From positions 124,001-188,000 of the forward strand of contig JAEUJQ010000035.1 in assembly GCA_016793095.1 (NCBI GenBank): a stretch of 64,000 nucleotides of DNA. The letters are read 5' to 3'. Both the position numbers and the translations under genes were made by a program. Below are positions 1 to 64,000 of this stretch, in pieces; the stretch's first letter is position 1, and each line of letters opens with the position of its first letter. Below the pieces are notes generated by a model. The model worked only from the letters and a program-made list of their open reading frames with translations, made no database searches and was not told the DNA's origin. This stretch comes from Myxococcaceae bacterium. GTDB lineage: Bacteria > Myxococcota > Myxococcia > Myxococcales > Myxococcaceae.

Positions 1-2095
1 CGGTGGTGTACGCGCCTGCCGAGATCGTCACGCCGGCGAGCGCCTGGCCCACCGAGGTGACGTTGCCGAAGATGCCGAAGCCCGCCCGAATGGCGTTGAA
101 GTTGATGTTGGTGGCGCCCGTGGCCGGCACCGTCACCGGGTTGGTGAACGCGGGCGACAGGGTCCACCCGGGCCTGGACGCCGTCACGGTGGTGGACGTC
201 GGCGTCACGCCGACCAGCACGTAGTCGCCGTTGGAGTCCGAGAGGGTGGTGCGCATGCCCGAGGTGACGCGCACCGCGTCGACGCCCAGCATGGTGTTGA
301 CGTCGGTGATGCGGCCCGAGATGCGCGTCGTCGTGGGGTTGCCGACGCGCACGATGACGTTGGCCGAGGCGACGCCGCCCTTCATGTCGCTGACGGTCAC
401 CCGCATCACGGCGTCACGCGCGGTGGTGAAGCGGTTCGTCACCATCGCGGTGTTGGTGGAGACGAAGGACTCGCCGCTCGGCGCCTGCAACGACTCCCAC
501 CAGTACGCCAGTTGGTCGCCGTCAGGGTCCATCGTCATCGCGGTGAAGGTCACCGTCTGGTTCACCGCGGCCTGCGTCAGCGACGCCGTGAGCGTCACCG
601 TCGGCGGCCGGTTCGAGGTGAAGGCGCCACGATTGACCGTGACGTTGAGCGAAGCGGGCATCGTGTTGCCGACGCCGGTCGGGGTGATGTGAATCCCCGC
701 GGGAGGGTCGGAGAACGTGCGGCCCACCTGGAGCGGCGCGTCACCAGCGGTCGCGGTGCCCGGGTTCATGTCGAGCAGGTTCGACTCGTCGGACTGCGGG
801 TAGCCCCAGAAGATGACGGCGCTTCGGGTCAGCGCGCCACCTTCACTGGGCCGGTACTCCACCCAGTAGTCACGCGCCCCGCTGATGGGCACCTTGAGGC
901 CGTGGATGCCGCCGAGGCTCGGCTGATCGAGGTCGTACACCTGGAAGGTGCCTGACTGCGCCGGCTGCGCGACGACCTGGATCTGCGAAGCCGAGAACCA
1001 GTCGAGGTCCCACTTGTACCAGGCGTTGAAGTGCCCCTTGAGCCCGGTCGCGTTGTCGATGTCGCCCGAGCCCATGGTGTCGAAGGGGTTGCCGTATTCC
1101 TGGCTCGAGCCCGCGCCGATGATGGTCTCGTTGGGGGCCTGCCAGAAGTTCGCGTGGCGCAGCCCGAAGTTGTGCCCGAGCTCGTGCGCGAGCACGCCGA
1201 GGCCATAGCTGCCGTTGATCCACGTCCCGCGCGCGCCCACGTACCCGAGGCCTGCCCAGCTCCAGGCCGAGATCCGCCGGAAGGCGACCACCTCGAGGTC
1301 GAAGTTCGACTGGGGGAAGCCGGCGGTGGCCGCCGCCGAGCGGGCGTCGGAGAGCAGCTGCGACGTGGCGTTCATCGAGCCATACGACGCCTTGGTGCGG
1401 GGCATGCGAAGCACGGTGGGCGTGACGGTGCCGGTGATGCTGGTGAGGTTGAAGCTCGCTGCGCGGTAGTAGCGATCGAGCTCGGTGATGACCGCCTGCG
1501 CGCTGGCGACCGTGAGGGGCTCGCCCGGGTCATCGCTGAAGTCCACGCGGATGTAGAGGACCCGCTTGTTCCCGACCGTCCACGGGGAGGCCTCGGGCTC
1601 ATCGGGAACGTTCGAGTACGGCACGGCGCCTTCATCGAGGGCGAGCGTCTCGTCGAGGGCGCTGCCGGTCAGCCGCATCGCGGCGCGGGTCTTCAGCCGA
1701 CGGAGCTCGCCCGACGGGTACACGTCGTACCGGCGGCTCCCGACCCAGGCCTGCACCCGCAGCGGCCTGCCGAACTCGCAGAGCACCTCGTACCGGCCCA
1801 GCACGTCGACGGGCAGCTCCAGGTGCTCGGCGACCGACGGCGGCAGGCCCACCCGTGACTCGAAGTGCCGGAGCGCCTGTCGGGGCTCCGTGCGCATCAG
1901 CTCCTTGAGCAGCGGCCGGCGGGCCTTCGCGAGGAGCACGCCCTCGCGCTCGAGGCGGGCGCGCTCGAAGTCGGAGTCAGCGGCCCGGTACTCCCTGGCC
2001 CACGTCGAGAAGCGCAGGAAGGGCGCCTCCTCGACGCCGGCGAAGGCAGGCAGCGACGCGAGCAGCGTCAGGGCAAGCGGGAAGGCGCGCGACAT
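1..2095 (-). CDS. Secreted metzincin-like zinc protease (3' end beyond window)
   Basis: Open frame of about 698 residues running off the left edge, so the C-terminus is missing. It starts MSRAFPLALTLLASLPAFAG, a typical signal peptide with an AFA-G cleavage site, so the protein is exported. Residues 304-314 read HELGHNFGLRH, the HExxHxxGxxH zinc site of metzincins, and M341 in FDTMGSG sits where the Met-turn is expected. After the catalytic part (about residues 110-440) come Ig/PKD-like and carboxypeptidase-regulatory-like stretches (SGRITDVN, GVDAVRV, GDYVLVGVTP) that look like beta-sandwich modules. Likely an extracellular protease for predation or nutrition, which is an inference from family and signal peptide. 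The start ATG at 2095 is the only one in front of the signal peptide. Exact metzincin family is uncertain. Confidence 0.8.
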   Translation of the reverse strand, partial: MSRAFPLALTLLASLPAFAGVEEAPFLRFSTWAREYRAADSDFERARLEREGVLLAKARRPLLKELMRTEPRQALRHFESRVGLPPSVAEHLELPVDVLGRYEVLCEFGRPLRVQAWVGSRRYDVYPSGELRRLKTRAAMRLTGSALDETLALDEGAVPYSNVPDEPEASPWTVGNKRVLYIRVDFSDDPGEPLTVASAQAVITELDRYYRAASFNLTSITGTVTPTVLRMPRTKASYGSMNATSQLLSDARSAAATAGFPQSNFDLEVVAFRRISAWSWAGLGYVGARGTWINGSYGLGVLAHELGHNFGLRHANFWQAPNETIIGAGSSQEYGNPFDTMGSGDIDNATGLKGHFNAWYKWDLDWFSASQIQVVAQPAQSGTFQVYDLDQPSLGGIHGLKVPISGARDYWVEYRPSEGGALTRSAVIFWGYPQSDESNLLDMNPGTATAGDAPLQVGRTFSDPPAGIHITPTGVGNTMPASLNVTVNRGAFTSNRPPTVTLTASLTQAAVNQTVTFTAMTMDPDGDQLAYWWESLQAPSGESFVSTNTAMVTNRFTTARDAVMRVTVSDMKGGVASANVIVRVGNPTTTRISGRITDVNTMLGVDAVRVTSGMRTTLSDSNGDYVLVGVTPTSTTVTASRPGWTLSPAFTNPVTVPATGATNINFNAIRAGFGIFGNVTSVGQALAGVTISAGAYTT

Positions 2096-2158
2096 CGGGG
2101 GCTCCAGCGTGGTGCGCAGGCCGGCCGCCCGCGGGCGGAGCAGGTCTTAGCAAAGGCA

Positions 2159-4582
2159 TCACCGGCCGGGCAGCACCTGCTTCAGCGTGGCCACCGCCTC
2201 GTCCAGGCGCCAGGGCTTCATCAGCACCGCGGCCACTCCGAGCCGCGCGAGCTCCGCGCGATCGAGCTCCGTCGCGATGCCGCTCGAGACCACGACGGGC
2301 ACCGTGGGTCGCACCGCGCGCAGCGAGCGGGTGAAGTCCTCGCCGCTCATCTGCGGCATCGAGAGATCGGTGAGCACGGCATCGAAGGCCTCGGGGCGCT
2401 CGCGGAAGGCCTCGAGCGCCAGGCGCGGATCATCGTAGACGGTGGTGCGGTAGCCGAGCGTCTCGAGCAGCTTCGCGCTGACCCGCGCCATGCCGGGGTG
2501 ATCGTCAACCAGCATGAGGTGGTGCCCGCTGCCGGGTTGATCGGTGGCGGTGTCGAGCGACGGCAGGAAGACCTCGAACGACGCGCCCTCGCCCGGCGAG
2601 CTGGTGACGAAGACCGAGCCGTCGTGACCAGCGACGATCGACTGCACGACGGCGAGGCCGAGGCCGGTGCGCTCGGGGCTGGTCGAGAAGTAGGGCTCGA
2701 AGATGCGCCGCCGGGTCGTCTCGTCCATCCCCGGGCCGGTGTCGCGCACGACGAGCCGCGCACAGGGACCAGCGCGGAGCGGCGGGTGCGCTGCCGCGAA
2801 GTCGAACGAGGCCACCTGGCGCTCGAGCGTCACCGTCAACGTCCCGCTGCGTGGCATGGACTGGAAGGCGTTGGCGCAGAGGTTGAGCAGCACCTGGTGC
2901 AGCTGCACCGCGTCACCCATGACGCGCACCGGTGTCAGCTTGCGCACGATCTCGACGCCCGGCGCGGTGGCGGAGAGCTGACGCAGCACCTCGTGGACGA
3001 GGGGCTCGAGCTCGACCGGGCGGCGCTCGTCGGGTCGACGGCGGCCGTAGGAGGCGATGCGGCTGGCCAGCTCGCGGCCGCGCGCAGTGGCCTCGAGGAT
3101 GGCGCGGGGCCCGTCTGACGGCTCGACCCCGCTCAAGAGCTGGTGCGCGTGCGCGTCCACGGCTGACAAGAGGCTCGCGACGTCATGCGCGACGTGGGTG
3201 GCGAGGCGCGCGAGGGCCTCGTTCTTCTGTGCCTCGGCGAGCTGGGACTCGAGCTGGCGGGTCAACCGTTCGGCCGTCCGTTGGGCGGTGACGTCGCGCG
3301 CCACCGAGGCCAGCCGCATCACCCGACCCGAGTCGTCGAGCATGGGGATGATGGCGGTGTTGTAGACGCGCGCGCCCGAGGGCAGCGGCAGCTCGTGCTC
3401 GTACGTGATGGGCACCCGCGCTCGAATGGCCTGCTGGTAGCGTTCGCTCAGGCGCGAGGCGGCCACCGGTGGCACCACCTCGTGCGCCTCACGGCCCACC
3501 ACGTCGTCACGTCGGTACCCCGTCGAGCGTTCGACCGCGGGGTTGATGTCTTCACAGAACACGCGCCCATCGAGGGCCACCCGGTACAGCAGGATGTTGT
3601 CGGATGAGTGCACGAAGATGTCGCGGAAGCGGCGCTCCGAGAGCGCCAGGGCGGCCTCGATGCGGCGCCGCTCCGACGTCTCGAGGGCGAGCGAGACCAC
3701 GTCGGCCAGGGCGCTCGAGAAGACCTCTTCGGCGGCCGTCCACCGGCGCGGCGGCCCGCGGTGCTCGATGCAGAGCGCGCCGACGAGCTCGCTCCGAAGG
3801 CGCAGGGCCACGTCGAGGGTCGAGGTGATGCCCTCGGGCGCGAAGTAGCTCAGCGCGAACTCGCGGGTGCGCGGGTCGCTCTGCGCGAACGCCGAGGCCA
3901 GGACGCGGCTCGAGCCGAGCGTCTCGAAGTAGACCGGGTGCTCGGTGCGGTTCAGCCGCGTGCCGTGGGAGTGCCGGCCGGTGGACGCGTCAAAGAGGTC
4001 GAGCAGCTTCAGGGACTGCCGGTCTTCGGCGTAGAGCCAGACGCCGCAGCGATCGACGTTCATGCTCCGCGTGCAGCGGCGGGTGATCTCCTGGAGCATC
4101 GCCGTGAGATCGTCGCCGCTGAAGACGGGGCTTCGGGCCAGCTCGACGAGCGCCGCGGTGGCTTCGCGCAGCTGGCGCTCCTTCTCTTCGGCGGCCGCCT
4201 CCTCGCGCGCCTCGCGCTGCAGCCTCGCCAGCACCGCCGACAGCCCCAGCAGGCCGGGCCGAAACGTCCAGTCGGACGCTCCGGTCGCGAGCCACGACTC
4301 CACCTCGGACTCCTGGCGGCCATCGGCGACGACGACGATGGGCACCCGCTGGCCCACCTCGTCGAGCACCGAGAGCCAGCCCGCCGCGTCGCGGCGCGAG
4401 GACAGGAGATCGACGAGGATCGCGTCGAAGCGCGTCGCCGTGAGCGCGGGCCGGGGATCTTCATCGGCCCGCAGCCGCTCGAGGCGAACGGCGCGGTTGT
4501 CCGAGGCGAGGGCGCGATGCACCCAGCCGGCGTCGTCGTCGGTACCGCCGATCAGCAACAGCCGTGGCGTCGTCGGCTTCAT
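2159..4582 (-). CDS. Hybrid sensor histidine kinase (pseudo-REC, GAF, PAS, HK, REC)
   Basis: About 807 residues, no membrane segment, so a cytoplasmic sensor. Domains in order: a receiver-like N-terminus (about 5-120) with a candidate Asp near 58 but Arg where the receiver Lys should be (DWTFRPG); a coiled linker; a GAF domain (about 150-302); a PAS domain (about 312-432); a HisKA-type dimerisation helix with HVAHDVASLL (His near 463/466); a HATPase domain with DTGPGM and TGLGL; and a C-terminal receiver (about 682-807) with VLTDLSMP and LMKPW. The intact terminal receiver suggests phosphotransfer within the protein or to an unlinked partner. It follows the zinc-ribbon kinase by 48 bp and may be co-transcribed. 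A GTG at 4606 would add eight residues. Neither start has a clear ribosome site, so the start is uncertain. Confidence 0.85.
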   Translation of the reverse strand: MKPTTPRLLLIGGTDDDAGWVHRALASDNRAVRLERLRADEDPRPALTATRFDAILVDLLSSRRDAAGWLSVLDEVGQRVPIVVVADGRQESEVESWLATGASDWTFRPGLLGLSAVLARLQREAREEAAAEEKERQLREATAALVELARSPVFSGDDLTAMLQEITRRCTRSMNVDRCGVWLYAEDRQSLKLLDLFDASTGRHSHGTRLNRTEHPVYFETLGSSRVLASAFAQSDPRTREFALSYFAPEGITSTLDVALRLRSELVGALCIEHRGPPRRWTAAEEVFSSALADVVSLALETSERRRIEAALALSERRFRDIFVHSSDNILLYRVALDGRVFCEDINPAVERSTGYRRDDVVGREAHEVVPPVAASRLSERYQQAIRARVPITYEHELPLPSGARVYNTAIIPMLDDSGRVMRLASVARDVTAQRTAERLTRQLESQLAEAQKNEALARLATHVAHDVASLLSAVDAHAHQLLSGVEPSDGPRAILEATARGRELASRIASYGRRRPDERRPVELEPLVHEVLRQLSATAPGVEIVRKLTPVRVMGDAVQLHQVLLNLCANAFQSMPRSGTLTVTLERQVASFDFAAAHPPLRAGPCARLVVRDTGPGMDETTRRRIFEPYFSTSPERTGLGLAVVQSIVAGHDGSVFVTSSPGEGASFEVFLPSLDTATDQPGSGHHLMLVDDHPGMARVSAKLLETLGYRTTVYDDPRLALEAFRERPEAFDAVLTDLSMPQMSGEDFTRSLRAVRPTVPVVVSSGIATELDRAELARLGVAAVLMKPWRLDEAVATLKQVLPGR

Positions 4583-4630
4583 CGGGAGGTCCGAACCTTG
4601 CCCCACTCGCCGCGCGGACGAAAGGAGCGC

Positions 4631-6919
<2,289 letters not shown>

Positions 6920-6955
6920 GAGCGGGCCGACGGTAGCACGTGGGGCGCGTTCGGC

Positions 6956-8263
6956 TCAGCGCGTGACCGGCTCAGCCGGCTTCGATGGCGTGGCGCCGGT
7001 CATGCCTGGAGGGGGCACCGGCGTCGTGCCGGTGATCAGCCTCGCGCTGCGCCCGTAGGTGAACCACGCCCACGCCCACTGAAAGAGGACCAGCACGCGG
7101 TTGCGGAAGCCGATGAGGAAGAGGATGTGAATGAAGAGCCAGGCGAGCCAGCCCAGCATGCCCGACAGCCTCAGCGGCCCCGACTGGGCGATGCCCGAGG
7201 CGCGGCCCACGGTGGCCATGATGCCCTTGTCGACGTACTCGAAGGGCTGGCGTGGGCGGCCCGAGAGCTGGGCGTGGATGGTCGTCGCCACGTGGCGCCC
7301 CTGCTGCACGGCGACGGGCGCGAGGCCAGGCAACGTGGAGCCATCGGGCAGCGTGAAGCACGCGAGATCACCGATGACGTACGCCTCGGGGTGCCCGGGG
7401 ATCGAGAGGTCGGCGTCGACCTTGACGCGCCCCGACCGGTCAAGCTCGACGCCGAGCGTGCGCGCGAGCGGCGGGGCCTCGACCCCGGCGGCCCACAACA
7501 CGGTGCGCGCGGGCAGGAACCCGTCGGGCAGCGTCACGCCCTCGCCGGTGACGTCGAGCACGCGGGTCTGCAGGCGCACGTCCACGTGCAGGCGCTCGAG
7601 CGACGCGCGCGCCTTGCCAGACAGGCCGGTGTCGAAGGCCGAGAGCACGCGGGCGTTGGCCTCGACGAGCACCACCTTCGCGGTGCGCGGGTCGAAGCGG
7701 CGGAAGTCCTTCGCGACGGTGAAGCGGGCCAGCTCGGAGATGGCGCCGGCGAGCTCGACCCCGGTGGGGCCTCCGCCCACGACGACGAAGGTCAGCCACG
7801 CGGCGCGGCGGGCGGGGTCGTCTTCCCGCTCGGCGTGCTCGAAGGCGAGCAGCACGCGCCGGCGGATCTCGAGCGCGTCGTCGAGCGTCTTGAGGCCTGG
7901 GGCGTCACCCTCCCACTGGGGCTTGCCGAAGTAGCTGTGGCGTACGCCCGCCGCGAGGATGAGCGAGTCGTACGCGACCGGCGAGCCGTCGACGACGACC
8001 TGCTTCTTCGCCAGGTCGACGGCGGTCACGTCGCCCATGCGCACCTCGACGTCGTGATGCATGGCGACGAGCGAGCGGATCGGCGAGGCGATGTCGCCCG
8101 GTGACAGGCCCGCGGTCGCCACCTGGTACAACAGCGGCTGGAAGAGGTGGTAGTTCTGCCGATCGACGAGGGTGACCTTCACCTCGCCGTCGCCGTCATC
8201 GAGCCGGCGCGCGGCCTCGAGCCCACCGAAGCCTGCGCCGACGATCACCACGTGGTGCGCCAT
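6956..8263 (-). CDS. Type II NADH dehydrogenase (NDH-2-like FAD oxidoreductase)
   Basis: 435 residues, the usual length for NDH-2. The N-terminus has the FAD-binding fingerprint VVIVGAGFGGLEAARRL, followed by the NDH-2 signature region NYHLFQPLLYQVATAGLSP. A second dinucleotide fold for NADH lies around residue 165 (VVVGGGPTGVELAG), and a second FAD contact at YVIGDLACF. The C-terminus carries hydrophobic helices (LAWLFIHILFLIGF) that would anchor the enzyme to the membrane. It oxidises NADH and reduces quinone without pumping protons. The kinase gene follows 36 bp downstream. Substrate assignment rests on motifs only; related sulfide:quinone reductases share the fold but lack this signature. 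Confidence 0.85.
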   Translation of the reverse strand: MAHHVVIVGAGFGGLEAARRLDDGDGEVKVTLVDRQNYHLFQPLLYQVATAGLSPGDIASPIRSLVAMHHDVEVRMGDVTAVDLAKKQVVVDGSPVAYDSLILAAGVRHSYFGKPQWEGDAPGLKTLDDALEIRRRVLLAFEHAEREDDPARRAAWLTFVVVGGGPTGVELAGAISELARFTVAKDFRRFDPRTAKVVLVEANARVLSAFDTGLSGKARASLERLHVDVRLQTRVLDVTGEGVTLPDGFLPARTVLWAAGVEAPPLARTLGVELDRSGRVKVDADLSIPGHPEAYVIGDLACFTLPDGSTLPGLAPVAVQQGRHVATTIHAQLSGRPRQPFEYVDKGIMATVGRASGIAQSGPLRLSGMLGWLAWLFIHILFLIGFRNRVLVLFQWAWAWFTYGRSARLITGTTPVPPPGMTGATPSKPAEPVTR

Positions 8264-8290
8264 GTGCCTCCCCCGGAGTCTCGTCCCGCC

Positions 8291-8569
8291 CTACGGCTGC
8301 GCCAGACCGCAGGTGTAGAAGGCGGTCTTCTCGACGTCCTCCTGCGCCTTCGTCTTCGGGCCCCCGTTCCTGGCGGCCGAATAGTCCAACCAGTCAACCT
8401 GGGCCGCCAGCGCGTCGTAGAAGCAGCGGCACCACTCGGCGCCGAGACGGTTGGTGGCGGCGCAGGCCGTCTTCTCGCCTTCGAGCGCCTCGGCAGGCCA
8501 GGCAGCCTTCTTCTTGCACGACCCGAGGGAGAGCAGTGAGATGACGAGGAGCAGGGCGGCGCGGGGCAT
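8291..8569 (-). CDS. Small lipoprotein, unknown function
   Basis: 92 residues beginning MPRAALLLVISLLSLGSC, a lipoprotein signal with the lipobox LGSC. The mature part is short and has four further cysteines (TACAAT, EWCRCF, YTCGL), which may pair as disulfides in the periplasm. The frame stays open upstream to 8827, but the upstream part is Arg/Ala-rich shadow sequence. The start at 8569 has GGAG six bases upstream and directly precedes the signal peptide. I do not recognise the family. Confidence 0.6.
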   Translation of the reverse strand: MPRAALLLVISLLSLGSCKKKAAWPAEALEGEKTACAATNRLGAEWCRCFYDALAAQVDWLDYSAARNGGPKTKAQEDVEKTAFYTCGLAQP

Positions 8570-8673
8570 CGGGTCTCCGTGGAAAACAGAGCGCGCCAAG
8601 TCTCTCGCCCCCTGCGCTTCACCGCGAGGGCTTTCTGCCTGCACCCGGGACACTCGGCACCTCACGAGCGCTC

Positions 8674-11142
8674 TCAGGGCTTCAACGTCAGCTCGCCGTG
8701 CACGCCGCGCCGCACCTCGGCGACGTCGAACAGCATCGGCACCAGCTCGCCGCGTCTCCACGCCTCGTACTGATCGCCGTAGTGCGCCGAGCCCGGCCAG
8801 CCGCTCGCGCCAGTGTCGATGACCCACCAGCCGTGGGCCACGTCGGCGAGATCGACCACGCTGCGGTACACCGGCCCGGCGACCACCTTGAAGGGCGCCT
8901 TCTCGTTGCCGAAGTCGAAGTGCGTCTTCCAGACCGAGTCCATCTCCCCGCCAGCCTCCAGGCGCTCGAGGTTGACGAGCCCGTCGAGGACGGCCTTGCC
9001 GCCGAACGCGTGCATCGGCCGGTGCCAGTGCAGCCGACCCCAGCGCCAGCCGGCGGCCTCTGCGCCCTGCTGCTCCGCGAGCTCGTTCACGGCCCGCGCG
9101 AACGCGGCTCTCACCACCTCATCACGGGTCTCGACCCGCGAGGTGGTGCGGTCGTCCCACACGACGTGCTGCGCGTCTTCGAACCAGAGGTCAGCGGTGT
9201 TGGTCGAGTAGCGCTGGCCGAGGAAGAACTTCACGGCCGGCGCGGGCAGCTCGTCACTCACCGCCGTCACGACGGCGTGGTGGTAGGTGAGGAAGAAGAT
9301 GGCGGCCTCCGGCTGGTCGCCCTTCGCGTCGAAGTCCCACGCGGAGAGGCGGGCGGCCGCGGTGCGGGCAGCCCCGGTCCACCCCTCCCCCGTCCCCAGG
9401 GCCTGCCTCATGAAGGGCCACACCGTCTGGGCGCGCAGCGAGTGCGTGTCTGCCAGCATCGCGCGGAACGAGGCGAGCTCGTGCTTCGGCGTCGCCTTCG
9501 CGAGATCGACGATGCGCTGGTGGCGGAACGCGGGGGCCGAGTCCACCTGCAGGCGCGCGAAGTCGCTGGCGCCGGGCTCGGTCATCAGGTTGTTCGCGTG
9601 GGCCAACACGCCGTCGGGTGGATCGACCGCGTGCGGCAGCCGGTCCCCCGCCGCGAACTCCGTCCAGTCGTACCTCGAGGTCCACCCCGGCACCGGGAAC
9701 GTGCCGCGGTGGTTCGGCCTGGCGGGCACCTGCCCCGACGGGAAGAGCCCGATGTGGCCCTCCACGTCAGCCACGGTCCAGGTGTTCCAGGTCGACGGCA
9801 GCCGCGCCACGGCCGCGCCGAACGCCTCGACGCTCGTCGCCTGATCCATCGTGAGCAGCGCCTCCATCGCGGACTCGAGCCCGGTCACCCGCCAGCGGAT
9901 GGCGAGCAGCGGCGCGCCAGGGGGGAAGAGGTGTGGCAGCAGGTCGTTCATCAGCGGGCCGTTGCAGGTCGCGCGGAACCGCACCGGCCGCTCCATCAGC
10001 TCGTCACCATCGCGCACCCGCACCACCTCGTCTCGGGTGGTGAGGGCGCAGTCGCTGCCCTCGTGCTTCACGAAGCCCGGGCGCGAGGGATCCTCCTGCT
10101 CGACGACGAGATCGATCACGTCCGACATCGTCGACGTCATGCCCCACGCCACCTTCGCGTTGTGGCCCGAGAGCACCCACGGCACCCCCGGCACCGTCAC
10201 GCCGATGACGTCGAGGCCCGGCGCCGACAGGTGCTGCTGCACGAGGATGCCCGGCAGGAAGTGCGCGAGGTGCGGGTCATTCGCCACCATCGGCTTGCCT
10301 GACTTCGTGCGCGCGCCCGAGACGACCCAGGCGTTCGAGGCGCCCTCCACGGGCAGCACCGTGAGCCACGACGACGGCGGCGACGACGGCGCGGCTGGCA
10401 GCTTCACCGGGAAGAGGCTCGCGAGCTCTTCGGCGACCGCGGGGGGCAGGGCCTGAGGCGGCGTGGTGGCCGCGATGCTGCGACCGCCCCGCACCGGCTC
10501 GTTCGGGTAGAGCTTCTCCATGCGCTCGACGCCGAGGTGCATCGCGAAGAGGAACCGGGCGGCCTCCTGCTGGTAGTTGTGGGTCACGCTCCAGACGTTG
10601 AGCAGCCCCACCGCGAGCGTGTCGGTGGCGTTCCACGGCTCGGCCTGCAGGCGAAGCAGGCGGTACTCCACCGGCTCCCACCGGGCGCGGGCGGCGTTGA
10701 CGCCCTCGGCGAAGGCCTCGAGCAGCGCCTTCTGCTCGGCCGACAGCTTCCCGAAGTCGGCGGTGGCGCGACGCTCGATGTCCCAGCCGCGCATCGTCTT
10801 GTCGTACTCGAGGGTGGTGGACGAGACGAGCGGCTGCTCCCCGACCACCTCGGACACGCGCCCTCGCGCGAGGCGCCGCATCATGTCCATCTGGAAGAAG
10901 CGCGCGCGGCCCTGCACGAAGCCCGTCGCTCGCGCGAGGTCGAGCAGGTTCTTCGCCTGCACGTGTGGGACGCCCTGTGCGTCGAACGTCACCTGCACCG
11001 GCTCCCGAAGGCCCTCGAGCTGCAGCGACTCCTCTCGTGCGTCACGCGGGGCGTTGGGCGCGATGCGGTAGCCGACGAGCGCCGTGAGCGCACACCCCGA
11101 CGACAGCCCGGCGGCGACGAGGAGCAGAGCGGAGCGGAGCAT
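8674..11142 (-). CDS. Penicillin-acylase family (S45) Ntn-hydrolase lipoprotein
   Basis: 822 residues. It begins with a signal ending LSSGC, so it is likely a lipoprotein. The family layout is visible: a small subunit region with the VTFDAQGVPHVQAKN and FVQGRARFFQMDMMRRL motifs, a linker, then the processing site with the N-terminal nucleophile Ser269 in EGASNAWVVSG, followed by KPMVANDPHL and VPGVPWVLSGHN. Members are made as one chain, cleave themselves before the Ser, and hydrolyse amide bonds in beta-lactams, acyl-homoserine lactones or similar N-acyl compounds. It is the last gene of a three-gene unit: its start lies only 3 bp after the barrel gene. The substrate cannot be told from sequence. 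Confidence 0.85.
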   Translation of the reverse strand: MLRSALLLVAAGLSSGCALTALVGYRIAPNAPRDAREESLQLEGLREPVQVTFDAQGVPHVQAKNLLDLARATGFVQGRARFFQMDMMRRLARGRVSEVVGEQPLVSSTTLEYDKTMRGWDIERRATADFGKLSAEQKALLEAFAEGVNAARARWEPVEYRLLRLQAEPWNATDTLAVGLLNVWSVTHNYQQEAARFLFAMHLGVERMEKLYPNEPVRGGRSIAATTPPQALPPAVAEELASLFPVKLPAAPSSPPSSWLTVLPVEGASNAWVVSGARTKSGKPMVANDPHLAHFLPGILVQQHLSAPGLDVIGVTVPGVPWVLSGHNAKVAWGMTSTMSDVIDLVVEQEDPSRPGFVKHEGSDCALTTRDEVVRVRDGDELMERPVRFRATCNGPLMNDLLPHLFPPGAPLLAIRWRVTGLESAMEALLTMDQATSVEAFGAAVARLPSTWNTWTVADVEGHIGLFPSGQVPARPNHRGTFPVPGWTSRYDWTEFAAGDRLPHAVDPPDGVLAHANNLMTEPGASDFARLQVDSAPAFRHQRIVDLAKATPKHELASFRAMLADTHSLRAQTVWPFMRQALGTGEGWTGAARTAAARLSAWDFDAKGDQPEAAIFFLTYHHAVVTAVSDELPAPAVKFFLGQRYSTNTADLWFEDAQHVVWDDRTTSRVETRDEVVRAAFARAVNELAEQQGAEAAGWRWGRLHWHRPMHAFGGKAVLDGLVNLERLEAGGEMDSVWKTHFDFGNEKAPFKVVAGPVYRSVVDLADVAHGWWVIDTGASGWPGSAHYGDQYEAWRRGELVPMLFDVAEVRRGVHGELTLKP

Positions 11143-11145
11143 GCG

Positions 11146-12351
11146 TCACCAGAACTTCATGACGGCGCGCACGCCGCCGGTGAAGACGTTGGCCGGCCGG
11201 GTGTACCGACCGGGGATGATGTCCTGCGAGCGGTACGACGCGTAGAGCTGCAGCGGGACGCCCAGGCGCAGGAGGCTGATGGTGCCGGTGAACCTGAAGA
11301 CGTTCTTCTCGCCGGCCTGCCACAGCTTCTCGCGGTCCCAGTCCCACAGCTTGCTGGCCGACTGCCAGTCGCTCTGGAAGGTGCCCACGTAGGTGTAGCT
11401 CGCGCTGAGCGTCAGCATCGGCGGCAGGGCGTGCGCCTTCTCGAGGCTTCCGCCGGACACGATGGAGGCCCGCGTCGGCCCCAGGAACGGCACCACGTCG
11501 ATGCTGAGCGTGCCCGCGAGCCAGTCACCCGGGTCGATCCAGTAGGTGTCGCCCACGTAGAACGCGTTGTTGTTGAGCAGCGGGTTCTTGAGGCCCCGCC
11601 CGCCCTGGTACTGCCGCGGCCGGAAGAAGGCGTAGAAGACGTCGGCGCCGATGTTGAGGCGGTACACGCCGTGCTCGTCCACGAAGAAGTGTTTGTCGGC
11701 CGCGAGGTGCAGCTCGACGTCGCCCGCCGCGTGCAGCTCCCACAGGTTGGTGCCCACCGAGACGGCCTCTTCGGGGTCGGCGTTGGTGCCCGTCGGCAAC
11801 GCGACGTTGAGCTGCGCGGACCAGCGAAACGCGTTCGCCTTCATCCACTCGAAGCGCGGCAGCAGGTACTTGGCGCCCAGCACGATGTCGGCGAGCCGGA
11901 AGCGGCTGTCGACGGCGCGATCGGCCACGCGCGGCTGGCCCATGGACTCGGCCCAGCTCCAGAAGTCCTCGAGCGAGTAGGAGCGACCGAGCTGCGGCTG
12001 GTAGTCGCCGGGCTGCCAGGACAGGTTGGTCGAGATGGTGGACCGCATGAGGATGGGCACGTTCACCCCCACCGAGAGCGAGTCGGTGACGCCGTAGAGC
12101 GCCTGCACGAGCAGGAAGTCGAACTCGGCGACCGGGCGCGCGCGCAAGATGCCCTGCAGGCCACCGCCCGGCTCGTAGCGCGGCAGCTCGTCGATGAGGG
12201 CCAGCGGCTTGCGCTCTCCGCTCCACTGCTTGTCGAGCGACGTCCGCAGGTAGCCCACGTCGAGCATGATGGCGCCCTGCGGCAGCACCTGAGTCTCCAT
12301 CGCGAAGGCGAGCGCCGGGACCAGCGTGACCAGGAAGAAGAGGCGCCTCAT
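11146..12351 (-). CDS. Predicted outer-membrane beta-barrel protein
   Basis: 401 residues with a signal peptide (MRRLFFLVTLVPALAFA). The rest alternates short polar and aromatic stretches typical of beta strands, and ends in VRAVMKFW, an aromatic C-terminal residue as needed for Bam-dependent insertion. It contains a GITDSLSVGVNVPI-like segment (here YGVTDSLSVGVNVPI) seen in large-barrel transporter-like proteins. Its start overlaps the stop of the upstream C45-like gene by 4 bp, and the downstream acylase starts 3 bp after its stop, so the three are very probably co-translated. It may bring a substrate to the two Ntn-type enzymes; that is inference. Confidence 0.7.
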   Translation of the reverse strand: MRRLFFLVTLVPALAFAMETQVLPQGAIMLDVGYLRTSLDKQWSGERKPLALIDELPRYEPGGGLQGILRARPVAEFDFLLVQALYGVTDSLSVGVNVPILMRSTISTNLSWQPGDYQPQLGRSYSLEDFWSWAESMGQPRVADRAVDSRFRLADIVLGAKYLLPRFEWMKANAFRWSAQLNVALPTGTNADPEEAVSVGTNLWELHAAGDVELHLAADKHFFVDEHGVYRLNIGADVFYAFFRPRQYQGGRGLKNPLLNNNAFYVGDTYWIDPGDWLAGTLSIDVVPFLGPTRASIVSGGSLEKAHALPPMLTLSASYTYVGTFQSDWQSASKLWDWDREKLWQAGEKNVFRFTGTISLLRLGVPLQLYASYRSQDIIPGRYTRPANVFTGGVRAVMKFW

Positions 12352-14180
12352 GGCCGCAGCTCCGTCGCGACGAAGGGCACGCTGGGGGCCGGCACCGCGC
12401 CCATGGCCGAGTGTACGGTGCGGGCCCTGAGGTCGAGGACGACGGCGTTCATCGAGTCAGATCGGTCCACCACCTCGGGCTCGGCCAGCAGCCCCTCGAG
12501 CCAGGGCACGTCGACGGGCTCGGCGCGGGCCTGCAGGCGCCGGGTCACGTTGTCGATCACCCGGCGGCTGCGGAAGAAGAAGCCTGACCAGTAGCGCTGC
12601 GGCACCACGCGCTGGCCAGCGAGGTTCAGGAAGATGCTGTCGTCGCGGTTGCGGGTGTACGAGGACCCGACGATGAGATCGTCGTCGGTGAGGCTCGAGA
12701 ACCGCCGCATCGTCGCGTCGCGGTCGGTCGGGCCGTACCCGTAGACGCCCCCCTGCCCCTGCTTGAAGGCGTCGGAGTCGAGCTCCACCACCTCGAGCCC
12801 GCCCTGATCGTCAGCGACGGTGCAGTTCCACCCGTAGACGGGGCTGTCTTCGGCCAGCACGGCCGCGCCCTCGGCCGCCGTCCCCGCACGCTCGAGCACC
12901 CGCTTGACGAGGAAGCCCGCGGGCAGGCCGCTCGCCAACAGCTTCGCCTTCGAGAGATCGGCGGCCTGGCTCAGCACCGAGCCGACGACCGAGTTGTCGA
13001 GGGTGTCGGACGGGTTGCAGGCGACGCCCACGCCGCGCGAGTTGAGGCCGGACAGCCCGTAGACGATGCCAGCCCAGCCCACGGTGAGGTACGGCGGCCC
13101 GTTGTCCGGGCGGTGCTCGACGACGACGGTGTGCTTGTGGGCGGTGTTCGCGTCGAGCAGCGCGAAGCTGTGCGCCAGCAGGGGGCCCGAGGCGGCGCGC
13201 GCGCCCTTCACGCCGACGGCGAAGGGAGGCGGCCGGGTGCGGTTGTCGGTCAGCGGCGGCCGGCTGATGTCTCGTGGGTGCAGGCCGGCGCCGCGGGTCG
13301 TCACCAGCAGCTCTTCGTCACGGCGGAAGCTGGCGCGGGGTGGCCCGGGGATCTCGATGATGCGCGTGTCTCCCGCCGACAGCACGAAGGTGATCTGGCT
13401 CGCGAGCGGGAGCGGCTCGGGCGGGGTCCAGGTCACCTGGAGGCGACCTGGCGAGAGGTCCACGAACTCGAGCGACGGGTCGCCGTGCAGGTAGAGCGCT
13501 TCGTTCACCCGCACGCGCACCGTCTGCGGCTCGACCCCGTCTGCATCGGAGAACACCACGCGCAGCCGCGTGCGCACGTCGAGCTCGACCGCCGCCGCGA
13601 AGAACGGCGGGTCGTAGGGGCGGAACACCCCCTCGTCGGTCTCGTCCGAGCTGCCGTCGCCGTCGTTGTCCACCTGGTCGGCCCCGGCGCCGAGGAACTC
13701 CACCGACTCGATGACGGGCGCGCGCCCCTGGCGAATGGCGAGCCCGATGCCACGCACCGCGAGGGTGGTGTCGACGAAGGTGTTGAGCACGAGCGCCTGC
13801 TCGTAGGTCAGCCCCGAGCCCTCGGCGATGCCGCGCAGCTCGTCACGCCCCGCCCGGCCCAGATCACGCTCGATGCTCTTCGCGCTGTCGAGCAGGAGCT
13901 CGAACGCGAACCGACCCTCCTTGTAGCGGTCCGAGTCGTATTCCTTGAGCAGCCCCGCGATGTCCGGCTGCTCGCGCGAGAGGAACGGGTACAACGAGTT
14001 GTTCAGCAGGGTCGTGTAGAAGCTGCGGATCTTCGAGCGCAGCGCGGTGCCGTGCTGCAGCCCGCGGTCATAGGCGCTGCCGGTGACGACGATGGTCTCG
14101 CGCGTCGGGGGTGGCGTGGCGGGGGCGCAGGCAAGCGTCGCCAACGAGAGGACGGGGAGGAGCAGGAGGAGGCGCATCAC
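12348..14180 (-). CDS. C45/AAT-like Ntn-hydrolase-fold lipoprotein lacking the usual Cys
   Basis: 610 residues with a lipoprotein signal (LSLATLACAP). The N-terminus has the GLQHGTALRSKIRSF element and later GPLLAHSF, YGLSGLNSRGVGVACN and NCTVADDQGGLEVVEL, matching the acyl-CoA:6-APA acyltransferase/C45 pattern. In that family the nucleophilic Cys precedes a Thr/Ser-x-Phe-Ala segment; here the aligned segment is RPPPFAVG (F320), so the Cys seems replaced by Pro. Between the N-terminal part and this point is an insert of about 150 residues that starts with a calcium-loop-like DNDGDGSSDETDEG. It could be an inactive or re-purposed family member. The start may be GTG 14180 or ATG 14177. First gene of a unit with the barrel and the S45 acylase. 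Confidence 0.7.
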   Translation of the reverse strand: MMRLLLLLPVLSLATLACAPATPPPTRETIVVTGSAYDRGLQHGTALRSKIRSFYTTLLNNSLYPFLSREQPDIAGLLKEYDSDRYKEGRFAFELLLDSAKSIERDLGRAGRDELRGIAEGSGLTYEQALVLNTFVDTTLAVRGIGLAIRQGRAPVIESVEFLGAGADQVDNDGDGSSDETDEGVFRPYDPPFFAAAVELDVRTRLRVVFSDADGVEPQTVRVRVNEALYLHGDPSLEFVDLSPGRLQVTWTPPEPLPLASQITFVLSAGDTRIIEIPGPPRASFRRDEELLVTTRGAGLHPRDISRPPLTDNRTRPPPFAVGVKGARAASGPLLAHSFALLDANTAHKHTVVVEHRPDNGPPYLTVGWAGIVYGLSGLNSRGVGVACNPSDTLDNSVVGSVLSQAADLSKAKLLASGLPAGFLVKRVLERAGTAAEGAAVLAEDSPVYGWNCTVADDQGGLEVVELDSDAFKQGQGGVYGYGPTDRDATMRRFSSLTDDDLIVGSSYTRNRDDSIFLNLAGQRVVPQRYWSGFFFRSRRVIDNVTRRLQARAEPVDVPWLEGLLAEPEVVDRSDSMNAVVLDLRARTVHSAMGAVPAPSVPFVATELRP

Positions 14181-14256
14181 GGTTACGGTGCTCTCGCCTA
14201 CGTTGACAGTGCAAACCAGAGCGGACCCGCGATCCGTTCCGAGTGATTGGGAATCG

Positions 14257-15318
14257 TCACTCCACCGCGACCTTGATGGTTCCCTCGGCGACGCCCTGGA
14301 CGATGCCGGCGAAGAACGCGCCGTTGAGCGCGAGCCCCTCGGCGGTGGTGACGAGCCCGGCCGACTCGAGCGCGGCGATGGCGTCTTCGGGCACCTCCCC
14401 CTCGCCTCCGACGGCGAGCAGCTCGCAGAGCGCCCTCTCAGCGGGGGTCATGGCGGTGAGGAGCGTTCGCAGCGCGTTCTGGACGAGCGCCTGGCCCTCA
14501 TCGGAGCCAGCGAGCTCGTCGAGGTTCGCCAGGGCGTCGACGGCGTCGGGGCCGAGCTCACCGGTGAAGCCCTTCTTCAGCTTCATCGCGGCGAGCGCGC
14601 AGAACGCCACCAGCTCCCACGGGCGATTTCCCGACAGCTCGGCGAGGGCGCCCAGGGCCTCGTCCGAGAAGCGCACGCCCTCGGCCTGCGCAGGGGTGTT
14701 GACGAGCTCGACCAGCTCCTCGTCGCTGATTGGCGGCACGAAGCACGAGGCCATGCCGGGGCGCTGGACGAGCGCCGTCTCGAAGAGCGCGTCCACGTCG
14801 CGGTGCCGGTGGGCCACCATCGCCACGTGCACGTTCCTGGGCGTGCTGAGCAGCGTGTCCAGCAGCGTCACCATCTTCTCGGGGCCCAGCCCGTGCAACG
14901 AGATGAGCTCGTCGAGGCCGACGTAGAGCGGCGCCGCGAGCTCGCCCAGCACCGCGAGGGGCGCCTTCGGGTCCGGAGCCAGCTCGGGCGCGCCGACCCG
15001 CTTCAGGAACTCGCTCACCTTCACCGTGAGCCTCGCCAGCACGGACTCCACCGACTGCGGCAGCCCGTCGTCACGGTCCGGGTCGCGCAGGTCGAAGAAG
15101 AGGGCCGCGCCGTTGGAGCGCTCGCACGCCCTCGCCAGCACGGCCTTCAGCATCGTCGTCTTGCCGACCCGCCAGAAGCCGCGGATGCAGACGTGGTTTC
15201 CAGCGGTGAGCTGCGCCGCGAGCTCATCGTCGAGCGCCTTGCGGGCGTGCAGCTCGGGCGGGGGGCCATCGTAGAGGATGTCGAGGTAGCGGTCGGCCAG
15301 CGGGTGCAGCTCAGACAT
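14257..15318 (-). CDS. AAA-type P-loop ATPase
   Basis: 353 residues. The Walker A motif is GFWRVGKTTM (about residues 47-56) and the Walker B is LYVGLDEL. The arrangement (N-terminal ATPase, then a helical part with SDEELVELVNTP, then a winged-helix-like C-terminus with LTAMTPAERALCELLA) resembles the Orc1/Cdc6-STAND group of AAA ATPases. No enzymatic domain is attached, so a DNA-related or regulatory switch role is possible but not shown. Starts with ATG at 15318, 28 bp after the stop of the metallopeptidase gene. Confidence 0.65.
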   Translation of the reverse strand: MSELHPLADRYLDILYDGPPPELHARKALDDELAAQLTAGNHVCIRGFWRVGKTTMLKAVLARACERSNGAALFFDLRDPDRDDGLPQSVESVLARLTVKVSEFLKRVGAPELAPDPKAPLAVLGELAAPLYVGLDELISLHGLGPEKMVTLLDTLLSTPRNVHVAMVAHRHRDVDALFETALVQRPGMASCFVPPISDEELVELVNTPAQAEGVRFSDEALGALAELSGNRPWELVAFCALAAMKLKKGFTGELGPDAVDALANLDELAGSDEGQALVQNALRTLLTAMTPAERALCELLAVGGEGEVPEDAIAALESAGLVTTAEGLALNGAFFAGIVQGVAEGTIKVAVE

Positions 15319-15346
15319 GACGACCCTTCATAGACCAGCCGTCGCC

Positions 15347-15958
15347 TCACTGGAGTACGTACTTGCGCCTCGTCGGCGTCTTCATGCGCACCACGCCCTC
15401 GAAGAGGTGGCGCTCGGTGTAGTGGGACCGGTGGCTCGCCCGCTCGCTCGGCGCCCAGCTCTGCGGCTTCTCGAGCCACTGCAGCACCCTCACCTCGCCG
15501 TCGTACGAGAAGCCCTCGAGGACCTCGGGAGGCACGCGCTTCCAGTAGCGGCGCTCCACGGGCTTGAAGGCCTCCTCGAAGCCTTCACCCGCCGAGGCGT
15601 GTCGCCGCCGGTGATCGAGCGTTCCGTCGAAGGACGGCGCGATGTGGAAGAGCTCGTGGAGGATGGTGGCGACCCGCTGCCGCGGCGTCGACTTGCGGAA
15701 GAAGAGCGGCCGCAGGGTGATGGCGTAGAGCACCCGGTGGCCGTGGTAGGTGACGAGGGGCTTCCGACGGCCCAGCGAATCTCTCCGGCGGCCGTTGGAG
15801 AAGCACAGGGGCTTGACGGTGCCGCGAGAGGCGCGCCGGGCTTCTCCGGCCACCACGAGGACGCCGTTGGGATCGATGTGCCGGAACTCGCGTGTGGTGG
15901 CCGCGACGTGAGCGAGCAGCATTCGGACGCTCTGCGTGAAATCCGGCCGGCGCGACAC
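15347..15958 (-). CDS. Putative HExxH metallopeptidase
   Basis: 203 residues with GTG start. The segment ATILHELFHIAPSFDGTLD gives an HExxH zinc site with an Asp downstream as a possible third ligand. No signal peptide, so cytoplasmic. The length and the single HExxH recall short putative metallopeptidases of phages and myxobacteria. The C-terminus is basic (TPTRRKYVLQ). Substrate unknown. It is upstream of the ATPase gene on the same strand and divergent from the cytochrome gene. Confidence 0.6.
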   Translation of the reverse strand: MSRRPDFTQSVRMLLAHVAATTREFRHIDPNGVLVVAGEARRASRGTVKPLCFSNGRRRDSLGRRKPLVTYHGHRVLYAITLRPLFFRKSTPRQRVATILHELFHIAPSFDGTLDHRRRHASAGEGFEEAFKPVERRYWKRVPPEVLEGFSYDGEVRVLQWLEKPQSWAPSERASHRSHYTERHLFEGVVRMKTPTRRKYVLQ

Positions 15959-16101
15959 GGCTGCACCCTAGCCCGCAATGGTTTCGACCGGGCGCATTCG
16001 TTTCGGGCACCCTCCCCGCAATCAGTGGAGAACACGAGAGCCTTGGCTGGTGTGGTCGATGCAAATATACGCCGTCCCTCGTCTCCGCCCTGGGGGTCGT
16101 C

Positions 16102-16590
16102 ATGCGCGTCGTTGCCCTGCTCGTCGCCGTCATCGCCTGCAGCGCCCTCGCCCAACCGGGCTCCGTCTTCCCTTCGAAGGACGAGAAGGAGATGGCGCGC
16201 CTGCTCGAGCCGCAGAACGTCTCGTCAGAGGTGAAGTCGTTCCTCAAGAGCAAGATGAAGTCGCACAACAAGGACATGCGCGATCTGGTGCTGGCGATCG
16301 CGACCCTCAGGTACGAAGACTCGAAGAAGTTCGCGCAGGGCATCGCCGTCGCGCCGCGGCTCGACAAGGCCGCGGGCGCCAGCGTCGAGCTGCCGCCAGC
16401 CTACTTCACGCTGCAGGACGCGCTGAGGAAGCAGGCCGAGGCGATCTCGGCGGCGTGCGACGCGAAGAACCCCGAAGATCTCGCCGCGACGTTCAGCACC
16501 ATGATGCGCACGTGCGTGAGCTGCCACAACGCGTTCCTCGTCCCGCAGCGGGACAAACCGGAGAAGGGCAAGAAGAAGGACGCGAAGTAG
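16102..16590 (+). CDS. Cytochrome c-like secreted protein
   Basis: 162 residues with a signal peptide (MRVVALLVAVIACSALAQP). Near the C-terminus is one haem-binding CVSCH motif after a helical segment, the arrangement of four-helix cytochrome c'/c556-type proteins, where the CxxCH is C-terminal. A Lys-rich tail follows. Likely a periplasmic electron carrier or gas-binding haem protein. GGGGG lies six bases before the start. The neighbours give no further clue. Confidence 0.65.
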   Translation: MRVVALLVAVIACSALAQPGSVFPSKDEKEMARLLEPQNVSSEVKSFLKSKMKSHNKDMRDLVLAIATLRYEDSKKFAQGIAVAPRLDKAAGASVELPPAYFTLQDALRKQAEAISAACDAKNPEDLAATFSTMMRTCVSCHNAFLVPQRDKPEKGKKKDAK

Positions 16591-16632
16591 AGCGCCGTCG
16601 AGCGACGCCTCGAGAGCCGGGCACGTCGAGCG

Positions 16633-17022
16633 TCAGCCCGCGTCTGCCATGGGCTGCCCTGAGCGTTGGCCCGTCGGCTCCTTCACCAGCACCACCCAGG
16701 CTCCGAAGAGGGCGAGCGCCGTTCCGACGGGGAAGTTCAGCAGGTGAAGCGCGCTGGCCACCAGCATCAGCGCGTCACCCCACGGCTTGCCCAGCCACAC
16801 CGCGACGCCCGCGGTGATGGAGACGGCGGCGATGACGCCCGCGAGCAGGATGGCGCCCACGAGGAGCGTCCCGAGCGCGACGCCGGCGGCCGGCTCTCCT
16901 GCGGCGGCGCCGACGAGCCCCGAGAGCCCACCGAAGACGATGGCCGCAGCGACGAGGGGCGCGAACGCGAGCACCCCGAAGGCGATGTGCAGCGCGGCGA
17001 GGGCTGGACGGAGCCGATTCAT
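16633..17022 (-). CDS. Small integral membrane protein
   Basis: 129 residues starting MNRLRPALAALHIAFGVLAF. About four hydrophobic helices (LAFAPLVAAAIVFGGL, GVALGTLLVGAILLAGVIAAV, DALMLVASALHLLNFPVG, ALALFGAWVVLV) make up nearly all of it. The open frame extends upstream to 17265 but that part is antisense to the adjacent gene. I do not recognise the family. It is divergent from the spermidine-synthase-like gene with a 30-bp gap. Confidence 0.6.
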   Translation of the reverse strand: MNRLRPALAALHIAFGVLAFAPLVAAAIVFGGLSGLVGAAAGEPAAGVALGTLLVGAILLAGVIAAVSITAGVAVWLGKPWGDALMLVASALHLLNFPVGTALALFGAWVVLVKEPTGQRSGQPMADAG

Positions 17023-17052
17023 GTCTCGCAGTACGGCAGCCCTGAGGCGATA

Positions 17053-19077
17053 TTGCGTCGCGTGAAGTTCCTGCCGGCAGTCACGGTCTTCTCGAGCGCC
17101 CTCCTCCTCTTCCTGCTCGAGCTGCTCGTCGGGCGCGTCGCCCTGCCGCGCTTCGGGGGCAGCGCCGCGGTGTGGACGACGTGCCTGCTCTTCTTCCAGG
17201 TGATGCTGGTGGCCGGCTACGGCTGGGCCCACCTGCTGGCGACACGGGTGCCGCCCGGCCGGCACGCGCTCGCGCAGCTCGGCCTGGGTCTGCTCGCGCT
17301 CGGCTCGCTCGCGTGGCAGTGGGTGGCCTGGGGTGCGCCGCTGGTGCCCGCGACGACGACGTGGAACGGCACCGCGTGGGACGTGCTGGGCTTCCTCGCC
17401 CGAACCACCGCCCTGCCCTTCCTCGTGCTGTCCACCACTGCGTCGCTCGTCCAGTCGGCGGTGCGGAGCGAGCGCGGCGGCGGTGCCTTCCGGCTCTACG
17501 CGGTCTCGAACGCGGGCGCGCTCATCGCGCTGCTCGTCTACCCGGTCGGCGTCGAGCCCTTCCTCGGCATGGCGGCGCAGGCGAAGGCCCTCACCGTCGG
17601 CTTCGGCCTCTTCCTCGCGGCGCTCGTCCTCACGCTCTCGGGACGGGCAGCGACCACCTCGGCGGGACAGCTCGGCACGCTGCGGCTTTCCTGGCTGGTG
17701 CTGCCGGCCCTCGGCACTGCGCTCCTGTCGTCAGCCACCAACGCGCTCTGCCAGGACCTCACCCCGACGCCGCTGCTCTGGGCGTTCCCGCTCGCCGTCT
17801 ATCTGCTCACCTTCATCATCGGCTTCGGCGACGCGCGCTGGCGCCGGCCGTTGCTCTCGGCCGCGCTGTTCGTCATCGGGGTGCTGGGCCTCGCGTTGAC
17901 GACCGCGGTGCGACCGGACGTCGACCTGCCGTTGTCCATCCTCACGTTCGGGCTGGTGTTGTTCGGCGGCTGTTGGTGGTTGCACGCCGAGCTGCACGAG
18001 CGTCGGCCCGCGCCTGAGGCGCTGTCCAGCTTCTACCTGCAGCTGGCGCTCGGCGGCGCGCTCGGCACCGCGGTCGTCGGCGTGGTGGCGCCGGTCGCGT
18101 TCGAGGACTTCTACGAGCTGCCCATCACGGTCACCGCGACGGGGCTGGCGATGGTGGTGGGCTGGCCGCGCGGCCTCAAGCTGCGCGGGCTGGGCGTCGT
18201 GGCCACGGGCCTCTCGCTGCTGGCCTTCGGCCTCTGGGTGCGAGGCTTCGAGGGGCAGCGCGAGTCGATGCGCTCGGCCTACGGAGTGATCCGGGTGCAG
18301 GAGGAGAACTCGCCCGGCTCACCGCTCCACGCCTTCGCCCTGCGCCATGGCGACACGCTGCACGGCTTTCAGCTGCAGGCGCCGGGCCGGCTCGACGAGC
18401 CCACGGCCTACTTCACCCGCACCAGCGGCCTCGGCGTGGGCATCGAGGCGCTGCACGACCACCGCCCCGGCCCCGTGCGCGCGACGATCCTCGGGCTCGG
18501 CATCGGCGTCGCGGCGGCGCTCTTCCAGGCAGGCGACGTGGTGGACTTCATCGAGCTGTCGCCCGACGTCATCGAGCTGGCCCGGCGCACCGAGCGCTTC
18601 AGCTTCCTCTCGCGCGCGAGGGCGACGGTGACGGTGCGGGAAGGGGAAGCCCGCGGCACCCTGGTGACCGATGACCTCTCGCAGGCCCGGCCCGCCGACC
18701 TGCTGGTCGTCGACGTCTTCTCGGGCGACTCGGTGCCGATGCATCTGCTCACCGTCGAGGCGGTCGCCCTGTACCAGCGGCGCCTCACGCCGAACGGGTT
18801 GCTCGCGCTCCACGTGAGCAACCGCTACCTCGAGCTGGTCCGGGTCGCCGCCGGCGTGCTCGCGAGGAACGGCCTGCAGCACATCATCGTCGCGGGACAG
18901 ACCGGCGAGCTCGCCACCTACTCGGTCTGGGTGCTCGCCTCGAACGACGCAGCGCTGCTCGAGCGAGCCCGCCGCCTCGCAGGAGAGAACGCCCACGCGC
19001 TCGGCCGACCAACGGTGGTGTGGACGGATGATCTCCAGAGCGTCGTCCCCATCTTCCTCCTCGGCCCCGGGCCCTGA
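17053..19077 (+). CDS. Membrane-anchored spermidine-synthase-like protein
   Basis: About 674 residues. The N-terminal 400 residues form some ten hydrophobic helices (ALLLFLLELLVGRVALPRFGG onwards). The C-terminal 250 residues are a SAM-methyltransferase-like fold of the SpeE type: ILGLGIGVAAALF (SAM/dcSAM site), FIELSPDVIELAR, and VVDVFSGDSVPMHLL. Fusions of this kind are common and poorly characterised; polyamine synthesis is not proven. Start: TTG at 17053 has GAGG five bases upstream; GTG at 17062 is an alternative in frame but its spacing is worse. The longer open frame upstream (to 16666) is antisense to the membrane protein gene. Confidence 0.75.
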   Translation: MRRVKFLPAVTVFSSALLLFLLELLVGRVALPRFGGSAAVWTTCLLFFQVMLVAGYGWAHLLATRVPPGRHALAQLGLGLLALGSLAWQWVAWGAPLVPATTTWNGTAWDVLGFLARTTALPFLVLSTTASLVQSAVRSERGGGAFRLYAVSNAGALIALLVYPVGVEPFLGMAAQAKALTVGFGLFLAALVLTLSGRAATTSAGQLGTLRLSWLVLPALGTALLSSATNALCQDLTPTPLLWAFPLAVYLLTFIIGFGDARWRRPLLSAALFVIGVLGLALTTAVRPDVDLPLSILTFGLVLFGGCWWLHAELHERRPAPEALSSFYLQLALGGALGTAVVGVVAPVAFEDFYELPITVTATGLAMVVGWPRGLKLRGLGVVATGLSLLAFGLWVRGFEGQRESMRSAYGVIRVQEENSPGSPLHAFALRHGDTLHGFQLQAPGRLDEPTAYFTRTSGLGVGIEALHDHRPGPVRATILGLGIGVAAALFQAGDVVDFIELSPDVIELARRTERFSFLSRARATVTVREGEARGTLVTDDLSQARPADLLVVDVFSGDSVPMHLLTVEAVALYQRRLTPNGLLALHVSNRYLELVRVAAGVLARNGLQHIIVAGQTGELATYSVWVLASNDAALLERARRLAGENAHALGRPTVVWTDDLQSVVPIFLLGPGP

Positions 19078-19222
19078 GTCCCCTCCCTCCCGAAGAACCT
19101 GCGGTCGCCAGGCGCTCCGGCTCGCGCTCCCACTTCACCTGGCTGCGAGCCGAGACGACCCGAGCGCAACACGAGCGCATCGCGGCATCGACTGGCGCGC
19201 CCGACGGGTATAGACGCGCCCC

Positions 19223-19978
19223 ATGCGACTCCCCGTGCTCTCGCTCCTCGCGCTCACCGCCTGCGGGCCGGTGAAGCCCTCGACCGACGGCGGCGCGGTC
19301 GATGACTCCTGCGGCCTCGACTGCGTCGCGCAGGCCCGCTACGGCCTCATCGCCAACCGCTGCTTCGAGTACTCGGTGAGCGAGTCGATGAAGAACGACC
19401 CGCCGAAGCTCGGCGCCCTCGTGAAGCCGGTCTTCACGCTCGAGGGCGGCGTCAAGGTGATGCCCGTCGAGTACCGCGAAGGCGGCCAGACGCTGATGAT
19501 CGACAACTTCGCCTTCGAGGGCGGCAACCTGAAGCTGCTGCGCCGCGAGTTTCCCCGGCAGGGCCGCTCGGTGACGTTCCGGAACGACGCCATGGCCATC
19601 ACCGGAGTGACCTGGCTGCTCACCGACGCCGCGCCCGGGCAGAACCAGACGACCAACACGCAGACCGACAGCGTCGATCAGCAGGGCACGCACACGGTCG
19701 AGGCGGCCACCTACCGCGTGACCATTCAGAACCCCACGGCTGCCCAGCTCAAGACGCCGCTGAAGGACTATGCCTCGGGGCTCCGGCTGCTCACCGTGCA
19801 GACGCCCGATCGCGGCTCGGATCCGATCCGCACCTTCGTACCCGACGTCGGCTTCATCACCATTACCAGTCCCTTCAACTACGCCGGCGGCAACCCGACG
19901 CCGGTCTTCCTGCAGCGCATTCGTGACATCGGCTCGCCGGACGCTGGCAGCGAGCCCTGCTCCCTGGGGGTCCCATGA
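19223..19978 (+). CDS. Lipoprotein, unknown function
   Basis: 251 residues with a lipobox (LLALTACG). The mature part has two cysteines close to the N-terminus (DDSCGLDCVAQARYG), one in NRCFEYS and one near the end (EPCSLGVP), so disulfides are likely. The rest is beta-rich. It overlaps the start of the LEA-type gene by 4 bp, so the two are probably co-translated. No family recognised. Confidence 0.65.
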   Translation: MRLPVLSLLALTACGPVKPSTDGGAVDDSCGLDCVAQARYGLIANRCFEYSVSESMKNDPPKLGALVKPVFTLEGGVKVMPVEYREGGQTLMIDNFAFEGGNLKLLRREFPRQGRSVTFRNDAMAITGVTWLLTDAAPGQNQTTNTQTDSVDQQGTHTVEAATYRVTIQNPTAAQLKTPLKDYASGLRLLTVQTPDRGSDPIRTFVPDVGFITITSPFNYAGGNPTPVFLQRIRDIGSPDAGSEPCSLGVP

Positions 19979-20844
19979 CGACGCGTCTCTTCCTCACCGC
20001 GGTGCTGCTGGCGCTCGTGGGCTGCAAGTCGGCTCCCGAGGCGAGGCCCGAGGCGAAGCCGCCCGAGCTGCCGAAGCAGGATCTGCAGGTCGTCACGCAG
20101 ACGCTCACCGATGTCTCGGTGAAGATCACCGGCGAGGTGCTGGCGGGCGACGAGGCGCTCACGCTGACCGGCGCCGACGTCGAGTTCGTGGTGGACGGCG
20201 AGGTGCGCTCGACGAAGGCCGAGCCGCTCTCGCTGTCGCTCGCGCCGGGCCAGACCGCGCCGTTCTCCTTCGACGAGTCCTTCACCTACGTGAAGGACAC
20301 CGAGGACCTGAAGGCGATGGACGCGCGCGGCGGCTCGTTGCTGTTCGCGCTGCGCGGCAACCTGAAGGGCACCGTTCAGCGCGACGTCATCGGCGCCGAC
20401 GGCAAGCCCTCACGTCAGGCCGTCGCCATCGAGCTGCCGTTCGCCCGCTCGCGAGAGGTGCGCACGCCGCGGCTGCCTCACCTGAAGATGGGGGAGTTCG
20501 AGGCTGGCCGCTTCTCGGAGTCCGAAGTGCAGGCCGTCTTTCACCTGCAGGTCGTCAACCCGAACCCGTTCCCGGTGACGCTGTCGAGCATCACCTACGA
20601 GGTCTCGCTCGCCGGCAAGAAGGTGGCCGACGGCACCCAGGGCCAGGGCATCAAGACGGCCATCGCCGCCACCGACGTCTTCGACGTGACCGCGGTGATG
20701 AACGAAGAGACGCACGGCAAGGACGTGAAGAAGATCATCAAGGGCCTCGTGGTGCCGTACGAGGTGAAGGGCGAGATGAAGACGGCGCTGTACTCGGAGC
20801 CGCTCGAGGCCAGGGGCGAGATCAGGCTGAAGCCGCAGAAGTAG
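19975..20844 (+). CDS. LEA14/WHy-domain lipoprotein
   Basis: 289 residues with a lipoprotein signal ending LALVGCKS. Two copies of a water-stress/hypersensitive-response (WHy) type beta-sandwich are likely: one around residues 35-150 and one around 175-280. The second has the typical FHLQVVNPNPFPVTLSSITYEVSLAG. In other organisms such domains are linked to desiccation tolerance; here function is inferred from fold only. Starts within the stop of the preceding lipoprotein gene. Confidence 0.75.
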   Translation: MTTRLFLTAVLLALVGCKSAPEARPEAKPPELPKQDLQVVTQTLTDVSVKITGEVLAGDEALTLTGADVEFVVDGEVRSTKAEPLSLSLAPGQTAPFSFDESFTYVKDTEDLKAMDARGGSLLFALRGNLKGTVQRDVIGADGKPSRQAVAIELPFARSREVRTPRLPHLKMGEFEAGRFSESEVQAVFHLQVVNPNPFPVTLSSITYEVSLAGKKVADGTQGQGIKTAIAATDVFDVTAVMNEETHGKDVKKIIKGLVVPYEVKGEMKTALYSEPLEARGEIRLKPQK

Positions 20845-20856
20845 GCGCCGCTCCGC

Positions 20857-21552
20857 ATGCACTTCCTCGGGTCGGATCCCCACGCGTTCCCGCCGGCGTC
20901 GAACGCCAACGAGGACGGGATCCTCGCCGTCGGGGGCGATCTCTCGCCCGAGCGGCTGGTGGCGGCGTACCAGCGCGGCATCTTCCCCTGGTACTCCGAG
21001 GGCCTCCCGATTCTGTGGCACTGCCCAGACCCGCGCTTCGTGCTGGTGCCCGACGCGCTTCATGTCCCGAAGAGCCTCAAGAAGCGCCAGCGCGCCGCGC
21101 CCTACGGGCTGACGCTCGACACGGCCTTTGAGCAGGTGATCGACGGGTGCGCGAAGACGAAGCGACCCGGCCAGCGCGGCACCTGGATCACCCGCGACAT
21201 GCGGCGGGCGTACGTGACGCTGCACGAGCTGGGCCTGGCGCACTCCTGCGAGGCGTGGCGCGGTGACGAGCTGGTGGGCGGCCTCTACGGCGTCTCGCTG
21301 GGCCGCGTCTTCTACGGCGAGTCGATGTTCGCCCGGGCAGACGATGCGTCGAAGCTGGCCTTCGTCACTCTCGTCGAGTGGATGCGCACGTGGGGCGTCG
21401 CGCTGGTGGACTGCCAGCAGGAGACCGACCACCTCGCCCGCTTCGGCGCCCAGCCGTGGCCACGAACGAAGTTCCTCGAGGCCGTCGAGAAGCTCGCGCG
21501 CTTGCCGACGAAGCGGGGCCGGTGGCGCTTCGACCCATCGACCGGCGCGTGA
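20857..21552 (+). CDS. aat: Leucyl/phenylalanyl-tRNA--protein transferase
   Basis: 231 residues, the normal length. Aat moves Leu or Phe from tRNA to the N-terminal Arg or Lys of proteins, marking them for ClpAP in the N-end rule pathway. Typical motifs are FPPASNANEDGILAVGGDLS, YQRGIFPWY, ILWHCPDPRFVL, HSCEAWRGDELVGGLYGVS, GRVFYGESMFA and DCQQETDHLARFGA. It starts 12 bp after the LEA-type lipoprotein gene. The next gene is convergent. Confidence 0.95.
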   Translation: MHFLGSDPHAFPPASNANEDGILAVGGDLSPERLVAAYQRGIFPWYSEGLPILWHCPDPRFVLVPDALHVPKSLKKRQRAAPYGLTLDTAFEQVIDGCAKTKRPGQRGTWITRDMRRAYVTLHELGLAHSCEAWRGDELVGGLYGVSLGRVFYGESMFARADDASKLAFVTLVEWMRTWGVALVDCQQETDHLARFGAQPWPRTKFLEAVEKLARLPTKRGRWRFDPSTGA

Positions 21553-21561
21553 CGGAGGCGG

Positions 21562-23577
<2,016 letters not shown>

Positions 23578-23683
23578 CCGCCCCGCTTTTAGGCACTCCG
23601 TTCATTCCGCGCACCCGTGAAGGCGCGGCCGTGCCATCGTGCGCGGCGGGGGCCGGGCCGTCTCTCGGCTCGAGGGAGGGTCG

Positions 23684-25165
23684 ATGCGGAACTGCCTGTT
23701 GCTCATCGTGCTGCTCGGGGTCGCCGGGTGTGAGGAGAAGACGCCTCCGCCCGAGCCCCCGCCTCCCCCGCCCGTGGCCGCGCAGCCTCCGCCTGTTCCC
23801 GATGCTGGCGCCGCCAGGCCCGCCGTCGTTCAGACCGACTTGCTCGACGGTGAGGTGACGCAGGGGCTGCCAGACGATCCGCCGTTCAACGCCGACGACA
23901 CGCGCGACCTCGCCCTCCAGCGCCTGCTCCTGCGAGACCCGGACCGGGCGATCCGCGTGCTCGAGCAGTCGCCCACGCCCAGCGCGTTCCAGGTCGCCGT
24001 GCTGGCCGCGCTCGCCATCCGCCGTCGGATCGAGGGGCCCCCGCTGCAAGTGAAGGAGTCTCAGCTGCCCGCGGTGCCTGCCTCGGGCACGCTCGCGACC
24101 GGCGCGGGCCCGGCCTTCGTCGGCGTGCAGCAGCTCGAGCTCCGCAGCGCGCCCGGGAAGGGGAAGGTGGTGGCCGTACTCCCGACCGGGGCCGCGCTCA
24201 CCATCGACGCGGTGCAGGGCCCCCATGCCCAGGTCGCGGTGGAGCTCGCGACGCGCGTCGACTTCGGCCCCGAAGGCGCTGCGCCCACGAAGGTGGTGAC
24301 GAAGAAGGTCACCGGGTTCGCGGCCCTCGACGCCCTCGTGCAGGAGAAGCCCGACGCTGCGCAGCTCGCCGCCCAGGCCGCCTCGCAGCCCGACACCGAC
24401 GCCGGCCACGACGTGGCGCTGGTGCTCTGGCACCGCATCTTCCTCATGCACCCGGCCGAGTCCGTGCGCGCCCAGGTGATGTCGGCCGCCTGGGAGGCCC
24501 GCCGCCCGTCCTGGGTCGCCTCGGCCGCCCTCGAGCCGGTCTGGGTCGCCCCCAGGAGCCTGCGGGTGGCGTGGGCCTGCCGTGGCGACCTCGCGAAGGC
24601 GAAGTGGGGACCCGTCACTCCGAAGCCGCCCGCTGACTTCTGCGTCACCGGCGTCGACGTGCGCACGCCCTGCGGTGAGGCGGCGCCGGCGGTGACGAAG
24701 CGGCGCGAGACCCTCGAGGCGCTGCAGCTGCGCGACCCGTCACCGGTGCTCGAGGTCGTCGTCGATGCCACCCGGGCGCGGAGGCTGTGGGCGGTGTCGC
24801 TGCCGATCAAGCCCGTCAACGAGTGCGAGGCCGACGTCGATGAGCACAAGCTGGACGTCTTCGGGGCCCTCGTCCGACGCGTGGAGCTGCCGCTCGGCAC
24901 TGCCTCGCTGGTGGTGTCGCTCCCCGTCTCGGGCTGGCACGGCATGGATCACGCGGTCGTCGGCGCGCAGAGCGAGGTGAAGGCGCGCGACTGGGTCCGC
25001 TCACGCGCCCTCAGCCGGTGGACGTGGGACGCGAAGGGTGAATCGGCCCCGTCCCTCGGTGTCGGAGACACCGGCTTCCGGCTGGAGCGCGACGTCGCGA
25101 GCCTCTCGTCGGGGCGGCTCCCCCAGATGAACTGCGATCTCTGCGGCGGCTCGGACTTCAGGTAG
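23684..25165 (+). CDS. Large lipoprotein with SH3-like segment
   Basis: 493 residues. The start at 23684 has GGAGGG three bases upstream and opens a lipoprotein signal (MRNCLLLIVLLGVAGCEEK); a longer frame upstream lacks support. After a Pro-rich linker (PPPEPPPPPPV) there is a helical segment and, around residues 140-190, an SH3b-like stretch (LRSAPGKGKVVAVLPTGAALTI). The C-terminal half has several cysteines, ending CDLCGGSDFR. Function unknown; likely periplasmic or attached to the outer membrane. Confidence 0.7.
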   Translation: MRNCLLLIVLLGVAGCEEKTPPPEPPPPPPVAAQPPPVPDAGAARPAVVQTDLLDGEVTQGLPDDPPFNADDTRDLALQRLLLRDPDRAIRVLEQSPTPSAFQVAVLAALAIRRRIEGPPLQVKESQLPAVPASGTLATGAGPAFVGVQQLELRSAPGKGKVVAVLPTGAALTIDAVQGPHAQVAVELATRVDFGPEGAAPTKVVTKKVTGFAALDALVQEKPDAAQLAAQAASQPDTDAGHDVALVLWHRIFLMHPAESVRAQVMSAAWEARRPSWVASAALEPVWVAPRSLRVAWACRGDLAKAKWGPVTPKPPADFCVTGVDVRTPCGEAAPAVTKRRETLEALQLRDPSPVLEVVVDATRARRLWAVSLPIKPVNECEADVDEHKLDVFGALVRRVELPLGTASLVVSLPVSGWHGMDHAVVGAQSEVKARDWVRSRALSRWTWDAKGESAPSLGVGDTGFRLERDVASLSSGRLPQMNCDLCGGSDFR

Positions 25166-25196
25166 ACCTGCGGCACACCCCTCCCGGAGGTCGGCG

Positions 25197-25916
25197 ATGT
25201 CGAAGTGGACGGTGACGTACGACGGCGACGTGGCGATCGTGGCGTTGGACGACGGCAAAGCGAACGCCGTGCTGGCCCCCGACTTCCAGGCGCTGGAGAC
25301 GGCGCTCGACGAGGTGATCGCGTCGGCCGCGTTGTCCGTCGTGCTGACCGGCCGCGCGGGCTACCTGAGCGCTGGCCTCGATCTCAAGCGACTGCCCGAG
25401 CTGTCGCTGGAGGAGAAGAAGGACGTCGTGCGCGCGATGGGCAGCGCGGTGTTGAAGCTCTTCCTGCTGCCGAAGCCGGTGGTGTGCGCGGTGTCAGGCC
25501 ACGCCCTGGGCGCTGGCGCGATGTTCGCGCTCGCCTGCGATCTGCGCGTGTTCGCCGAGGGCGCCTTCAAGTTCGGCCTCAACGAGGTGCCGGCTGGGCT
25601 CTTCGTGCCGTCGTTCGGCATCGAGCTCGCCCGCAGCGCGGTCTCGGCCTCGCGGTTGACCGAGCTCGTCGTCCACGGCCGGGTGCTGACGCCGCAGGAG
25701 GCCCTCAGCATGCACGTCGCCGAGACGGTGCACGCGCCCGAGAGCCTGATGGCGGCGGCGCTGATGCATGCGCGGGATCTCGCCGACCTCTCGGGCGCCG
25801 GCTACGCCTTGACCAAGCGCCTGGTCAGGGGGCCCTTCGCCGACGCCGCGCGCGCTTCGATGCCCGGTGAGCTCGACGAGCTGGCCCGCATGCTCGACGC
25901 CCGCCGGCCCTCCTGA
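25197..25916 (+). CDS. Enoyl-CoA hydratase/isomerase (crotonase) family protein
   Basis: 239 residues. The crotonase fold is clear: VAIVALDDGKANAVLAPDFQAL, the oxyanion-hole segment YLSAGLDLKRL, and AVSGHALGAGAMFALACD. In place of the hydratase Glu pair, the segment FGLNEVPAGLFVP keeps one acidic residue (Glu in LNEV). It acts on an acyl-CoA thioester, but whether as hydratase, isomerase or other reaction is open. Starts 31 bp after the lipoprotein gene. Confidence 0.85.
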   Translation: MSKWTVTYDGDVAIVALDDGKANAVLAPDFQALETALDEVIASAALSVVLTGRAGYLSAGLDLKRLPELSLEEKKDVVRAMGSAVLKLFLLPKPVVCAVSGHALGAGAMFALACDLRVFAEGAFKFGLNEVPAGLFVPSFGIELARSAVSASRLTELVVHGRVLTPQEALSMHVAETVHAPESLMAAALMHARDLADLSGAGYALTKRLVRGPFADAARASMPGELDELARMLDARRPS

Positions 25917-25997
25917 GCTCGCGAAGCGTCGAGGTCGTCACGCCGCCGTCACGGAAGTGTCACGTCGCGCCGCGCACCAGCGTGGTGAACAGCGCCC

Positions 25998-26633
25998 ATG
26001 GCCCTCCAGTCGATGATCCGCTGGCTGCTCCCTCGTGAAGATCACTACTACGACATGATCGAAGAGCTCGGACGCCTCGGTCATGAGGCAGCCGTCGCCC
26101 TGACGGCGTTCGAGACGACCCCCGCCGCGAAGGTGCAGGAGACCGTCCAGGTCCTCGAGCACAAGGCCGACGACGTGGTGCGCCGCATGGAAGACGCGCT
26201 GGCGCGCACCTTCGTCACGCCGCTCGATCGTGAGGACCTCCACCGGCTCACCAGCGAGCTCGATGACATCATCGACCTGACCAACCTCACCGCGCGCTGC
26301 TACGGCCTCTACAGCATCGAGAAGCCCACCCAGGCGATGGTCGAGCTGTCGAAGAAGCTGGTCACCTGCACCCAGATGATCCGCGACACCGTGCCGCACC
26401 TGCGCACCCACAAGTTCGGGGAGCTCATCGACGGGGGCCGCAAGGTGCGCGACCTGGAGAAGGAAGGCGACACCATCTATCGCGCGGCGATCAGCGAGCT
26501 CTTCAGGGCGCCCAGCATCGACGTGCGCGAGCTGATCAAGCAGAAGGAGGCCCTCGACCACCTCGAGAACGCGGTCGATCACTGCGACAACGTCGCCGAC
26601 CTCCTCGCGAACATGGCCGTGAAGCATGGTTAG
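25998..26633 (+). CDS. DUF47/PhoU-like regulator of phosphate uptake
   Basis: 211 residues, all helical, no membrane segment. The DUF47 features are visible: LLPREDHYYDMIEELG at the N-terminus, FVTPLDREDLHRLTSELDDIIDL, and the second PhoU-like bundle with KVRDLEKEGDTIYRAAISELF. Proteins of this family are encoded next to Pit transporters and modulate them. Its stop overlaps the start of the Pit gene by 8 bp, which supports that role. Confidence 0.9.
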   Translation: MALQSMIRWLLPREDHYYDMIEELGRLGHEAAVALTAFETTPAAKVQETVQVLEHKADDVVRRMEDALARTFVTPLDREDLHRLTSELDDIIDLTNLTARCYGLYSIEKPTQAMVELSKKLVTCTQMIRDTVPHLRTHKFGELIDGGRKVRDLEKEGDTIYRAAISELFRAPSIDVRELIKQKEALDHLENAVDHCDNVADLLANMAVKHG

Positions 26634-27879
26634 TCTGCTCATCGCGGTGGTCGTGATGGCCATCGTGTTCGACTACATCAACGGCTTTCACGACGCGGCG
26701 AACGCGATCGCGACCGTGGTGTCGACGGGCGTGCTGCCGATCCGCACCGCGGTGCTGCTCGCGGCGGCCCTCAACTTCGTCGGCGCGATGGCAGGCACGG
26801 CGGTCGCGAAGACGATCGCCTCGGGCTTCGCAGATCCCGCGCAGGTGACGCAGGGGGTGGTGCTGGCCGCGCTGATCGGCGCGTCGGCGTGGAACCTGAT
26901 CACCTGGTGGTTCGGCATTCCGTCGTCCTCCTCGCACGCGCTGGTCGGTGGGCTGGCGGGCGCGGTGGTGGGCCACGCCGGGTTCGGCGCTTTCAAGTGG
27001 ACCGCCCTGGGGCAGAAGGTGCTGGTGCCGCTGGTGGCGTCGCCGACGATCGGCTTCGTCATCGCCTTCTTCGTGATGGTGGGCCTGGTGTGGCTCGCCC
27101 GCGGGAAGCTGCCCATGCTGGGCAAGGGCCTGGCCGTGCTGATCTGGCTGGGGCTGGGCGCCCTCGGCCTGTCGCAGGTCTGGCTCGGCCGTGAGCACGC
27201 GCTCGCCGAGGCGGTGAAGCGGGGCAAGGACACGCTGACCGTCGAGCTCGAGTACGGCGGGCTGGTGGTGTTCCTGCTGGTGGGCGGCGTGCTGGCCTTC
27301 ATCGCCGGCAAGCGGCTGTACGGCGCGGCCCCGCAGATCGTCCAGCGCTTGTCGCGGAAGATGCAGCTCGTGTCGGCGGGGATGATGGCCTTCTCGCACG
27401 GGTCCAACGACGCCCAGAAGTCCATGGGCATCATCACCCTCGCGCTGCTCTCGTTCGCCTCGACGCACCAGGGCCCGCGGCCGGCGTGGATGCCGGAGTG
27501 GGCGCTGCCGGTCGGCGAGACCGTGCCACTGTGGGTCATCCTCGTGTGCGCGGCGGCGATCGCCGCTGGCACGGCCGCCGGTGGTACGCGCATCATCAAG
27601 ACGATGGGCACGAAGATCATCCGCATCACGCCGCTGCAGGGGTTCGCGGCTGAGACGGCCGGCGCCCTCACCATCCTCGGGGCCTCGCGCCTCGGTATTC
27701 CGGTCTCCACCACCCACTGCATCAACGCCTGCATCATGGGCGTCGGGGCGTCGAAGCGGCTGTCGGCGGTGCGGTGGGGCGTCGCCACCAACATCGTCGT
27801 GGCGTGGGTCGTCACCCTGCCCTTCTCAGCGGCCCTGTCGTGGGTCTCGATGCAGGGCATCGCCCTGCTCGGCGGCTGA
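26626..27879 (+). CDS. pit: Inorganic phosphate transporter, PiT family
   Basis: 417 residues with about ten transmembrane helices. Both halves carry the PiT signature: FDYINGFHDAANAIATVVSTGVL near the N-terminus (given here in part) and MAFSHGSNDAQKSMGIITLAL in the second half; also GIPSSSSHALVGGL and GIPVSTTHCI. It imports metal-phosphate with protons (or Na+). Translation is probably coupled to the upstream DUF47 gene. After its stop there are 296 bp without a gene; I see nothing recognisable there. Confidence 0.95.
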   Translation: MVSLLIAVVVMAIVFDYINGFHDAANAIATVVSTGVLPIRTAVLLAAALNFVGAMAGTAVAKTIASGFADPAQVTQGVVLAALIGASAWNLITWWFGIPSSSSHALVGGLAGAVVGHAGFGAFKWTALGQKVLVPLVASPTIGFVIAFFVMVGLVWLARGKLPMLGKGLAVLIWLGLGALGLSQVWLGREHALAEAVKRGKDTLTVELEYGGLVVFLLVGGVLAFIAGKRLYGAAPQIVQRLSRKMQLVSAGMMAFSHGSNDAQKSMGIITLALLSFASTHQGPRPAWMPEWALPVGETVPLWVILVCAAAIAAGTAAGGTRIIKTMGTKIIRITPLQGFAAETAGALTILGASRLGIPVSTTHCINACIMGVGASKRLSAVRWGVATNIVVAWVVTLPFSAALSWVSMQGIALLGG

Positions 27880-28175
27880 GCACGACGCGACCGGCGTCTC
27901 TCCGGCTGATCACCCGCAGCGCTCGACACTGCGCAAGCGTGGGCCCTGCGTTCCGGCGTCGGTCGGCGCGCTCGGGCAGCCTCGTGCGGGTGGTGGTGGC
28001 GACCCGGCTGGTTCGATCGGACCCTCAACCGGACGAACGCGACCCGGGCTCTCCCTGCGCGACCCATCTCCATCACTGTGGATTGGGCCGTTCTGCCACC
28101 TTGCGCACGGCCCGCCGGAGTGCACATTCTCGGCCCGTCGCGGGTCCGGCCGGCCCCGCCGTTCGAGGTCCGACC

Positions 28176-29510
28176 ATGAACTCAGCACTTCGTCTCGCCG
28201 CGCTCGCGCTCGTCGCGTCGTCCTGCTTCTCCGCCGTTCCGGAGGCGCAGTGCACCACGGACGCCGACTGTACCGGTGGGCTTGTCTGCCTCGACTTCCG
28301 CTGTCGCACCGCAGGCTCGACGGCCGGTGGGAGCGCGGGGGGTAGCGCAGGTGGCGACGCTGGCGGCTCGGCTGCGGGTGGTGACGCAGGCGGAGCGACC
28401 GGTGGCAGCGGCGGGGCGATGGGCGGTGGCGCAGCGACAGGCGGCGGCGGCGCAACGGCCGGAGGCGCGGCTGGTGGCGGCATGGCGTGCGGCTGCCGGA
28501 GCGGGAGCGGCCAGTGTCAGGTGGGCGACTCGCCGCTCGCCTGCGGCGCGAACGGCGCGATGTGCGTGCGCTGTCGCTCGGGAGAGCAGTGCGTGAACGG
28601 CGGCTGCGTCGTGGCCGCCTGTGGCCCGGGCACCTGCAGCGGCTGCTGTGGACAGAACTTCTGCGTCACGCCCGCCAACCAGAGCACCATCTCGTGTGGG
28701 CTCGGCGGCAGCATGTGCATGCAGTGCCCCCGCGGCCAGGACTGCGTCAACGGCACCTGCCAGCAGTCGATGGGCTGCGGGCCGGTGACGTGCGGCTCGG
28801 GCTGCTGCATTCCCGGCGCGAACCGGTGCCTGCCGTACGGCCAGCAGAGCCGCTTCGCGTGCGGAACCGCTGGGGCGCAGTGCGCGATGTGTCCGGGCGG
28901 CACCCAGTGCGCCAACGGCGTCTGCGGCGCCACCACCGTGGACGCCGGCACCCCGCCGACGTGCGACGCGACGACGTGCCCCACCGGGTGTTGCGCGTTC
29001 GGCCGCTGCGTCCCTCCCAACCAGCAGCTCAACTTCGCGTGCGGCACCGCCGGGCAGATGTGCATGCAGTGCACGAACGGCACGACCTGCCGCATGGGCG
29101 CCTGCGTGCCCAACACCCAGCCCGACGGCGGCATCGCGCCCCTGCTCCCCACCGGCAGCGCCTGCACTGCGGCCTCGGCGTGCGAGGGGTTCTGCCTCGA
29201 GGCGACCCAGTTCGGCCAACCCACCGGCTACCCGGGCGGCTACTGCACCAACACCTGCATGCCGGGCAGCATGAGCTGCGGGACCAGCGGCCTCTGCGTG
29301 ACGGATCAGGTCTTCGGCCAGCCCGTCAGCCAGTGCCGGGCGACCTGCACGGGCGCGGGCACCGGCCAGGGCAGCTGCCGCCAGGGCTACGTGTGCGAGC
29401 TCGCGCCCAACCCCGGGGCGCTGGTGGGTTACTGCCGGCCGAACTGCAACAACGGCGGCCTGGCCATGTGCCCGTCAGGGCAGTGCCAGACGAACGGCTA
29501 CTGTATGTGA
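28176..29510 (+). CDS. Cys-rich lipoprotein with Gly/Ala linker
   Basis: 444 residues starting with a lipoprotein signal (LALVASSCFS). After a CTTDADCTGGLVCLDFRC segment comes a low-complexity Gly/Ala/Ser linker (about residues 50-105). Then four or five repeats of about 65 residues follow, of the type CGxGTCSGCC ... FACGTAGxxCxxCxxGxxCxNGxC, and a Cys-rich C-terminus. Every Cys pattern suggests disulfide-bonded small modules displayed at the cell surface. The frame stays open far upstream, but 28176 has GAGG nine bases before it and opens the signal. This layout is common among myxobacterial surface lipoproteins of unknown role. Confidence 0.75.
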   Translation: MNSALRLAALALVASSCFSAVPEAQCTTDADCTGGLVCLDFRCRTAGSTAGGSAGGSAGGDAGGSAAGGDAGGATGGSGGAMGGGAATGGGGATAGGAAGGGMACGCRSGSGQCQVGDSPLACGANGAMCVRCRSGEQCVNGGCVVAACGPGTCSGCCGQNFCVTPANQSTISCGLGGSMCMQCPRGQDCVNGTCQQSMGCGPVTCGSGCCIPGANRCLPYGQQSRFACGTAGAQCAMCPGGTQCANGVCGATTVDAGTPPTCDATTCPTGCCAFGRCVPPNQQLNFACGTAGQMCMQCTNGTTCRMGACVPNTQPDGGIAPLLPTGSACTAASACEGFCLEATQFGQPTGYPGGYCTNTCMPGSMSCGTSGLCVTDQVFGQPVSQCRATCTGAGTGQGSCRQGYVCELAPNPGALVGYCRPNCNNGGLAMCPSGQCQTNGYCM

Positions 29511-29528
29511 CGCCGGGCGGGCGGCGCG

Positions 29529-31835
29529 TCAGCCGGCCCTCGTCCGCTCGATGGCGAAGAGCAGCGCCTCGGGCGTGCACGGCATCGTCAACGGCACCTC
29601 ACCGCCCTTGCCGAAGGCGCCCACGGCCTGGCGCAGCGCCGCCACCACCGAGAGGGCCAGCATGAAGGGCGGCTCGCCGACGGCCTTGGAGCCGTGAATC
29701 GTGGTGTCCTGCGCGGCGTTGGCCAGCAACGACACGCGAAAGTCGAGCGGCACGTCACCGCACGCCGGCACCTTGTACGTGTCGGGGGAGTGCGTGCGCA
29801 AAAACCCCTTGTCGTCGACCCGCACCTCCTCGCAGGTGAGCCAGCCCCAGCCCTGCACGAAGGCGCCCTCGATCTGCCCGAGGTCGATGGACGGCACGAG
29901 CGAGGCGCCCACGTCGTGGAGGATGTCCACGCGCCGCAGCCGGTGCTCGCCCGTCAGGCCGCTCACCTCGACCTCGGTCACCGCCGCGCCGTAGGCGAAG
30001 TAGTGAAACGGCTTGCCCCGGCCGGTCGCGCGGTCGAAGTGGATGTCGGGCGTGCGGTAGTAGCCGGTGGCCGACAGCGACACCTGCGCGAGGTACGCCT
30101 CGTGCGTCACCTTCTCGAACGGCAGCTTCCGGTCGGGGCGGGCCACCGACGACACCAGCCCCCCGCCGAAGCGCACGTCGTCGGGCGTCACGTCGAGCAG
30201 CCTGGCCGCCACCGGCCGCAGCCGCTCGCGAATCGTCTCCGCCGCCTGCTTCACCGCGAAGCCGTTGAGATCGGACCCGCTCGAGGCGGCCGTCGCCGAG
30301 GTGTTGGGCACCTTGTCGGTGGCCGTCGTCATCACGCGCACGCGCTCGGGCAGCACGCCCAGCTCGTGGGCACAGACGGCGAGCATCTTCGTGTGCAGGC
30401 CCTGTCCCATCTCCGTGCCGCCGTGGTTCACCTGCACCGTGCCGTCCGAGTAGACGATGACGAGCGCGCCGGCCTGGTTGAGGAACGAAGTGGTGAAGCT
30501 GATGCCGAACTTCACCGGCGTCAGCGCGAGGCCGCGCTTCGCGTGCTGATGGGCGGCGTTGAAGGTCGCGACGGCCTTCGCGCGTCGCTCGTAGTCGCTC
30601 GAGGCGAGCAGCTCACCGAAGATGCGCTCGAGGCGACAGTCTCTCACCTCCTGCCAGTAGGGCGTCACGTCGCGCGGCGCCGCCCCGTAGAGGTTCTTCC
30701 GTCGCAGCTCGACCGGATCGAGGCCCAGGCGCTCGGCCGCGCGCGACATGATGTCCTCGATGACGGCCATGCCCTGCGGCCCGCCGAAGCCGCGGAAGGC
30801 GGTGTTCGACGGCAGGTTCGTCTTCGCGACGTGACCCGTCACCCGTACGTCGGGGATGAAGTAGCCGTTGTCGATGTGGAAGAGCGCGCGTTCGAGGATC
30901 GCGCGTGACAAGTCCATGCTGAAGCCGCCGTCCGAGAACAGCTCGGCCTCGAGCGCGAGCAGCTGCCCGTCCTTCGTGAAGCCCACGTCGAAGCGCGTGA
31001 GGAACGGGTGGCGCTTCCCCGTCCACAGCATGTCCTGATCGCGGTTGAGCCATACCTTCACCGGCCGGCCCGTCTTCACGGCGGCGAGCGAGGCCATGGC
31101 GGCGTACGGCGCGGCCTGGGTCTCTTTGCCTCCGAAGCCGCCACCCATGCGCGGCACCTCGACGGCGATCTGGTGGCGGCCCCAGCCCAGCACATGCGCG
31201 ACGATGGCCTGCACCTCGCTCGGGTGCTGCGTCGACGAGTACAGGCGCAGCGATGGGCCCTCGTCAGGCACCGCCAGCGTGCACTGGGTCTCGAGGTAGA
31301 AGTGGTCCTGCGCGCCAGTGCGCACCTCGCCCTGGAACCGCACCGGCGCCTTCGCCAGCGCCGCCGCCGGGTCGCCGCGCGTCAGCCGGTGATCCTTCGA
31401 GAGGAAGCTGCCCTTCGCGATCGCGTCGTCGAGCGTGACGATGGCAGGCAGCGGCTCGACGTCCACCTTCACGGCCTTCACGCCGGCCCGGCAGGCCTCG
31501 TACGACGCCCCCACCACCAGCGCGAGGGCCTGGCCGAGGAAGCGCACGGTGTCGAAGGCGAACAGCTCTTCGTCGTGCACGACCGCGCCCACGTCGTTGA
31601 GCGCGGGCACGTCCTTCGCCGAGAGCACCGCCACCACGCCGGGCACCTTCAGCGCGGCCGACACGTCGAGGCTGCGCAGCTTCCCGTGGGCGAGGGGCGA
31701 CGGCACCACCTGGGCGACCAGCAGGCCGTGCGGCGCGGGCAGATCGTCGACGTAGCGGGCCTCGCCGCTCGTGTGGCGCAGGCCCGACTCGTGGAGCAGC
31801 GGCTGGTGGAGCGGCGAGCGCGAGGCATCAGCCAT
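29529..31835 (-). CDS. xdhB: Xanthine dehydrogenase, molybdopterin-binding subunit
   Basis: 768 residues, normal for the large subunit. It binds Mo-pterin and oxidises purines (hypoxanthine/xanthine to urate). Seen: the N-terminal ASGEARYVDD-like SGEARYVDDLP, the cofactor loops MGGGFGGKET and TAFRGFGGPQG, GGTEMGQGLHTKM, and the catalytic Glu region VGEPPFMLALSVVAALR. It overlaps the stop of the small subunit gene by 8 bp. No xdhC chaperone gene is in the window. Confidence 0.92.
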   Translation of the reverse strand: MADASRSPLHQPLLHESGLRHTSGEARYVDDLPAPHGLLVAQVVPSPLAHGKLRSLDVSAALKVPGVVAVLSAKDVPALNDVGAVVHDEELFAFDTVRFLGQALALVVGASYEACRAGVKAVKVDVEPLPAIVTLDDAIAKGSFLSKDHRLTRGDPAAALAKAPVRFQGEVRTGAQDHFYLETQCTLAVPDEGPSLRLYSSTQHPSEVQAIVAHVLGWGRHQIAVEVPRMGGGFGGKETQAAPYAAMASLAAVKTGRPVKVWLNRDQDMLWTGKRHPFLTRFDVGFTKDGQLLALEAELFSDGGFSMDLSRAILERALFHIDNGYFIPDVRVTGHVAKTNLPSNTAFRGFGGPQGMAVIEDIMSRAAERLGLDPVELRRKNLYGAAPRDVTPYWQEVRDCRLERIFGELLASSDYERRAKAVATFNAAHQHAKRGLALTPVKFGISFTTSFLNQAGALVIVYSDGTVQVNHGGTEMGQGLHTKMLAVCAHELGVLPERVRVMTTATDKVPNTSATAASSGSDLNGFAVKQAAETIRERLRPVAARLLDVTPDDVRFGGGLVSSVARPDRKLPFEKVTHEAYLAQVSLSATGYYRTPDIHFDRATGRGKPFHYFAYGAAVTEVEVSGLTGEHRLRRVDILHDVGASLVPSIDLGQIEGAFVQGWGWLTCEEVRVDDKGFLRTHSPDTYKVPACGDVPLDFRVSLLANAAQDTTIHGSKAVGEPPFMLALSVVAALRQAVGAFGKGGEVPLTMPCTPEALLFAIERTRAG

Positions 31836-33297
31836 GGCGCACCTCCTCGTCGGTCATCACCGTCGCGACGTGCCGCGGCGCGAGGGTCGGTTGGGGGGTC
31901 GCGCGCGTCTCGAGGAAGAAGCCGCGCAGCAGGTTGCCGGCGACGAGCGAGCGGTAGGCCGCGCTGCCGCGGTGATCGCTCATCGGGGTGAAGTCGGTCG
32001 CGAGGGCCTTCACCGCCACCTCGAGCGTCGCCTCGGTCCACGGCTGGCCGGTGAGCGCCTGCTCGGCGTGGGGAGCGCGCTTCGGCGTGGCGGCCATGCC
32101 TCCGTACCCGAGCCGCGCCGTGGTGACGACGTTGCGCGCGTCGGTCTCGACGAAGAAGCCGGCCGAGACGGCGCTGATGTCGAGCTCGCGCCGCTTGCTC
32201 ACCTTGTACGCAGCAGCCCGCGCGGTCGGCGAAGGCGCGGGCAGCTCGACGGCGACGAGCAGCTCCTTCGGCTGGAGCGCGGTCTTCCGGTAGCCGGTGA
32301 AGAACTGGTCGAGCGGGACCCGCCGATCGCCGGCCCGCGAGCGCAGCACACCGGTGGCGCCGAGGCTGAGCAGCACCGGCGCCAGGTCGCCGATGGGCGA
32401 AGCGGTGCAGAGGTTGCCGCCGACGGTGCCGCGGTGTTTCACCTGGCGCGCCGCGAAGTAGCGCACCATGCGGTGCACCGAGGGCAGCCGTGCCCGTGTG
32501 AAGGCCTCGAGCTCGGAGAGCGTGACCGCGCTGCCGAGCGAGAGCGTCGGCCCCTCGCGCAGGGTGCGCAGCTCTCTCAGCCCCTCGAGGGAGACGAGCT
32601 TCGGCGGCACCTGGAACTTCTTGGTGATCTCGAGCGAGAGATCGGTGCCGCCCACCACGAAGCGGGCGTCAGGGTGCTCGTCGAGCAGCGCCCACAGCTC
32701 GTCGAAGGTGGTGGGGGTGGCGAAGAGGGTGGCCGACGTCTCGTGGTGGAACGCGATGGAGCCGGGGGCCGAGCCGGGGAGCGCGGCAGCGAACCGATCG
32801 CCCGGGCAGGTGCCGGCGACGGCCTTCGCCGCGTCGCGGATGGGCCGGTACCCGGTGCAGCGGCAGAGGTTCCCGGCGAGCTGATCGTCGAGCTGCCAGG
32901 GCTCCTTCAAGTCGTCACGGTAGGTGGCCTCGAAGAGCGTCATCACGATGCCGGGCGTGCAGTAGCCGCACTGGCTGCCGAGGGCCTTCGCCATCGCGTG
33001 CTGCGCCGGGTGGTAGTCGTCACCCTTGAGCGCCTCGACGGTGACGACGTGTTTGCCTTGCACCATCGGCAGCAGCACCAGGCACGAGTTCACCGCGCGG
33101 TACTCGGGCCGGCCGTCCTGGCCGCGCTCGACGATCGCCACGGAGCACGCGCCGCAGTCGCCCTCGGCGCAGCCCTCCTTGGTGCCGACGAGGCCGCGAA
33201 CGTCACGCAGGTAGCGCAGCAGCGTCGTCGTCGGCGGCAGGTTCGTCTCTTCGATCCACGTGCCGTTCAGGTTGAAGCGCAGGGTGTCCGGTTTCAC
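31828..33297 (-). CDS. xdhA: Xanthine dehydrogenase, FeS/FAD subunit
   Basis: 489 residues. The N-terminal plant-type ferredoxin domain has CAEGDCGACSVAI, and the second 2Fe-2S domain has QCGYCTPGIVM and NLCRCTGYRPI. A FAD-binding domain follows (FVVGGTDLSLEI; GGNLCTASPIGDLAPVLL), then the CO-dehydrogenase flavoprotein C-terminal domain. Electrons pass from the molybdenum subunit to FAD and NAD+. Upstream of xdhB in the same transcription unit, with an 8-bp overlap. Confidence 0.92.
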   Translation of the reverse strand: MKPDTLRFNLNGTWIEETNLPPTTTLLRYLRDVRGLVGTKEGCAEGDCGACSVAIVERGQDGRPEYRAVNSCLVLLPMVQGKHVVTVEALKGDDYHPAQHAMAKALGSQCGYCTPGIVMTLFEATYRDDLKEPWQLDDQLAGNLCRCTGYRPIRDAAKAVAGTCPGDRFAAALPGSAPGSIAFHHETSATLFATPTTFDELWALLDEHPDARFVVGGTDLSLEITKKFQVPPKLVSLEGLRELRTLREGPTLSLGSAVTLSELEAFTRARLPSVHRMVRYFAARQVKHRGTVGGNLCTASPIGDLAPVLLSLGATGVLRSRAGDRRVPLDQFFTGYRKTALQPKELLVAVELPAPSPTARAAAYKVSKRRELDISAVSAGFFVETDARNVVTTARLGYGGMAATPKRAPHAEQALTGQPWTEATLEVAVKALATDFTPMSDHRGSAAYRSLVAGNLLRGFFLETRATPQPTLAPRHVATVMTDEEVRHG

Positions 33298-33333
33298 GGG
33301 CGGCAGATTGGCGCAGGCCGGGCCCGGGAGCCA

Positions 33334-34431
33334 TCACCCTGTCTCACCTTGACGCAGCGCCTCGCGCACCTGCCACTCCCACACGTTCAGGCCCTCGACG
33401 ACGAGGTTGGGCAGCAGATCACCGAACGCGTTGGCCTCGACGACCCGGTGTGAGACGAGATCGGGCTCGAAGAGCAGGTCGAGGCCGACGTGGAGCGAGC
33501 GGTAGAGGCGCGCGACCTTCCGGCAGGTGTCCATCGCGCCCGCCCAGGCCGCGTCGCCCACCCGCTGGCGCAGGGCCCCGACGTCGCCGCGGGTGCCGCC
33601 GAGGTGCAGGTTGGTGATGGGCAGCGGGCTCTGGCGCATCACCACGAAGCGCGGCTCGCCCGCGATGCACAGCACGCGCAGATCGAAGAAGAGCTCACCC
33701 ACGCGCGCCTTGGGCACGCCGCGCTCCACCTGGGCGCCCTGCGAGAGGATGAAGCCCAGCGCGCGGTCGATGTCCTTCGGCCGGCGCAGGTGGCGCACCT
33801 TCAGGTTGTTGAACCAGCGAGGCGCCGCCCACTCGAGCGAGGTGCGCACGAGGGGCCCCTCTTCCTCGAAGGTCACGTGCGCCAGGCAGCTCGCCGACGA
33901 GCCCGATGAGAGCTTCACGAAGGCCTCGTCCCACCCGAGCGCGCGCACCCGCTCGAGCAGCGCGTCGGGCTCCTCGGGCACGTCGTCCATCGGCTCGGGC
34001 ACCGGGACGCCGGCGGCGGCGTAGCGGCGGGACGTGCGGCGCTTGTCGAAGAGCTCGTCGATCTCCGCGGGCACGTTGAGCGCGCGCACGTGCGGCGCCG
34101 CGGACAGCAGCGCCTCGAGCGACTGGAGGACGTCGCGGAACCCGGCGTGGCTCACGGCGGGCGTCAGCACCTCGCCCCGGCGCTCGACGAGGCGCTCGGT
34201 GTCGGCCCTGCCTCCGCGCTCGAGCAGCCGGCGCTCGACCTCGAAGCTCTCGCCGAAGGAGTCGATCCTGAGCAGCGCGGGCGCGTCGCCCACGTCCAGG
34301 CGCCCGGTGTCGAGGAAGTCGAGCCACGAGACGAGCCGCGCGGGGGGCTGGCCCTGCCGCTCGAGCGCGTCCTGGTACAGCGCGACGCGCCGGTTCTCCG
34401 GGTTGCCGATGACGACGAAGCGCCGGCTCAT
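33334..34431 (-). CDS. STM4014-like ATP-grasp family protein
   Basis: 365 residues starting MSRRFVVIGNPENRRVALYQ. The fold and segments resemble the ATP-grasp proteins called STM4014 after the Salmonella gene: a Rossmann-like N-terminus, a central DKRRTSRRYAAAGVPVPEP lid segment, FVKLSSGSSASC as the nucleotide loop, and DLLFEPD...VVEANAFGD near the C-terminus as the metal/ATP site. ATP-grasp enzymes join a carboxylate to an amine or thiol, for example in peptide modification. Its start overlaps the stop of the WGR-LRR gene by 4 bp; in Salmonella an STM4015 leucine-rich protein is the neighbour, so the pairing seems conserved. Substrate unknown. Confidence 0.7.
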   Translation of the reverse strand: MSRRFVVIGNPENRRVALYQDALERQGQPPARLVSWLDFLDTGRLDVGDAPALLRIDSFGESFEVERRLLERGGRADTERLVERRGEVLTPAVSHAGFRDVLQSLEALLSAAPHVRALNVPAEIDELFDKRRTSRRYAAAGVPVPEPMDDVPEEPDALLERVRALGWDEAFVKLSSGSSASCLAHVTFEEEGPLVRTSLEWAAPRWFNNLKVRHLRRPKDIDRALGFILSQGAQVERGVPKARVGELFFDLRVLCIAGEPRFVVMRQSPLPITNLHLGGTRGDVGALRQRVGDAAWAGAMDTCRKVARLYRSLHVGLDLLFEPDLVSHRVVEANAFGDLLPNLVVEGLNVWEWQVREALRQGETG

Positions 34432-35759
34432 TCGGCGATGGTGGTGTAGCGATACGGCTCGTCTTCGTCGGGGTCGTCGAGCTCCTTCTGCTCACCGAGC
34501 TGCACGTTCTTCAGCGCGGCCTTGATGGCGGCGACGTGCGCGTCCTCGAAGTAGTTGTCATCGAGGATGAACCGCGTGAGGTGCTCGAAGGCCTTCGCGT
34601 GTCTGACGATCGCGGCGGCGCCGTCACGCCAGAGGATGCCCATCGAGAGGTCGAGCACCTTGAGCCGCGGGAGGATGGCCGACGCAGCGATCGCGTCGAT
34701 GAAGTCAGTCTCCCACTCGCTGTTCTTGAGGCCCAGATACTCGAGCTTCGGCAAGCCCCGGCCCGAGAGGATGCCCCCCAGGGACTCGACGGTCGAGGAG
34801 CAGCCGTAGTTGCCGTGCCCGAACATGAGCTCGAGGTGGGTGAGCGAGGGCCACCTGGCGGCGCCGATCTCCCTCGGGGCCGCCTCGTCGAGGCCGCCCG
34901 AGAAGAACACCAGCTTCTCGAGGTGCGGCGCGTCGATGGGCGCGAGCTTGAGGGGGGCGCCGCCGTCGCTGCCGCTCGAGCCGCGCAGGAGCAGCTCCTT
35001 CAGGTTCGGCGCGGCGGCCCAGAGGCCGCGAACGTCGCCCACGCGCCGCCACGACTCCTGGTCCATGTGCTCGGAGGGCTCGCTCAGGTCGAGCACCTCG
35101 AGCCGGGGGAGCGGCCCGGCCGCCGCGATCGCCTTCGCCAGGTCCTCCATGTGCCACTCCGTGTCCTCCGAGGGCGGCAGGCCGAGCGAGAGGCGCCGCA
35201 CGAAGTGGCCCGCCGGGTGGCGCAGGAAGCGCTCGAGCACGACGTGCATCGGGTCACTCTCATCGGGCTCCAGCGGCGCCAGCGACAGCTCGTCGATGAC
35301 GCCGTGCTGCCAGGTGACCTCGACGCCCTCGGCGCCGTCGCGCAGCGCGTGCGACACGGCCTTCTGCTTCGCGGCGTCGGGCTTGCCGCGGGCCGCGGCG
35401 CTGATGACCTCGCCCCACGGCTCGCCCTGCTCGAGCAGCCAGTCGGCGAAGACCTGCCAGCCCGCGCCGTCCTCGGGCCGCGCCAGCACCGCCGAGAGCA
35501 GCGCCGGGTTCGACGGCACCTTCGCGGTGAGGGGGCGCGCTTCCTGCTGGTCGGACTTCACCAGGCGGTAGCCCTTCTTCTCCTTCTCGGCGACCAGCTT
35601 GTCGTGGGCCTTGCGCGCCTCGGCCGCGCTCTCGAAGTCCTGCGTCTTCTCCTGACCCTCGGTGCCGATCCGGCCCCAGCGCGTGGTGAAGGACTCCCCT
35701 TCGAGCTCGATCTCCCAGAACTTCTTCGAGCTGCCCTCGACGAACTCGTAGCGGCGCAT
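34428..35759 (-). CDS. WGR and leucine-rich-repeat protein
   Basis: 443 residues. Residues 1-65 are a WGR domain (RRYEFVEGSSKKFWEIE, TTRWGRIGTEGQ, AHDKLVAEK), known from PARP regulation and DNA-linked proteins. Then comes a short repeat-companion segment (LARPEDGAGWQVFADWLLEQGEPWGEVI). From about residue 190 on there are leucine-rich repeats (LPRLEVLDLSE, LKELLLRGSSG, LEKLVFFSGG, LTHLELMFG, LEYLGLKNSEW, LKVLDLSMGI). The last residues overlap the ATP-grasp gene by 4 bp. Start at 35759 was chosen because WGR begins there; an upstream ATG at 35801 adds 14 unlike residues. A ligand-sensing or scaffold role is inferred. Confidence 0.75.
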   Translation of the reverse strand: MRRYEFVEGSSKKFWEIELEGESFTTRWGRIGTEGQEKTQDFESAAEARKAHDKLVAEKEKKGYRLVKSDQQEARPLTAKVPSNPALLSAVLARPEDGAGWQVFADWLLEQGEPWGEVISAAARGKPDAAKQKAVSHALRDGAEGVEVTWQHGVIDELSLAPLEPDESDPMHVVLERFLRHPAGHFVRRLSLGLPPSEDTEWHMEDLAKAIAAAGPLPRLEVLDLSEPSEHMDQESWRRVGDVRGLWAAAPNLKELLLRGSSGSDGGAPLKLAPIDAPHLEKLVFFSGGLDEAAPREIGAARWPSLTHLELMFGHGNYGCSSTVESLGGILSGRGLPKLEYLGLKNSEWETDFIDAIAASAILPRLKVLDLSMGILWRDGAAAIVRHAKAFEHLTRFILDDNYFEDAHVAAIKAALKNVQLGEQKELDDPDEDEPYRYTTIAE

Positions 35760-35832
35760 TGGAGACCCCGATGCCTGCGAGAGGGCCGGACTCTGGCGCA
35801 CTCTGCGGTGGCCGTGAACCGGGCTTCGACCG

Positions 35833-36492
35833 CTACGGCGGAGCGACCGCCGCTGTCAGCACCGGGCCCTCGGGCGTCTGCACGAAGGCGCGAACGCGGG
35901 TCCCCGTGAAGCCGACGGTGCCGAGGGGTTCCCGACGAATGACGGTGCACTCCATCGCTGCCTCACGGAGCAGCTCGGACGCCGGGCGAGCGCAGCGGAA
36001 CGAGCCGGGCGGCAGGTCGCGGCCATCGACGTCGACGAGGCGTGCGCTGCCGACGTCACGAGCGACCAGCAGCACGGTCGAGGTGCCGGGCTCCCAGGCG
36101 ACGAGCTGCGGGGCCTCGGGCGGCTCCGCGCGAACGACGTCGGCCGCGTCGAGCCGCACCCGGTTGGACTCGACGACGCCGCTCTCCGACGTGACTTGAA
36201 GGAAGATGCGCCCGCGAGGCATCGAGGTGTCCACCAGGAGCTCTCGCGCCGCAGGGAGGCGCGTCGATGGGCCCTCCCAGCTGAACGCTTCGATCGTGCC
36301 GCCCGTGCCCAGCACCGGCGGCCTCAGGGGAGCGGGCACGCCGAACACCACGAGCGAGAGGGTCGATCCGGCTCCGCGCGCGTCGGCGAAGATGGGGAGG
36401 AGGAGCGGCCGCACCGGCGCATCGACGGGCGGCGCACAGGCACACCACGTCGCGACCGCACAGCACACCCACCGCGTCGCGCTCGGGCTCAC
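35833..36492 (-). CDS. Secreted protein, unknown function
   Basis: 219 residues. GTG start at 36492 overlaps the stop of the upstream gene by 4 bp (GTGA), which fixes it. The N-terminus (VSPSATRWVCCAVATWCACAPP) looks like a lipoprotein or weak export signal. The remainder is beta-rich (STLSLVVFGVPAPLRP, STVLLVARDVGSARLVDVDGRDLPP). No known family. The frame upstream of 36492 continues to 37092 but is a shadow of the Thr/Gly/Pro-rich gene. Confidence 0.55.
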   Translation of the reverse strand: MSPSATRWVCCAVATWCACAPPVDAPVRPLLLPIFADARGAGSTLSLVVFGVPAPLRPPVLGTGGTIEAFSWEGPSTRLPAARELLVDTSMPRGRIFLQVTSESGVVESNRVRLDAADVVRAEPPEAPQLVAWEPGTSTVLLVARDVGSARLVDVDGRDLPPGSFRCARPASELLREAAMECTVIRREPLGTVGFTGTRVRAFVQTPEGPVLTAAVAPP

Positions 36493-37523
36493 GGCTTCGG
36501 CGCGGGCGGCCCTGACCGGGGCCCCTTGCCGCTCCCTGGCGGGCGCCCTCCACCCGGTGGACCGCTCTGGGTGCCGCTCGAGTCCGTCGGTGGCGCGGGC
36601 TGGTTGCCGGAGGTCGGCGCGCCTGTGCCCGGTGCTCCAGCGGGAGGACTCGTCCCCGGTGGCGTGGCGCCGCTGCTCCCCGAGCCGGACGACGAGCTGG
36701 GCGGCGTCGAGGGACCGCTCGCACCCGGTCGCGTGCCGCTGGTGCCCGGCCCGGCTGTCGAGCTGGGCGGCGTCGACCGGCCGCCTGCACCCGGCGGTGT
36801 GGTCGGGGTGGTGCCGCCAGTGCCCGTACCGGGCGTCGACGTGTCCTGCCCGGTGCCCGGAGGCGCCGACCCGCTCGTGCCGCCAGTGCCCGTGCCGCCA
36901 GTGCCCGTGCCTGGCGTCGACGTGTCCCGCCCGGTGCCCGGAGGTGCCTCTCCATTCGTGCCGCTCGTGCCGCTCGTGCCGGTCGTCGTGGCGCCGGTGC
37001 TCGGCGCTCTCACGCGCGGCCCCGACCTCGTCGAGTCTTGTGAGCCGTCGTCGGGCTTCCGGCTGATCTCGACGCTGCTCGTCCACGTGCACGAGTCACC
37101 GTCCGGGTGCTGGTAGGTCGACGTCGACTTCCCGGTGAGGCTGTCGTTCGACTCGATGACGAGGTCGAGCGTGTTCTTCACGCGTCCACCCTCGTCATCC
37201 ACCACGACCGAGTTCGACAGCGTGAGCCGCGCGCCGGCGATGGTCCCCTCGTACTGACAGACGGCCGGTGGTTGGCACGTGAAGCCGATGGTGAAGCGCA
37301 GGCGCACCTGGTGGCCGGTCTGATCGACGTGGGCGCCTCCCATGAGCGCCTGGCCCGGGGGACAGATGCCCGAGACTCGCGGCGCGGAACTGCGCACGAA
37401 CCAGCCGCCAGCCAGGCTCGTTCCACGGGTGTCGGGCGTGCCCTGTTGGGGCGTCCGCTGCGCAGCCACCGGAAGGGCGACCGCGATCGCCGCCAGGCCC
37501 ACCGCTCTCATCAGCCAGCTCAT
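36489..37523 (-). CDS. Secreted protein with Gly/Thr/Pro/Ser-rich tail
   Basis: 344 residues with a signal peptide (MSWLMRAVGLAAIAVALPVAAQ). Residues 40-165 are a folded region with few cysteines (VSGICPPGQAL, FTCQPPAVCQYEG, DSCTWTSSVEI). From about 170 on it is low complexity, with a repeated unit of the type APPGTGxDTSTPGTGTGGT. Such tails usually act as flexible spacers on the cell surface. Next genes follow with a 4-bp overlap downstream and 13 bp upstream, so it is in the middle of a three-gene unit. Confidence 0.65.
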   Translation of the reverse strand: MSWLMRAVGLAAIAVALPVAAQRTPQQGTPDTRGTSLAGGWFVRSSAPRVSGICPPGQALMGGAHVDQTGHQVRLRFTIGFTCQPPAVCQYEGTIAGARLTLSNSVVVDDEGGRVKNTLDLVIESNDSLTGKSTSTYQHPDGDSCTWTSSVEISRKPDDGSQDSTRSGPRVRAPSTGATTTGTSGTSGTNGEAPPGTGRDTSTPGTGTGGTGTGGTSGSAPPGTGQDTSTPGTGTGGTTPTTPPGAGGRSTPPSSTAGPGTSGTRPGASGPSTPPSSSSGSGSSGATPPGTSPPAGAPGTGAPTSGNQPAPPTDSSGTQSGPPGGGRPPGSGKGPRSGPPAPKP

Positions 37524-37536
37524 CTCGACCTCCTCT

Positions 37537-37938
37537 TCACCGGCGACGCGACGAGGCAGCGAGCCCCACGCCGTACCAGACCGAGCCGACGATGAGCGCG
37601 ACGAGCGCGAGGAACGCCCCCGCGTGCACCGCCCACCGTGGCCACGCCAGACGCTCGCTCATGGCCATGCCTGCCACCCACCCCATCGTCAGCGCTGACG
37701 CCGCCGCCGTGATGGCGGTCGCCTGCACCCAGGCGATCCCATGGTGCAGCACGACGCCCCGGCTGAGCAGCGCGCCTGGCGCCAGAACCGAACCGGCGAG
37801 CGCCCCGAGCACCACCACCCGGCCCCAGCCCGCCACGTCCTTCGCCCAGAGCAGCATGTCCACGACGCCCACGCCCAGCAGGCCAGCACCCCCCAGCATC
37901 AGGACCCACCCTGCGAAACGCCTCACCCGATGCTCCAT
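37537..37938 (-). CDS. Small integral membrane protein
   Basis: 133 residues, mostly four hydrophobic helices (FAGWVLMLGGAGLLGVGVVDML, VVVLGALAGSVLAPGALL, ITAAASALTMGWVAGMA, HAGAFLALVALIVGSVWYGVGLA) and a basic tail ASSRRR. ATG at 37938 is preferred; GTG at 37956 is also in frame and adds six residues. It lies 13 bp upstream of the Gly/Thr-rich secreted protein. No family recognised. Confidence 0.55.
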   Translation of the reverse strand: MEHRVRRFAGWVLMLGGAGLLGVGVVDMLLWAKDVAGWGRVVVLGALAGSVLAPGALLSRGVVLHHGIAWVQATAITAAASALTMGWVAGMAMSERLAWPRWAVHAGAFLALVALIVGSVWYGVGLAASSRRR

Positions 37939-38015
37939 ACCACCGCCCGCGGTCACGGCCTCCTCGACACCTCGCCAGCGGGACGAGCCGGTCCACCGGG
38001 GTACACTCGCGCTGC

Positions 38016-39659
38016 ATGCGGCGGCTCGCGCAGACCCTCGACGCGGTGAAGGCCACCCGGTCGCGCACGGAGAAGGTGTCGCTGCTCGCCGCCTTCCTCG
38101 CGGGCTTGACGGAAGCCGAGCTCGACGGCGCCGCCCGCGTCATCGTCGCCGCGCCGCTCAGGGTTTCGGACCAGCGCACGCCCGGGGTGGGCTGGGCCCT
38201 GCTGCTCGAAGCAGCCGCCGCGGCCTCGGGGCGCACGGAGCACGAGCTGATGCTGGCGACGCGCGCGGCGGGTGACTTCGGTGAGGCCCTCGAGCCGGCG
38301 TTTCCCCTGACCGGGGCGACGTTCCCGCTCGCCCAGGTGGCGCCGTTCTTCGAAGCCCTCGCAGCAGTCGGGGACCGGCCCTCGAAGCTCGCGGTGCTGA
38401 AGGACACGTTCCGCAAGGCCACGGGCGGCGAGGTGAAGTACCTGGTGAAGGCGCTCCTCGGCGAGCTGCGCATCGGCGTGCAGCGCAGCACCTTCGACGA
38501 CGCGCTCGCGAAGGCCTTCGAGCTCGAGCCAGCGGCGGTCAGGGCCGCCAGCGCGCTGACGCCAGACGCGGGCGTGCTCGCCGCCCTCGCCCGCAACCGC
38601 GCCCTCGAGAGCGCCTCGGTCGTCGTGGGGAACGTCGTCGCCTTCATGCTGGCCACGCCCGCGGAGGCGGTGAAGGAGCCGATCGATCCCGCCCTCACCA
38701 TCGTCGAGGACAAGCTCGACGGCGTGCGCGTTCAGGCCCACGTGAGAGACGGGGTGGTGCGCCTCTTCGCGCGCGGCACCGGAGAGGTGACGGCGTCGTT
38801 CCCCGAGGTCGTCACGACGCTCGCGCCGCTGCAGCGCTCGCTCATCCTGGACGGCGAGGTGATCGCCGTGACGAAGGACGGCAGCCCGCGGCCCTTCCAG
38901 GCGCTGCAGGCGAGGCTCGGGCGCTCGAGCCCCTCCGCGGCCGACCGGCAGGACACGCCCGTCGCCTTCGTCGCCTTCGATCTCCTCCACGACGAGCGGC
39001 CGCTGCTCGACCGGCCCTTCACCGAGCGGCGCGCCAGCCTCGAGGCGCTGCCCGTGCGCACCAACCCGATCCACCCGCTCGATCCGGCGCAGCCGGTGGA
39101 GCCGCAGCTCGACGTGCTCTTCCACGCGGCGCGCTCACGCGGCCACGAGGGGCTCATGCTCAAGCGCACCGACGCGACCTACGACGCCGGCAAGCGGGGC
39201 AGCGCCTGGCGCAAGGTAAAGCGCGCTCTGGCGACCCTCGACGTCGTCATCACCCGGGCCGAGCCGGGCCACGGGAAACGCGCGGGCGTGCTGTCGGACT
39301 ACACGTTTGCCGTCTGGCGCAACGACACGCTGGTCGAGATCGGCAAGGCGTACAGCGGCCTCACCGACGCCGAGATCGCCCTGCTCACGGTCCGCCTCGA
39401 GCGTCTGACGCTGGGGCATCACGGGCACCAACGCCTCGTGCGGCCCGAGATCGTGCTCGAGGTCGCCTTTGACGGCCTGCAGCCCTCGACCCGCCACGAC
39501 AGCGGCTTCGCCCTTCGCTTCCCGCGCATCGCCCGCATTCGCGACGACAAGCAGCCGCAGGACGCCGACCGGATCGACACGGTGCGCGCGCTCTTCGAGG
39601 CCCAGGTGCGCTCGGGCCACCGCGAGCGCGACGCCCAGCTCAGCCTCTTCGACGGGTGA
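38016..39659 (+). CDS. ATP-dependent DNA ligase (LigB-like)
   Basis: 547 residues. It seals DNA nicks with ATP. The N-terminal 215 residues are the helical DNA-binding domain of the archaeal/eukaryal type ligase (VKYLVKALLGELRIGVQRSTF). The nucleotidyltransferase domain has motif I EDKLDGVRVQ with the catalytic K233; LILDGEVIA is motif III, GLMLKRTDATYD motif IV, WRKVKR motif V. A C-terminal OB domain follows. This is not the LigD-type NHEJ ligase. In bacteria such ligases occur with an MBL exonuclease, and one lies 3.9 kb downstream at 43,572. Divergent from the membrane protein gene. Confidence 0.9.
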   Translation: MRRLAQTLDAVKATRSRTEKVSLLAAFLAGLTEAELDGAARVIVAAPLRVSDQRTPGVGWALLLEAAAAASGRTEHELMLATRAAGDFGEALEPAFPLTGATFPLAQVAPFFEALAAVGDRPSKLAVLKDTFRKATGGEVKYLVKALLGELRIGVQRSTFDDALAKAFELEPAAVRAASALTPDAGVLAALARNRALESASVVVGNVVAFMLATPAEAVKEPIDPALTIVEDKLDGVRVQAHVRDGVVRLFARGTGEVTASFPEVVTTLAPLQRSLILDGEVIAVTKDGSPRPFQALQARLGRSSPSAADRQDTPVAFVAFDLLHDERPLLDRPFTERRASLEALPVRTNPIHPLDPAQPVEPQLDVLFHAARSRGHEGLMLKRTDATYDAGKRGSAWRKVKRALATLDVVITRAEPGHGKRAGVLSDYTFAVWRNDTLVEIGKAYSGLTDAEIALLTVRLERLTLGHHGHQRLVRPEIVLEVAFDGLQPSTRHDSGFALRFPRIARIRDDKQPQDADRIDTVRALFEAQVRSGHRERDAQLSLFDG

Positions 39660-39693
39660 CAGGACGAAGGTTGGCCCATACGGTGGGGGGCCC

Positions 39694-41892
39694 GTGGAGA
39701 ACCTCGGCTCACCCGTGTGGATCGGCCAGTACCGGCTGACGTCGCGCATCGCGACCGGCGGCATGGCCGAGGTGTACGTGGGCCGGCACATCAGCGAGGA
39801 CGGCACCTTCGGGCCGATGGTGGCGGTGAAGAAGCTGCTCCCGCACCTGGTGAAGGACAGCGCCATCGTGCGCATGTTCCTGAACGAGGCGCGCATCACC
39901 GCGCAGATCCACCACCCGAACGTGGTGCGCATCTTCGAGCTGGGGCAGGTGAGCGGTGAGCCCTTCATCGCGATGGAGCTGCTCGAGGGCCGCACCTTCG
40001 CCGACCTGCGCGCCCGGGCCGCCGAGGACGGCAAGCGCATGCCCCTGCCGGTGGCGCTGCGGATCCTCTGCGAGGCCTGCCGGGGGCTGGGAGCCGCCCA
40101 TGAGGCGAAGGACGACGACGGCCAGCCGCTGTCGCTGGTGCACCGCGACTTCACGCCCGACAACGTCCACGTCGGCGTGAAGGGCGAGATCAAGGTCATC
40201 GACTTCGGCATCGCGAAGACCGCGAACTGGGGCGCCGGCACCGAGCCCGGCACCCTCAAGGGCAAGTTCTTCTACATGTCGCCCGAGATGATCCTCGCCA
40301 AGCCCGTCGATCACCGCGCCGACATCTTCGCGGCCGGCGTCATGCTGTACGAGCAGATGTGCGGGCGCCGCCCCTTCACGGGCAACAGCGTGGACGAGGT
40401 GGTGATGCGCATCGCCGAGGGCAAGCTGCAGCCGCCGTCGGCGTTCGACCCCTCCCTGCCCCGCGCGCTCGAGGCGGTGTGCCTCACGGCGCTGAACAAG
40501 AACCCCAACTCCCGCTTCCAGACGATGGGCGTCTTCATCGACGCGATGGAGATGGTTGGCGGCGAGGCCCAGCTCGCGACGAACGAAGAGGTCGCCGACT
40601 ACGTGGGCAAGCTGTTCCCGCAGACGGACCGCCAGCGGGAGACGCTGCGGCGCGCGCGCGAAGCCGACCCTTCGGTGCCGGGGCTCAAGCCTGACGAGCT
40701 GCGCGTGCCGGCGCTCGGCGACGACGACCTGCCGCCCACGGCCGCCAGCCCGGGCCGGGTGAAGCCGCAGGACGAGCACTCTGGCGCCACGGCGCGCGCG
40801 ACGCCGGCCTGGGCGCCGACCGCGCCGCTGGCCGAGGAGTCGCCCACCGGCGTGCTGGATCACCCTCCGTCGGGCGCGGCGATTCACATCGCGGCGGACT
40901 CCATCGAGGCGTCGGTCACCAGGAGCAACCCGTCGGCCGAGGCGTCGCGCGGGAAGCCGACCCGCCGCTCGAACCTGCCCGTGATCCTCGGCGTCGTCGG
41001 CCTGCTGGTGGTGGGCGCCGCGGCCTTCGCGATCCTCGGCGGCGGCGGCTCGTCAGCGAAAGAGCAGCTCGCGCTCGCGGAGCAGGCGACGACGCCCGAG
41101 GAGAAGGGCCGCGCGTTGCAGGGCCTCGGCCACGCCCCGGACGTGTCCGATGAGCAGCTGCAGCGCGCCGGCGAGCTGCTCGTCGCGGCGAAGCAGTGGG
41201 CCGTCGCCGACGAGGTGGCCGACGACTGGCTCAAGCGCAGCCCGAAGAACGTCGAGCCGCACCTGCTCAAGGCGCGCGCGGCGGTGAACCTGCGCAAGGG
41301 CAAACGCGCCGAGACCGAAGCGGCTGAGGCGTCGGCCCTCGCCCCGGACGATCCGCGCCCCGACATCATCGTGGCCGAGCTGCGCGAGCTGCAGGCCGAC
41401 AGCCCGGGCGCCCTCGAGGCGTGGACGAAGGCGGCGAGGAAGAGGCCCGGCGACGCGCAGCTGCTCACCCGTCAAGGCTACTGGCTGTCGCAGTCGGGCC
41501 GCCTCGACGACGCGGCAGACGTGCTGGGCCAGGCGCTCAAGAAGCAGTTCGTGCCAGAGGCCGCTGCCGAGCTCGCCTTCGTGAAGCTCCGCAAGGATCA
41601 GTACGGCGAAGCGCTCTCGCTGCTGGCGAAGGCGCTCAAGGAGAAGCCCGACCTGATGGTGGCGCACTACTACCGGGCCGCCGTGCTGTACCAGAAGGGT
41701 GACGCGAAGGCGGCGCGCGCGGCGTACCTCGAGGCCGACAAGCTGGCGGGCGCTGACTCGAGGCCGCTGGTCGCGCTGTGCGAGCTCGAGGTGCAGCAGC
41801 AGACGACCGCCGAGCTCGAGGACGTGAAGAAGCGCCTCAAGGAGCGGTTCCCCGCCGACGCCGACAAGCTCATCGCGGGCTGCGCGAAATGA
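39694..41892 (+). CDS. Membrane Ser/Thr protein kinase with TPR region
   Basis: 732 residues from a GTG preceded by a G-rich stretch. The kinase domain (about 10-280) has the Gly loop ATGGMAEVY, K46 in VAVKKLL, D152 in HRDFTPDN, DFGIAK and KFFYMSPEM; all catalytic residues are there. The HRDFTPDN form is common among myxobacterial kinases. Residues about 428-448 are one transmembrane helix. The last 280 residues, outside the membrane, are TPR-like (LLVAAKQWAVADEVADDW, LAFVKLRKDQYGEALSLL, MVAHYYRAAVLYQKGDAKAAR). The frame extends back to 39469 but inside the ligase gene. The deacetylase gene overlaps its stop by 4 bp. Confidence 0.9.
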   Translation: MENLGSPVWIGQYRLTSRIATGGMAEVYVGRHISEDGTFGPMVAVKKLLPHLVKDSAIVRMFLNEARITAQIHHPNVVRIFELGQVSGEPFIAMELLEGRTFADLRARAAEDGKRMPLPVALRILCEACRGLGAAHEAKDDDGQPLSLVHRDFTPDNVHVGVKGEIKVIDFGIAKTANWGAGTEPGTLKGKFFYMSPEMILAKPVDHRADIFAAGVMLYEQMCGRRPFTGNSVDEVVMRIAEGKLQPPSAFDPSLPRALEAVCLTALNKNPNSRFQTMGVFIDAMEMVGGEAQLATNEEVADYVGKLFPQTDRQRETLRRAREADPSVPGLKPDELRVPALGDDDLPPTAASPGRVKPQDEHSGATARATPAWAPTAPLAEESPTGVLDHPPSGAAIHIAADSIEASVTRSNPSAEASRGKPTRRSNLPVILGVVGLLVVGAAAFAILGGGGSSAKEQLALAEQATTPEEKGRALQGLGHAPDVSDEQLQRAGELLVAAKQWAVADEVADDWLKRSPKNVEPHLLKARAAVNLRKGKRAETEAAEASALAPDDPRPDIIVAELRELQADSPGALEAWTKAARKRPGDAQLLTRQGYWLSQSGRLDDAADVLGQALKKQFVPEAAAELAFVKLRKDQYGEALSLLAKALKEKPDLMVAHYYRAAVLYQKGDAKAARAAYLEADKLAGADSRPLVALCELEVQQQTTAELEDVKKRLKERFPADADKLIAGCAK

Positions 41893-42593
41893 GCCGGCGC
41901 CTCGTCCTCAACGCAGACGACTTCGGGTACGACCCGGCCGTCTCGCGCGGCATCGTGAAGGCCATGCGCGAAGGCGTCGTCTCGAGCACCACGATGATGG
42001 TGAACACCCCGCACAGCGAAGACGCGGCGGCGCTGAGCGAGGGCCTGTCCATCGGGCTGCACCTGAACCTCGCCCGGTGGAGCTCGCTCGCGACGCCGGC
42101 GCACGAGTTCATCGAGGCCGACGCCCGGTCGCTCGAGGCTGACTTCGTGCAGGCCGAGGCGCTGGCGCAGCTCGACCGGCTCGAGGCCCTCGTGGGGCGG
42201 CCGGCCACCCATGTCGACGTGCACAAGCACCTGCACCGGCACCCGTCCGTCCTCGAGGGGCTCGCCCGCGCGGCGAAGGCCCGCGGCCTGCCCGTGCGCA
42301 GCGTCGACGCGGGCATGCGCGCTGCGCTGCGCGAGCGCGGCGTCTCGACCAACGACTCGTTCCTCGGTGACGCGGGCGCCCACGCGTACTGGACGAAGGA
42401 GCGCTTCTTCGAGGCGCTGCGGCTGCTCCCGGAGGACGGGCTCGTCGAGCTCATGTGCCACCCCGGCTACCGGCCGAGCCACGTCGGCAGCGGCTATGGA
42501 GCGCAGCGCGAGGTCGAGCTCGAGACGTTCTGCGCGCCCGAGGTGAAGCGCGACGTCGAGCTGCGCCACCTGCGCTTCGGCCCCTGGAGCTGA
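41889..42593 (+). CDS. ChbG/YdjC-family carbohydrate deacetylase
   Basis: 234 residues, starting MSRRLVLNADDFGYDPAVSRG. The N-terminal NADDFG carries the metal-binding Asp pair; SIGLHLNL and HVDVHKHLHRHP provide further metal-binding His; LMCHPGYR lies at the end. The family removes acetyl groups from N-acetyl sugars such as chito-oligosaccharides. The start overlaps the kinase stop (ATGA), and the HPr-kinase-like gene follows 2 bp later, so the three genes form one unit. Sugar substrate unknown. Confidence 0.85.
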   Translation: MSRRLVLNADDFGYDPAVSRGIVKAMREGVVSSTTMMVNTPHSEDAAALSEGLSIGLHLNLARWSSLATPAHEFIEADARSLEADFVQAEALAQLDRLEALVGRPATHVDVHKHLHRHPSVLEGLARAAKARGLPVRSVDAGMRAALRERGVSTNDSFLGDAGAHAYWTKERFFEALRLLPEDGLVELMCHPGYRPSHVGSGYGAQREVELETFCAPEVKRDVELRHLRFGPWS

Positions 42594-42594
42594 C

Positions 42595-43347
42595 GTGCCG
42601 GCCTACGACTTCGACTGCGCCGGCGCGGTGATCCGGGTTGAGGCGTCGCTCGCCGACATGTCGCGACCGCGCGTTCACCTGGGGGCCTTCGCGGTGACGG
42701 GGGGCGCGCCGGAGCTCGTCATCGAGCGCCACCCGGCCCTGCCGCCGCACGCGAAGGTGGCCGAGGGCCCGCTCGGCCGATGCCGCTGGCTGCTGGACGG
42801 CAACCGGCTCGACGTCGAGGTGCCCGACGGCATGTACCAGGGAGAGCTCGTGCTGCGGCTCGGCTGGTACCTCGTCGCGAGCCGGCGGGGCGCGGTGCTG
42901 ATCCACGCCTGCGCGGTGACGGACGGGGCCCACGCCCTCGTCGCTTCGGGCAGGAGCGGTGACGGCAAGTCCACCCTGGCGCGCCTCTGCCGGGGCGCGG
43001 GCCTCGAGCTGCTCACCGACGAGATCGTGCAGCTCTTCCCCGACGGGACGGCCGCCGGCACGCCCTTCCGCTCCGACGCCGACAACGTGGGCCGCCCCGG
43101 CCGCTTCCCCGTGAAGTACCTCGTCGCGCTCGAGAAGGCGCCCGAGGAGCGGCTCGGCCCCCTCTCGCCGCTCGACGCCGGCGCGCTGGTCACCTCGCAG
43201 TGCTTCGACGGCGCGGTGTTCGCGCTGCCCCGCGTCGAGGCGAACCGGCGGCTGCTCGGCTTCTTGTCGAAGACCGGCCTCGGCACGCTCGCCTTCCGGA
43301 AGGATCCGGCGGCCGGCGAGTTCGTGAAGCGTCTGCTGGCCACCTGA
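42595..43347 (+). CDS. HPr-kinase-like P-loop protein
   Basis: 250 residues with GTG start. The Walker A motif SGRSGDGKSTLARLC lies near residue 120, after a beta-rich N-terminal part; the segment RGAVLIHACAVTDGAHALV before it is typical of HprK/P-related proteins. The family resembles the catalytic domain of HPr Ser kinase but such stand-alone members have unknown phosphate acceptors. It is the last gene of the kinase-deacetylase unit. No HPr gene is nearby. Confidence 0.7.
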   Translation: MPAYDFDCAGAVIRVEASLADMSRPRVHLGAFAVTGGAPELVIERHPALPPHAKVAEGPLGRCRWLLDGNRLDVEVPDGMYQGELVLRLGWYLVASRRGAVLIHACAVTDGAHALVASGRSGDGKSTLARLCRGAGLELLTDEIVQLFPDGTAAGTPFRSDADNVGRPGRFPVKYLVALEKAPEERLGPLSPLDAGALVTSQCFDGAVFALPRVEANRRLLGFLSKTGLGTLAFRKDPAAGEFVKRLLAT

Positions 43348-43571
43348 CGAACCCCTCCCACGCGGAGGAGCCGCGGCTCCCAGGCCAGGTGGGCCGGGCC
43401 CCAGCCGAGGGTCGAGCGACAGCGCGTCGGTCCAGGCGCGCTCGCGGTGAGTCGATCGAAGTGGACCAGAGGGCGAGGCCGGCTTTCACGGCGGTCAGCT
43501 CGGGGCGCCGACCGGGGACGCGCGCAGCCGGGGTGACAAGCAGGCCTCGACTGAGGCAGGACTCGGGCCCC

Positions 43572-44576
43572 ATGCCGGTCGAGTGGCTCAAGGGCGGTCT
43601 CAAGCTGCAGGGCTCGGCGCTCTGGTTCGACGCGCGCCGCCAGTCCGAGGTCAGCTTCGTCTCGCACGCGCACACCGATCACATCGCCCGGCACGCCCGC
43701 GCCATCGGCACGAAGGAGACGCTGACGTTGATGCAGCACCGCGTGGGTGAGGTCGCCGAGGCGGTGGCGCTGGCGTACGGGGAGCGCTTCAGCTTCGAGG
43801 CGCTTTCCCTCGAGCTGTTCCCGGCCGGCCACGTGCTCGGCGCGGCGCAGGTGCGGGTGACGCGACCCGACGGCCACCGCGTCGTTTACACGGGCGACTT
43901 CAGCCCCGGAGAGTTCCTCACCGCCAGGCGCGCCGAGGTGCCGGCGTGCGACACGCTGGTGGTGGAGTCCACCTTCGGGCACCCGAAGTACCGCTTCCCA
44001 CCCCGCGCGCAGGTCTACGACGAGGTGGCCGACTGGTGCCGCCGGCAGCTCGAGCGGGGCGTGCGGCCGCTGCTGCTCGCGTACTCGCTGGGCAAGAGCC
44101 AGGAGTCGATCCAGCAGCTCGTCGCGCGTGGGCTGCGCGTCACGGCCCACGACTCGATCCACGCCATCTCCAGCCTCTACTCGGCGCTCGGCGTGCCGAT
44201 CGACGCGCGCCGCTTCGACGGCGCCTTCCGCGAGGGCGAGGTGGGCCTGTTTCCGCCGTTCGCGCGTCATCGCCCGCGCGTCGAGGGGCCGGTCGCGACG
44301 GCGGTGCTCACGGGCTGGGCGCTCGAGCCGTGGGGCGCGGGCCGCGCCGGCGCCGACCTCGCCTTCCCGGTGTCGGATCACGCCGACTACCCGTCGCTGC
44401 TCGAGTTCGCCAGGGCCACCGGCGCCCGCGAGGTGATCACGCTGTTCGGCTTCGCCGAGGAGCTCGCCGCGGGCCTGCGCAAGGAGGGGCTGTTCGCGCG
44501 CGCGGTCAGCGAACGGCTGCAGCTCGACCTCTTCGACGCCAGGGTCACGCCGACGCCGCGCGCGCGCCGGCGCTGA
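43572..44576 (+). CDS. MBL-fold exonuclease of the DNA-ligase-associated type
   Basis: 334 residues starting MPVEWLKGGLKLQGSALWFDARRQ (first 20 shown in part). The metal motif is SHAHTDHIARH (HxHxDH), then AGHVLGAAQ, TGDFSPGEFL and the later SDHADYPSLLEF, in the manner of the beta-CASP/CPSF73 branch. The length and the SDHADY motif match the Exo protein found with LigB-like ligases; the ligase is 3.9 kb upstream on the same strand. Upstream frame to 43200 is a shadow. It probably processes DNA ends in repair. Confidence 0.8.
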   Translation: MPVEWLKGGLKLQGSALWFDARRQSEVSFVSHAHTDHIARHARAIGTKETLTLMQHRVGEVAEAVALAYGERFSFEALSLELFPAGHVLGAAQVRVTRPDGHRVVYTGDFSPGEFLTARRAEVPACDTLVVESTFGHPKYRFPPRAQVYDEVADWCRRQLERGVRPLLLAYSLGKSQESIQQLVARGLRVTAHDSIHAISSLYSALGVPIDARRFDGAFREGEVGLFPPFARHRPRVEGPVATAVLTGWALEPWGAGRAGADLAFPVSDHADYPSLLEFARATGAREVITLFGFAEELAAGLRKEGLFARAVSERLQLDLFDARVTPTPRARRR

Positions 44577-44647
44577 ACGGCTCCTCACCCGGCGCTGGTG
44601 TTCCGGCCGTCGTGGATCTATCGGCCGGCCAGAGGCGGGAGGAACGC

Positions 44648-45118
44648 ATGGCAGACATCGGCAAGGCGCTGAGACAGGTGCGACGGGCGGCGCTCGAGCG
44701 CCTCGTCGTCACGCGCGTGGACCTCGAGGGGGCAGGCCTGCGCGTCGATCGCGCGCTCCTCGAGGCAGCGGGCCTGCTGCCCGACGAGAAGGTCGACGTG
44801 TACGACGTCACCAGCGGCGCGCGCTTCTCCACCTTCGTCGTCGCCGGGGAGGCGGGCTCTGGAGAGGTCGTCTTGACCGGCGCAGACGCGCACCTCGGCC
44901 GGCCGGGCGAGCTGCTCGACCTCGTGGCGTGGGGCTGGCTCAAGGAGAAGCAGGCGCGCCGCGCGAGCGCCACCGTCGTACAGGTCGACGCCGAGAACCG
45001 CCCGCCGGCGCCCGTCACGCCTCCGCCCGACGCGGCGAAGCAGGCCAGGAAGTCGAAGAAGAAGAAGGCGAAGGAGAAGCCCGGCGCCGAGGAGCTGATC
45101 AGATCCGGAAGCCGATGA
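44648..45118 (+). CDS. PanD-like protein lacking the processing Ser
   Basis: 156 residues, GGGAGGAACGC directly before the start. Residues 20-95 match aspartate 1-decarboxylase: VVTRVDLEGAGLRVDRALL, AAGLLPDEKVDVYDVTSGARF (R59), FVVAGEAGSG and LTGADAHLGRPGELLDL. PanD cuts itself at a Gly-Ser pair to form the pyruvoyl group. Here the equivalent is G30-L31 and one residue is missing, so the Ser is absent and the early Lys/His of the active site is also gone. It therefore cannot be a normal decarboxylase. The C-terminus is a Lys/Pro-rich tail (KQARKSKKKKAKEK). Overlaps the convergent barrel gene by 20 bp. Role unknown. Confidence 0.7.
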   Translation: MADIGKALRQVRRAALERLVVTRVDLEGAGLRVDRALLEAAGLLPDEKVDVYDVTSGARFSTFVVAGEAGSGEVVLTGADAHLGRPGELLDLVAWGWLKEKQARRASATVVQVDAENRPPAPVTPPPDAAKQARKSKKKKAKEKPGAEELIRSGSR

Positions 45119-45806
45119 AGACGCGAATGCTGAAGCCCGAGATGCTCCAGCCCGTGTACTCATCGCGCCAGCGGAAATCGACGTTCGAGTTCGGCGGCGT
45201 CACCGTCAGCACGTCGGTGTAGCGACCGGCGGCGTACTTGAGGCTCGCCTCGGCGCCCACGAAGGCGCGCTCGGTGAAGAAGAACGAGCCGCCGCCGCCA
45301 AGGCCGATGCCGGGCCCCACACCGGTGCTCGTCGCGCTCACCGTCACGCCCTGGTAGGTGCCGGTGAAGCCCATCGACGAGATGACGAGCCCACCGAAGA
45401 CGAGCCCGTACACGTCGACCTTCTGCAGCGCCCCACCCTTCGCCGGGATCTCGATGTGGTACGTCGCGCGCGCCTGCGGGAAGAAGCGCCGCTCGCCATA
45501 GGAGCCGTTGAGCAGCCCGCCGAGGACGAGGCACACGGTGCCGCAGAAGCCGAAGTCGAAGCCCGCGCCGACGGCCAGCACGCCGGGGCCCAGCTTCACG
45601 ATGCCCAGGTCGGCGTTGACGCCCAGGCTGACGTAGGCGAGCAGGATGTCGGTGTCGATCGTGAAGCGCGCGTCGGCGCGCAGCGGCGGCAGCACCTTCG
45701 TGGTGTCGGCCTTCACCTCGGTGACGTCTTCCCCGGGCTCCGCCGCCGCGCCCTGCGCCAGCGACACGGAGCCCGTCAGCAGCACTGCCAGTGCGATCGC
45801 CTTCAT
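45099..45806 (-). CDS. Predicted outer-membrane beta-barrel protein
   Basis: 235 residues with a signal peptide (MKAIALAVLLTGSVSLAQG). The rest is small-residue and aromatic rich with alternating pattern (FTIDTDILLAYVSLGVNADLGIV, GAEASLKYAAGRYTD) and ends FSIRVFIGFRI. Two cysteines (GFCGTVC) are likely paired. It would sit in the outer membrane. Its 3' end overlaps the convergent PanD-like gene by 20 bp. No specific family seen. Confidence 0.6.
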   Translation of the reverse strand: MKAIALAVLLTGSVSLAQGAAAEPGEDVTEVKADTTKVLPPLRADARFTIDTDILLAYVSLGVNADLGIVKLGPGVLAVGAGFDFGFCGTVCLVLGGLLNGSYGERRFFPQARATYHIEIPAKGGALQKVDVYGLVFGGLVISSMGFTGTYQGVTVSATSTGVGPGIGLGGGGSFFFTERAFVGAEASLKYAAGRYTDVLTVTPPNSNVDFRWRDEYTGWSISGFSIRVFIGFRI

Positions 45807-45830
45807 CGGTGGACCCCCTTCAGGTGTGGC

Positions 45831-47051
45831 TCAGGCCGGCTCGCCGCCGCCCGCCATCGCCTCGACGTGCGCGGTGGCCTCGGCCAGGTAGGCGAGGCGG
45901 CGCATGCGCACCTCGTCCGGCAGCGCGGCGAAGGCCTCGAAGGCCTCCTTCAGCACGGCCCGGTTTCCGTTGGAGGCGACGTGGGCGAGGTCCTGGGACG
46001 GCTCCTGCGAGTCCACCGCCTCCTCCCAGTTGTTGTCAGGAGCGAAGCCCGCCTCGAGCAGCGAGGTGAAGAGCTGCACCGCCGCCAGGCGCATGCGCAG
46101 CTCGCCGATGTGCTCCATCGCCTCGGCCGTCGCGCGCAGCTCGAGCATCGCGCCGGTGATGCGGGGATCGACGTCGCCGGTCGGGTCCTCGTGCTCCATG
46201 GCCGCGTTGAGATCGTTCGCGAGGGTGAGCAGCGCCGGGTCGGACGGAGTGGGCTCGGCGCCGACCTCGCGCATGTACATGACGGCGATGGCGGTCTCGG
46301 GCCCGCCGCTCGCGATGACCTCTTTCGCCTTCTCGAGCGCCTGCATGTCGGGCACGGGACGGCGGCCCTCGAGGCGCGTCTTCACGCCCTCGCGGTACAG
46401 GTGCTCGAGGCTCACGCCGGGCGCCATGCGCACGGGCAGCGGCGGGCGCAGCCCCGGCACGTCGAGCACCCAGGGCGGCGGGTTGGCGACGTGCTTCAGG
46501 CCGCGGAAGAGCAGCGTGCCGGGCGGGTCCGTCGGGCGGAACGGCGGCAGCTCGCTGTCTTCGGCGGGCTGCTGCTGCGCGGCCATCGCGGCGGCGCGCT
46601 GCTCGCGGGTGAAGCTGGTGATGCCCACCGCGGGAGGAGGAGGCGGCGGCGGCGCCATCTCGCCGTCGAGCCCCACCACGCGGTCCATGTCACAGTCGTC
46701 GAACTCGACCTCGTCGAGGCCTTTGGCGCCAGAGAAGTCGCAGCGCAGCAGCTTGAGCTTCTCGAACGTCGCGCCCTCGAGGTTCGCGCCGCGAAAGTCG
46801 CAGTCCTGCAGGCGGCCGCCGTGGAAGTAGCTGTTCGAGAGGTCGGTCTCCTTGAAGGTGACCTTCGAGAGGTCGCACTTCTCCCACTCGGAGCCGATCA
46901 GCGTGAGGCCGGAGAGATCGGCGTTGGCCGAGAACAGCTGCGGGAACGTCGCCCCGGTGTGGTCGGTGCCGACCTTCCCGTCGCGGCGCAGCTGGTTCCA
47001 CTGCTTGCTGCCATTCTTGAGGAGCTCTTCGATCGTGGGCTGCTTGGGCAT
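45831..47051 (-). CDS. Pentapeptide-repeat protein with C-terminal helical region
   Basis: 406 residues. Residues about 35-115 are pentapeptide repeats of A(D/N)LxX type (ANADLSGLTLIGSEWEKCDL, TDLSNSYFHGGRLQDCDFRG, ANLEGATFEKLKLLRCDFSG), forming a right-handed beta helix. After a Pro-rich stretch (APPPPPPPAV) the remaining 250 residues are mostly helical (ELRMRLAAVQLFTSLLEAGF). Some pentapeptide proteins mimic DNA or mediate protein contacts; here function is unknown. No signal peptide. Confidence 0.75.
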   Translation of the reverse strand: MPKQPTIEELLKNGSKQWNQLRRDGKVGTDHTGATFPQLFSANADLSGLTLIGSEWEKCDLSKVTFKETDLSNSYFHGGRLQDCDFRGANLEGATFEKLKLLRCDFSGAKGLDEVEFDDCDMDRVVGLDGEMAPPPPPPPAVGITSFTREQRAAAMAAQQQPAEDSELPPFRPTDPPGTLLFRGLKHVANPPPWVLDVPGLRPPLPVRMAPGVSLEHLYREGVKTRLEGRRPVPDMQALEKAKEVIASGGPETAIAVMYMREVGAEPTPSDPALLTLANDLNAAMEHEDPTGDVDPRITGAMLELRATAEAMEHIGELRMRLAAVQLFTSLLEAGFAPDNNWEEAVDSQEPSQDLAHVASNGNRAVLKEAFEAFAALPDEVRMRRLAYLAEATAHVEAMAGGGEPA

Positions 47052-47206
47052 GACGAGGGGCTTCTACATGGCCTCGCGCGGGCGTCGAACGGATTTCGGC
47101 TGGCGATCGATCTCCGTGGGTCGGCCAGGGGCGCGCCGGGGCGGGGGCTCGCGGCGGCGACGGTGATCGACTCGACCGGTCGGTGGGATTAGACGGCTGC
47201 TCCTGC

Positions 47207-48265
47207 ATGCTCGAGTTCCGCATCAGCCAGGACGACGCGGGCCTGCGCCTCGACAAGTTCTTGAGGCGCACGCTGCCGAGCGTGCCCACGTCCCACCTCT
47301 TCAAGATGATCCGCGTGAAGAAGGTGCGGGTGAACGGCAAGCGCGGCAAGCCGGAGCAGCACCTGGCGGCCGACGACGTCGTCACGATTCGAGGTGACGA
47401 GAAGGCCCTGCGCACCGAGCGTGAGCGCACGCCCCCGCCTCCGCCGAAGGTCGATCTCGCGCAGCTCACGGTGCTCCTGGAGGACGAGTGGCTGCTGGTG
47501 CTGGACAAGCCCTCGGGCATGGCCGTGCACACGGGCAGCGGCATCACCGGCGGCACGGTCGTCGATCTCGTGCGCGCGTACCTGGGCCCGAAGGCGACGC
47601 GCAACGGCTTCACCGCGAGCCCCGCGCACCGGATCGATCGCGAGACCAGCGGCGTGCTGATCGTCGCGAAGCGGCGCCCCGCGATGGTGCACTTCACCGA
47701 GGTCTTCACGAAGCACCACGCGAAGAAGCAGTACCTGGTGCTGGTGAAGGGGAAGCTGCCGAACGCCTCGGGCCTCATCGACGTGCCGCTGGCCGAGCAC
47801 CAGCAGACGGCCGAGTCGCGGGCGCGCCGGGGCGTCAACATGCAGGAGGCGCGCACCCGGTACCAGGTGCTCGCGCAGACGAGCCAGGTGGCCTTCGTGA
47901 GCTGCACGATCGAAACTGGCCGCACGCACCAGATTCGGCGACATTTCGCGGCCATCGGGCACCCGGTGGTGGGTGACCCGAAGCACGGCGACTTCGCGTT
48001 CAATCGGGACGCGAAGGCGCGATGGGGGCTCGACCGGTTGTTCCTGCACTCCACCCGGCTCGAGTTCCCCCACCCGGAGAGCCGGGAGCGCACGCTGGTT
48101 GCAGCGCCGCTCCCCGGAGAGCTCGCCGAGGTGTTGAAGCGGGCAGGTGTGGCGCTCCCTGCCACGGTGCAGGTGGCCGGACCGCGGGCGGTGGGCTACG
48201 CGGCGAAGGGCCCACGTGGGGCTGCTGACGCATCGCAGGAGCCGGACGACGAGGAGGCGAGCTGA
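47207..48265 (+). CDS. RluC/RluD-family 23S rRNA pseudouridine synthase
   Basis: 352 residues from ATG 47207. Another ATG at 47183 adds eight residues; the S4 domain begins directly after 47207 (LEFRISQDDAGLRLDKFLRR). The catalytic domain has LVLDKPSGMAVHTGSG and the HRIDRETSGVLIVAK motif with the catalytic Asp. It turns uridines in rRNA to pseudouridine. Its stop overlaps the PBP gene start (TGATG). Which site is modified cannot be told. Confidence 0.9.
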   Translation: MLEFRISQDDAGLRLDKFLRRTLPSVPTSHLFKMIRVKKVRVNGKRGKPEQHLAADDVVTIRGDEKALRTERERTPPPPPKVDLAQLTVLLEDEWLLVLDKPSGMAVHTGSGITGGTVVDLVRAYLGPKATRNGFTASPAHRIDRETSGVLIVAKRRPAMVHFTEVFTKHHAKKQYLVLVKGKLPNASGLIDVPLAEHQQTAESRARRGVNMQEARTRYQVLAQTSQVAFVSCTIETGRTHQIRRHFAAIGHPVVGDPKHGDFAFNRDAKARWGLDRLFLHSTRLEFPHPESRERTLVAAPLPGELAEVLKRAGVALPATVQVAGPRAVGYAAKGPRGAADASQEPDDEEAS

Positions 48266-50898
48266 TGTCGGACACAGCGAGCGAGACACCTCCGGCGAAA
48301 GGAAAGCTGGTGCTGGTCGACGTGCCGAAGGCGAGATGGTGGAAGGTGCCGTTCAAGCTGCTCGGGTGGCTCACCCTCACGGGCCTCACCGCGGCGGTGA
48401 TGGGGTACGGCTTCGTGGTGTGGAAGTACTCTGACGGGCTGCCGAGCTTCCCGAAGCCAGAGGAGTACCGGCCGCCGATCCTCTCCGAGGTCTACACCCA
48501 GGACGCGGTGCTGGCCGGCGAGTTCTACAACGAGCGCCGCAAGGTGGTGCCCTACGAGCGCATTCCCAAGCGCCTCGTACAGGCCTTCATCGCTGCGGAG
48601 GACGCCGACTTCTTCGATCACTTCGGCATCGACGTGTTCGGCACCACGCGCGCGGTCTTCAAGACGGTGACGAAGAAGCTCACCGGCTCGGGCAAGGTGC
48701 AGGGCGGCTCGACGCTGACGCAGCAGACTGCGAAGGCCGTGCTCATCTCGACCGAGGGCTACAAGGAGTCCACGGCCAAGACGATCAAGCGGAAGATCCG
48801 TGAGGCGCTGCTCGCGCGCCGGCTCGAGAACGAGCTGACGAAGGAGCAGATCCTCTACCTGTACCTGAACAACGTGTACCTCGGGCACCACAGCTACGGG
48901 GTGCAGTCGGCGGCCGAGAACTACTTCCGCAAGGACGTGAAGGATCTGTCGCTCGCCGAGATGGCGCTGCTCGCGGGGCTGCCGCAGGCGCCGTCGGCGT
49001 TCTCACCGTTCACCCAGCCCGAGAAGGCGAGGAAGCGGCGGCAGTACGTGCTCGGGCAGATGCTCCAGAAGGGCATGATCACGAAGGTGGAGCACGACGA
49101 GGCTTCGAAGGTCGAGGTGAGCGTGTACGACGTGGAGGACGTGTTCCACGAGTTCGCGCCCTACTTCACCGAGGAGGTGCGGCGTGACGTGGTGACCCGC
49201 TTCGGGAACGCGAGCCTGCTCAACGAGGGCCTCAAGGTCTTCACCACGATGGACTCGGAGAAGCAGCGCGCGGCGCAGGACTCGGTGCTGTGGGGGCTGC
49301 TCGCGGTGGACAAGCGCCAGGGTTTCCGGGGCGCGCTGGGGAACCTCGCGACCGAGAAGGAGCGCAAGGCGTTCCTGGACAAGGCGACGAAGGCGATGGG
49401 CGACGAGGAGATCACGCCCGGGCGCTACTACGTCGGCCTCGTCACGAAGCTCGACGACAAGGGCGCGTGGGCCGAGGTGCTCATCGGGACGAAGACGGCG
49501 CGGCTGCCGGCGCTCGGGCTGAGGTGGGCGCGGGCGCTCAACGCCGAGCAGTACTACCCGAACGTGCTCATCAACTCGGTGAAGGCTGCGCTGAAGGAGA
49601 ACGACCTCGTCGTGGTGCGCGCGGTCGCCGACGTGAAGGGCCTCACGGACGACGGCGAGACGCGCAACGACCAGATGGCGAAGGAGGTGCCGACCGATCT
49701 GCCGCTGGTGCGCCTCGAGCAGGAGCCGGAGCTGCAGTCGGCGCTGGTGAGCATCGACCCGCAGCGCCAGTACCTGGTGGCGATGGTGGGGGGCTACGAC
49801 TTCGACGCGAACGAGTTCAACCGCGCGTTCCAGGCGTGCCGGCAGCCGGGCTCGTCGTTCAAGCCGATCGTGTACGCGACGGCCTTCGACAAGCTGGGCT
49901 GGACGCAGGGCACGGTGCTGGTGGACAGCCCGATCGTCTACGACGACCCCGAGAACCAGAACCGCTGGAAGCCCGAGAACTACGACGAGGACTTCAAGGG
50001 CGAGGTGCTGATCCGCACGGCGCTGGTGAACTCGATGAACCTGCCGGCCATCAAGACGTTCATCGAGATCGCGCGGAAGCTGGGGGCAAAGAACGAGAAG
50101 GTGGGCATCGAGGCGTTCGCGGCGTTCATCCGCACGCTGGGCGTGTCGGATCACGCGGACACGAACGATGACAAGATCGCCGACTCGCCGGTGAACCACA
50201 ACTACTCGACGGCGCTCGGCTCGACGTGCCTGTTCCCCATCGAGCTGGTGAACATGTACGCGAGCATCAACCGGCTGGGCGTGAAGAAGCCGACGCACTT
50301 CGTGCGGAAGATCGAAGATCGGTTCGGCCGCACGGTGGAGGATCACACCGCGTGGGACGATCCGTGGGCCTCGCTGCAGGACCGGGTGGCGGCGGGCTTC
50401 GCGCGGCTGCAGGAGCCGGGGGAGCAGGTCTTCACGCCCGAGACGGCGTTCCTGGTGACGGACCTGATGCGGGGCGTGGTGCGGGAAGGCACGGGGGCGG
50501 CGGCCTCGCGGCTGGGCAAGCCGGCGGCGGGGAAGACGGGCACGACGAATGACTCCTTCGACGCGTGGTTCACCGCGTTCACGAGGGATCTCGTGACGAC
50601 CGCGTGGGTCGGGTACGACCTGAACAAGCACCCGCTCGGCCGCTACGAAACGGGGGGCCGCGCCGCGCTGCCCATCTGGCTCGCGTACATGATGCGGGCC
50701 CTGCAGGGGCGCAACCAGCCCGAGTTCGAGCCGCCGCCGCACCTCGACCTCGTGCGCCGCCGGGTGGACAAGAAGACGGGGAAGCTCGCGACAGGCAGAG
50801 GGACGATCGATCTGTGGTTCAAGCGCGGGACGGAGCCTGAAGACACCGAGCCCGAGGCCGGCGCCATCGGGACGGATCAGTTCATGATGACGCCGTGA
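48265..50898 (+). CDS. Class A penicillin-binding protein (PBP1a-like)
   Basis: 877 residues. A cytoplasmic tail of about 35 residues is followed by one transmembrane helix (LLGWLTLTGLTAAVMGYGFVV). The GT51 glycosyltransferase domain shows IAAEDADFFDHFGID (catalytic Glu), GGSTLTQQTAK and EILYLYLNNVYLG-like QILYLYLNNVYLG. The transpeptidase domain has GSSFKPI (SxxK), NSMN (SxN) and GKTGTT (KTG). It polymerises and cross-links peptidoglycan. Translation is coupled to the pseudouridine synthase gene. It is the last ordinary gene before the accessory region. Confidence 0.95.
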   Translation: MSDTASETPPAKGKLVLVDVPKARWWKVPFKLLGWLTLTGLTAAVMGYGFVVWKYSDGLPSFPKPEEYRPPILSEVYTQDAVLAGEFYNERRKVVPYERIPKRLVQAFIAAEDADFFDHFGIDVFGTTRAVFKTVTKKLTGSGKVQGGSTLTQQTAKAVLISTEGYKESTAKTIKRKIREALLARRLENELTKEQILYLYLNNVYLGHHSYGVQSAAENYFRKDVKDLSLAEMALLAGLPQAPSAFSPFTQPEKARKRRQYVLGQMLQKGMITKVEHDEASKVEVSVYDVEDVFHEFAPYFTEEVRRDVVTRFGNASLLNEGLKVFTTMDSEKQRAAQDSVLWGLLAVDKRQGFRGALGNLATEKERKAFLDKATKAMGDEEITPGRYYVGLVTKLDDKGAWAEVLIGTKTARLPALGLRWARALNAEQYYPNVLINSVKAALKENDLVVVRAVADVKGLTDDGETRNDQMAKEVPTDLPLVRLEQEPELQSALVSIDPQRQYLVAMVGGYDFDANEFNRAFQACRQPGSSFKPIVYATAFDKLGWTQGTVLVDSPIVYDDPENQNRWKPENYDEDFKGEVLIRTALVNSMNLPAIKTFIEIARKLGAKNEKVGIEAFAAFIRTLGVSDHADTNDDKIADSPVNHNYSTALGSTCLFPIELVNMYASINRLGVKKPTHFVRKIEDRFGRTVEDHTAWDDPWASLQDRVAAGFARLQEPGEQVFTPETAFLVTDLMRGVVREGTGAAASRLGKPAAGKTGTTNDSFDAWFTAFTRDLVTTAWVGYDLNKHPLGRYETGGRAALPIWLAYMMRALQGRNQPEFEPPPHLDLVRRRVDKKTGKLATGRGTIDLWFKRGTEPEDTEPEAGAIGTDQFMMTP

Positions 50899-51502
50899 CG
50901 TCGTGACGGGAACCCACGGGTGAACCAGTGATCCTCCTCGTTCTCTCGATGCTGCTCGAGGCACAGCTGCCCTCGAACGTCGTCGGTCGGTTTGAGCTGA
51001 ATCGAACGTCGCTGAGTCAGATCGCAAGCGCGTGCGGGGTCACGCGAAAGGCTGCCGTTCGCGAGCACGGGGAAGCGGGCGCGGAGCTCTTCCAGTCACC
51101 GCCATCAGTCTCTTCGAAGCGGGCAATCCGCTGTGTCGCAAGGCATTACCTTGCCACCTCGAAGACGCGCTGCTGAGCGGCGCGCTTGAGGAATGCCCCT
51201 CGAGGACAGTGGGACTGTCTGACGCTGAGCTGCGATCGGGCCGGATCTCGAGGACCTCGACAGCAGAGAGAAGAACAGTTGATCGGAGGGAGATCACGGT
51301 TCGGGGCTTCGAGGCAGTCGTGCATCTCACCGGCCGTCGCACAGGGCGCTGCAGCGAGGTCACGTTCTTCTGTTTGACGGAAGTCGTTCGAGACTGACAG
51401 TGAGGCTTTGCGCATGGCGATGGGTGACATGGTTCGTTGCGTGCCCCTCGCGTCACGTCGGTGGTGACGACGTGGTCGATGCGCCGGGCGTAGCGGGTGA
51501 GC
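50899..51502 (+). other. Gene-poor stretch, possibly decayed
   Basis: No convincing gene in about 600 bases. The first frame, GTG at 50928 to 51176, starts like a short secreted protein (MILLVLSMLLEAQLPSNVVG) but quickly loses any coding look; it could be a frameshifted remnant. Other frames are rich in Ser/Arg/Pro and appear to be by-products of composition. The bases are less GC-rich than the neighbouring genes, as expected for old accessory DNA. Confidence 0.4.
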
Positions 51503-51763
51503 TCAGGCATGGGCGTCCTCGCTGACTGGCAGCGCCGGGCTGACCTGCTCGGCGTGCACCGAGGAGATCTCGCGGACCCACCCGACGCCGGACACCGCGA
51601 AGAGCGCGCGAAACGCCTGGGTCGCGAGCACGATGGCCATCGGCTCGGACCGCGCTTCGCCAGTCCATGTCCACTGATAGCGCTTCGGCTCCTCGGACCT
51701 CGACAGCGCCCAGGTGGGCTCGGTGAAGTGGATTCGAACGGTCCAGGTCCGCATGGTCGTCAC
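51503..51763 (-). CDS. Small hypothetical protein
   Basis: 86 residues from GTG 51763 (or 83 from ATG 51754). The sequence looks protein-like (RTWTVRIHFTEPTWALSRSE, YQWTWTGEARSEPMAIVLAT), with many aromatic residues and no signal. A second frame begins at 51510 (MPELTRYARRIDHVV), overlapping the stop, but its later part is not protein-like, so it may be a truncated second gene. It lies outside the island, just left of the attachment repeat. No family known. Confidence 0.45.
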   Translation of the reverse strand: MTTMRTWTVRIHFTEPTWALSRSEEPKRYQWTWTGEARSEPMAIVLATQAFRALFAVSGVGWVREISSVHAEQVSPALPVSEDAHA

Positions 51764-51933
51764 CGTCGTGCAGCCGCTGAGCCAACGAGGGAGGGCATCG
51801 GTCGTCCTTTCACGCAGAGGAACGTACGTGCCAGAGCCTGGCTGACAGGTCGGACGAGTCGGGTCACATCACGCCAGCGCCTCGGAACCGGAGCGGCTCC
51901 ACTCGACGCTCGACCCCGGGCCCACGAAAACCG

Positions 51934-51977
51934 AAGGCCCTGACCCGCTCCGGTTTCCCGAAACGAATCAGGGCCTT
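51934..51977. terminator. Hairpin next to the left attachment repeat
   Basis: A 10-bp perfect stem joins 51934-51943 with 51968-51977. It ends six bases before the attachment repeat. On the minus strand it is followed by TTTT, so it could stop transcripts leaving the island leftwards. A comparable hairpin stands at the same place next to the right repeat. Confidence 0.5.
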
Positions 51978-51983
51978 TCATCA

Positions 51984-52003
51984 GTCGGGGAGACAGGATT
52001 TGA
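51984..52003 (+). repeat. attL: 20-bp copy of the tRNA-Pro 3' end
   Basis: Reads gtcggggagacaggatttga and is identical to 60506-60525. Only this short end of the tRNA is duplicated; the rest of the sequence here has no tRNA likeness. Confidence 0.85.
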
Positions 52004-52132
52004 CGGGTCGAAACGGGTTCCTCTAACGAGGCGACGGCACACGGTTTTCGTCGCAACCCCCGGTTCTTCCGGTCGAATCCCCTCCCCGGCGTGTCCCCGG
52101 CAGTCCCCTCGATTCCGCCCGAATCCTCCTCG

Positions 52133-52156
52133 GTCGTGGAAAGCGTCGTGGAAACG
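52133..52156 (+). repeat. Left copy of a 24-bp terminal direct repeat
   Basis: Identical to 60401-60424 and in the same direction. It contains gtcgtggaaa twice. The right copy codes for the last residues of the integrase (EVVESVVET), so the left copy is either a remnant of another integrase end or a recombinase accessory site. Confidence 0.6.
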
Positions 52157-52161
52157 TCAGA

Positions 52162-52178
52162 CTTGATAAAACATCAAG
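52162..52178. promoter_or_regulatory. Inverted repeat, likely TA operator/promoter
   Basis: The sequence cttgat-aaaac-atcaag is a perfect 6-bp inverted repeat. It overlaps ttgata (52163-52168), a fair -35 box; 17 bases on is a weak taccct at -10. Transcription would start close to the GTG of the toxin gene. The antitoxin of such pairs normally binds a palindrome at this place. Confidence 0.5.
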
Positions 52179-52197
52179 TTCGCCTTACCCTTCTCAT

Positions 52198-52455
52198 GTG
52201 ACCGCCGCAGAGGCGCTGAAGCATGTTCGAGGGTATGCGGCGGCTGGAAGGTACTTCGTGTCGCAGCATGCCCGGCAGCGGATGCAGGAGCGTGGCGTTC
52301 GAGAAAGTGACCTGCGGAATGCCCTGGTGAACGCACGTTCGTGTGCTCCCCAGAAGGACGACAAGTGGAAGGTCGAGGGGAGCGACCTCGATGGAGATGA
52401 CCTCACGGTGGTCGTGGTCATCGACGACGGCCTGTTGGTGGTGACCCTCTTCTAG
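52198..52455 (+). CDS. DUF4258-family toxin of a type II TA pair
   Basis: 85 residues from GTG. The DUF4258 pattern is clear: FVSQHARQRMQERGVRESDL, a basic middle (RSCAPQKDDKWKVEG), and the end LTVVVVIDDGLLVVTLF. Members have a small RelE/BrnT-like fold and are often paired with an MqsA-type antitoxin, as here 9 bp downstream. No ribosome site is visible; the promoter position suggests a leaderless or nearly leaderless message. The pair probably stabilises the island. Confidence 0.75.
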   Translation: MTAAEALKHVRGYAAAGRYFVSQHARQRMQERGVRESDLRNALVNARSCAPQKDDKWKVEGSDLDGDDLTVVVVIDDGLLVVTLF

Positions 52456-52464
52456 GAGTGAAGG

Positions 52465-52941
52465 ATGAAGTGCGAACGGTGCAAGACGGGGAAGCTGGAG
52501 AAGACGGTCGCTCCCGACTCGGTCGAAGTCGGGAAGCACGTGTTCACCGCCAAGCTGCCGGCGCTCAAGTGCCGGGAGTGCAGCGAGGTCTACTTCGACG
52601 GCCCTTCGCTGGAGCGCTTCGAACTCCGAGCCGCCGTCGAACTGGCCAGGGCTGGCGAGGCTTCCGGCGAGGTCATGCGGTTCATGCGAAAGGCCGCTGG
52701 CCTGCGGGCGCTGGAACTCGCCGAGCTCCTCTCTGTGACGCCGGAGACCGTGTCTCGCTGGGAGACTGGTAACCAGCCGATGGAGCATCGTGCCATGGCC
52801 GTGATGGGCGCTCTGGTGGTCGAGCGCTTTGAGGGAAGAACGTCGACCCTCGACAACCTGAAGGCGCTGAGGCGACCCAGGAAGCTCGGGCGGAAGGTCG
52901 AGCTGTCCCTCGCCGACCTGAGTGCCTCTCAGGTGCCCTGA
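52465..52941 (+). CDS. MqsA/YgiT-type antitoxin, zinc-finger and HTH
   Basis: 158 residues. The N-terminal zinc finger uses CERC (3-6) and CREC (37-40). From about residue 70 there is an XRE-type helix-turn-helix (LRALELAELLSVTPETVSRWETGNQPM). It neutralises the toxin and represses the pair through the upstream inverted repeat, by analogy with MqsA. A C-terminal extension (KLGRKVELSLADLSASQVP) is a little longer than in E. coli MqsA. GGAG lies before the start. Confidence 0.8.
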   Translation: MKCERCKTGKLEKTVAPDSVEVGKHVFTAKLPALKCRECSEVYFDGPSLERFELRAAVELARAGEASGEVMRFMRKAAGLRALELAELLSVTPETVSRWETGNQPMEHRAMAVMGALVVERFEGRTSTLDNLKALRRPRKLGRKVELSLADLSASQVP

Positions 52942-53019
52942 GCGAAGGTCGCTCCTGGTTCCTGCTGGTCCAACGAGCACTCACGAGCAGACCGAACGCC
53001 ACGGATGTAGAACCGTCGC

Positions 53020-53661
53020 ATGGGTGCACTCTCTCTGCTGAAACCGAGTGTCGAGCATGAACGCTGCGAGCACCCTCGATGCGTCGAGGTGCGTCGCTTG
53101 GCAGAGGTCGCCTGCCAAGTGTGCGGCAGGCCGAACGGCTACGGCGTGGCCATCTACCCGTACCGCAAGCGGCTCGGTCACGCTGGCTGCATCGATGCCG
53201 CCCACGAAAACGCCCTTCACGCCTTCATCAAGGACCTCGCTGAGCTCGCCGTCGACCAATTCAGGAAGGGTCACTTCCCTCCCCCGATGCGGCTTGCCGG
53301 ACCATCCGAGGAGGGCGGAGCCTGCCGTCACCGGTGCAAGCATGCCGAATGCGCCGAACACCGGAAGCTCGCCTCAACGCCGTGCTTCAAGTGCATCAAG
53401 CCTCTCGGCTACCGACGAGCCCACGTGTTCCGACGTGAGGGCTACGCTCACGCCAGCTGCGTCAACCAGCCTGAGGACAAGGCTCCTGTGTCGAAGGTCG
53501 AGCGAAGTCGGACGCCCGCAGCCGGAAGCCAGCGGGCGCACACGATGATGCTGCCCGAGTTCGACATCGACGTGACCATCCCCGTGAACAGCCGCAAACT
53601 CCCCGGCGCTGCGTATCGGGCGACAGCGCAGATCGGCGGCTCGTCGTCAGCCAAGCGCTGA
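53020..53661 (+). CDS. Protein with duplicated Cys/His zinc-binding unit
   Basis: 213 residues, not recognised. It contains two copies of C-x-H-x2-C-x10-C-x2-C-x18-H-x2-C. First copy: C16, H18, C21, C32, C35, H54, C57. Second copy: C106, H108, C111, C122, C125, H144, C147. Each ligand is exactly 90 residues later in the second copy, so it is a tandem duplication that kept its metal sites. Around the ligands other residues are kept too (EVRRLA/EHRKLA, CQVC/CFKC, GHAGC/AHASC). The C-terminal 60 residues are plain. GTG/ATG: start at 53020 is ATG. Could be a nucleic-acid or protein binder of the island. Confidence 0.65.
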   Translation: MGALSLLKPSVEHERCEHPRCVEVRRLAEVACQVCGRPNGYGVAIYPYRKRLGHAGCIDAAHENALHAFIKDLAELAVDQFRKGHFPPPMRLAGPSEEGGACRHRCKHAECAEHRKLASTPCFKCIKPLGYRRAHVFRREGYAHASCVNQPEDKAPVSKVERSRTPAAGSQRAHTMMLPEFDIDVTIPVNSRKLPGAAYRATAQIGGSSSAKR

Positions 53662-53747
53662 GGGCATCGCCTGCAGCGGGAAGGGCTCTCTCCACCCCGG
53701 GTAGTCCAACTGCACGCCCATGTGACGCCTAGTACCCATGCGGACTA

Positions 53748-53764
53748 TTCGTCACTCTGACGAA
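53748..53764. promoter_or_regulatory. Inverted repeat upstream of the XRE gene
   Basis: Perfect 7-bp inverted repeat ttcgtca-ctc-tgacgaa, 13 bases before the XRE start. Controller proteins of methyltransferase operons bind such palindromes at their own promoter, so it is a likely autoregulatory operator for the whole operon. Confidence 0.55.
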
Positions 53765-53777
53765 ACGTCAATATGGT

Positions 53778-54143
53778 ATGACGGCAGCGACCATGGTCAC
53801 CACCCGCAATTCTCCAGCACCGATGGAAGTGGTGGCCGTGAACGTCCGGCGTCTTCGGCTGGCCGCCAAGCTGACCCAGGCGCAACTTGCCGAACGTGCG
53901 GGGCTGGACCGCACGTTCGTGTCGCTCTGCGAGCGCTGCCACAGAAACGTGACGGTCCAGAGTCTCTTCGCTCTTGCGTCAGGGCTTGGGTGTGACCCCC
54001 AGCAACTCGTGGCCGCTCCTAGTGCTGGCGGTGCGGTGCATAGGCCAGAGGACGCCCGAGCGAATGCTCAGGCACGAGTTCAACGCCTCGGGGCGTCACG
54101 TTCCTCGCCCGGCTCTCGCCAACGCAATGGTGTCCGGCGATGA
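53778..54143 (+). CDS. XRE-family regulator (controller-like)
   Basis: 121 residues; the helix-turn-helix is at about residues 20-75 (NVRRLRLAAKLTQAQLAERA, DRTFVSLCER, VQSLFALASGLGCDPQQLV). This form resembles the C (controller) proteins of restriction-modification systems. ATGs at 53778, 53793 and 53823 are all in frame. The C-terminal 45 residues are Arg/Ala/Ser-rich and unlike the usual short family members, perhaps due to read-through of an altered end. It overlaps the methyltransferase start by 4 bp, tying it to the operon. Confidence 0.75.
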   Translation: MTAATMVTTRNSPAPMEVVAVNVRRLRLAAKLTQAQLAERAGLDRTFVSLCERCHRNVTVQSLFALASGLGCDPQQLVAAPSAGGAVHRPEDARANAQARVQRLGASRSSPGSRQRNGVRR

Positions 54144-55429
54144 AGAGCTACGGGCCATATGTGAATAAGCTGGAGTCGCTGGCGAGCGGACTCTTCGACG
54201 GGTCCACCACGCTCTCGAAGCGACAGTTCAGCCGCACGCTCAACGGAGAGGCGAGCAAGGAATTGCGTGCCTTGGTGCCGCTGGAGGATCGGCGGGACTC
54301 AGGAGCATTCTTCACACCGTCGCCAATGGGTCGGAAGCTCATCAAGCACCTCAGCCCTTGGCACGGTGCACCAGTCTTCTTTGACCCCGCATGCGGCGCA
54401 GGAGACCTTCTTGTCGCTGTGGCTGACCAATTGCCCATTGCGGCCAGTCTTCAAGACACCCTGGAACTTTGGGGACCGCTTCTGTGCGGCTGGGACATTC
54501 ACGAGGAGTTCGTCCGAGCAGCACGAGCGAGAGTGATCATCGCTGCCGCTTGTCGGTGCCCCAAGGTAACCCGGACCCGGTCGAAGCCGGCCGCTCTCCT
54601 CCCGAACATCAGGAAGCGAAATGCGCTCACGAGTCTCAGGTTCGGGCCCGAGTACTCCCACATGCTCACCAACCCCCCATTCACCGCTCGCCTCGCTCCG
54701 AAGGGCTGCACCTGGGCGCAAGGCAGCGTCTCAGCAGCTGCGGTTTTCGTAGCCGAGGCCCTGCAGCACGGGCCGAAGGGAGCCCAGGTCCTTGCTGTAC
54801 TCCCCGACGTCCTAAGGACAGGACCTAGATACTCTGCTTGGCGAGAGCACGTTCAGGCCACCGCATCAGTGCGCTCGGTTGATGCGATCGGACGATTCGA
54901 CGATTGGACCGACATTGACGTCTTTCACCTCGGCCTTGAACTCGGTGGCAAATCGTCAGGGCCTCAGGCTGTCTGGGTCCAGGGTCACACCGAGGCGAGG
55001 CTCGACGACGTCGTCGATGTCTCGGTGGGCGCCGTTGTTCCTCATCGGCATCCCAAGCGAGGGGCTGTTCAGCGATACCTGACGACGGACGAAATGCCTC
55101 GGTGGGCTTTGGTGTCCGCATCCAAGTTGCCGACCCGGCGCTTCGCCGGTCGGCTCGTCAACCCACCGTTTGTGGCGGTTCGGCGGATGTCGAGGCCAGA
55201 GGACTCTCCACGGGCGGTGGCGACTATCGTCCGTGGCCGAGAGCCCGTGGCGGTCGAGAACCACGTGATAGTTCTGGTGCCGCACGAACAGACGCTCAAG
55301 GCGTGCGAGCAAGTCGTTGCCCGACTGCGCCTTCCCGGTACTACCGACTGGCTGCTTCGCACCAACCGATGCCGTCATCTGACGTCATCCGCACTCGCAT
55401 CGATCCCTTGGAGCGAGAATGGCAACTAG
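54140..55429 (+). CDS. N6-adenine-type DNA methyltransferase
   Basis: 429 residues. Motif I is FFDPACGAGDLLVA (about residues 79-92) and motif IV is TNPPFTAR (about 176), so it is an N6-adenine methyltransferase of the gamma/Type I-like order. The N-terminus has RDSGAFFTPSPMGRKLIKHL, the typical cofactor-side motif X. A target-recognition part of about 200 residues follows. No endonuclease domain is fused. It overlaps the XRE gene (4 bp) and the GHKL gene (11 bp). Confidence 0.85.
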   Translation: MKSYGPYVNKLESLASGLFDGSTTLSKRQFSRTLNGEASKELRALVPLEDRRDSGAFFTPSPMGRKLIKHLSPWHGAPVFFDPACGAGDLLVAVADQLPIAASLQDTLELWGPLLCGWDIHEEFVRAARARVIIAAACRCPKVTRTRSKPAALLPNIRKRNALTSLRFGPEYSHMLTNPPFTARLAPKGCTWAQGSVSAAAVFVAEALQHGPKGAQVLAVLPDVLRTGPRYSAWREHVQATASVRSVDAIGRFDDWTDIDVFHLGLELGGKSSGPQAVWVQGHTEARLDDVVDVSVGAVVPHRHPKRGAVQRYLTTDEMPRWALVSASKLPTRRFAGRLVNPPFVAVRRMSRPEDSPRAVATIVRGREPVAVENHVIVLVPHEQTLKACEQVVARLRLPGTTDWLLRTNRCRHLTSSALASIPWSENGN

Positions 55430-57461
55430 CGCCCTCCGCTTCTCTCCTGAAGTCCTTCGTCGACTTGGTGAGGAGTTGGTCCCGAACCCTGACCAGGGCA
55501 TTCTCGAACTGGCCAAGAACTCCTACGACGCTGACGCCAGCTCGTGCGAGGTGAGCCTTGCCAATGCCGATGTCGCAGGTGGGACCATCGTAATCTCCGA
55601 CGACGGGATCGGCATGACTCCCGACGACATCACGGAAAGCTGGCTCGTCCTCGGCCACTCGTCCAAGAGCGAAAAGGAGCTGACCGACAAGCAGCGGGTT
55701 CCGGTCGGCGACAAGGGCCTTGGCCGGCTTGCTGCCATGCGGCTTGGGAGTGAGGTGACGCTTCGAACTCGCCCCAGTTCGAGGCCCGGCAAGGAGTACT
55801 CGGTCGAAATCAACTGGGCCCGCTACGACTCGGCGGCGACCGTCGAGAGCGTGAAGCTCTCGATTGATGAGCGAAAGACCAAGGAGAAGAACGGCACCAC
55901 CATCGAGGTCAGGAACCTCACTTCGGCACTAGGCCGCAAGGAGGTGCAACGACTGGCCCGATCGCTACTGCTGCTATCCGACCCGTTCAACGACCAGTTC
56001 GGCTTCAGGCCGTACTTGCGATCCCCTCAGTTTGCGGACCTCGAAGAGTTGGTCAAAGGGGCGTACTTCTCCGAGGCAGAGTATCACCTGGTCGCTTCCC
56101 TCGACGATTTGGGGTCGCCCAAGGCGAAGGTGTTGGACTGGAGCGGCAAGGTCCTCTGGGAGGCATCACCGAAGGACTTCGGGGAATCCGGCTACTCCAC
56201 GCCAGCGTGCAAGTTCGACCTTTGGACATTCGTCCTCCTTGCAAAGGAGTTCACGACCAAGCAGGTCACGATGGGCGAGGTCCAAAAGTGGCTGGAGGTC
56301 GTTGGTGGCGTCCACCTCTACCATGGCGGCCTTCGGGTCCATCCGTATGGCGACCCCGGTCACGATTGGCTCGACATGAATCTGTCTCGGGCACGAAACC
56401 CCGAGTTTCGACCATCGACCAACAACTCGATCGGGAAGGTCGATATTGCGGACCCGACCAACCGCCTGCGCCAGAAGACGGACAGGTCAGGGTTCGTTGA
56501 GACCGATGAATTCCGAGAGCTGAAGCGTTTCCTCAAAGACGCTTTGGACTGGATGGCCAAGAAGAGGCTGGCTGCACGGGAGCAGCGTCGAAGCCTGCGC
56601 CGAACCTCACCACCCAAGCAGGTCCGGGCCGCACAGACAGCGCTCACCAAGGCAATCAAGAAGGTCCCGTCGACTGTCCGGTCCGACATCGAAAAGGCGG
56701 TGGGGACGCTGGAAGCGTTACGAATCAAGGAGTCAGAGGCGCTGCGAGAGGACCTGGAGCTGTACCGAACTCTCAGCACGGTCGGCACCACCGTTGCGGT
56801 TTTCGCTCATGAGTCAGCGAAGCCGGTGACGCAGATTGAGAACATGTCCAACGAGCTCGGGCGTCGCCTCCGCAAGGAGCTACCCAAGAACGAGGGCCTC
56901 TTCTCTAAGCCTCTTGAACTCATTCAGCGAGCAGCCAAGGCACTTCGTAGCTTCGCCAAGTTGCCAATCGATCTCCTTCGGCGAGAAAAGCGCCGCTCGG
57001 GTCAGGTGGATGTTCACGTGGCGGTCGAGGGAATTGCCGCACTCTTTGAGCCCTTCCTTGCCGACTCGAAGATTGACCTCCAGAAGAGCTTGGCCCCAGA
57101 ACGCCCGCTGATTCAGGGAAGTGTGGCCTCGCTCGAAGCGGTGCTCGCCAATCTCGTGACCAACAGCATCAATGCGTTCCACTCCGAGCGCTCGGTCACA
57201 AGCAAGCGCCGAGTTGAGATAGCCACGCTCTGTTCGGGAGACACGGTCACGCTGGTCGTTCGAGACAACGGTCCGGGCATCGAGGGGATTGACCTTGAGG
57301 ACATCTGGCTCCCTGGTCAATCGACCACGCCAGGCGGAACTGGCCTCGGGCTTACGATCGTGCGTGACTCCGTCGCCGACTTGGGTGGACGGGTTTCCGC
57401 TGTTGCGCACGGCCCGCTGGGTGGCGCAGAGGTAACGGTCGTTCTTCCGCTACTGCGATAA
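55419..57461 (+). CDS. Double-GHKL ATPase with histidine-kinase-like half
   Basis: 680 residues with two GHKL ATP sites. First module (about 10-250), Hsp90/MORC-like: N box with E30 and N34 in ELAKNSYDADA, DDGIGM, and GDKGLGRLAAMRLG. Then a helical part with VFAHESAKPVTQIENMS (H464), which resembles the phosphorylated His region of histidine kinases. Second module (about 545-680): LANLVTNSINAF, VRDNGPGIEG and GGTGLGLTIV, the kinase-type ATP site. No membrane segment. It may sense DNA or a ligand by the first module and phosphorylate the receiver protein encoded 10 bp downstream. Overlaps the methyltransferase gene by 11 bp. Confidence 0.8.
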   Translation: MATSALRFSPEVLRRLGEELVPNPDQGILELAKNSYDADASSCEVSLANADVAGGTIVISDDGIGMTPDDITESWLVLGHSSKSEKELTDKQRVPVGDKGLGRLAAMRLGSEVTLRTRPSSRPGKEYSVEINWARYDSAATVESVKLSIDERKTKEKNGTTIEVRNLTSALGRKEVQRLARSLLLLSDPFNDQFGFRPYLRSPQFADLEELVKGAYFSEAEYHLVASLDDLGSPKAKVLDWSGKVLWEASPKDFGESGYSTPACKFDLWTFVLLAKEFTTKQVTMGEVQKWLEVVGGVHLYHGGLRVHPYGDPGHDWLDMNLSRARNPEFRPSTNNSIGKVDIADPTNRLRQKTDRSGFVETDEFRELKRFLKDALDWMAKKRLAAREQRRSLRRTSPPKQVRAAQTALTKAIKKVPSTVRSDIEKAVGTLEALRIKESEALREDLELYRTLSTVGTTVAVFAHESAKPVTQIENMSNELGRRLRKELPKNEGLFSKPLELIQRAAKALRSFAKLPIDLLRREKRRSGQVDVHVAVEGIAALFEPFLADSKIDLQKSLAPERPLIQGSVASLEAVLANLVTNSINAFHSERSVTSKRRVEIATLCSGDTVTLVVRDNGPGIEGIDLEDIWLPGQSTTPGGTGLGLTIVRDSVADLGGRVSAVAHGPLGGAEVTVVLPLLR

Positions 57462-57471
57462 AGGACGCTGC

Positions 57472-58143
57472 ATGAGGGTCTCAATCATCGACGACGATCC
57501 GAGCACGGCGGAGGGAACCGCTGTGCTTATTGAGGGAGCGGGACACGAGCCTGTCTTCATTCACAAACTGCCACGCAAGGTCGCTGAGGCTGCCACGCTC
57601 GTCGTCGGCCAAAGCGACGCCCTGGTGTGCGATCACCGCCTGCAGCCGAGGAATCTTGCGAAGTACTACGGTGCCGAACTGGTGGCGTCAGTCATGCAGT
57701 TGGGCAAGCCCGGTGTGCTCCTGAGTCAGTTCATCGGCCCAGACAACGACGTCTCAATTCGGCGATGGCGCAAGAGCCTTCCCGTCGTGCTGGCCCGTGA
57801 CGCTCTGGACGTGGACCGAATTGCAGCGGGCTTGGATTTCTGCGCCGCCGAGATTGCCGGCAACATCACCCCTGAGAGGCGCGCGGTCAGGCAGCTCTTC
57901 CGTGTCGAGGATACCGGGGAGGAGAGCAGGCAGAAGGTGGCCGACGTTGTCGTCCCTGGCTGGAGGGCAACGAAGGCAGTGCGAATCCCGCTAGACCTGT
58001 TCCCCAAGGACCTTAGGAAGAAGGTCAAGCGAGGGGCTCGGTTCTTCGCTCTCATCAACGTCGGCGCACAGTCGGACGAGGAACTGTTCTTCGAGAAGTT
58101 CGAACTCGCAGCAGCGCCGGATGACACCGATGGCCTCAAGTGA
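57472..58143 (+). CDS. Receiver-domain protein of the island operon
   Basis: 223 residues. Residues 1-120 are a response-regulator receiver: acidic D7-D9 (IIDDDPSTAEG), phosphoacceptor D54 (ALVCDHRL), S85 (VLLSQF). The conserved Lys seems to be Arg (VVLARDAL, R109). The last 100 residues are not a known DNA-binding output (RAVRQLFRVEDTGEES, LFPKDLRKKVKRGARFFALIN). The start has AAGGA eight bases upstream. Its end overlaps the MBL gene. Likely takes phosphate from the GHKL protein or is regulated by it; this is inference. Confidence 0.7.
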   Translation: MRVSIIDDDPSTAEGTAVLIEGAGHEPVFIHKLPRKVAEAATLVVGQSDALVCDHRLQPRNLAKYYGAELVASVMQLGKPGVLLSQFIGPDNDVSIRRWRKSLPVVLARDALDVDRIAAGLDFCAAEIAGNITPERRAVRQLFRVEDTGEESRQKVADVVVPGWRATKAVRIPLDLFPKDLRKKVKRGARFFALINVGAQSDEELFFEKFELAAAPDDTDGLK

Positions 58144-59143
58144 CCTTCTGATTCTGGACGTTGGCCACGGGAACTGCGCCTTGGTTTCGGACGGGGCTGA
58201 TGCTGCAGTCGTCGATGCCCCTCAAGGCGCAACCCTTGTTGAGGCACTCGAACATCTTGGGACCAAGCGGATCAAGGCCGTGTACGTGTCTCACGCCGAT
58301 GCAGATCATGTGGGTGGCGTCATCGGCCTTCTGTCGAATCCTGACTTCTCGGTCGATGCGGTCTACGTGAATCCGGACTCGCACAAGGACAGCGACACTT
58401 GGCACGACTTTCGGTTCGCAGTGAAGGACGCACAACGGCGGAATGCCGCCCTGAAGGTCCATTCGGAACTCACGACCACAACGGTTTGTCCCAAGGTCTC
58501 CGGCCGGCACGAGATGCGTGTGCTGTGGCCAACGCCGGACATCGCCCTAGCCGGCTCTGGCGGCAAGGACCTCAAGGAGCGCCCGCTAACGTCCAACAGC
58601 ACCTCGGCGGTCATGCTCGTGACCAGCGAGGGGAAGAACTTGGCGGTGCTGTGCGGCGACATCGACGGAGTAGCGCTGGCCAACATTGAAGAAGACAAGA
58701 TCGAGATGAAGGCCCGTGTGCTGGTCTTCCCTCACCACGGAGGTTTGCCCCGCAGCGCCGCCCCCTTTGCGTTCGCCAAGGGCCTCTGTGCCCTAGTTTC
58801 CCCAGATGCCGTGGTCTTCTCGATGAGCCGCCGGGGGCACCGGAATCCGCTACCCGAGATCGTAGCCGGCGTGCGGGCGGCTGCGCCAAAGGCCTATGTA
58901 ATCTGCACCCAACTGTCGACGAACTGCTCAAGCAGCGACCCCAAGACAGCTCCGACCCACCTGAGTGCCGCTCCGAGTCAAGGCGCACGCCGACAACACG
59001 CATGTGGCGGGACACTCAGCCTCGACATGAGCTCATCGTTCGCTGTTCGAGCGCCAGATACCGTCAAGCACGGCTCGTTTGTTCAGAGCAATGCTCCGAC
59101 AGCTCTCTGCCTCGGCAAGGGACCCAAGGTACGTCCGAACTAG
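58121..59143 (+). CDS. ComEC/Rec2-like MBL-fold hydrolase
   Basis: 340 residues (ATG 58121; ATG 58130 also possible). The MBL core has VSHADADHVGGV (H58, D60, D62, H63), a GDIDG segment as the bridging Asp, and VLVFPHHGGLPRS as a ComEC-type HHGG motif. The N-terminal LLILDVGHGNCALV is typical for this branch. It lacks membrane helices and a DNA-uptake domain, so it is a stand-alone nuclease or phosphodiesterase. The C-terminal 60 residues carry two Cys and look disordered. It starts 14-23 bp inside the receiver gene and is the last operon gene; candidate effector. Confidence 0.75.
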   Translation: MTPMASSDLLILDVGHGNCALVSDGADAAVVDAPQGATLVEALEHLGTKRIKAVYVSHADADHVGGVIGLLSNPDFSVDAVYVNPDSHKDSDTWHDFRFAVKDAQRRNAALKVHSELTTTTVCPKVSGRHEMRVLWPTPDIALAGSGGKDLKERPLTSNSTSAVMLVTSEGKNLAVLCGDIDGVALANIEEDKIEMKARVLVFPHHGGLPRSAAPFAFAKGLCALVSPDAVVFSMSRRGHRNPLPEIVAGVRAAAPKAYVICTQLSTNCSSSDPKTAPTHLSAAPSQGARRQHACGGTLSLDMSSSFAVRAPDTVKHGSFVQSNAPTALCLGKGPKVRPN

Positions 59144-59173
59144 CCCGACGTTGGTAGCCGCTTGGCAAGCCGC

Positions 59174-59970
59174 TCACTCCGACTCAAACCCGTGCGAAGT
59201 GAACTTCAGAGTGTTGGCGTTCTCGGTCACTCGGCGAACGACGCCTTCCTTCACGCCGGACTCGACGTGGACCCGAATCTCCAGTGTCACCTCGGTCTTC
59301 GCCCCAGGAATCGTCGACAGGTGCTGGATGACTTCCTCGGCCACTCGGCCTGCGTCCCGACCGATTCGCATCGGGTCGAGCTTCACCGAACCGATGAACA
59401 GGTTGGGCGGCGGCTTGGTTGTCGGAGCTGCAGGGCCTGAGGCCTTCCCGGGCGATGTCGAGCCTGCCTTCGAGATGGCCTGAGTTCCCAGTGCCGGCGT
59501 TCCGGGTGCACCAGCGGCCTTCTCAATCTCCTGCTGTCGCTTGGCCACCGCCGGCTTCACCACCAGCGTCGCCTTCTCGATGACCGGCGCCGTCCCAGCT
59601 CCGAACTTCAAGCCGACGTAGCGTTTCTTGGTGTCGTCCCAGTTCGCAGCGATGGCGAACGTCTCGTCGACCAGAATGTTGCTGGCACCGTCGATGACGG
59701 CTCGGTGCAGCGCCTCTCGGTTCTTCAGCCTCGGCAGGTACAGGTAGCGGGTGAACCACTCGGCGAGCTGGCCCACCGACACGTGGTCCTTGTCGGTCCA
59801 GAGGTAGCGGTCGAGCTCCATGCGGAGCCGCACGCCTCCCATCTCGGGCATGAGCAGCTCCTCGCTGTTCAGCTTCGCCCCGGTCCTCTTCGCCAGGCCG
59901 TCGTTGCCACTGACCTTGAGCTCCTCCCAGCGCACCTCGGCGGTGGCGTTGGGCTGCGTCGGCACCAGAG
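59174..59970 (-). pseudogene. C-terminal fragment of a DUF499-type ATPase
   Basis: The minus-strand frame (formally from 60064) carries from about 59970 to 59174 the C-terminal part of DUF499 proteins: RWEELKVSGNDGLAKR, FTRYLYLPRLKNREALH, FAIAANWDDTKKRYVGL, and the end LKFTSHGFESE with GSVKLDPMRIGRDAGRVAEE before it. Complete DUF499 proteins are about 1000 residues and have an ATPase domain; here only some 265 residues remain. The N-terminal end is lost where the integrase fragment begins. These proteins occur in defence-linked gene sets with a methyltransferase. Not functional alone. Confidence 0.7.
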
Positions 59971-59988
59971 CGTGAATCCACGAGGCTC

Positions 59989-60442
59989 CGATTCGAAGGG
60001 TCGGCGAGACCGGAAGGTGCGGCTCACCGCCCGGCTCAAGACGGCCCTGAAGGCGAACCAGCATCTGCGTGGTGACCGGGTCCTCTGGCGTGACGACGTT
60101 GCCCAGGACGGGCGGAAGCTGACCGTCACCCAGGTGTTGTTGGCCAAGTGGATGTCACGGGCTCAGCGCCGAGCTGGGCTGAAGGTGACCGGCGGCATCC
60201 ACATCTTGCGCCACACGTTCTGCAGCCGGCTGGCAATGGCGGGCGCAACGCCCGTCGCCATCAGCACCATGGCCGGCCACCAGAGCCTGTCGACCACGCA
60301 GCGGTACCTGCATCTCTCTCCGGCGGCGATGGACCAGGCCATCGCCCTGCTCGACGCCGGAGCCGACCGGGCCGCCTCGCCCGAGCCGCAGTCGAACGAA
60401 GTCGTGGAAAGCGTCGTGGAAACGGGTGTTGGAACCGGCTGA
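59989..60442 (+). pseudogene. C-terminal half of a tyrosine integrase
   Basis: The frame from about 59989 (SKGRRDRKVRLTARLKTALK) to the stop at 60442 matches the C-terminal half of phage-type tyrosine recombinases: HILRHTFCSRLAMAG (His-x-x-Arg), AGHQSLSTTQRYLHLS (His and the nucleophilic Tyr). The first catalytic Arg and the arm- and core-binding N-terminus are absent. The open frame begins upstream at 59705 but that part is antisense to the DUF499 fragment. It is the integrase of the island, broken. Confidence 0.8.
60401..60424 (+). repeat. Right copy of the 24-bp terminal repeat
   Basis: Identical to 52133-52156, same direction. Here it is the end of the integrase frame (EVVESVVET) and lies 81 bases before the attachment repeat. 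Confidence 0.6.
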
Positions 60443-60456
60443 CGCCGGAGACAACA

Positions 60457-60496
60457 AGGCCCGGAGTTCCCTGATTTTCCAAGGAACTCCGGGCCT
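60457..60496. terminator. Strong hairpin downstream of the integrase fragment
   Basis: A perfect 14-bp stem joins 60457-60470 and 60483-60496 with a 12-base loop. It is a likely terminator between the integrase and the tRNA. It ends nine bases before the right attachment repeat. Confidence 0.6.
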
Positions 60497-60505
60497 CATC
60501 ACCGT

Positions 60506-60525
60506 GTCGGGGAGACAGGATTTGA
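60506..60525 (+). repeat. attR: 20-bp repeat in the tRNA 3' end
   Basis: The same 20 bases as 51984-52003. It covers the 3' acceptor strand and part of the T-arm of the tRNA gene plus one base outside. Confidence 0.85.
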
Positions 60526-60580
60526 ACCTGCGACCCCTTGGTCCCGAACCAAGTGCTCTACCAGGCTGAGCCACTCCCCG
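60507..60580 (-). tRNA. tRNA-Pro (anticodon CGG)
   Basis: 74-base cloverleaf on the minus strand: acceptor CGGGGAG/CTCCCCG with A73, D-arm GCTC-AGCCTGGTA-GAGC, anticodon stem CTTGG/CCAAG with loop TTCGGGA (CGG), T-arm GCAGG-TTCAAAT-CCTGT. CCA is not encoded. The 3' end is the integration site of the island; the gene is complete. Confidence 0.95.
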
Positions 60581-60669
60581 AACGACTCCGACTGAGTGCT
60601 GCAACGACGCCGGCCCTTGTGCCCGCCTGACGCCACGGTGTCAAGACTCCGCGCGCACCGCCGCCCGGA

Positions 60670-63600
60670 TCAGTTGCACGTCAACCGGCTCGCGTAGCTG
60701 CCCACCGGCGTCGCCCCGCTGGCCCCGTAGTACAGCCGCGAGAACGGCGCCCACGCCGCCAGCCCCACCTTGTTCCCCGGCCGGCAGTCCGGCTCCGCCC
60801 CGCACGCCCCGCTCGTCACCGGCACCTCCACCGCGCTCCCGAACGGCGTCCGCGACCCGGTCAAGTCGGTGAACCGCGTCATCACCTGCCGCTTGAACCC
60901 CGACGCGTCCACCACGAACCGGTTCGCCACGAACAACAGCCCCGTCGCGGTCGGCGTCACCCGCGGCCGCGTGATGGAGTCGACCCCGTTCTCGCGCGCG
61001 TAGTCGAGCCACGCGTACCCCCACGACCAGTACGGCGTGCCCGAGATGACCCGCGTGCCGAACGTGAGGTCCGCCGTCGGTGGCGTGTCTCCCGGGTCCT
61101 TCGTCACGTACGCCACCACCCACGGGCTCCGGCTCGCCGGCGAGGGGTAGAACGTCACGTCGGGCTCCGCCATCAGCCGCGGCGACGACACCGTGTACAC
61201 GACCTCCTCCGCCATCCACTTCCCGGTGCCGTCCTCGTTCACCTCGAAGAAGTTCAGGCTCTGCCCGGTCGTCAGGTAGCTGATGCCCACCTTCCTCAGC
61301 GCGCTCGAGCACGTCTGCACGCCCACCCAGTCGCTCACGTCCGAGTCCGCGCCCACCCCCGCCGGCATCGTCGCGCTCGGAGAGATGGTGCACGCGCCTC
61401 CACAGAGGTTCGTGTTCGTGATGCTGAACGCCGTCGCGCCCCCGTCCCCGTCGATGCGGTAGCGCGCCATGCGCACGCCGTTGTTCGCCGCCCCGCCCGA
61501 CTGCCGCCACACCACCACCACCTGCCGCCCGCTCACCCGCACCACCCGCAGGGAGTCGATCACCGCCCCGCTGCCCGCGTTGAACTGCGAGTACCGCAAG
61601 GCCCGCGACGCGCCCGTCGCCGCGTCCACGTAGAAGAGGTCGATCTCGGGGCTCGACGCCCACACGCCCGCCACCACGAACCCGTCGCCCGCCTGCGCCA
61701 TCGCCACGTCGAGGTACGTCAGCGAGGTGAACTGCGTCGGCGTGCCCGACGGCACACCCGCCGGGTCGAGCCGCTGGAACACCACCCCGCTCTGCCCCAC
61801 GCCCATCAGCAGCCCACCGCCCGCGAGCGCGTCGGTGCCCGACGTCTGCAGCCCGCCCTGACACCCGCCCGCCGAGTAGAAGTACGGCTGCACCTCGAGG
61901 TCCTGCCAGGCCGTGGTGCCCACGTTCGCCGTGGCCACCAGGAAGGGCTCGTCCACCACTCCGTCGCAGTCGTTGTCGAGGCCGTCACAGGCGCTCGGCG
62001 TCGGCGCGCCCGCGTCGGCGTTGCACAGCGTGCCCGTCTGCGCCGCGTTGCACACGATGGAGCCCGACCGCAGGCACACCCCCACCCCCGCCGAGCACGA
62101 GGTGCCCACCCCGGGGAACGGCTCGTCGACGCCGCCGGTGCAGTCATCGTCCAGACCGTTGCACCGCTCGGGAGACGGCTCCACGTTGCGCACGCACGAC
62201 AGGCCACCCGACACGCACGTCTGGGTGCCCGCGTTGCACACGCCCGCCTGCCCCGTGAGGCACGCCGCCCCGCCACCCGGGTTCCCCTCGTCCACCGCGC
62301 CGCTGCAGTTGTCGTCCACGTTGTTACAGAGCTCGGCCACGCCCGGCCTCACCGCCGCGCTGCCGTCGTTGCAGTCGAGGTTGTTCGTCACCCGCCCGCT
62401 CTGCACCGCGCACGACACCACCGCCTGCCCCGTCGCGTGGCCGTAGCCGTCCGAATCGCCGTCCACCCACCAGTTCTGCGTCGGCAGCCCCTCGTCGGTG
62501 AGCCCGTCGCAGTCGTCGTCGATGACGTTGCACGTCTCGGTCGCGCCAGGGCGAATGGCCGCCACCGCGTCGTTGCAGTCCTGGTCGTTCGTCACGCGCC
62601 CGGGCACCGGCTGACAGCTCGACTGCCCCGCCGACATTCGCGCGCCATAGCCGTCGACGTCCGCGTCCACGTAGTACGTGAGGAAGGTGAGGCCCTCGTC
62701 CGTGCTGGAGTTGCAGTTGTCGTCGATGCCGTTGCACACCTCGACCGCGGTCGGCTTCACCGCCGCGTTGAGATCGTTGCAGTCCGACGCGTTCGTCACC
62801 CACCCGCTGATGGGGGCGCACGAGTTCTGCGGCGACGAGCCCGCGCGGCCGAAGCCGTCACCGTCGCCATCGAGCCAGTAGTTCTGCGCCATCGCGCCGT
62901 TGTCGACCAGCATGTCGCAGTTGTCGTCGAGCCCGTTGCACACCTCGACCGCCCCTGGACGAATGGAGGCGTTCAGATCGTTGCAGTCGTCATTCGACAG
63001 GACGTGGCCTGGCGGCGCGTTGCACCGGTTCACCGCCATCGCGCCCAGCCTGCCGCGCCCGTCACCGTCCCCGTCGGGGTACCAGGCCTGCGTCGCGAGG
63101 CCCTCGTCCACCAGCATGTCGCAGTCGTCGTCCACCTGGTTGCACGTCTCGGTCGCGCCGGGTCGAATCGCCGCGTTGCCGTCGTTGCAGTCGGTCGCGT
63201 TCGTCACGCGCCCCGTCACCGGCTCGCACGCGCTCATCGGGGTGGAGCCCGCCTGCCCGGCGCCGTCACCGTCGCCATCGACGTAGTAGCTCGAGAAGGT
63301 GAGCCCGTCGTCTGGCGTCCCGTCACAGTCGTCGTCGGCGCCGTTGCAGCGCTCGGGCGCGCCGGGCTTCACCGTCGCGTCACCGTCGTTGCAGTCGCTC
63401 GCGTTCGTCACCCGGCCGGGCACGCTCTGGCAGGCGTTGAGCGCCGCGCCCGTGCCGAAGCCGTCGCCGTCCATGTCGGCGTAGTACGCGGTGAACGTGA
63501 GGCCGTCGTCGGGCGTGCCGTCGCAGTCGTCGTCGGCGCCGTTGCAGCGCTCGGGGGCGCCGGGCTTCACCGTCGGGTCGGCGTCGTTGCAGTCGGTGCC

Positions 63601-64000
63601 CACGGTCACACGCCCGGGCTGCACCGCGCACGACGACACGGCGGTGCCCATGGCTCCGAAGCCGTCGCCGTCACCGTCCACGTACGAGGTGATGAGGGTG
63701 AGGTTCTCGTCCACCTGCCCGTCGCAGTTGTCATCCACCTGGTTGCAGGTCTCGGGAGCGCCCGGCTTCACCGTCGGGCTCGCGTCGTTGCAGTCGGCCT
63801 GGTTCGTCACCTTTCCGGCGATGGGCGAACAGCTCGACTCAGGCGCGCTGCCGGTCGCGCCGAAGCCGTCGCCGTCCTGGTCCACGTAGTAGCTCTGGAA
63901 GGTGATGCCGTTGTCCACCTGCCCGTCGCAGTTGTCATCGACGCGGTTGCACAGCTCGCTCGCGCCCGGCTTCACCGTCGGGTCCCCGTCGTTGCAGTCG
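60670..64000 (-). CDS. MopE-repeat surface protein (5' end beyond window)
   Basis: Over 1100 residues seen; the N-terminus lies beyond the right edge. The visible first part is nine repeats of about 67 residues with the motif KPGAPExCNxxDDxCDGxxDE...YxDxDGDGFG...DCND, known as the metal-binding MopE repeat. Two related Cys-rich units follow (GVCNAGTQTCVSGGLSC, GVCLRSGSIVCNA), then a C-terminal domain of about 420 residues that looks like a beta-propeller (VAMAQAGDGFVVAGVWASSPE, RQVVVVWRQSGGAANNG). Acidic DxDGDG loops suggest calcium binding. Expected to be exported, but the signal is not in view. Confidence 0.85.
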   Translation of the reverse strand, partial: DCNDGDPTVKPGASELCNRVDDNCDGQVDNGITFQSYYVDQDGDGFGATGSAPESSCSPIAGKVTNQADCNDASPTVKPGAPETCNQVDDNCDGQVDENLTLITSYVDGDGDGFGAMGTAVSSCAVQPGRVTVGTDCNDADPTVKPGAPERCNGADDDCDGTPDDGLTFTAYYADMDGDGFGTGAALNACQSVPGRVTNASDCNDGDATVKPGAPERCNGADDDCDGTPDDGLTFSSYYVDGDGDGAGQAGSTPMSACEPVTGRVTNATDCNDGNAAIRPGATETCNQVDDDCDMLVDEGLATQAWYPDGDGDGRGRLGAMAVNRCNAPPGHVLSNDDCNDLNASIRPGAVEVCNGLDDNCDMLVDNGAMAQNYWLDGDGDGFGRAGSSPQNSCAPISGWVTNASDCNDLNAAVKPTAVEVCNGIDDNCNSSTDEGLTFLTYYVDADVDGYGARMSAGQSSCQPVPGRVTNDQDCNDAVAAIRPGATETCNVIDDDCDGLTDEGLPTQNWWVDGDSDGYGHATGQAVVSCAVQSGRVTNNLDCNDGSAAVRPGVAELCNNVDDNCSGAVDEGNPGGGAACLTGQAGVCNAGTQTCVSGGLSCVRNVEPSPERCNGLDDDCTGGVDEPFPGVGTSCSAGVGVCLRSGSIVCNAAQTGTLCNADAGAPTPSACDGLDNDCDGVVDEPFLVATANVGTTAWQDLEVQPYFYSAGGCQGGLQTSGTDALAGGGLLMGVGQSGVVFQRLDPAGVPSGTPTQFTSLTYLDVAMAQAGDGFVVAGVWASSPEIDLFYVDAATGASRALRYSQFNAGSGAVIDSLRVVRVSGRQVVVVWRQSGGAANNGVRMARYRIDGDGGATAFSITNTNLCGGACTISPSATMPAGVGADSDVSDWVGVQTCSSALRKVGISYLTTGQSLNFFEVNEDGTGKWMAEEVVYTVSSPRLMAEPDVTFYPSPASRSPWVVAYVTKDPGDTPPTADLTFGTRVISGTPYWSWGYAWLDYARENGVDSITRPRVTPTATGLLFVANRFVVDASGFKRQVMTRFTDLTGSRTPFGSAVEVPVTSGACGAEPDCRPGNKVGLAAWAPFSRLYYGASGATPVGSYASRLTCN
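62300..64000 (-). repeat. Tandem ~200-bp coding repeats of the MopE-type protein
   Basis: About eight to nine head-to-tail copies of a unit of roughly 200 bases. Neighbouring copies are nearly the same at the DNA level over stretches, for instance the two GAPERC units around 63,300-63,570. Such repeats change number easily by recombination. Confidence 0.75.

Follow-up and report, generated by a model that had tools for sequence, protein, structure and literature searches.

Introduction

Hma (helicase, methyltransferase, and ATPase; PMC8565338) has been placed among the BREX-related systems as a type-1, DUF499-centred member (PMC12839542). Genomic islands at tRNA genes are in turn defined by Islander through the tRNA, its displaced fragment, and an integrase (PMC4383910). 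Remnants of both kinds meet in the 64,000-nucleotide window analysed here (bases 124001-188000 of a contig of at least 188 kb), taken from the 8.8-Mb genome of a Myxococcaceae bacterium, in which a truncated hmaC gene abuts a truncated tyrosine integrase gene beside a tRNA-Pro. In bacteria, deletions arising via microhomology-mediated (alternative) end joining leave a seamless join at a short common sequence. The join in the window is likewise seamless at a short shared sequence, the mechanism being read from the scar alone. At a probability of roughly 80%, we propose that one deletion at the hexamer CGAAGG, inside one tRNA-Pro island, joined the truncated hmaC and integrase genes.

Set against Hma as presented in the two papers above (PMC8565338, PMC12839542), the remnant is 93% identical at the amino acid level (90% in DNA) to the full HmaC of an hmaA-hmaB-hmaC operon in genome G088; it differs in that the island keeps the last quarter of hmaC, without the ATPase core, the methyltransferase, or the helicase. 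Membership in Hma takes HmaA, HmaB, and HmaC together, and of these the island retains only HmaC residues ~824-1098. Compared with tRNA islands as outlined for Islander (PMC4383910), the window shares the intact tRNA with a direct-orientation displaced 3' fragment, the integrase gene beside the tRNA, and an empty site in relatives; Islander islands have an intact integrase, whereas that of the window has lost ~236 codons from its 5' end, making this a decayed member.

Results

A tRNA-Pro island with both ends preserved

The features of the locus are as follows (window coordinates; a dot denotes no strand).

51926-51983 (.): left outer flank, a chromosomal stretch that in empty-site relatives adjoins the 3' end of tRNA-Pro
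51984-52003 (.): left att, the displaced 20-bp tRNA-Pro 3' end, an exact direct repeat with 60506-60525
52133-52156 (.): left arm-type repeats (TGGAAAG / TGGAAAC), putative in function, within a 24-mer identical at both island ends
52198-52941 (+): toxin-antitoxin-like pair, DUF4258 protein (PF14076) and MqsA-family antitoxin (TIGR03830)
53778-59143 (+): cargo run, comprising HTH, N6-methyltransferase-like, GHKL ATPase, unassigned 223-aa, and MBL-fold proteins
59174-59999 (-): 3' part of hmaC (DUF499 AAA+ ATPase), residues ~824-1098, 5' part missing (PADLOC HmaC; G088 identity)
59994-59999 (.): junction microhomology CGAAGG, found in the relatives L088 (hmaC) and L078 (integrase)
59994-60442 (+): tyrosine integrase gene, 3' part, lacking the 5' part and with it the GLRxGE stretch (Pfam; 7-relative alignment)
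60401-60424 (.): right arm-type repeats, putative in function, inside the integrase gene end
60506-60525 (.): right att, within the intact tRNA-Pro gene, an exact direct repeat with 51984-52003
60506-60580 (-): tRNA-Pro (CGG), the island attachment site (ARAGORN)

Repeat to repeat, the island spans 8522 bp, with 62.9% G+C versus 69.9% for the window. Its empty site is present in the same genus: in G132, G134, and G136, the match to 51926-51983 (~85-89% DNA identity in L111, L109, and L110, respectively; by eye, the stretch contains a terminator-like inverted repeat) runs straight into the tRNA-Pro, beyond which these genomes match 60488-64000 at ~80-81%. This comparison covered G131, G132, G134, and G136 out of the six same-genus genomes (G131-G136); further to the left, G136 also shows weak similarity to an integrase (35-44% over 38-60 residues). 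Directly beyond the tRNA, 60670-64000 encodes a long minus-strand protein in which many repeats of ~66 residues (DCNDGD...CNxxDDNCDGxVDEG) can be recognized by eye.

An exact 24-mer containing two TGGAAA repeats lies at 52133-52156 and again at 60401-60424. In the integrase-family loci L077, L085, and L086, pairs of TGGAGAC/CGGAGAC are found 152 and 163 bp from the left att, as compared to 153 and 165 bp in the window; near the right att, two TGGAGAC copies are present in L085 and L086 and one in L077. The 24-mer repeats are candidate arm-type integrase sites. That the identical 24-mer occupies both ends, in a variant unlike that of L077, L085, and L086, assigns these ends to a single type of element; with both ends present and of one type, the damage is therefore internal.

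Toward the left end, the antitoxin scores 63.3 bits against NCBIfam TIGR03830 (cut-off 61.8), next to the DUF4258 protein (Pfam PF14076). The antitoxin end (52399-52904) has 88% DNA identity to L077 15173-15678 (G094), a position just outside an att copy; the two att copies of G094, considered as a tandem array, proved to be the two ends of one ~4.9-kb island. Across the 145 order genomes, a single further relative of the GHKL protein was found at E 1e-40 (27% identity), and none of the MBL-fold protein at E 1e-20. The cargo run at 53778-59143 is possibly an undescribed defence operon.

Two genes lacking their 5' ends

Residues 28-294 of the minus-strand open reading frame at 59174-60064 match PADLOC HmaC positions 666-940 of 941 (E 2.7e-46), i.e., the last quarter of the ATPase, with the loss measured on relatives at 2471 nt (~823 of 1100 codons). 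By name, the closest relatives are Myxococcales, Deltaproteobacteria, and Myxococcota records. This frame gave no Pfam match. The 1100-aa HmaC of G088 contains HEPN_Swt1 and DUF499 domains, the DUF499 match covering residues 303-930, and the part surviving in the window lies mostly outside it. The original prediction's label of "DUF499 fragment" was thus right in substance, as the full G088 protein carries the domain, even though the remnant has no Pfam match.

The upstream side of hmaC, which is the side missing in the window, is where hmaB usually sits: it was found there, on the same strand though not always adjacent, in 18 of 24 distinct hmaC loci. Five of the other six reach a contig end at most 1.3 kb upstream of, or inside, hmaC, and the sixth (L135) has no hmaB in the ~8 kb upstream. 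Elsewhere in the window genome, no match to hmaB was obtained (in a search run without a positive control), nor any to a second hmaC.

Some 10 kb away from the Hma operon of G088 is a gene for a large serine recombinase, the end of which adjoins a displaced tRNA-like 3' fragment (L098 15990-17741); in that genome, Hma may travel with a different recombinase. The tRNA-like fragment was considered as the same att and rejected, for it reads as the end of another tRNA, with a CAT anticodon-like triplet by eye and no gene called by ARAGORN.

The plus-strand frame ending at 60442 matches Pfam Phage_integrase positions 60-169 of 172 and is hence the C-terminal part of a tyrosine integrase, which relatives indicate to have lost 709-712 nt (~236 codons of roughly 370-395). 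Its HxxR, GH, and Tyr regions are kept. The GLRxGE stretch, present in 7/7 aligned relatives, is gone; a catalytically complete tyrosine integrase carries all catalytic motifs, and this protein does not. The window genome encodes no second close integrase, the next best being 37% identical. Lacking the N-terminal half and the first part of the catalytic domain, this integrase would therefore leave the island unable to excise by itself. That the island was "fixed in place", as had been claimed, is likely on these grounds; both att sites and the arm-like repeats remain.

A seamless join at six shared bases

Three hmaC relatives (L088, the same contig as L005; L006; and L007) follow the window as far as 59998/59999; past this point they continue as hmaC, mutually similar in sequence that is absent from the window, which diverges. 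From the other side, integrase relatives L077, L078, and L079 align from 59994; upstream of this they continue as integrase, again mutually similar and again missing from the window. With both sets aligning into 59994-59999, the two ends overlap by 6 bases in a seamless join with no extra bases. Two 5'-truncated genes had been predicted to meet within ~20 bases of each other; this is real, and sharper than claimed.

The overlap, CGAAGG, is common to the L088 hmaC and the L078 integrase, in agreement with the suggestion that microhomology be sought at the junction. The letters of the ancestral integrase at the join are taken from its closest relative, L078, with which all 6 bases are shared; 5 are shared with L077 and L079 (CGAAGA), and fewer than 5 with the more distant L086 and L094 (CCAAGG). 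When breakpoint pairs were drawn at random (L088 hmaC against each of the three integrase genes, 400,000 draws each), at least 6 shared bases occurred in 0.24-0.25% of draws (frequency 0.0024-0.0025) and at least 5 in ~0.8% (0.0078-0.0082).

Distribution of the two genes and of the fusion

Relatives of the hmaC fragment, the window genome included, occur in 8/145 genomes of the order (E 1e-3) and 12/195 of the phylum (E 1e-10). Were the same fusion order found in many genomes, it would not be a deletion scar; this was checked, and the 11 other phylum genomes all hold full-length frames (943-1150 aa), such that the fusion is seen in the window genome only and is absent from the other genomes in which hmaC can be read. 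In G086, of the same order, a weak, short match (E 4.4e-5; last 54 residues only) lies in a 175-aa frame, 280 bases from a contig start, and does not allow a judgement.

At E 1e-3, the integrase query matched 145/145 order genomes, reflecting the ubiquity of related recombinases; within the order, the top integrase matches of the 7 other genomes with hmaC ranged from E 6.7e-10 to 1.6e-6, and in the five hmaC genomes outside the order, integrases were sought in the stretch around hmaC. None of the hmaC loci retrieved from genomes holds both genes intact, and the two parents were not seen in the expected order on one molecule among the genomes and loci examined. The sole fetched hmaC locus with an integrase match is L015 (Rhodococcus), where the integrase is distant (~25-32%) and on the same strand as hmaC.

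A search of genome contigs with the hmaC fragment returned 15 loci. Plasmids yielded 40 records for the hmaC fragment and 376 for the integrase, with a further 116 integrase records from phages, all below 60% identity; viral contigs gave no match to the hmaC fragment and one 37% partial match to the integrase. The junction (59900-60100) had no match among plasmids. Titles and abstract openings in the literature on microhomology with truncated island integrases, and on tRNA-Pro islands in Myxococcus, held nothing on such a case.

Age and origin of the fragments

Against G088, the hmaC fragment has a dN of 0.041 and a dS of 0.355 (dN/dS 0.116); polarization with two outgroups assigns 4 of its amino acid changes to the window branch and 6 to that of G088, leaving 9 ambiguous. 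For the integrase fragment, dN/dS is 0.14 versus L078, 0.21 versus L077, and 0.30 versus L079, compared to 0.22 for the two pairs measured among the relatives themselves; overall, no excess stands out clearly, yet the value versus L079 counts against a single recent deletion. As neither fragment is clearly decayed, the deletion appears recent relative to the G088 split, or else the fragments would be under constraint. In DNA, the hmaC fragment shares 90% identity with the hmaC of a different genus, versus 78-81% for flanking DNA on the far side of the tRNA within the genus, suggesting that hmaC arrived by transfer.

Discussion

A probable single deletion within one island

The most probable history of the locus would begin with an integrative island entering the 3' end of tRNA-Pro(CGG), with its integrase beside the tRNA and, divergent from that integrase, an Hma gene or operon (type-1 DUF499, BREX-related). 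Illegitimate joining at the 6-bp CGAAGG would later have deleted everything from hmaC codon ~824 to integrase codon ~237, depriving the integrase of the N-terminal half and of the initial part of the catalytic domain. From then on the island would have been unable to excise by itself, even with both att sites and its arm-like repeats still in place. The orientations of the two genes are those expected from a divergent pair, consistent with the predicted arrangement in which the missing parts once lay between them. The window genome encodes a Ku homologue (E 5.3e-48), and end joining is therefore possible. The loss would amount to at least ~3.2 kb (2471 nt of hmaC plus 709-712 nt of integrase), which fits the "few kilobases" originally envisaged; with the usual hmaA-hmaB-hmaC order it exceeds them, reaching ~9.8 kb (9042 + 709 bases) had the operon been complete, as it is in G088.

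The original prediction of a single deletion in one island is thus supported. A relative with both full genes in divergent orientation was sought and not found, and we therefore infer, rather than observe, deletion within one element; the one island, the one event, the end-joining route, and the loss of mobility all have this standing. Further observations count against this account: (i) the closest hmaC relative, in G088, has a large serine recombinase nearby; (ii) L078 alone accounts for all six shared bases; and (iii) the integrase remnant of G131, described below, is cut ~20 bp from the window's cut and joined to something else, a coincidence that a single deletion leaves uncovered.

The main rival is a deletion across two tandem islands at the same tRNA, with hmaC contributed by the left and the integrase end by the right, in which case an internal att and perhaps the first integrase would have been lost as well. 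Tandem islands of this integrase family are known from G091 and G098 only, and the want of any single island with both genes points the same way; one element is nonetheless what the identical left and right 24-mers would lead one to expect, albeit sibling islands of one type would match too, and we consider the tandem origin unlikely. Two separate events, whereby the integrase first lost its 5' end (as in G131, G097, G016, and G067) and the hmaC fragment was joined later, would draw on the recurrence of such losses in this family; as a seamless microhomology join between fragments without clear decay needs one event only, this sequence of steps is very improbable. A single deletion within one island remains our preferred account.

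Slighter still is the chance that the join is an assembly chimera. It occurs in one genome only, but the island around it has the right att sites and flanks and lies on a contig of at least 188 kb, and assemblers would not merge sequences over an overlap as short as six bases. We lend equally scant credence to a functional fusion, in which the C-terminal part of HmaC, as a 296-aa open reading frame starting antisense to the integrase, would still be made and be useful: its frame is without stops and its dN/dS versus G088 is low, but a recent loss gives a low dN/dS equally, the arrangement is seen in one genome only, and the predicted structure of the remnant (mean pLDDT 60.8) is too poor to use and decides nothing.

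The event is clear but ordinary island decay, with no new mechanism. As a snapshot of a defence island losing mobility it is well resolved, with the empty site, the att sites, the arm-like repeats, relatives of both parental genes, and the six bases shared at the join all readable; it also adds a case in which a defence system and the island's means of leaving were probably lost together in one deletion.

Recurrent integrase truncation and tandem islands at tRNA-Pro

Thirteen members of the integrase family were informative (the window, L077-L081, L084-L087, and L092-L094, but not L083, which a contig end interrupts). Eight of these span the gene from at or near its start, L087 with an internal stop; the window and 4/12 relatives (G131, G097, G016, and G067) have lost the 5' end, a proportion that is not a rate because the family was sampled from the best matches to the C-terminal fragment. 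All five keep the tRNA-proximal 3' end and break at different points. By DNA alignment, in relatives' codons, the cuts fall at ~237 in the window, a few codons further in G131, at 270 in G097, at ~204 with further damage in G016, and at ~149 in G067. What replaced the 5' end was inspected in G131, which has no hmaC match there, and, by eye, in G097. A bias whereby 5' loss is favoured, not merely tolerated, at the tRNA-Pro site in independent lineages is conceivable but doubtful; if true, islands, some of them with defence cargo, would become domesticated and unable to excise.

Tandem arrangements of the family take two forms. In G091 (L078), an att copy follows the integrase end at 9982, and the tRNA-Pro itself lies ~9.8 kb further, at 19778; in G098 (L085), a second right-end sequence is found directly left of the left att at 5907.

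Within the genus of the window, the corresponding tRNA-Pro of G131 (L081, L082) is also occupied by this element, there in the form of a decayed remnant. An ancestral deletion shared with the window is unlikely, there being no hmaC match beside the G131 remnant and no clear decay in the window hmaC. In the remnant, the integrase 5' end is lost ~20 bp from the position of the window junction, the frame is broken, the arm repeats are missing, and a fragment of the antitoxin persists.
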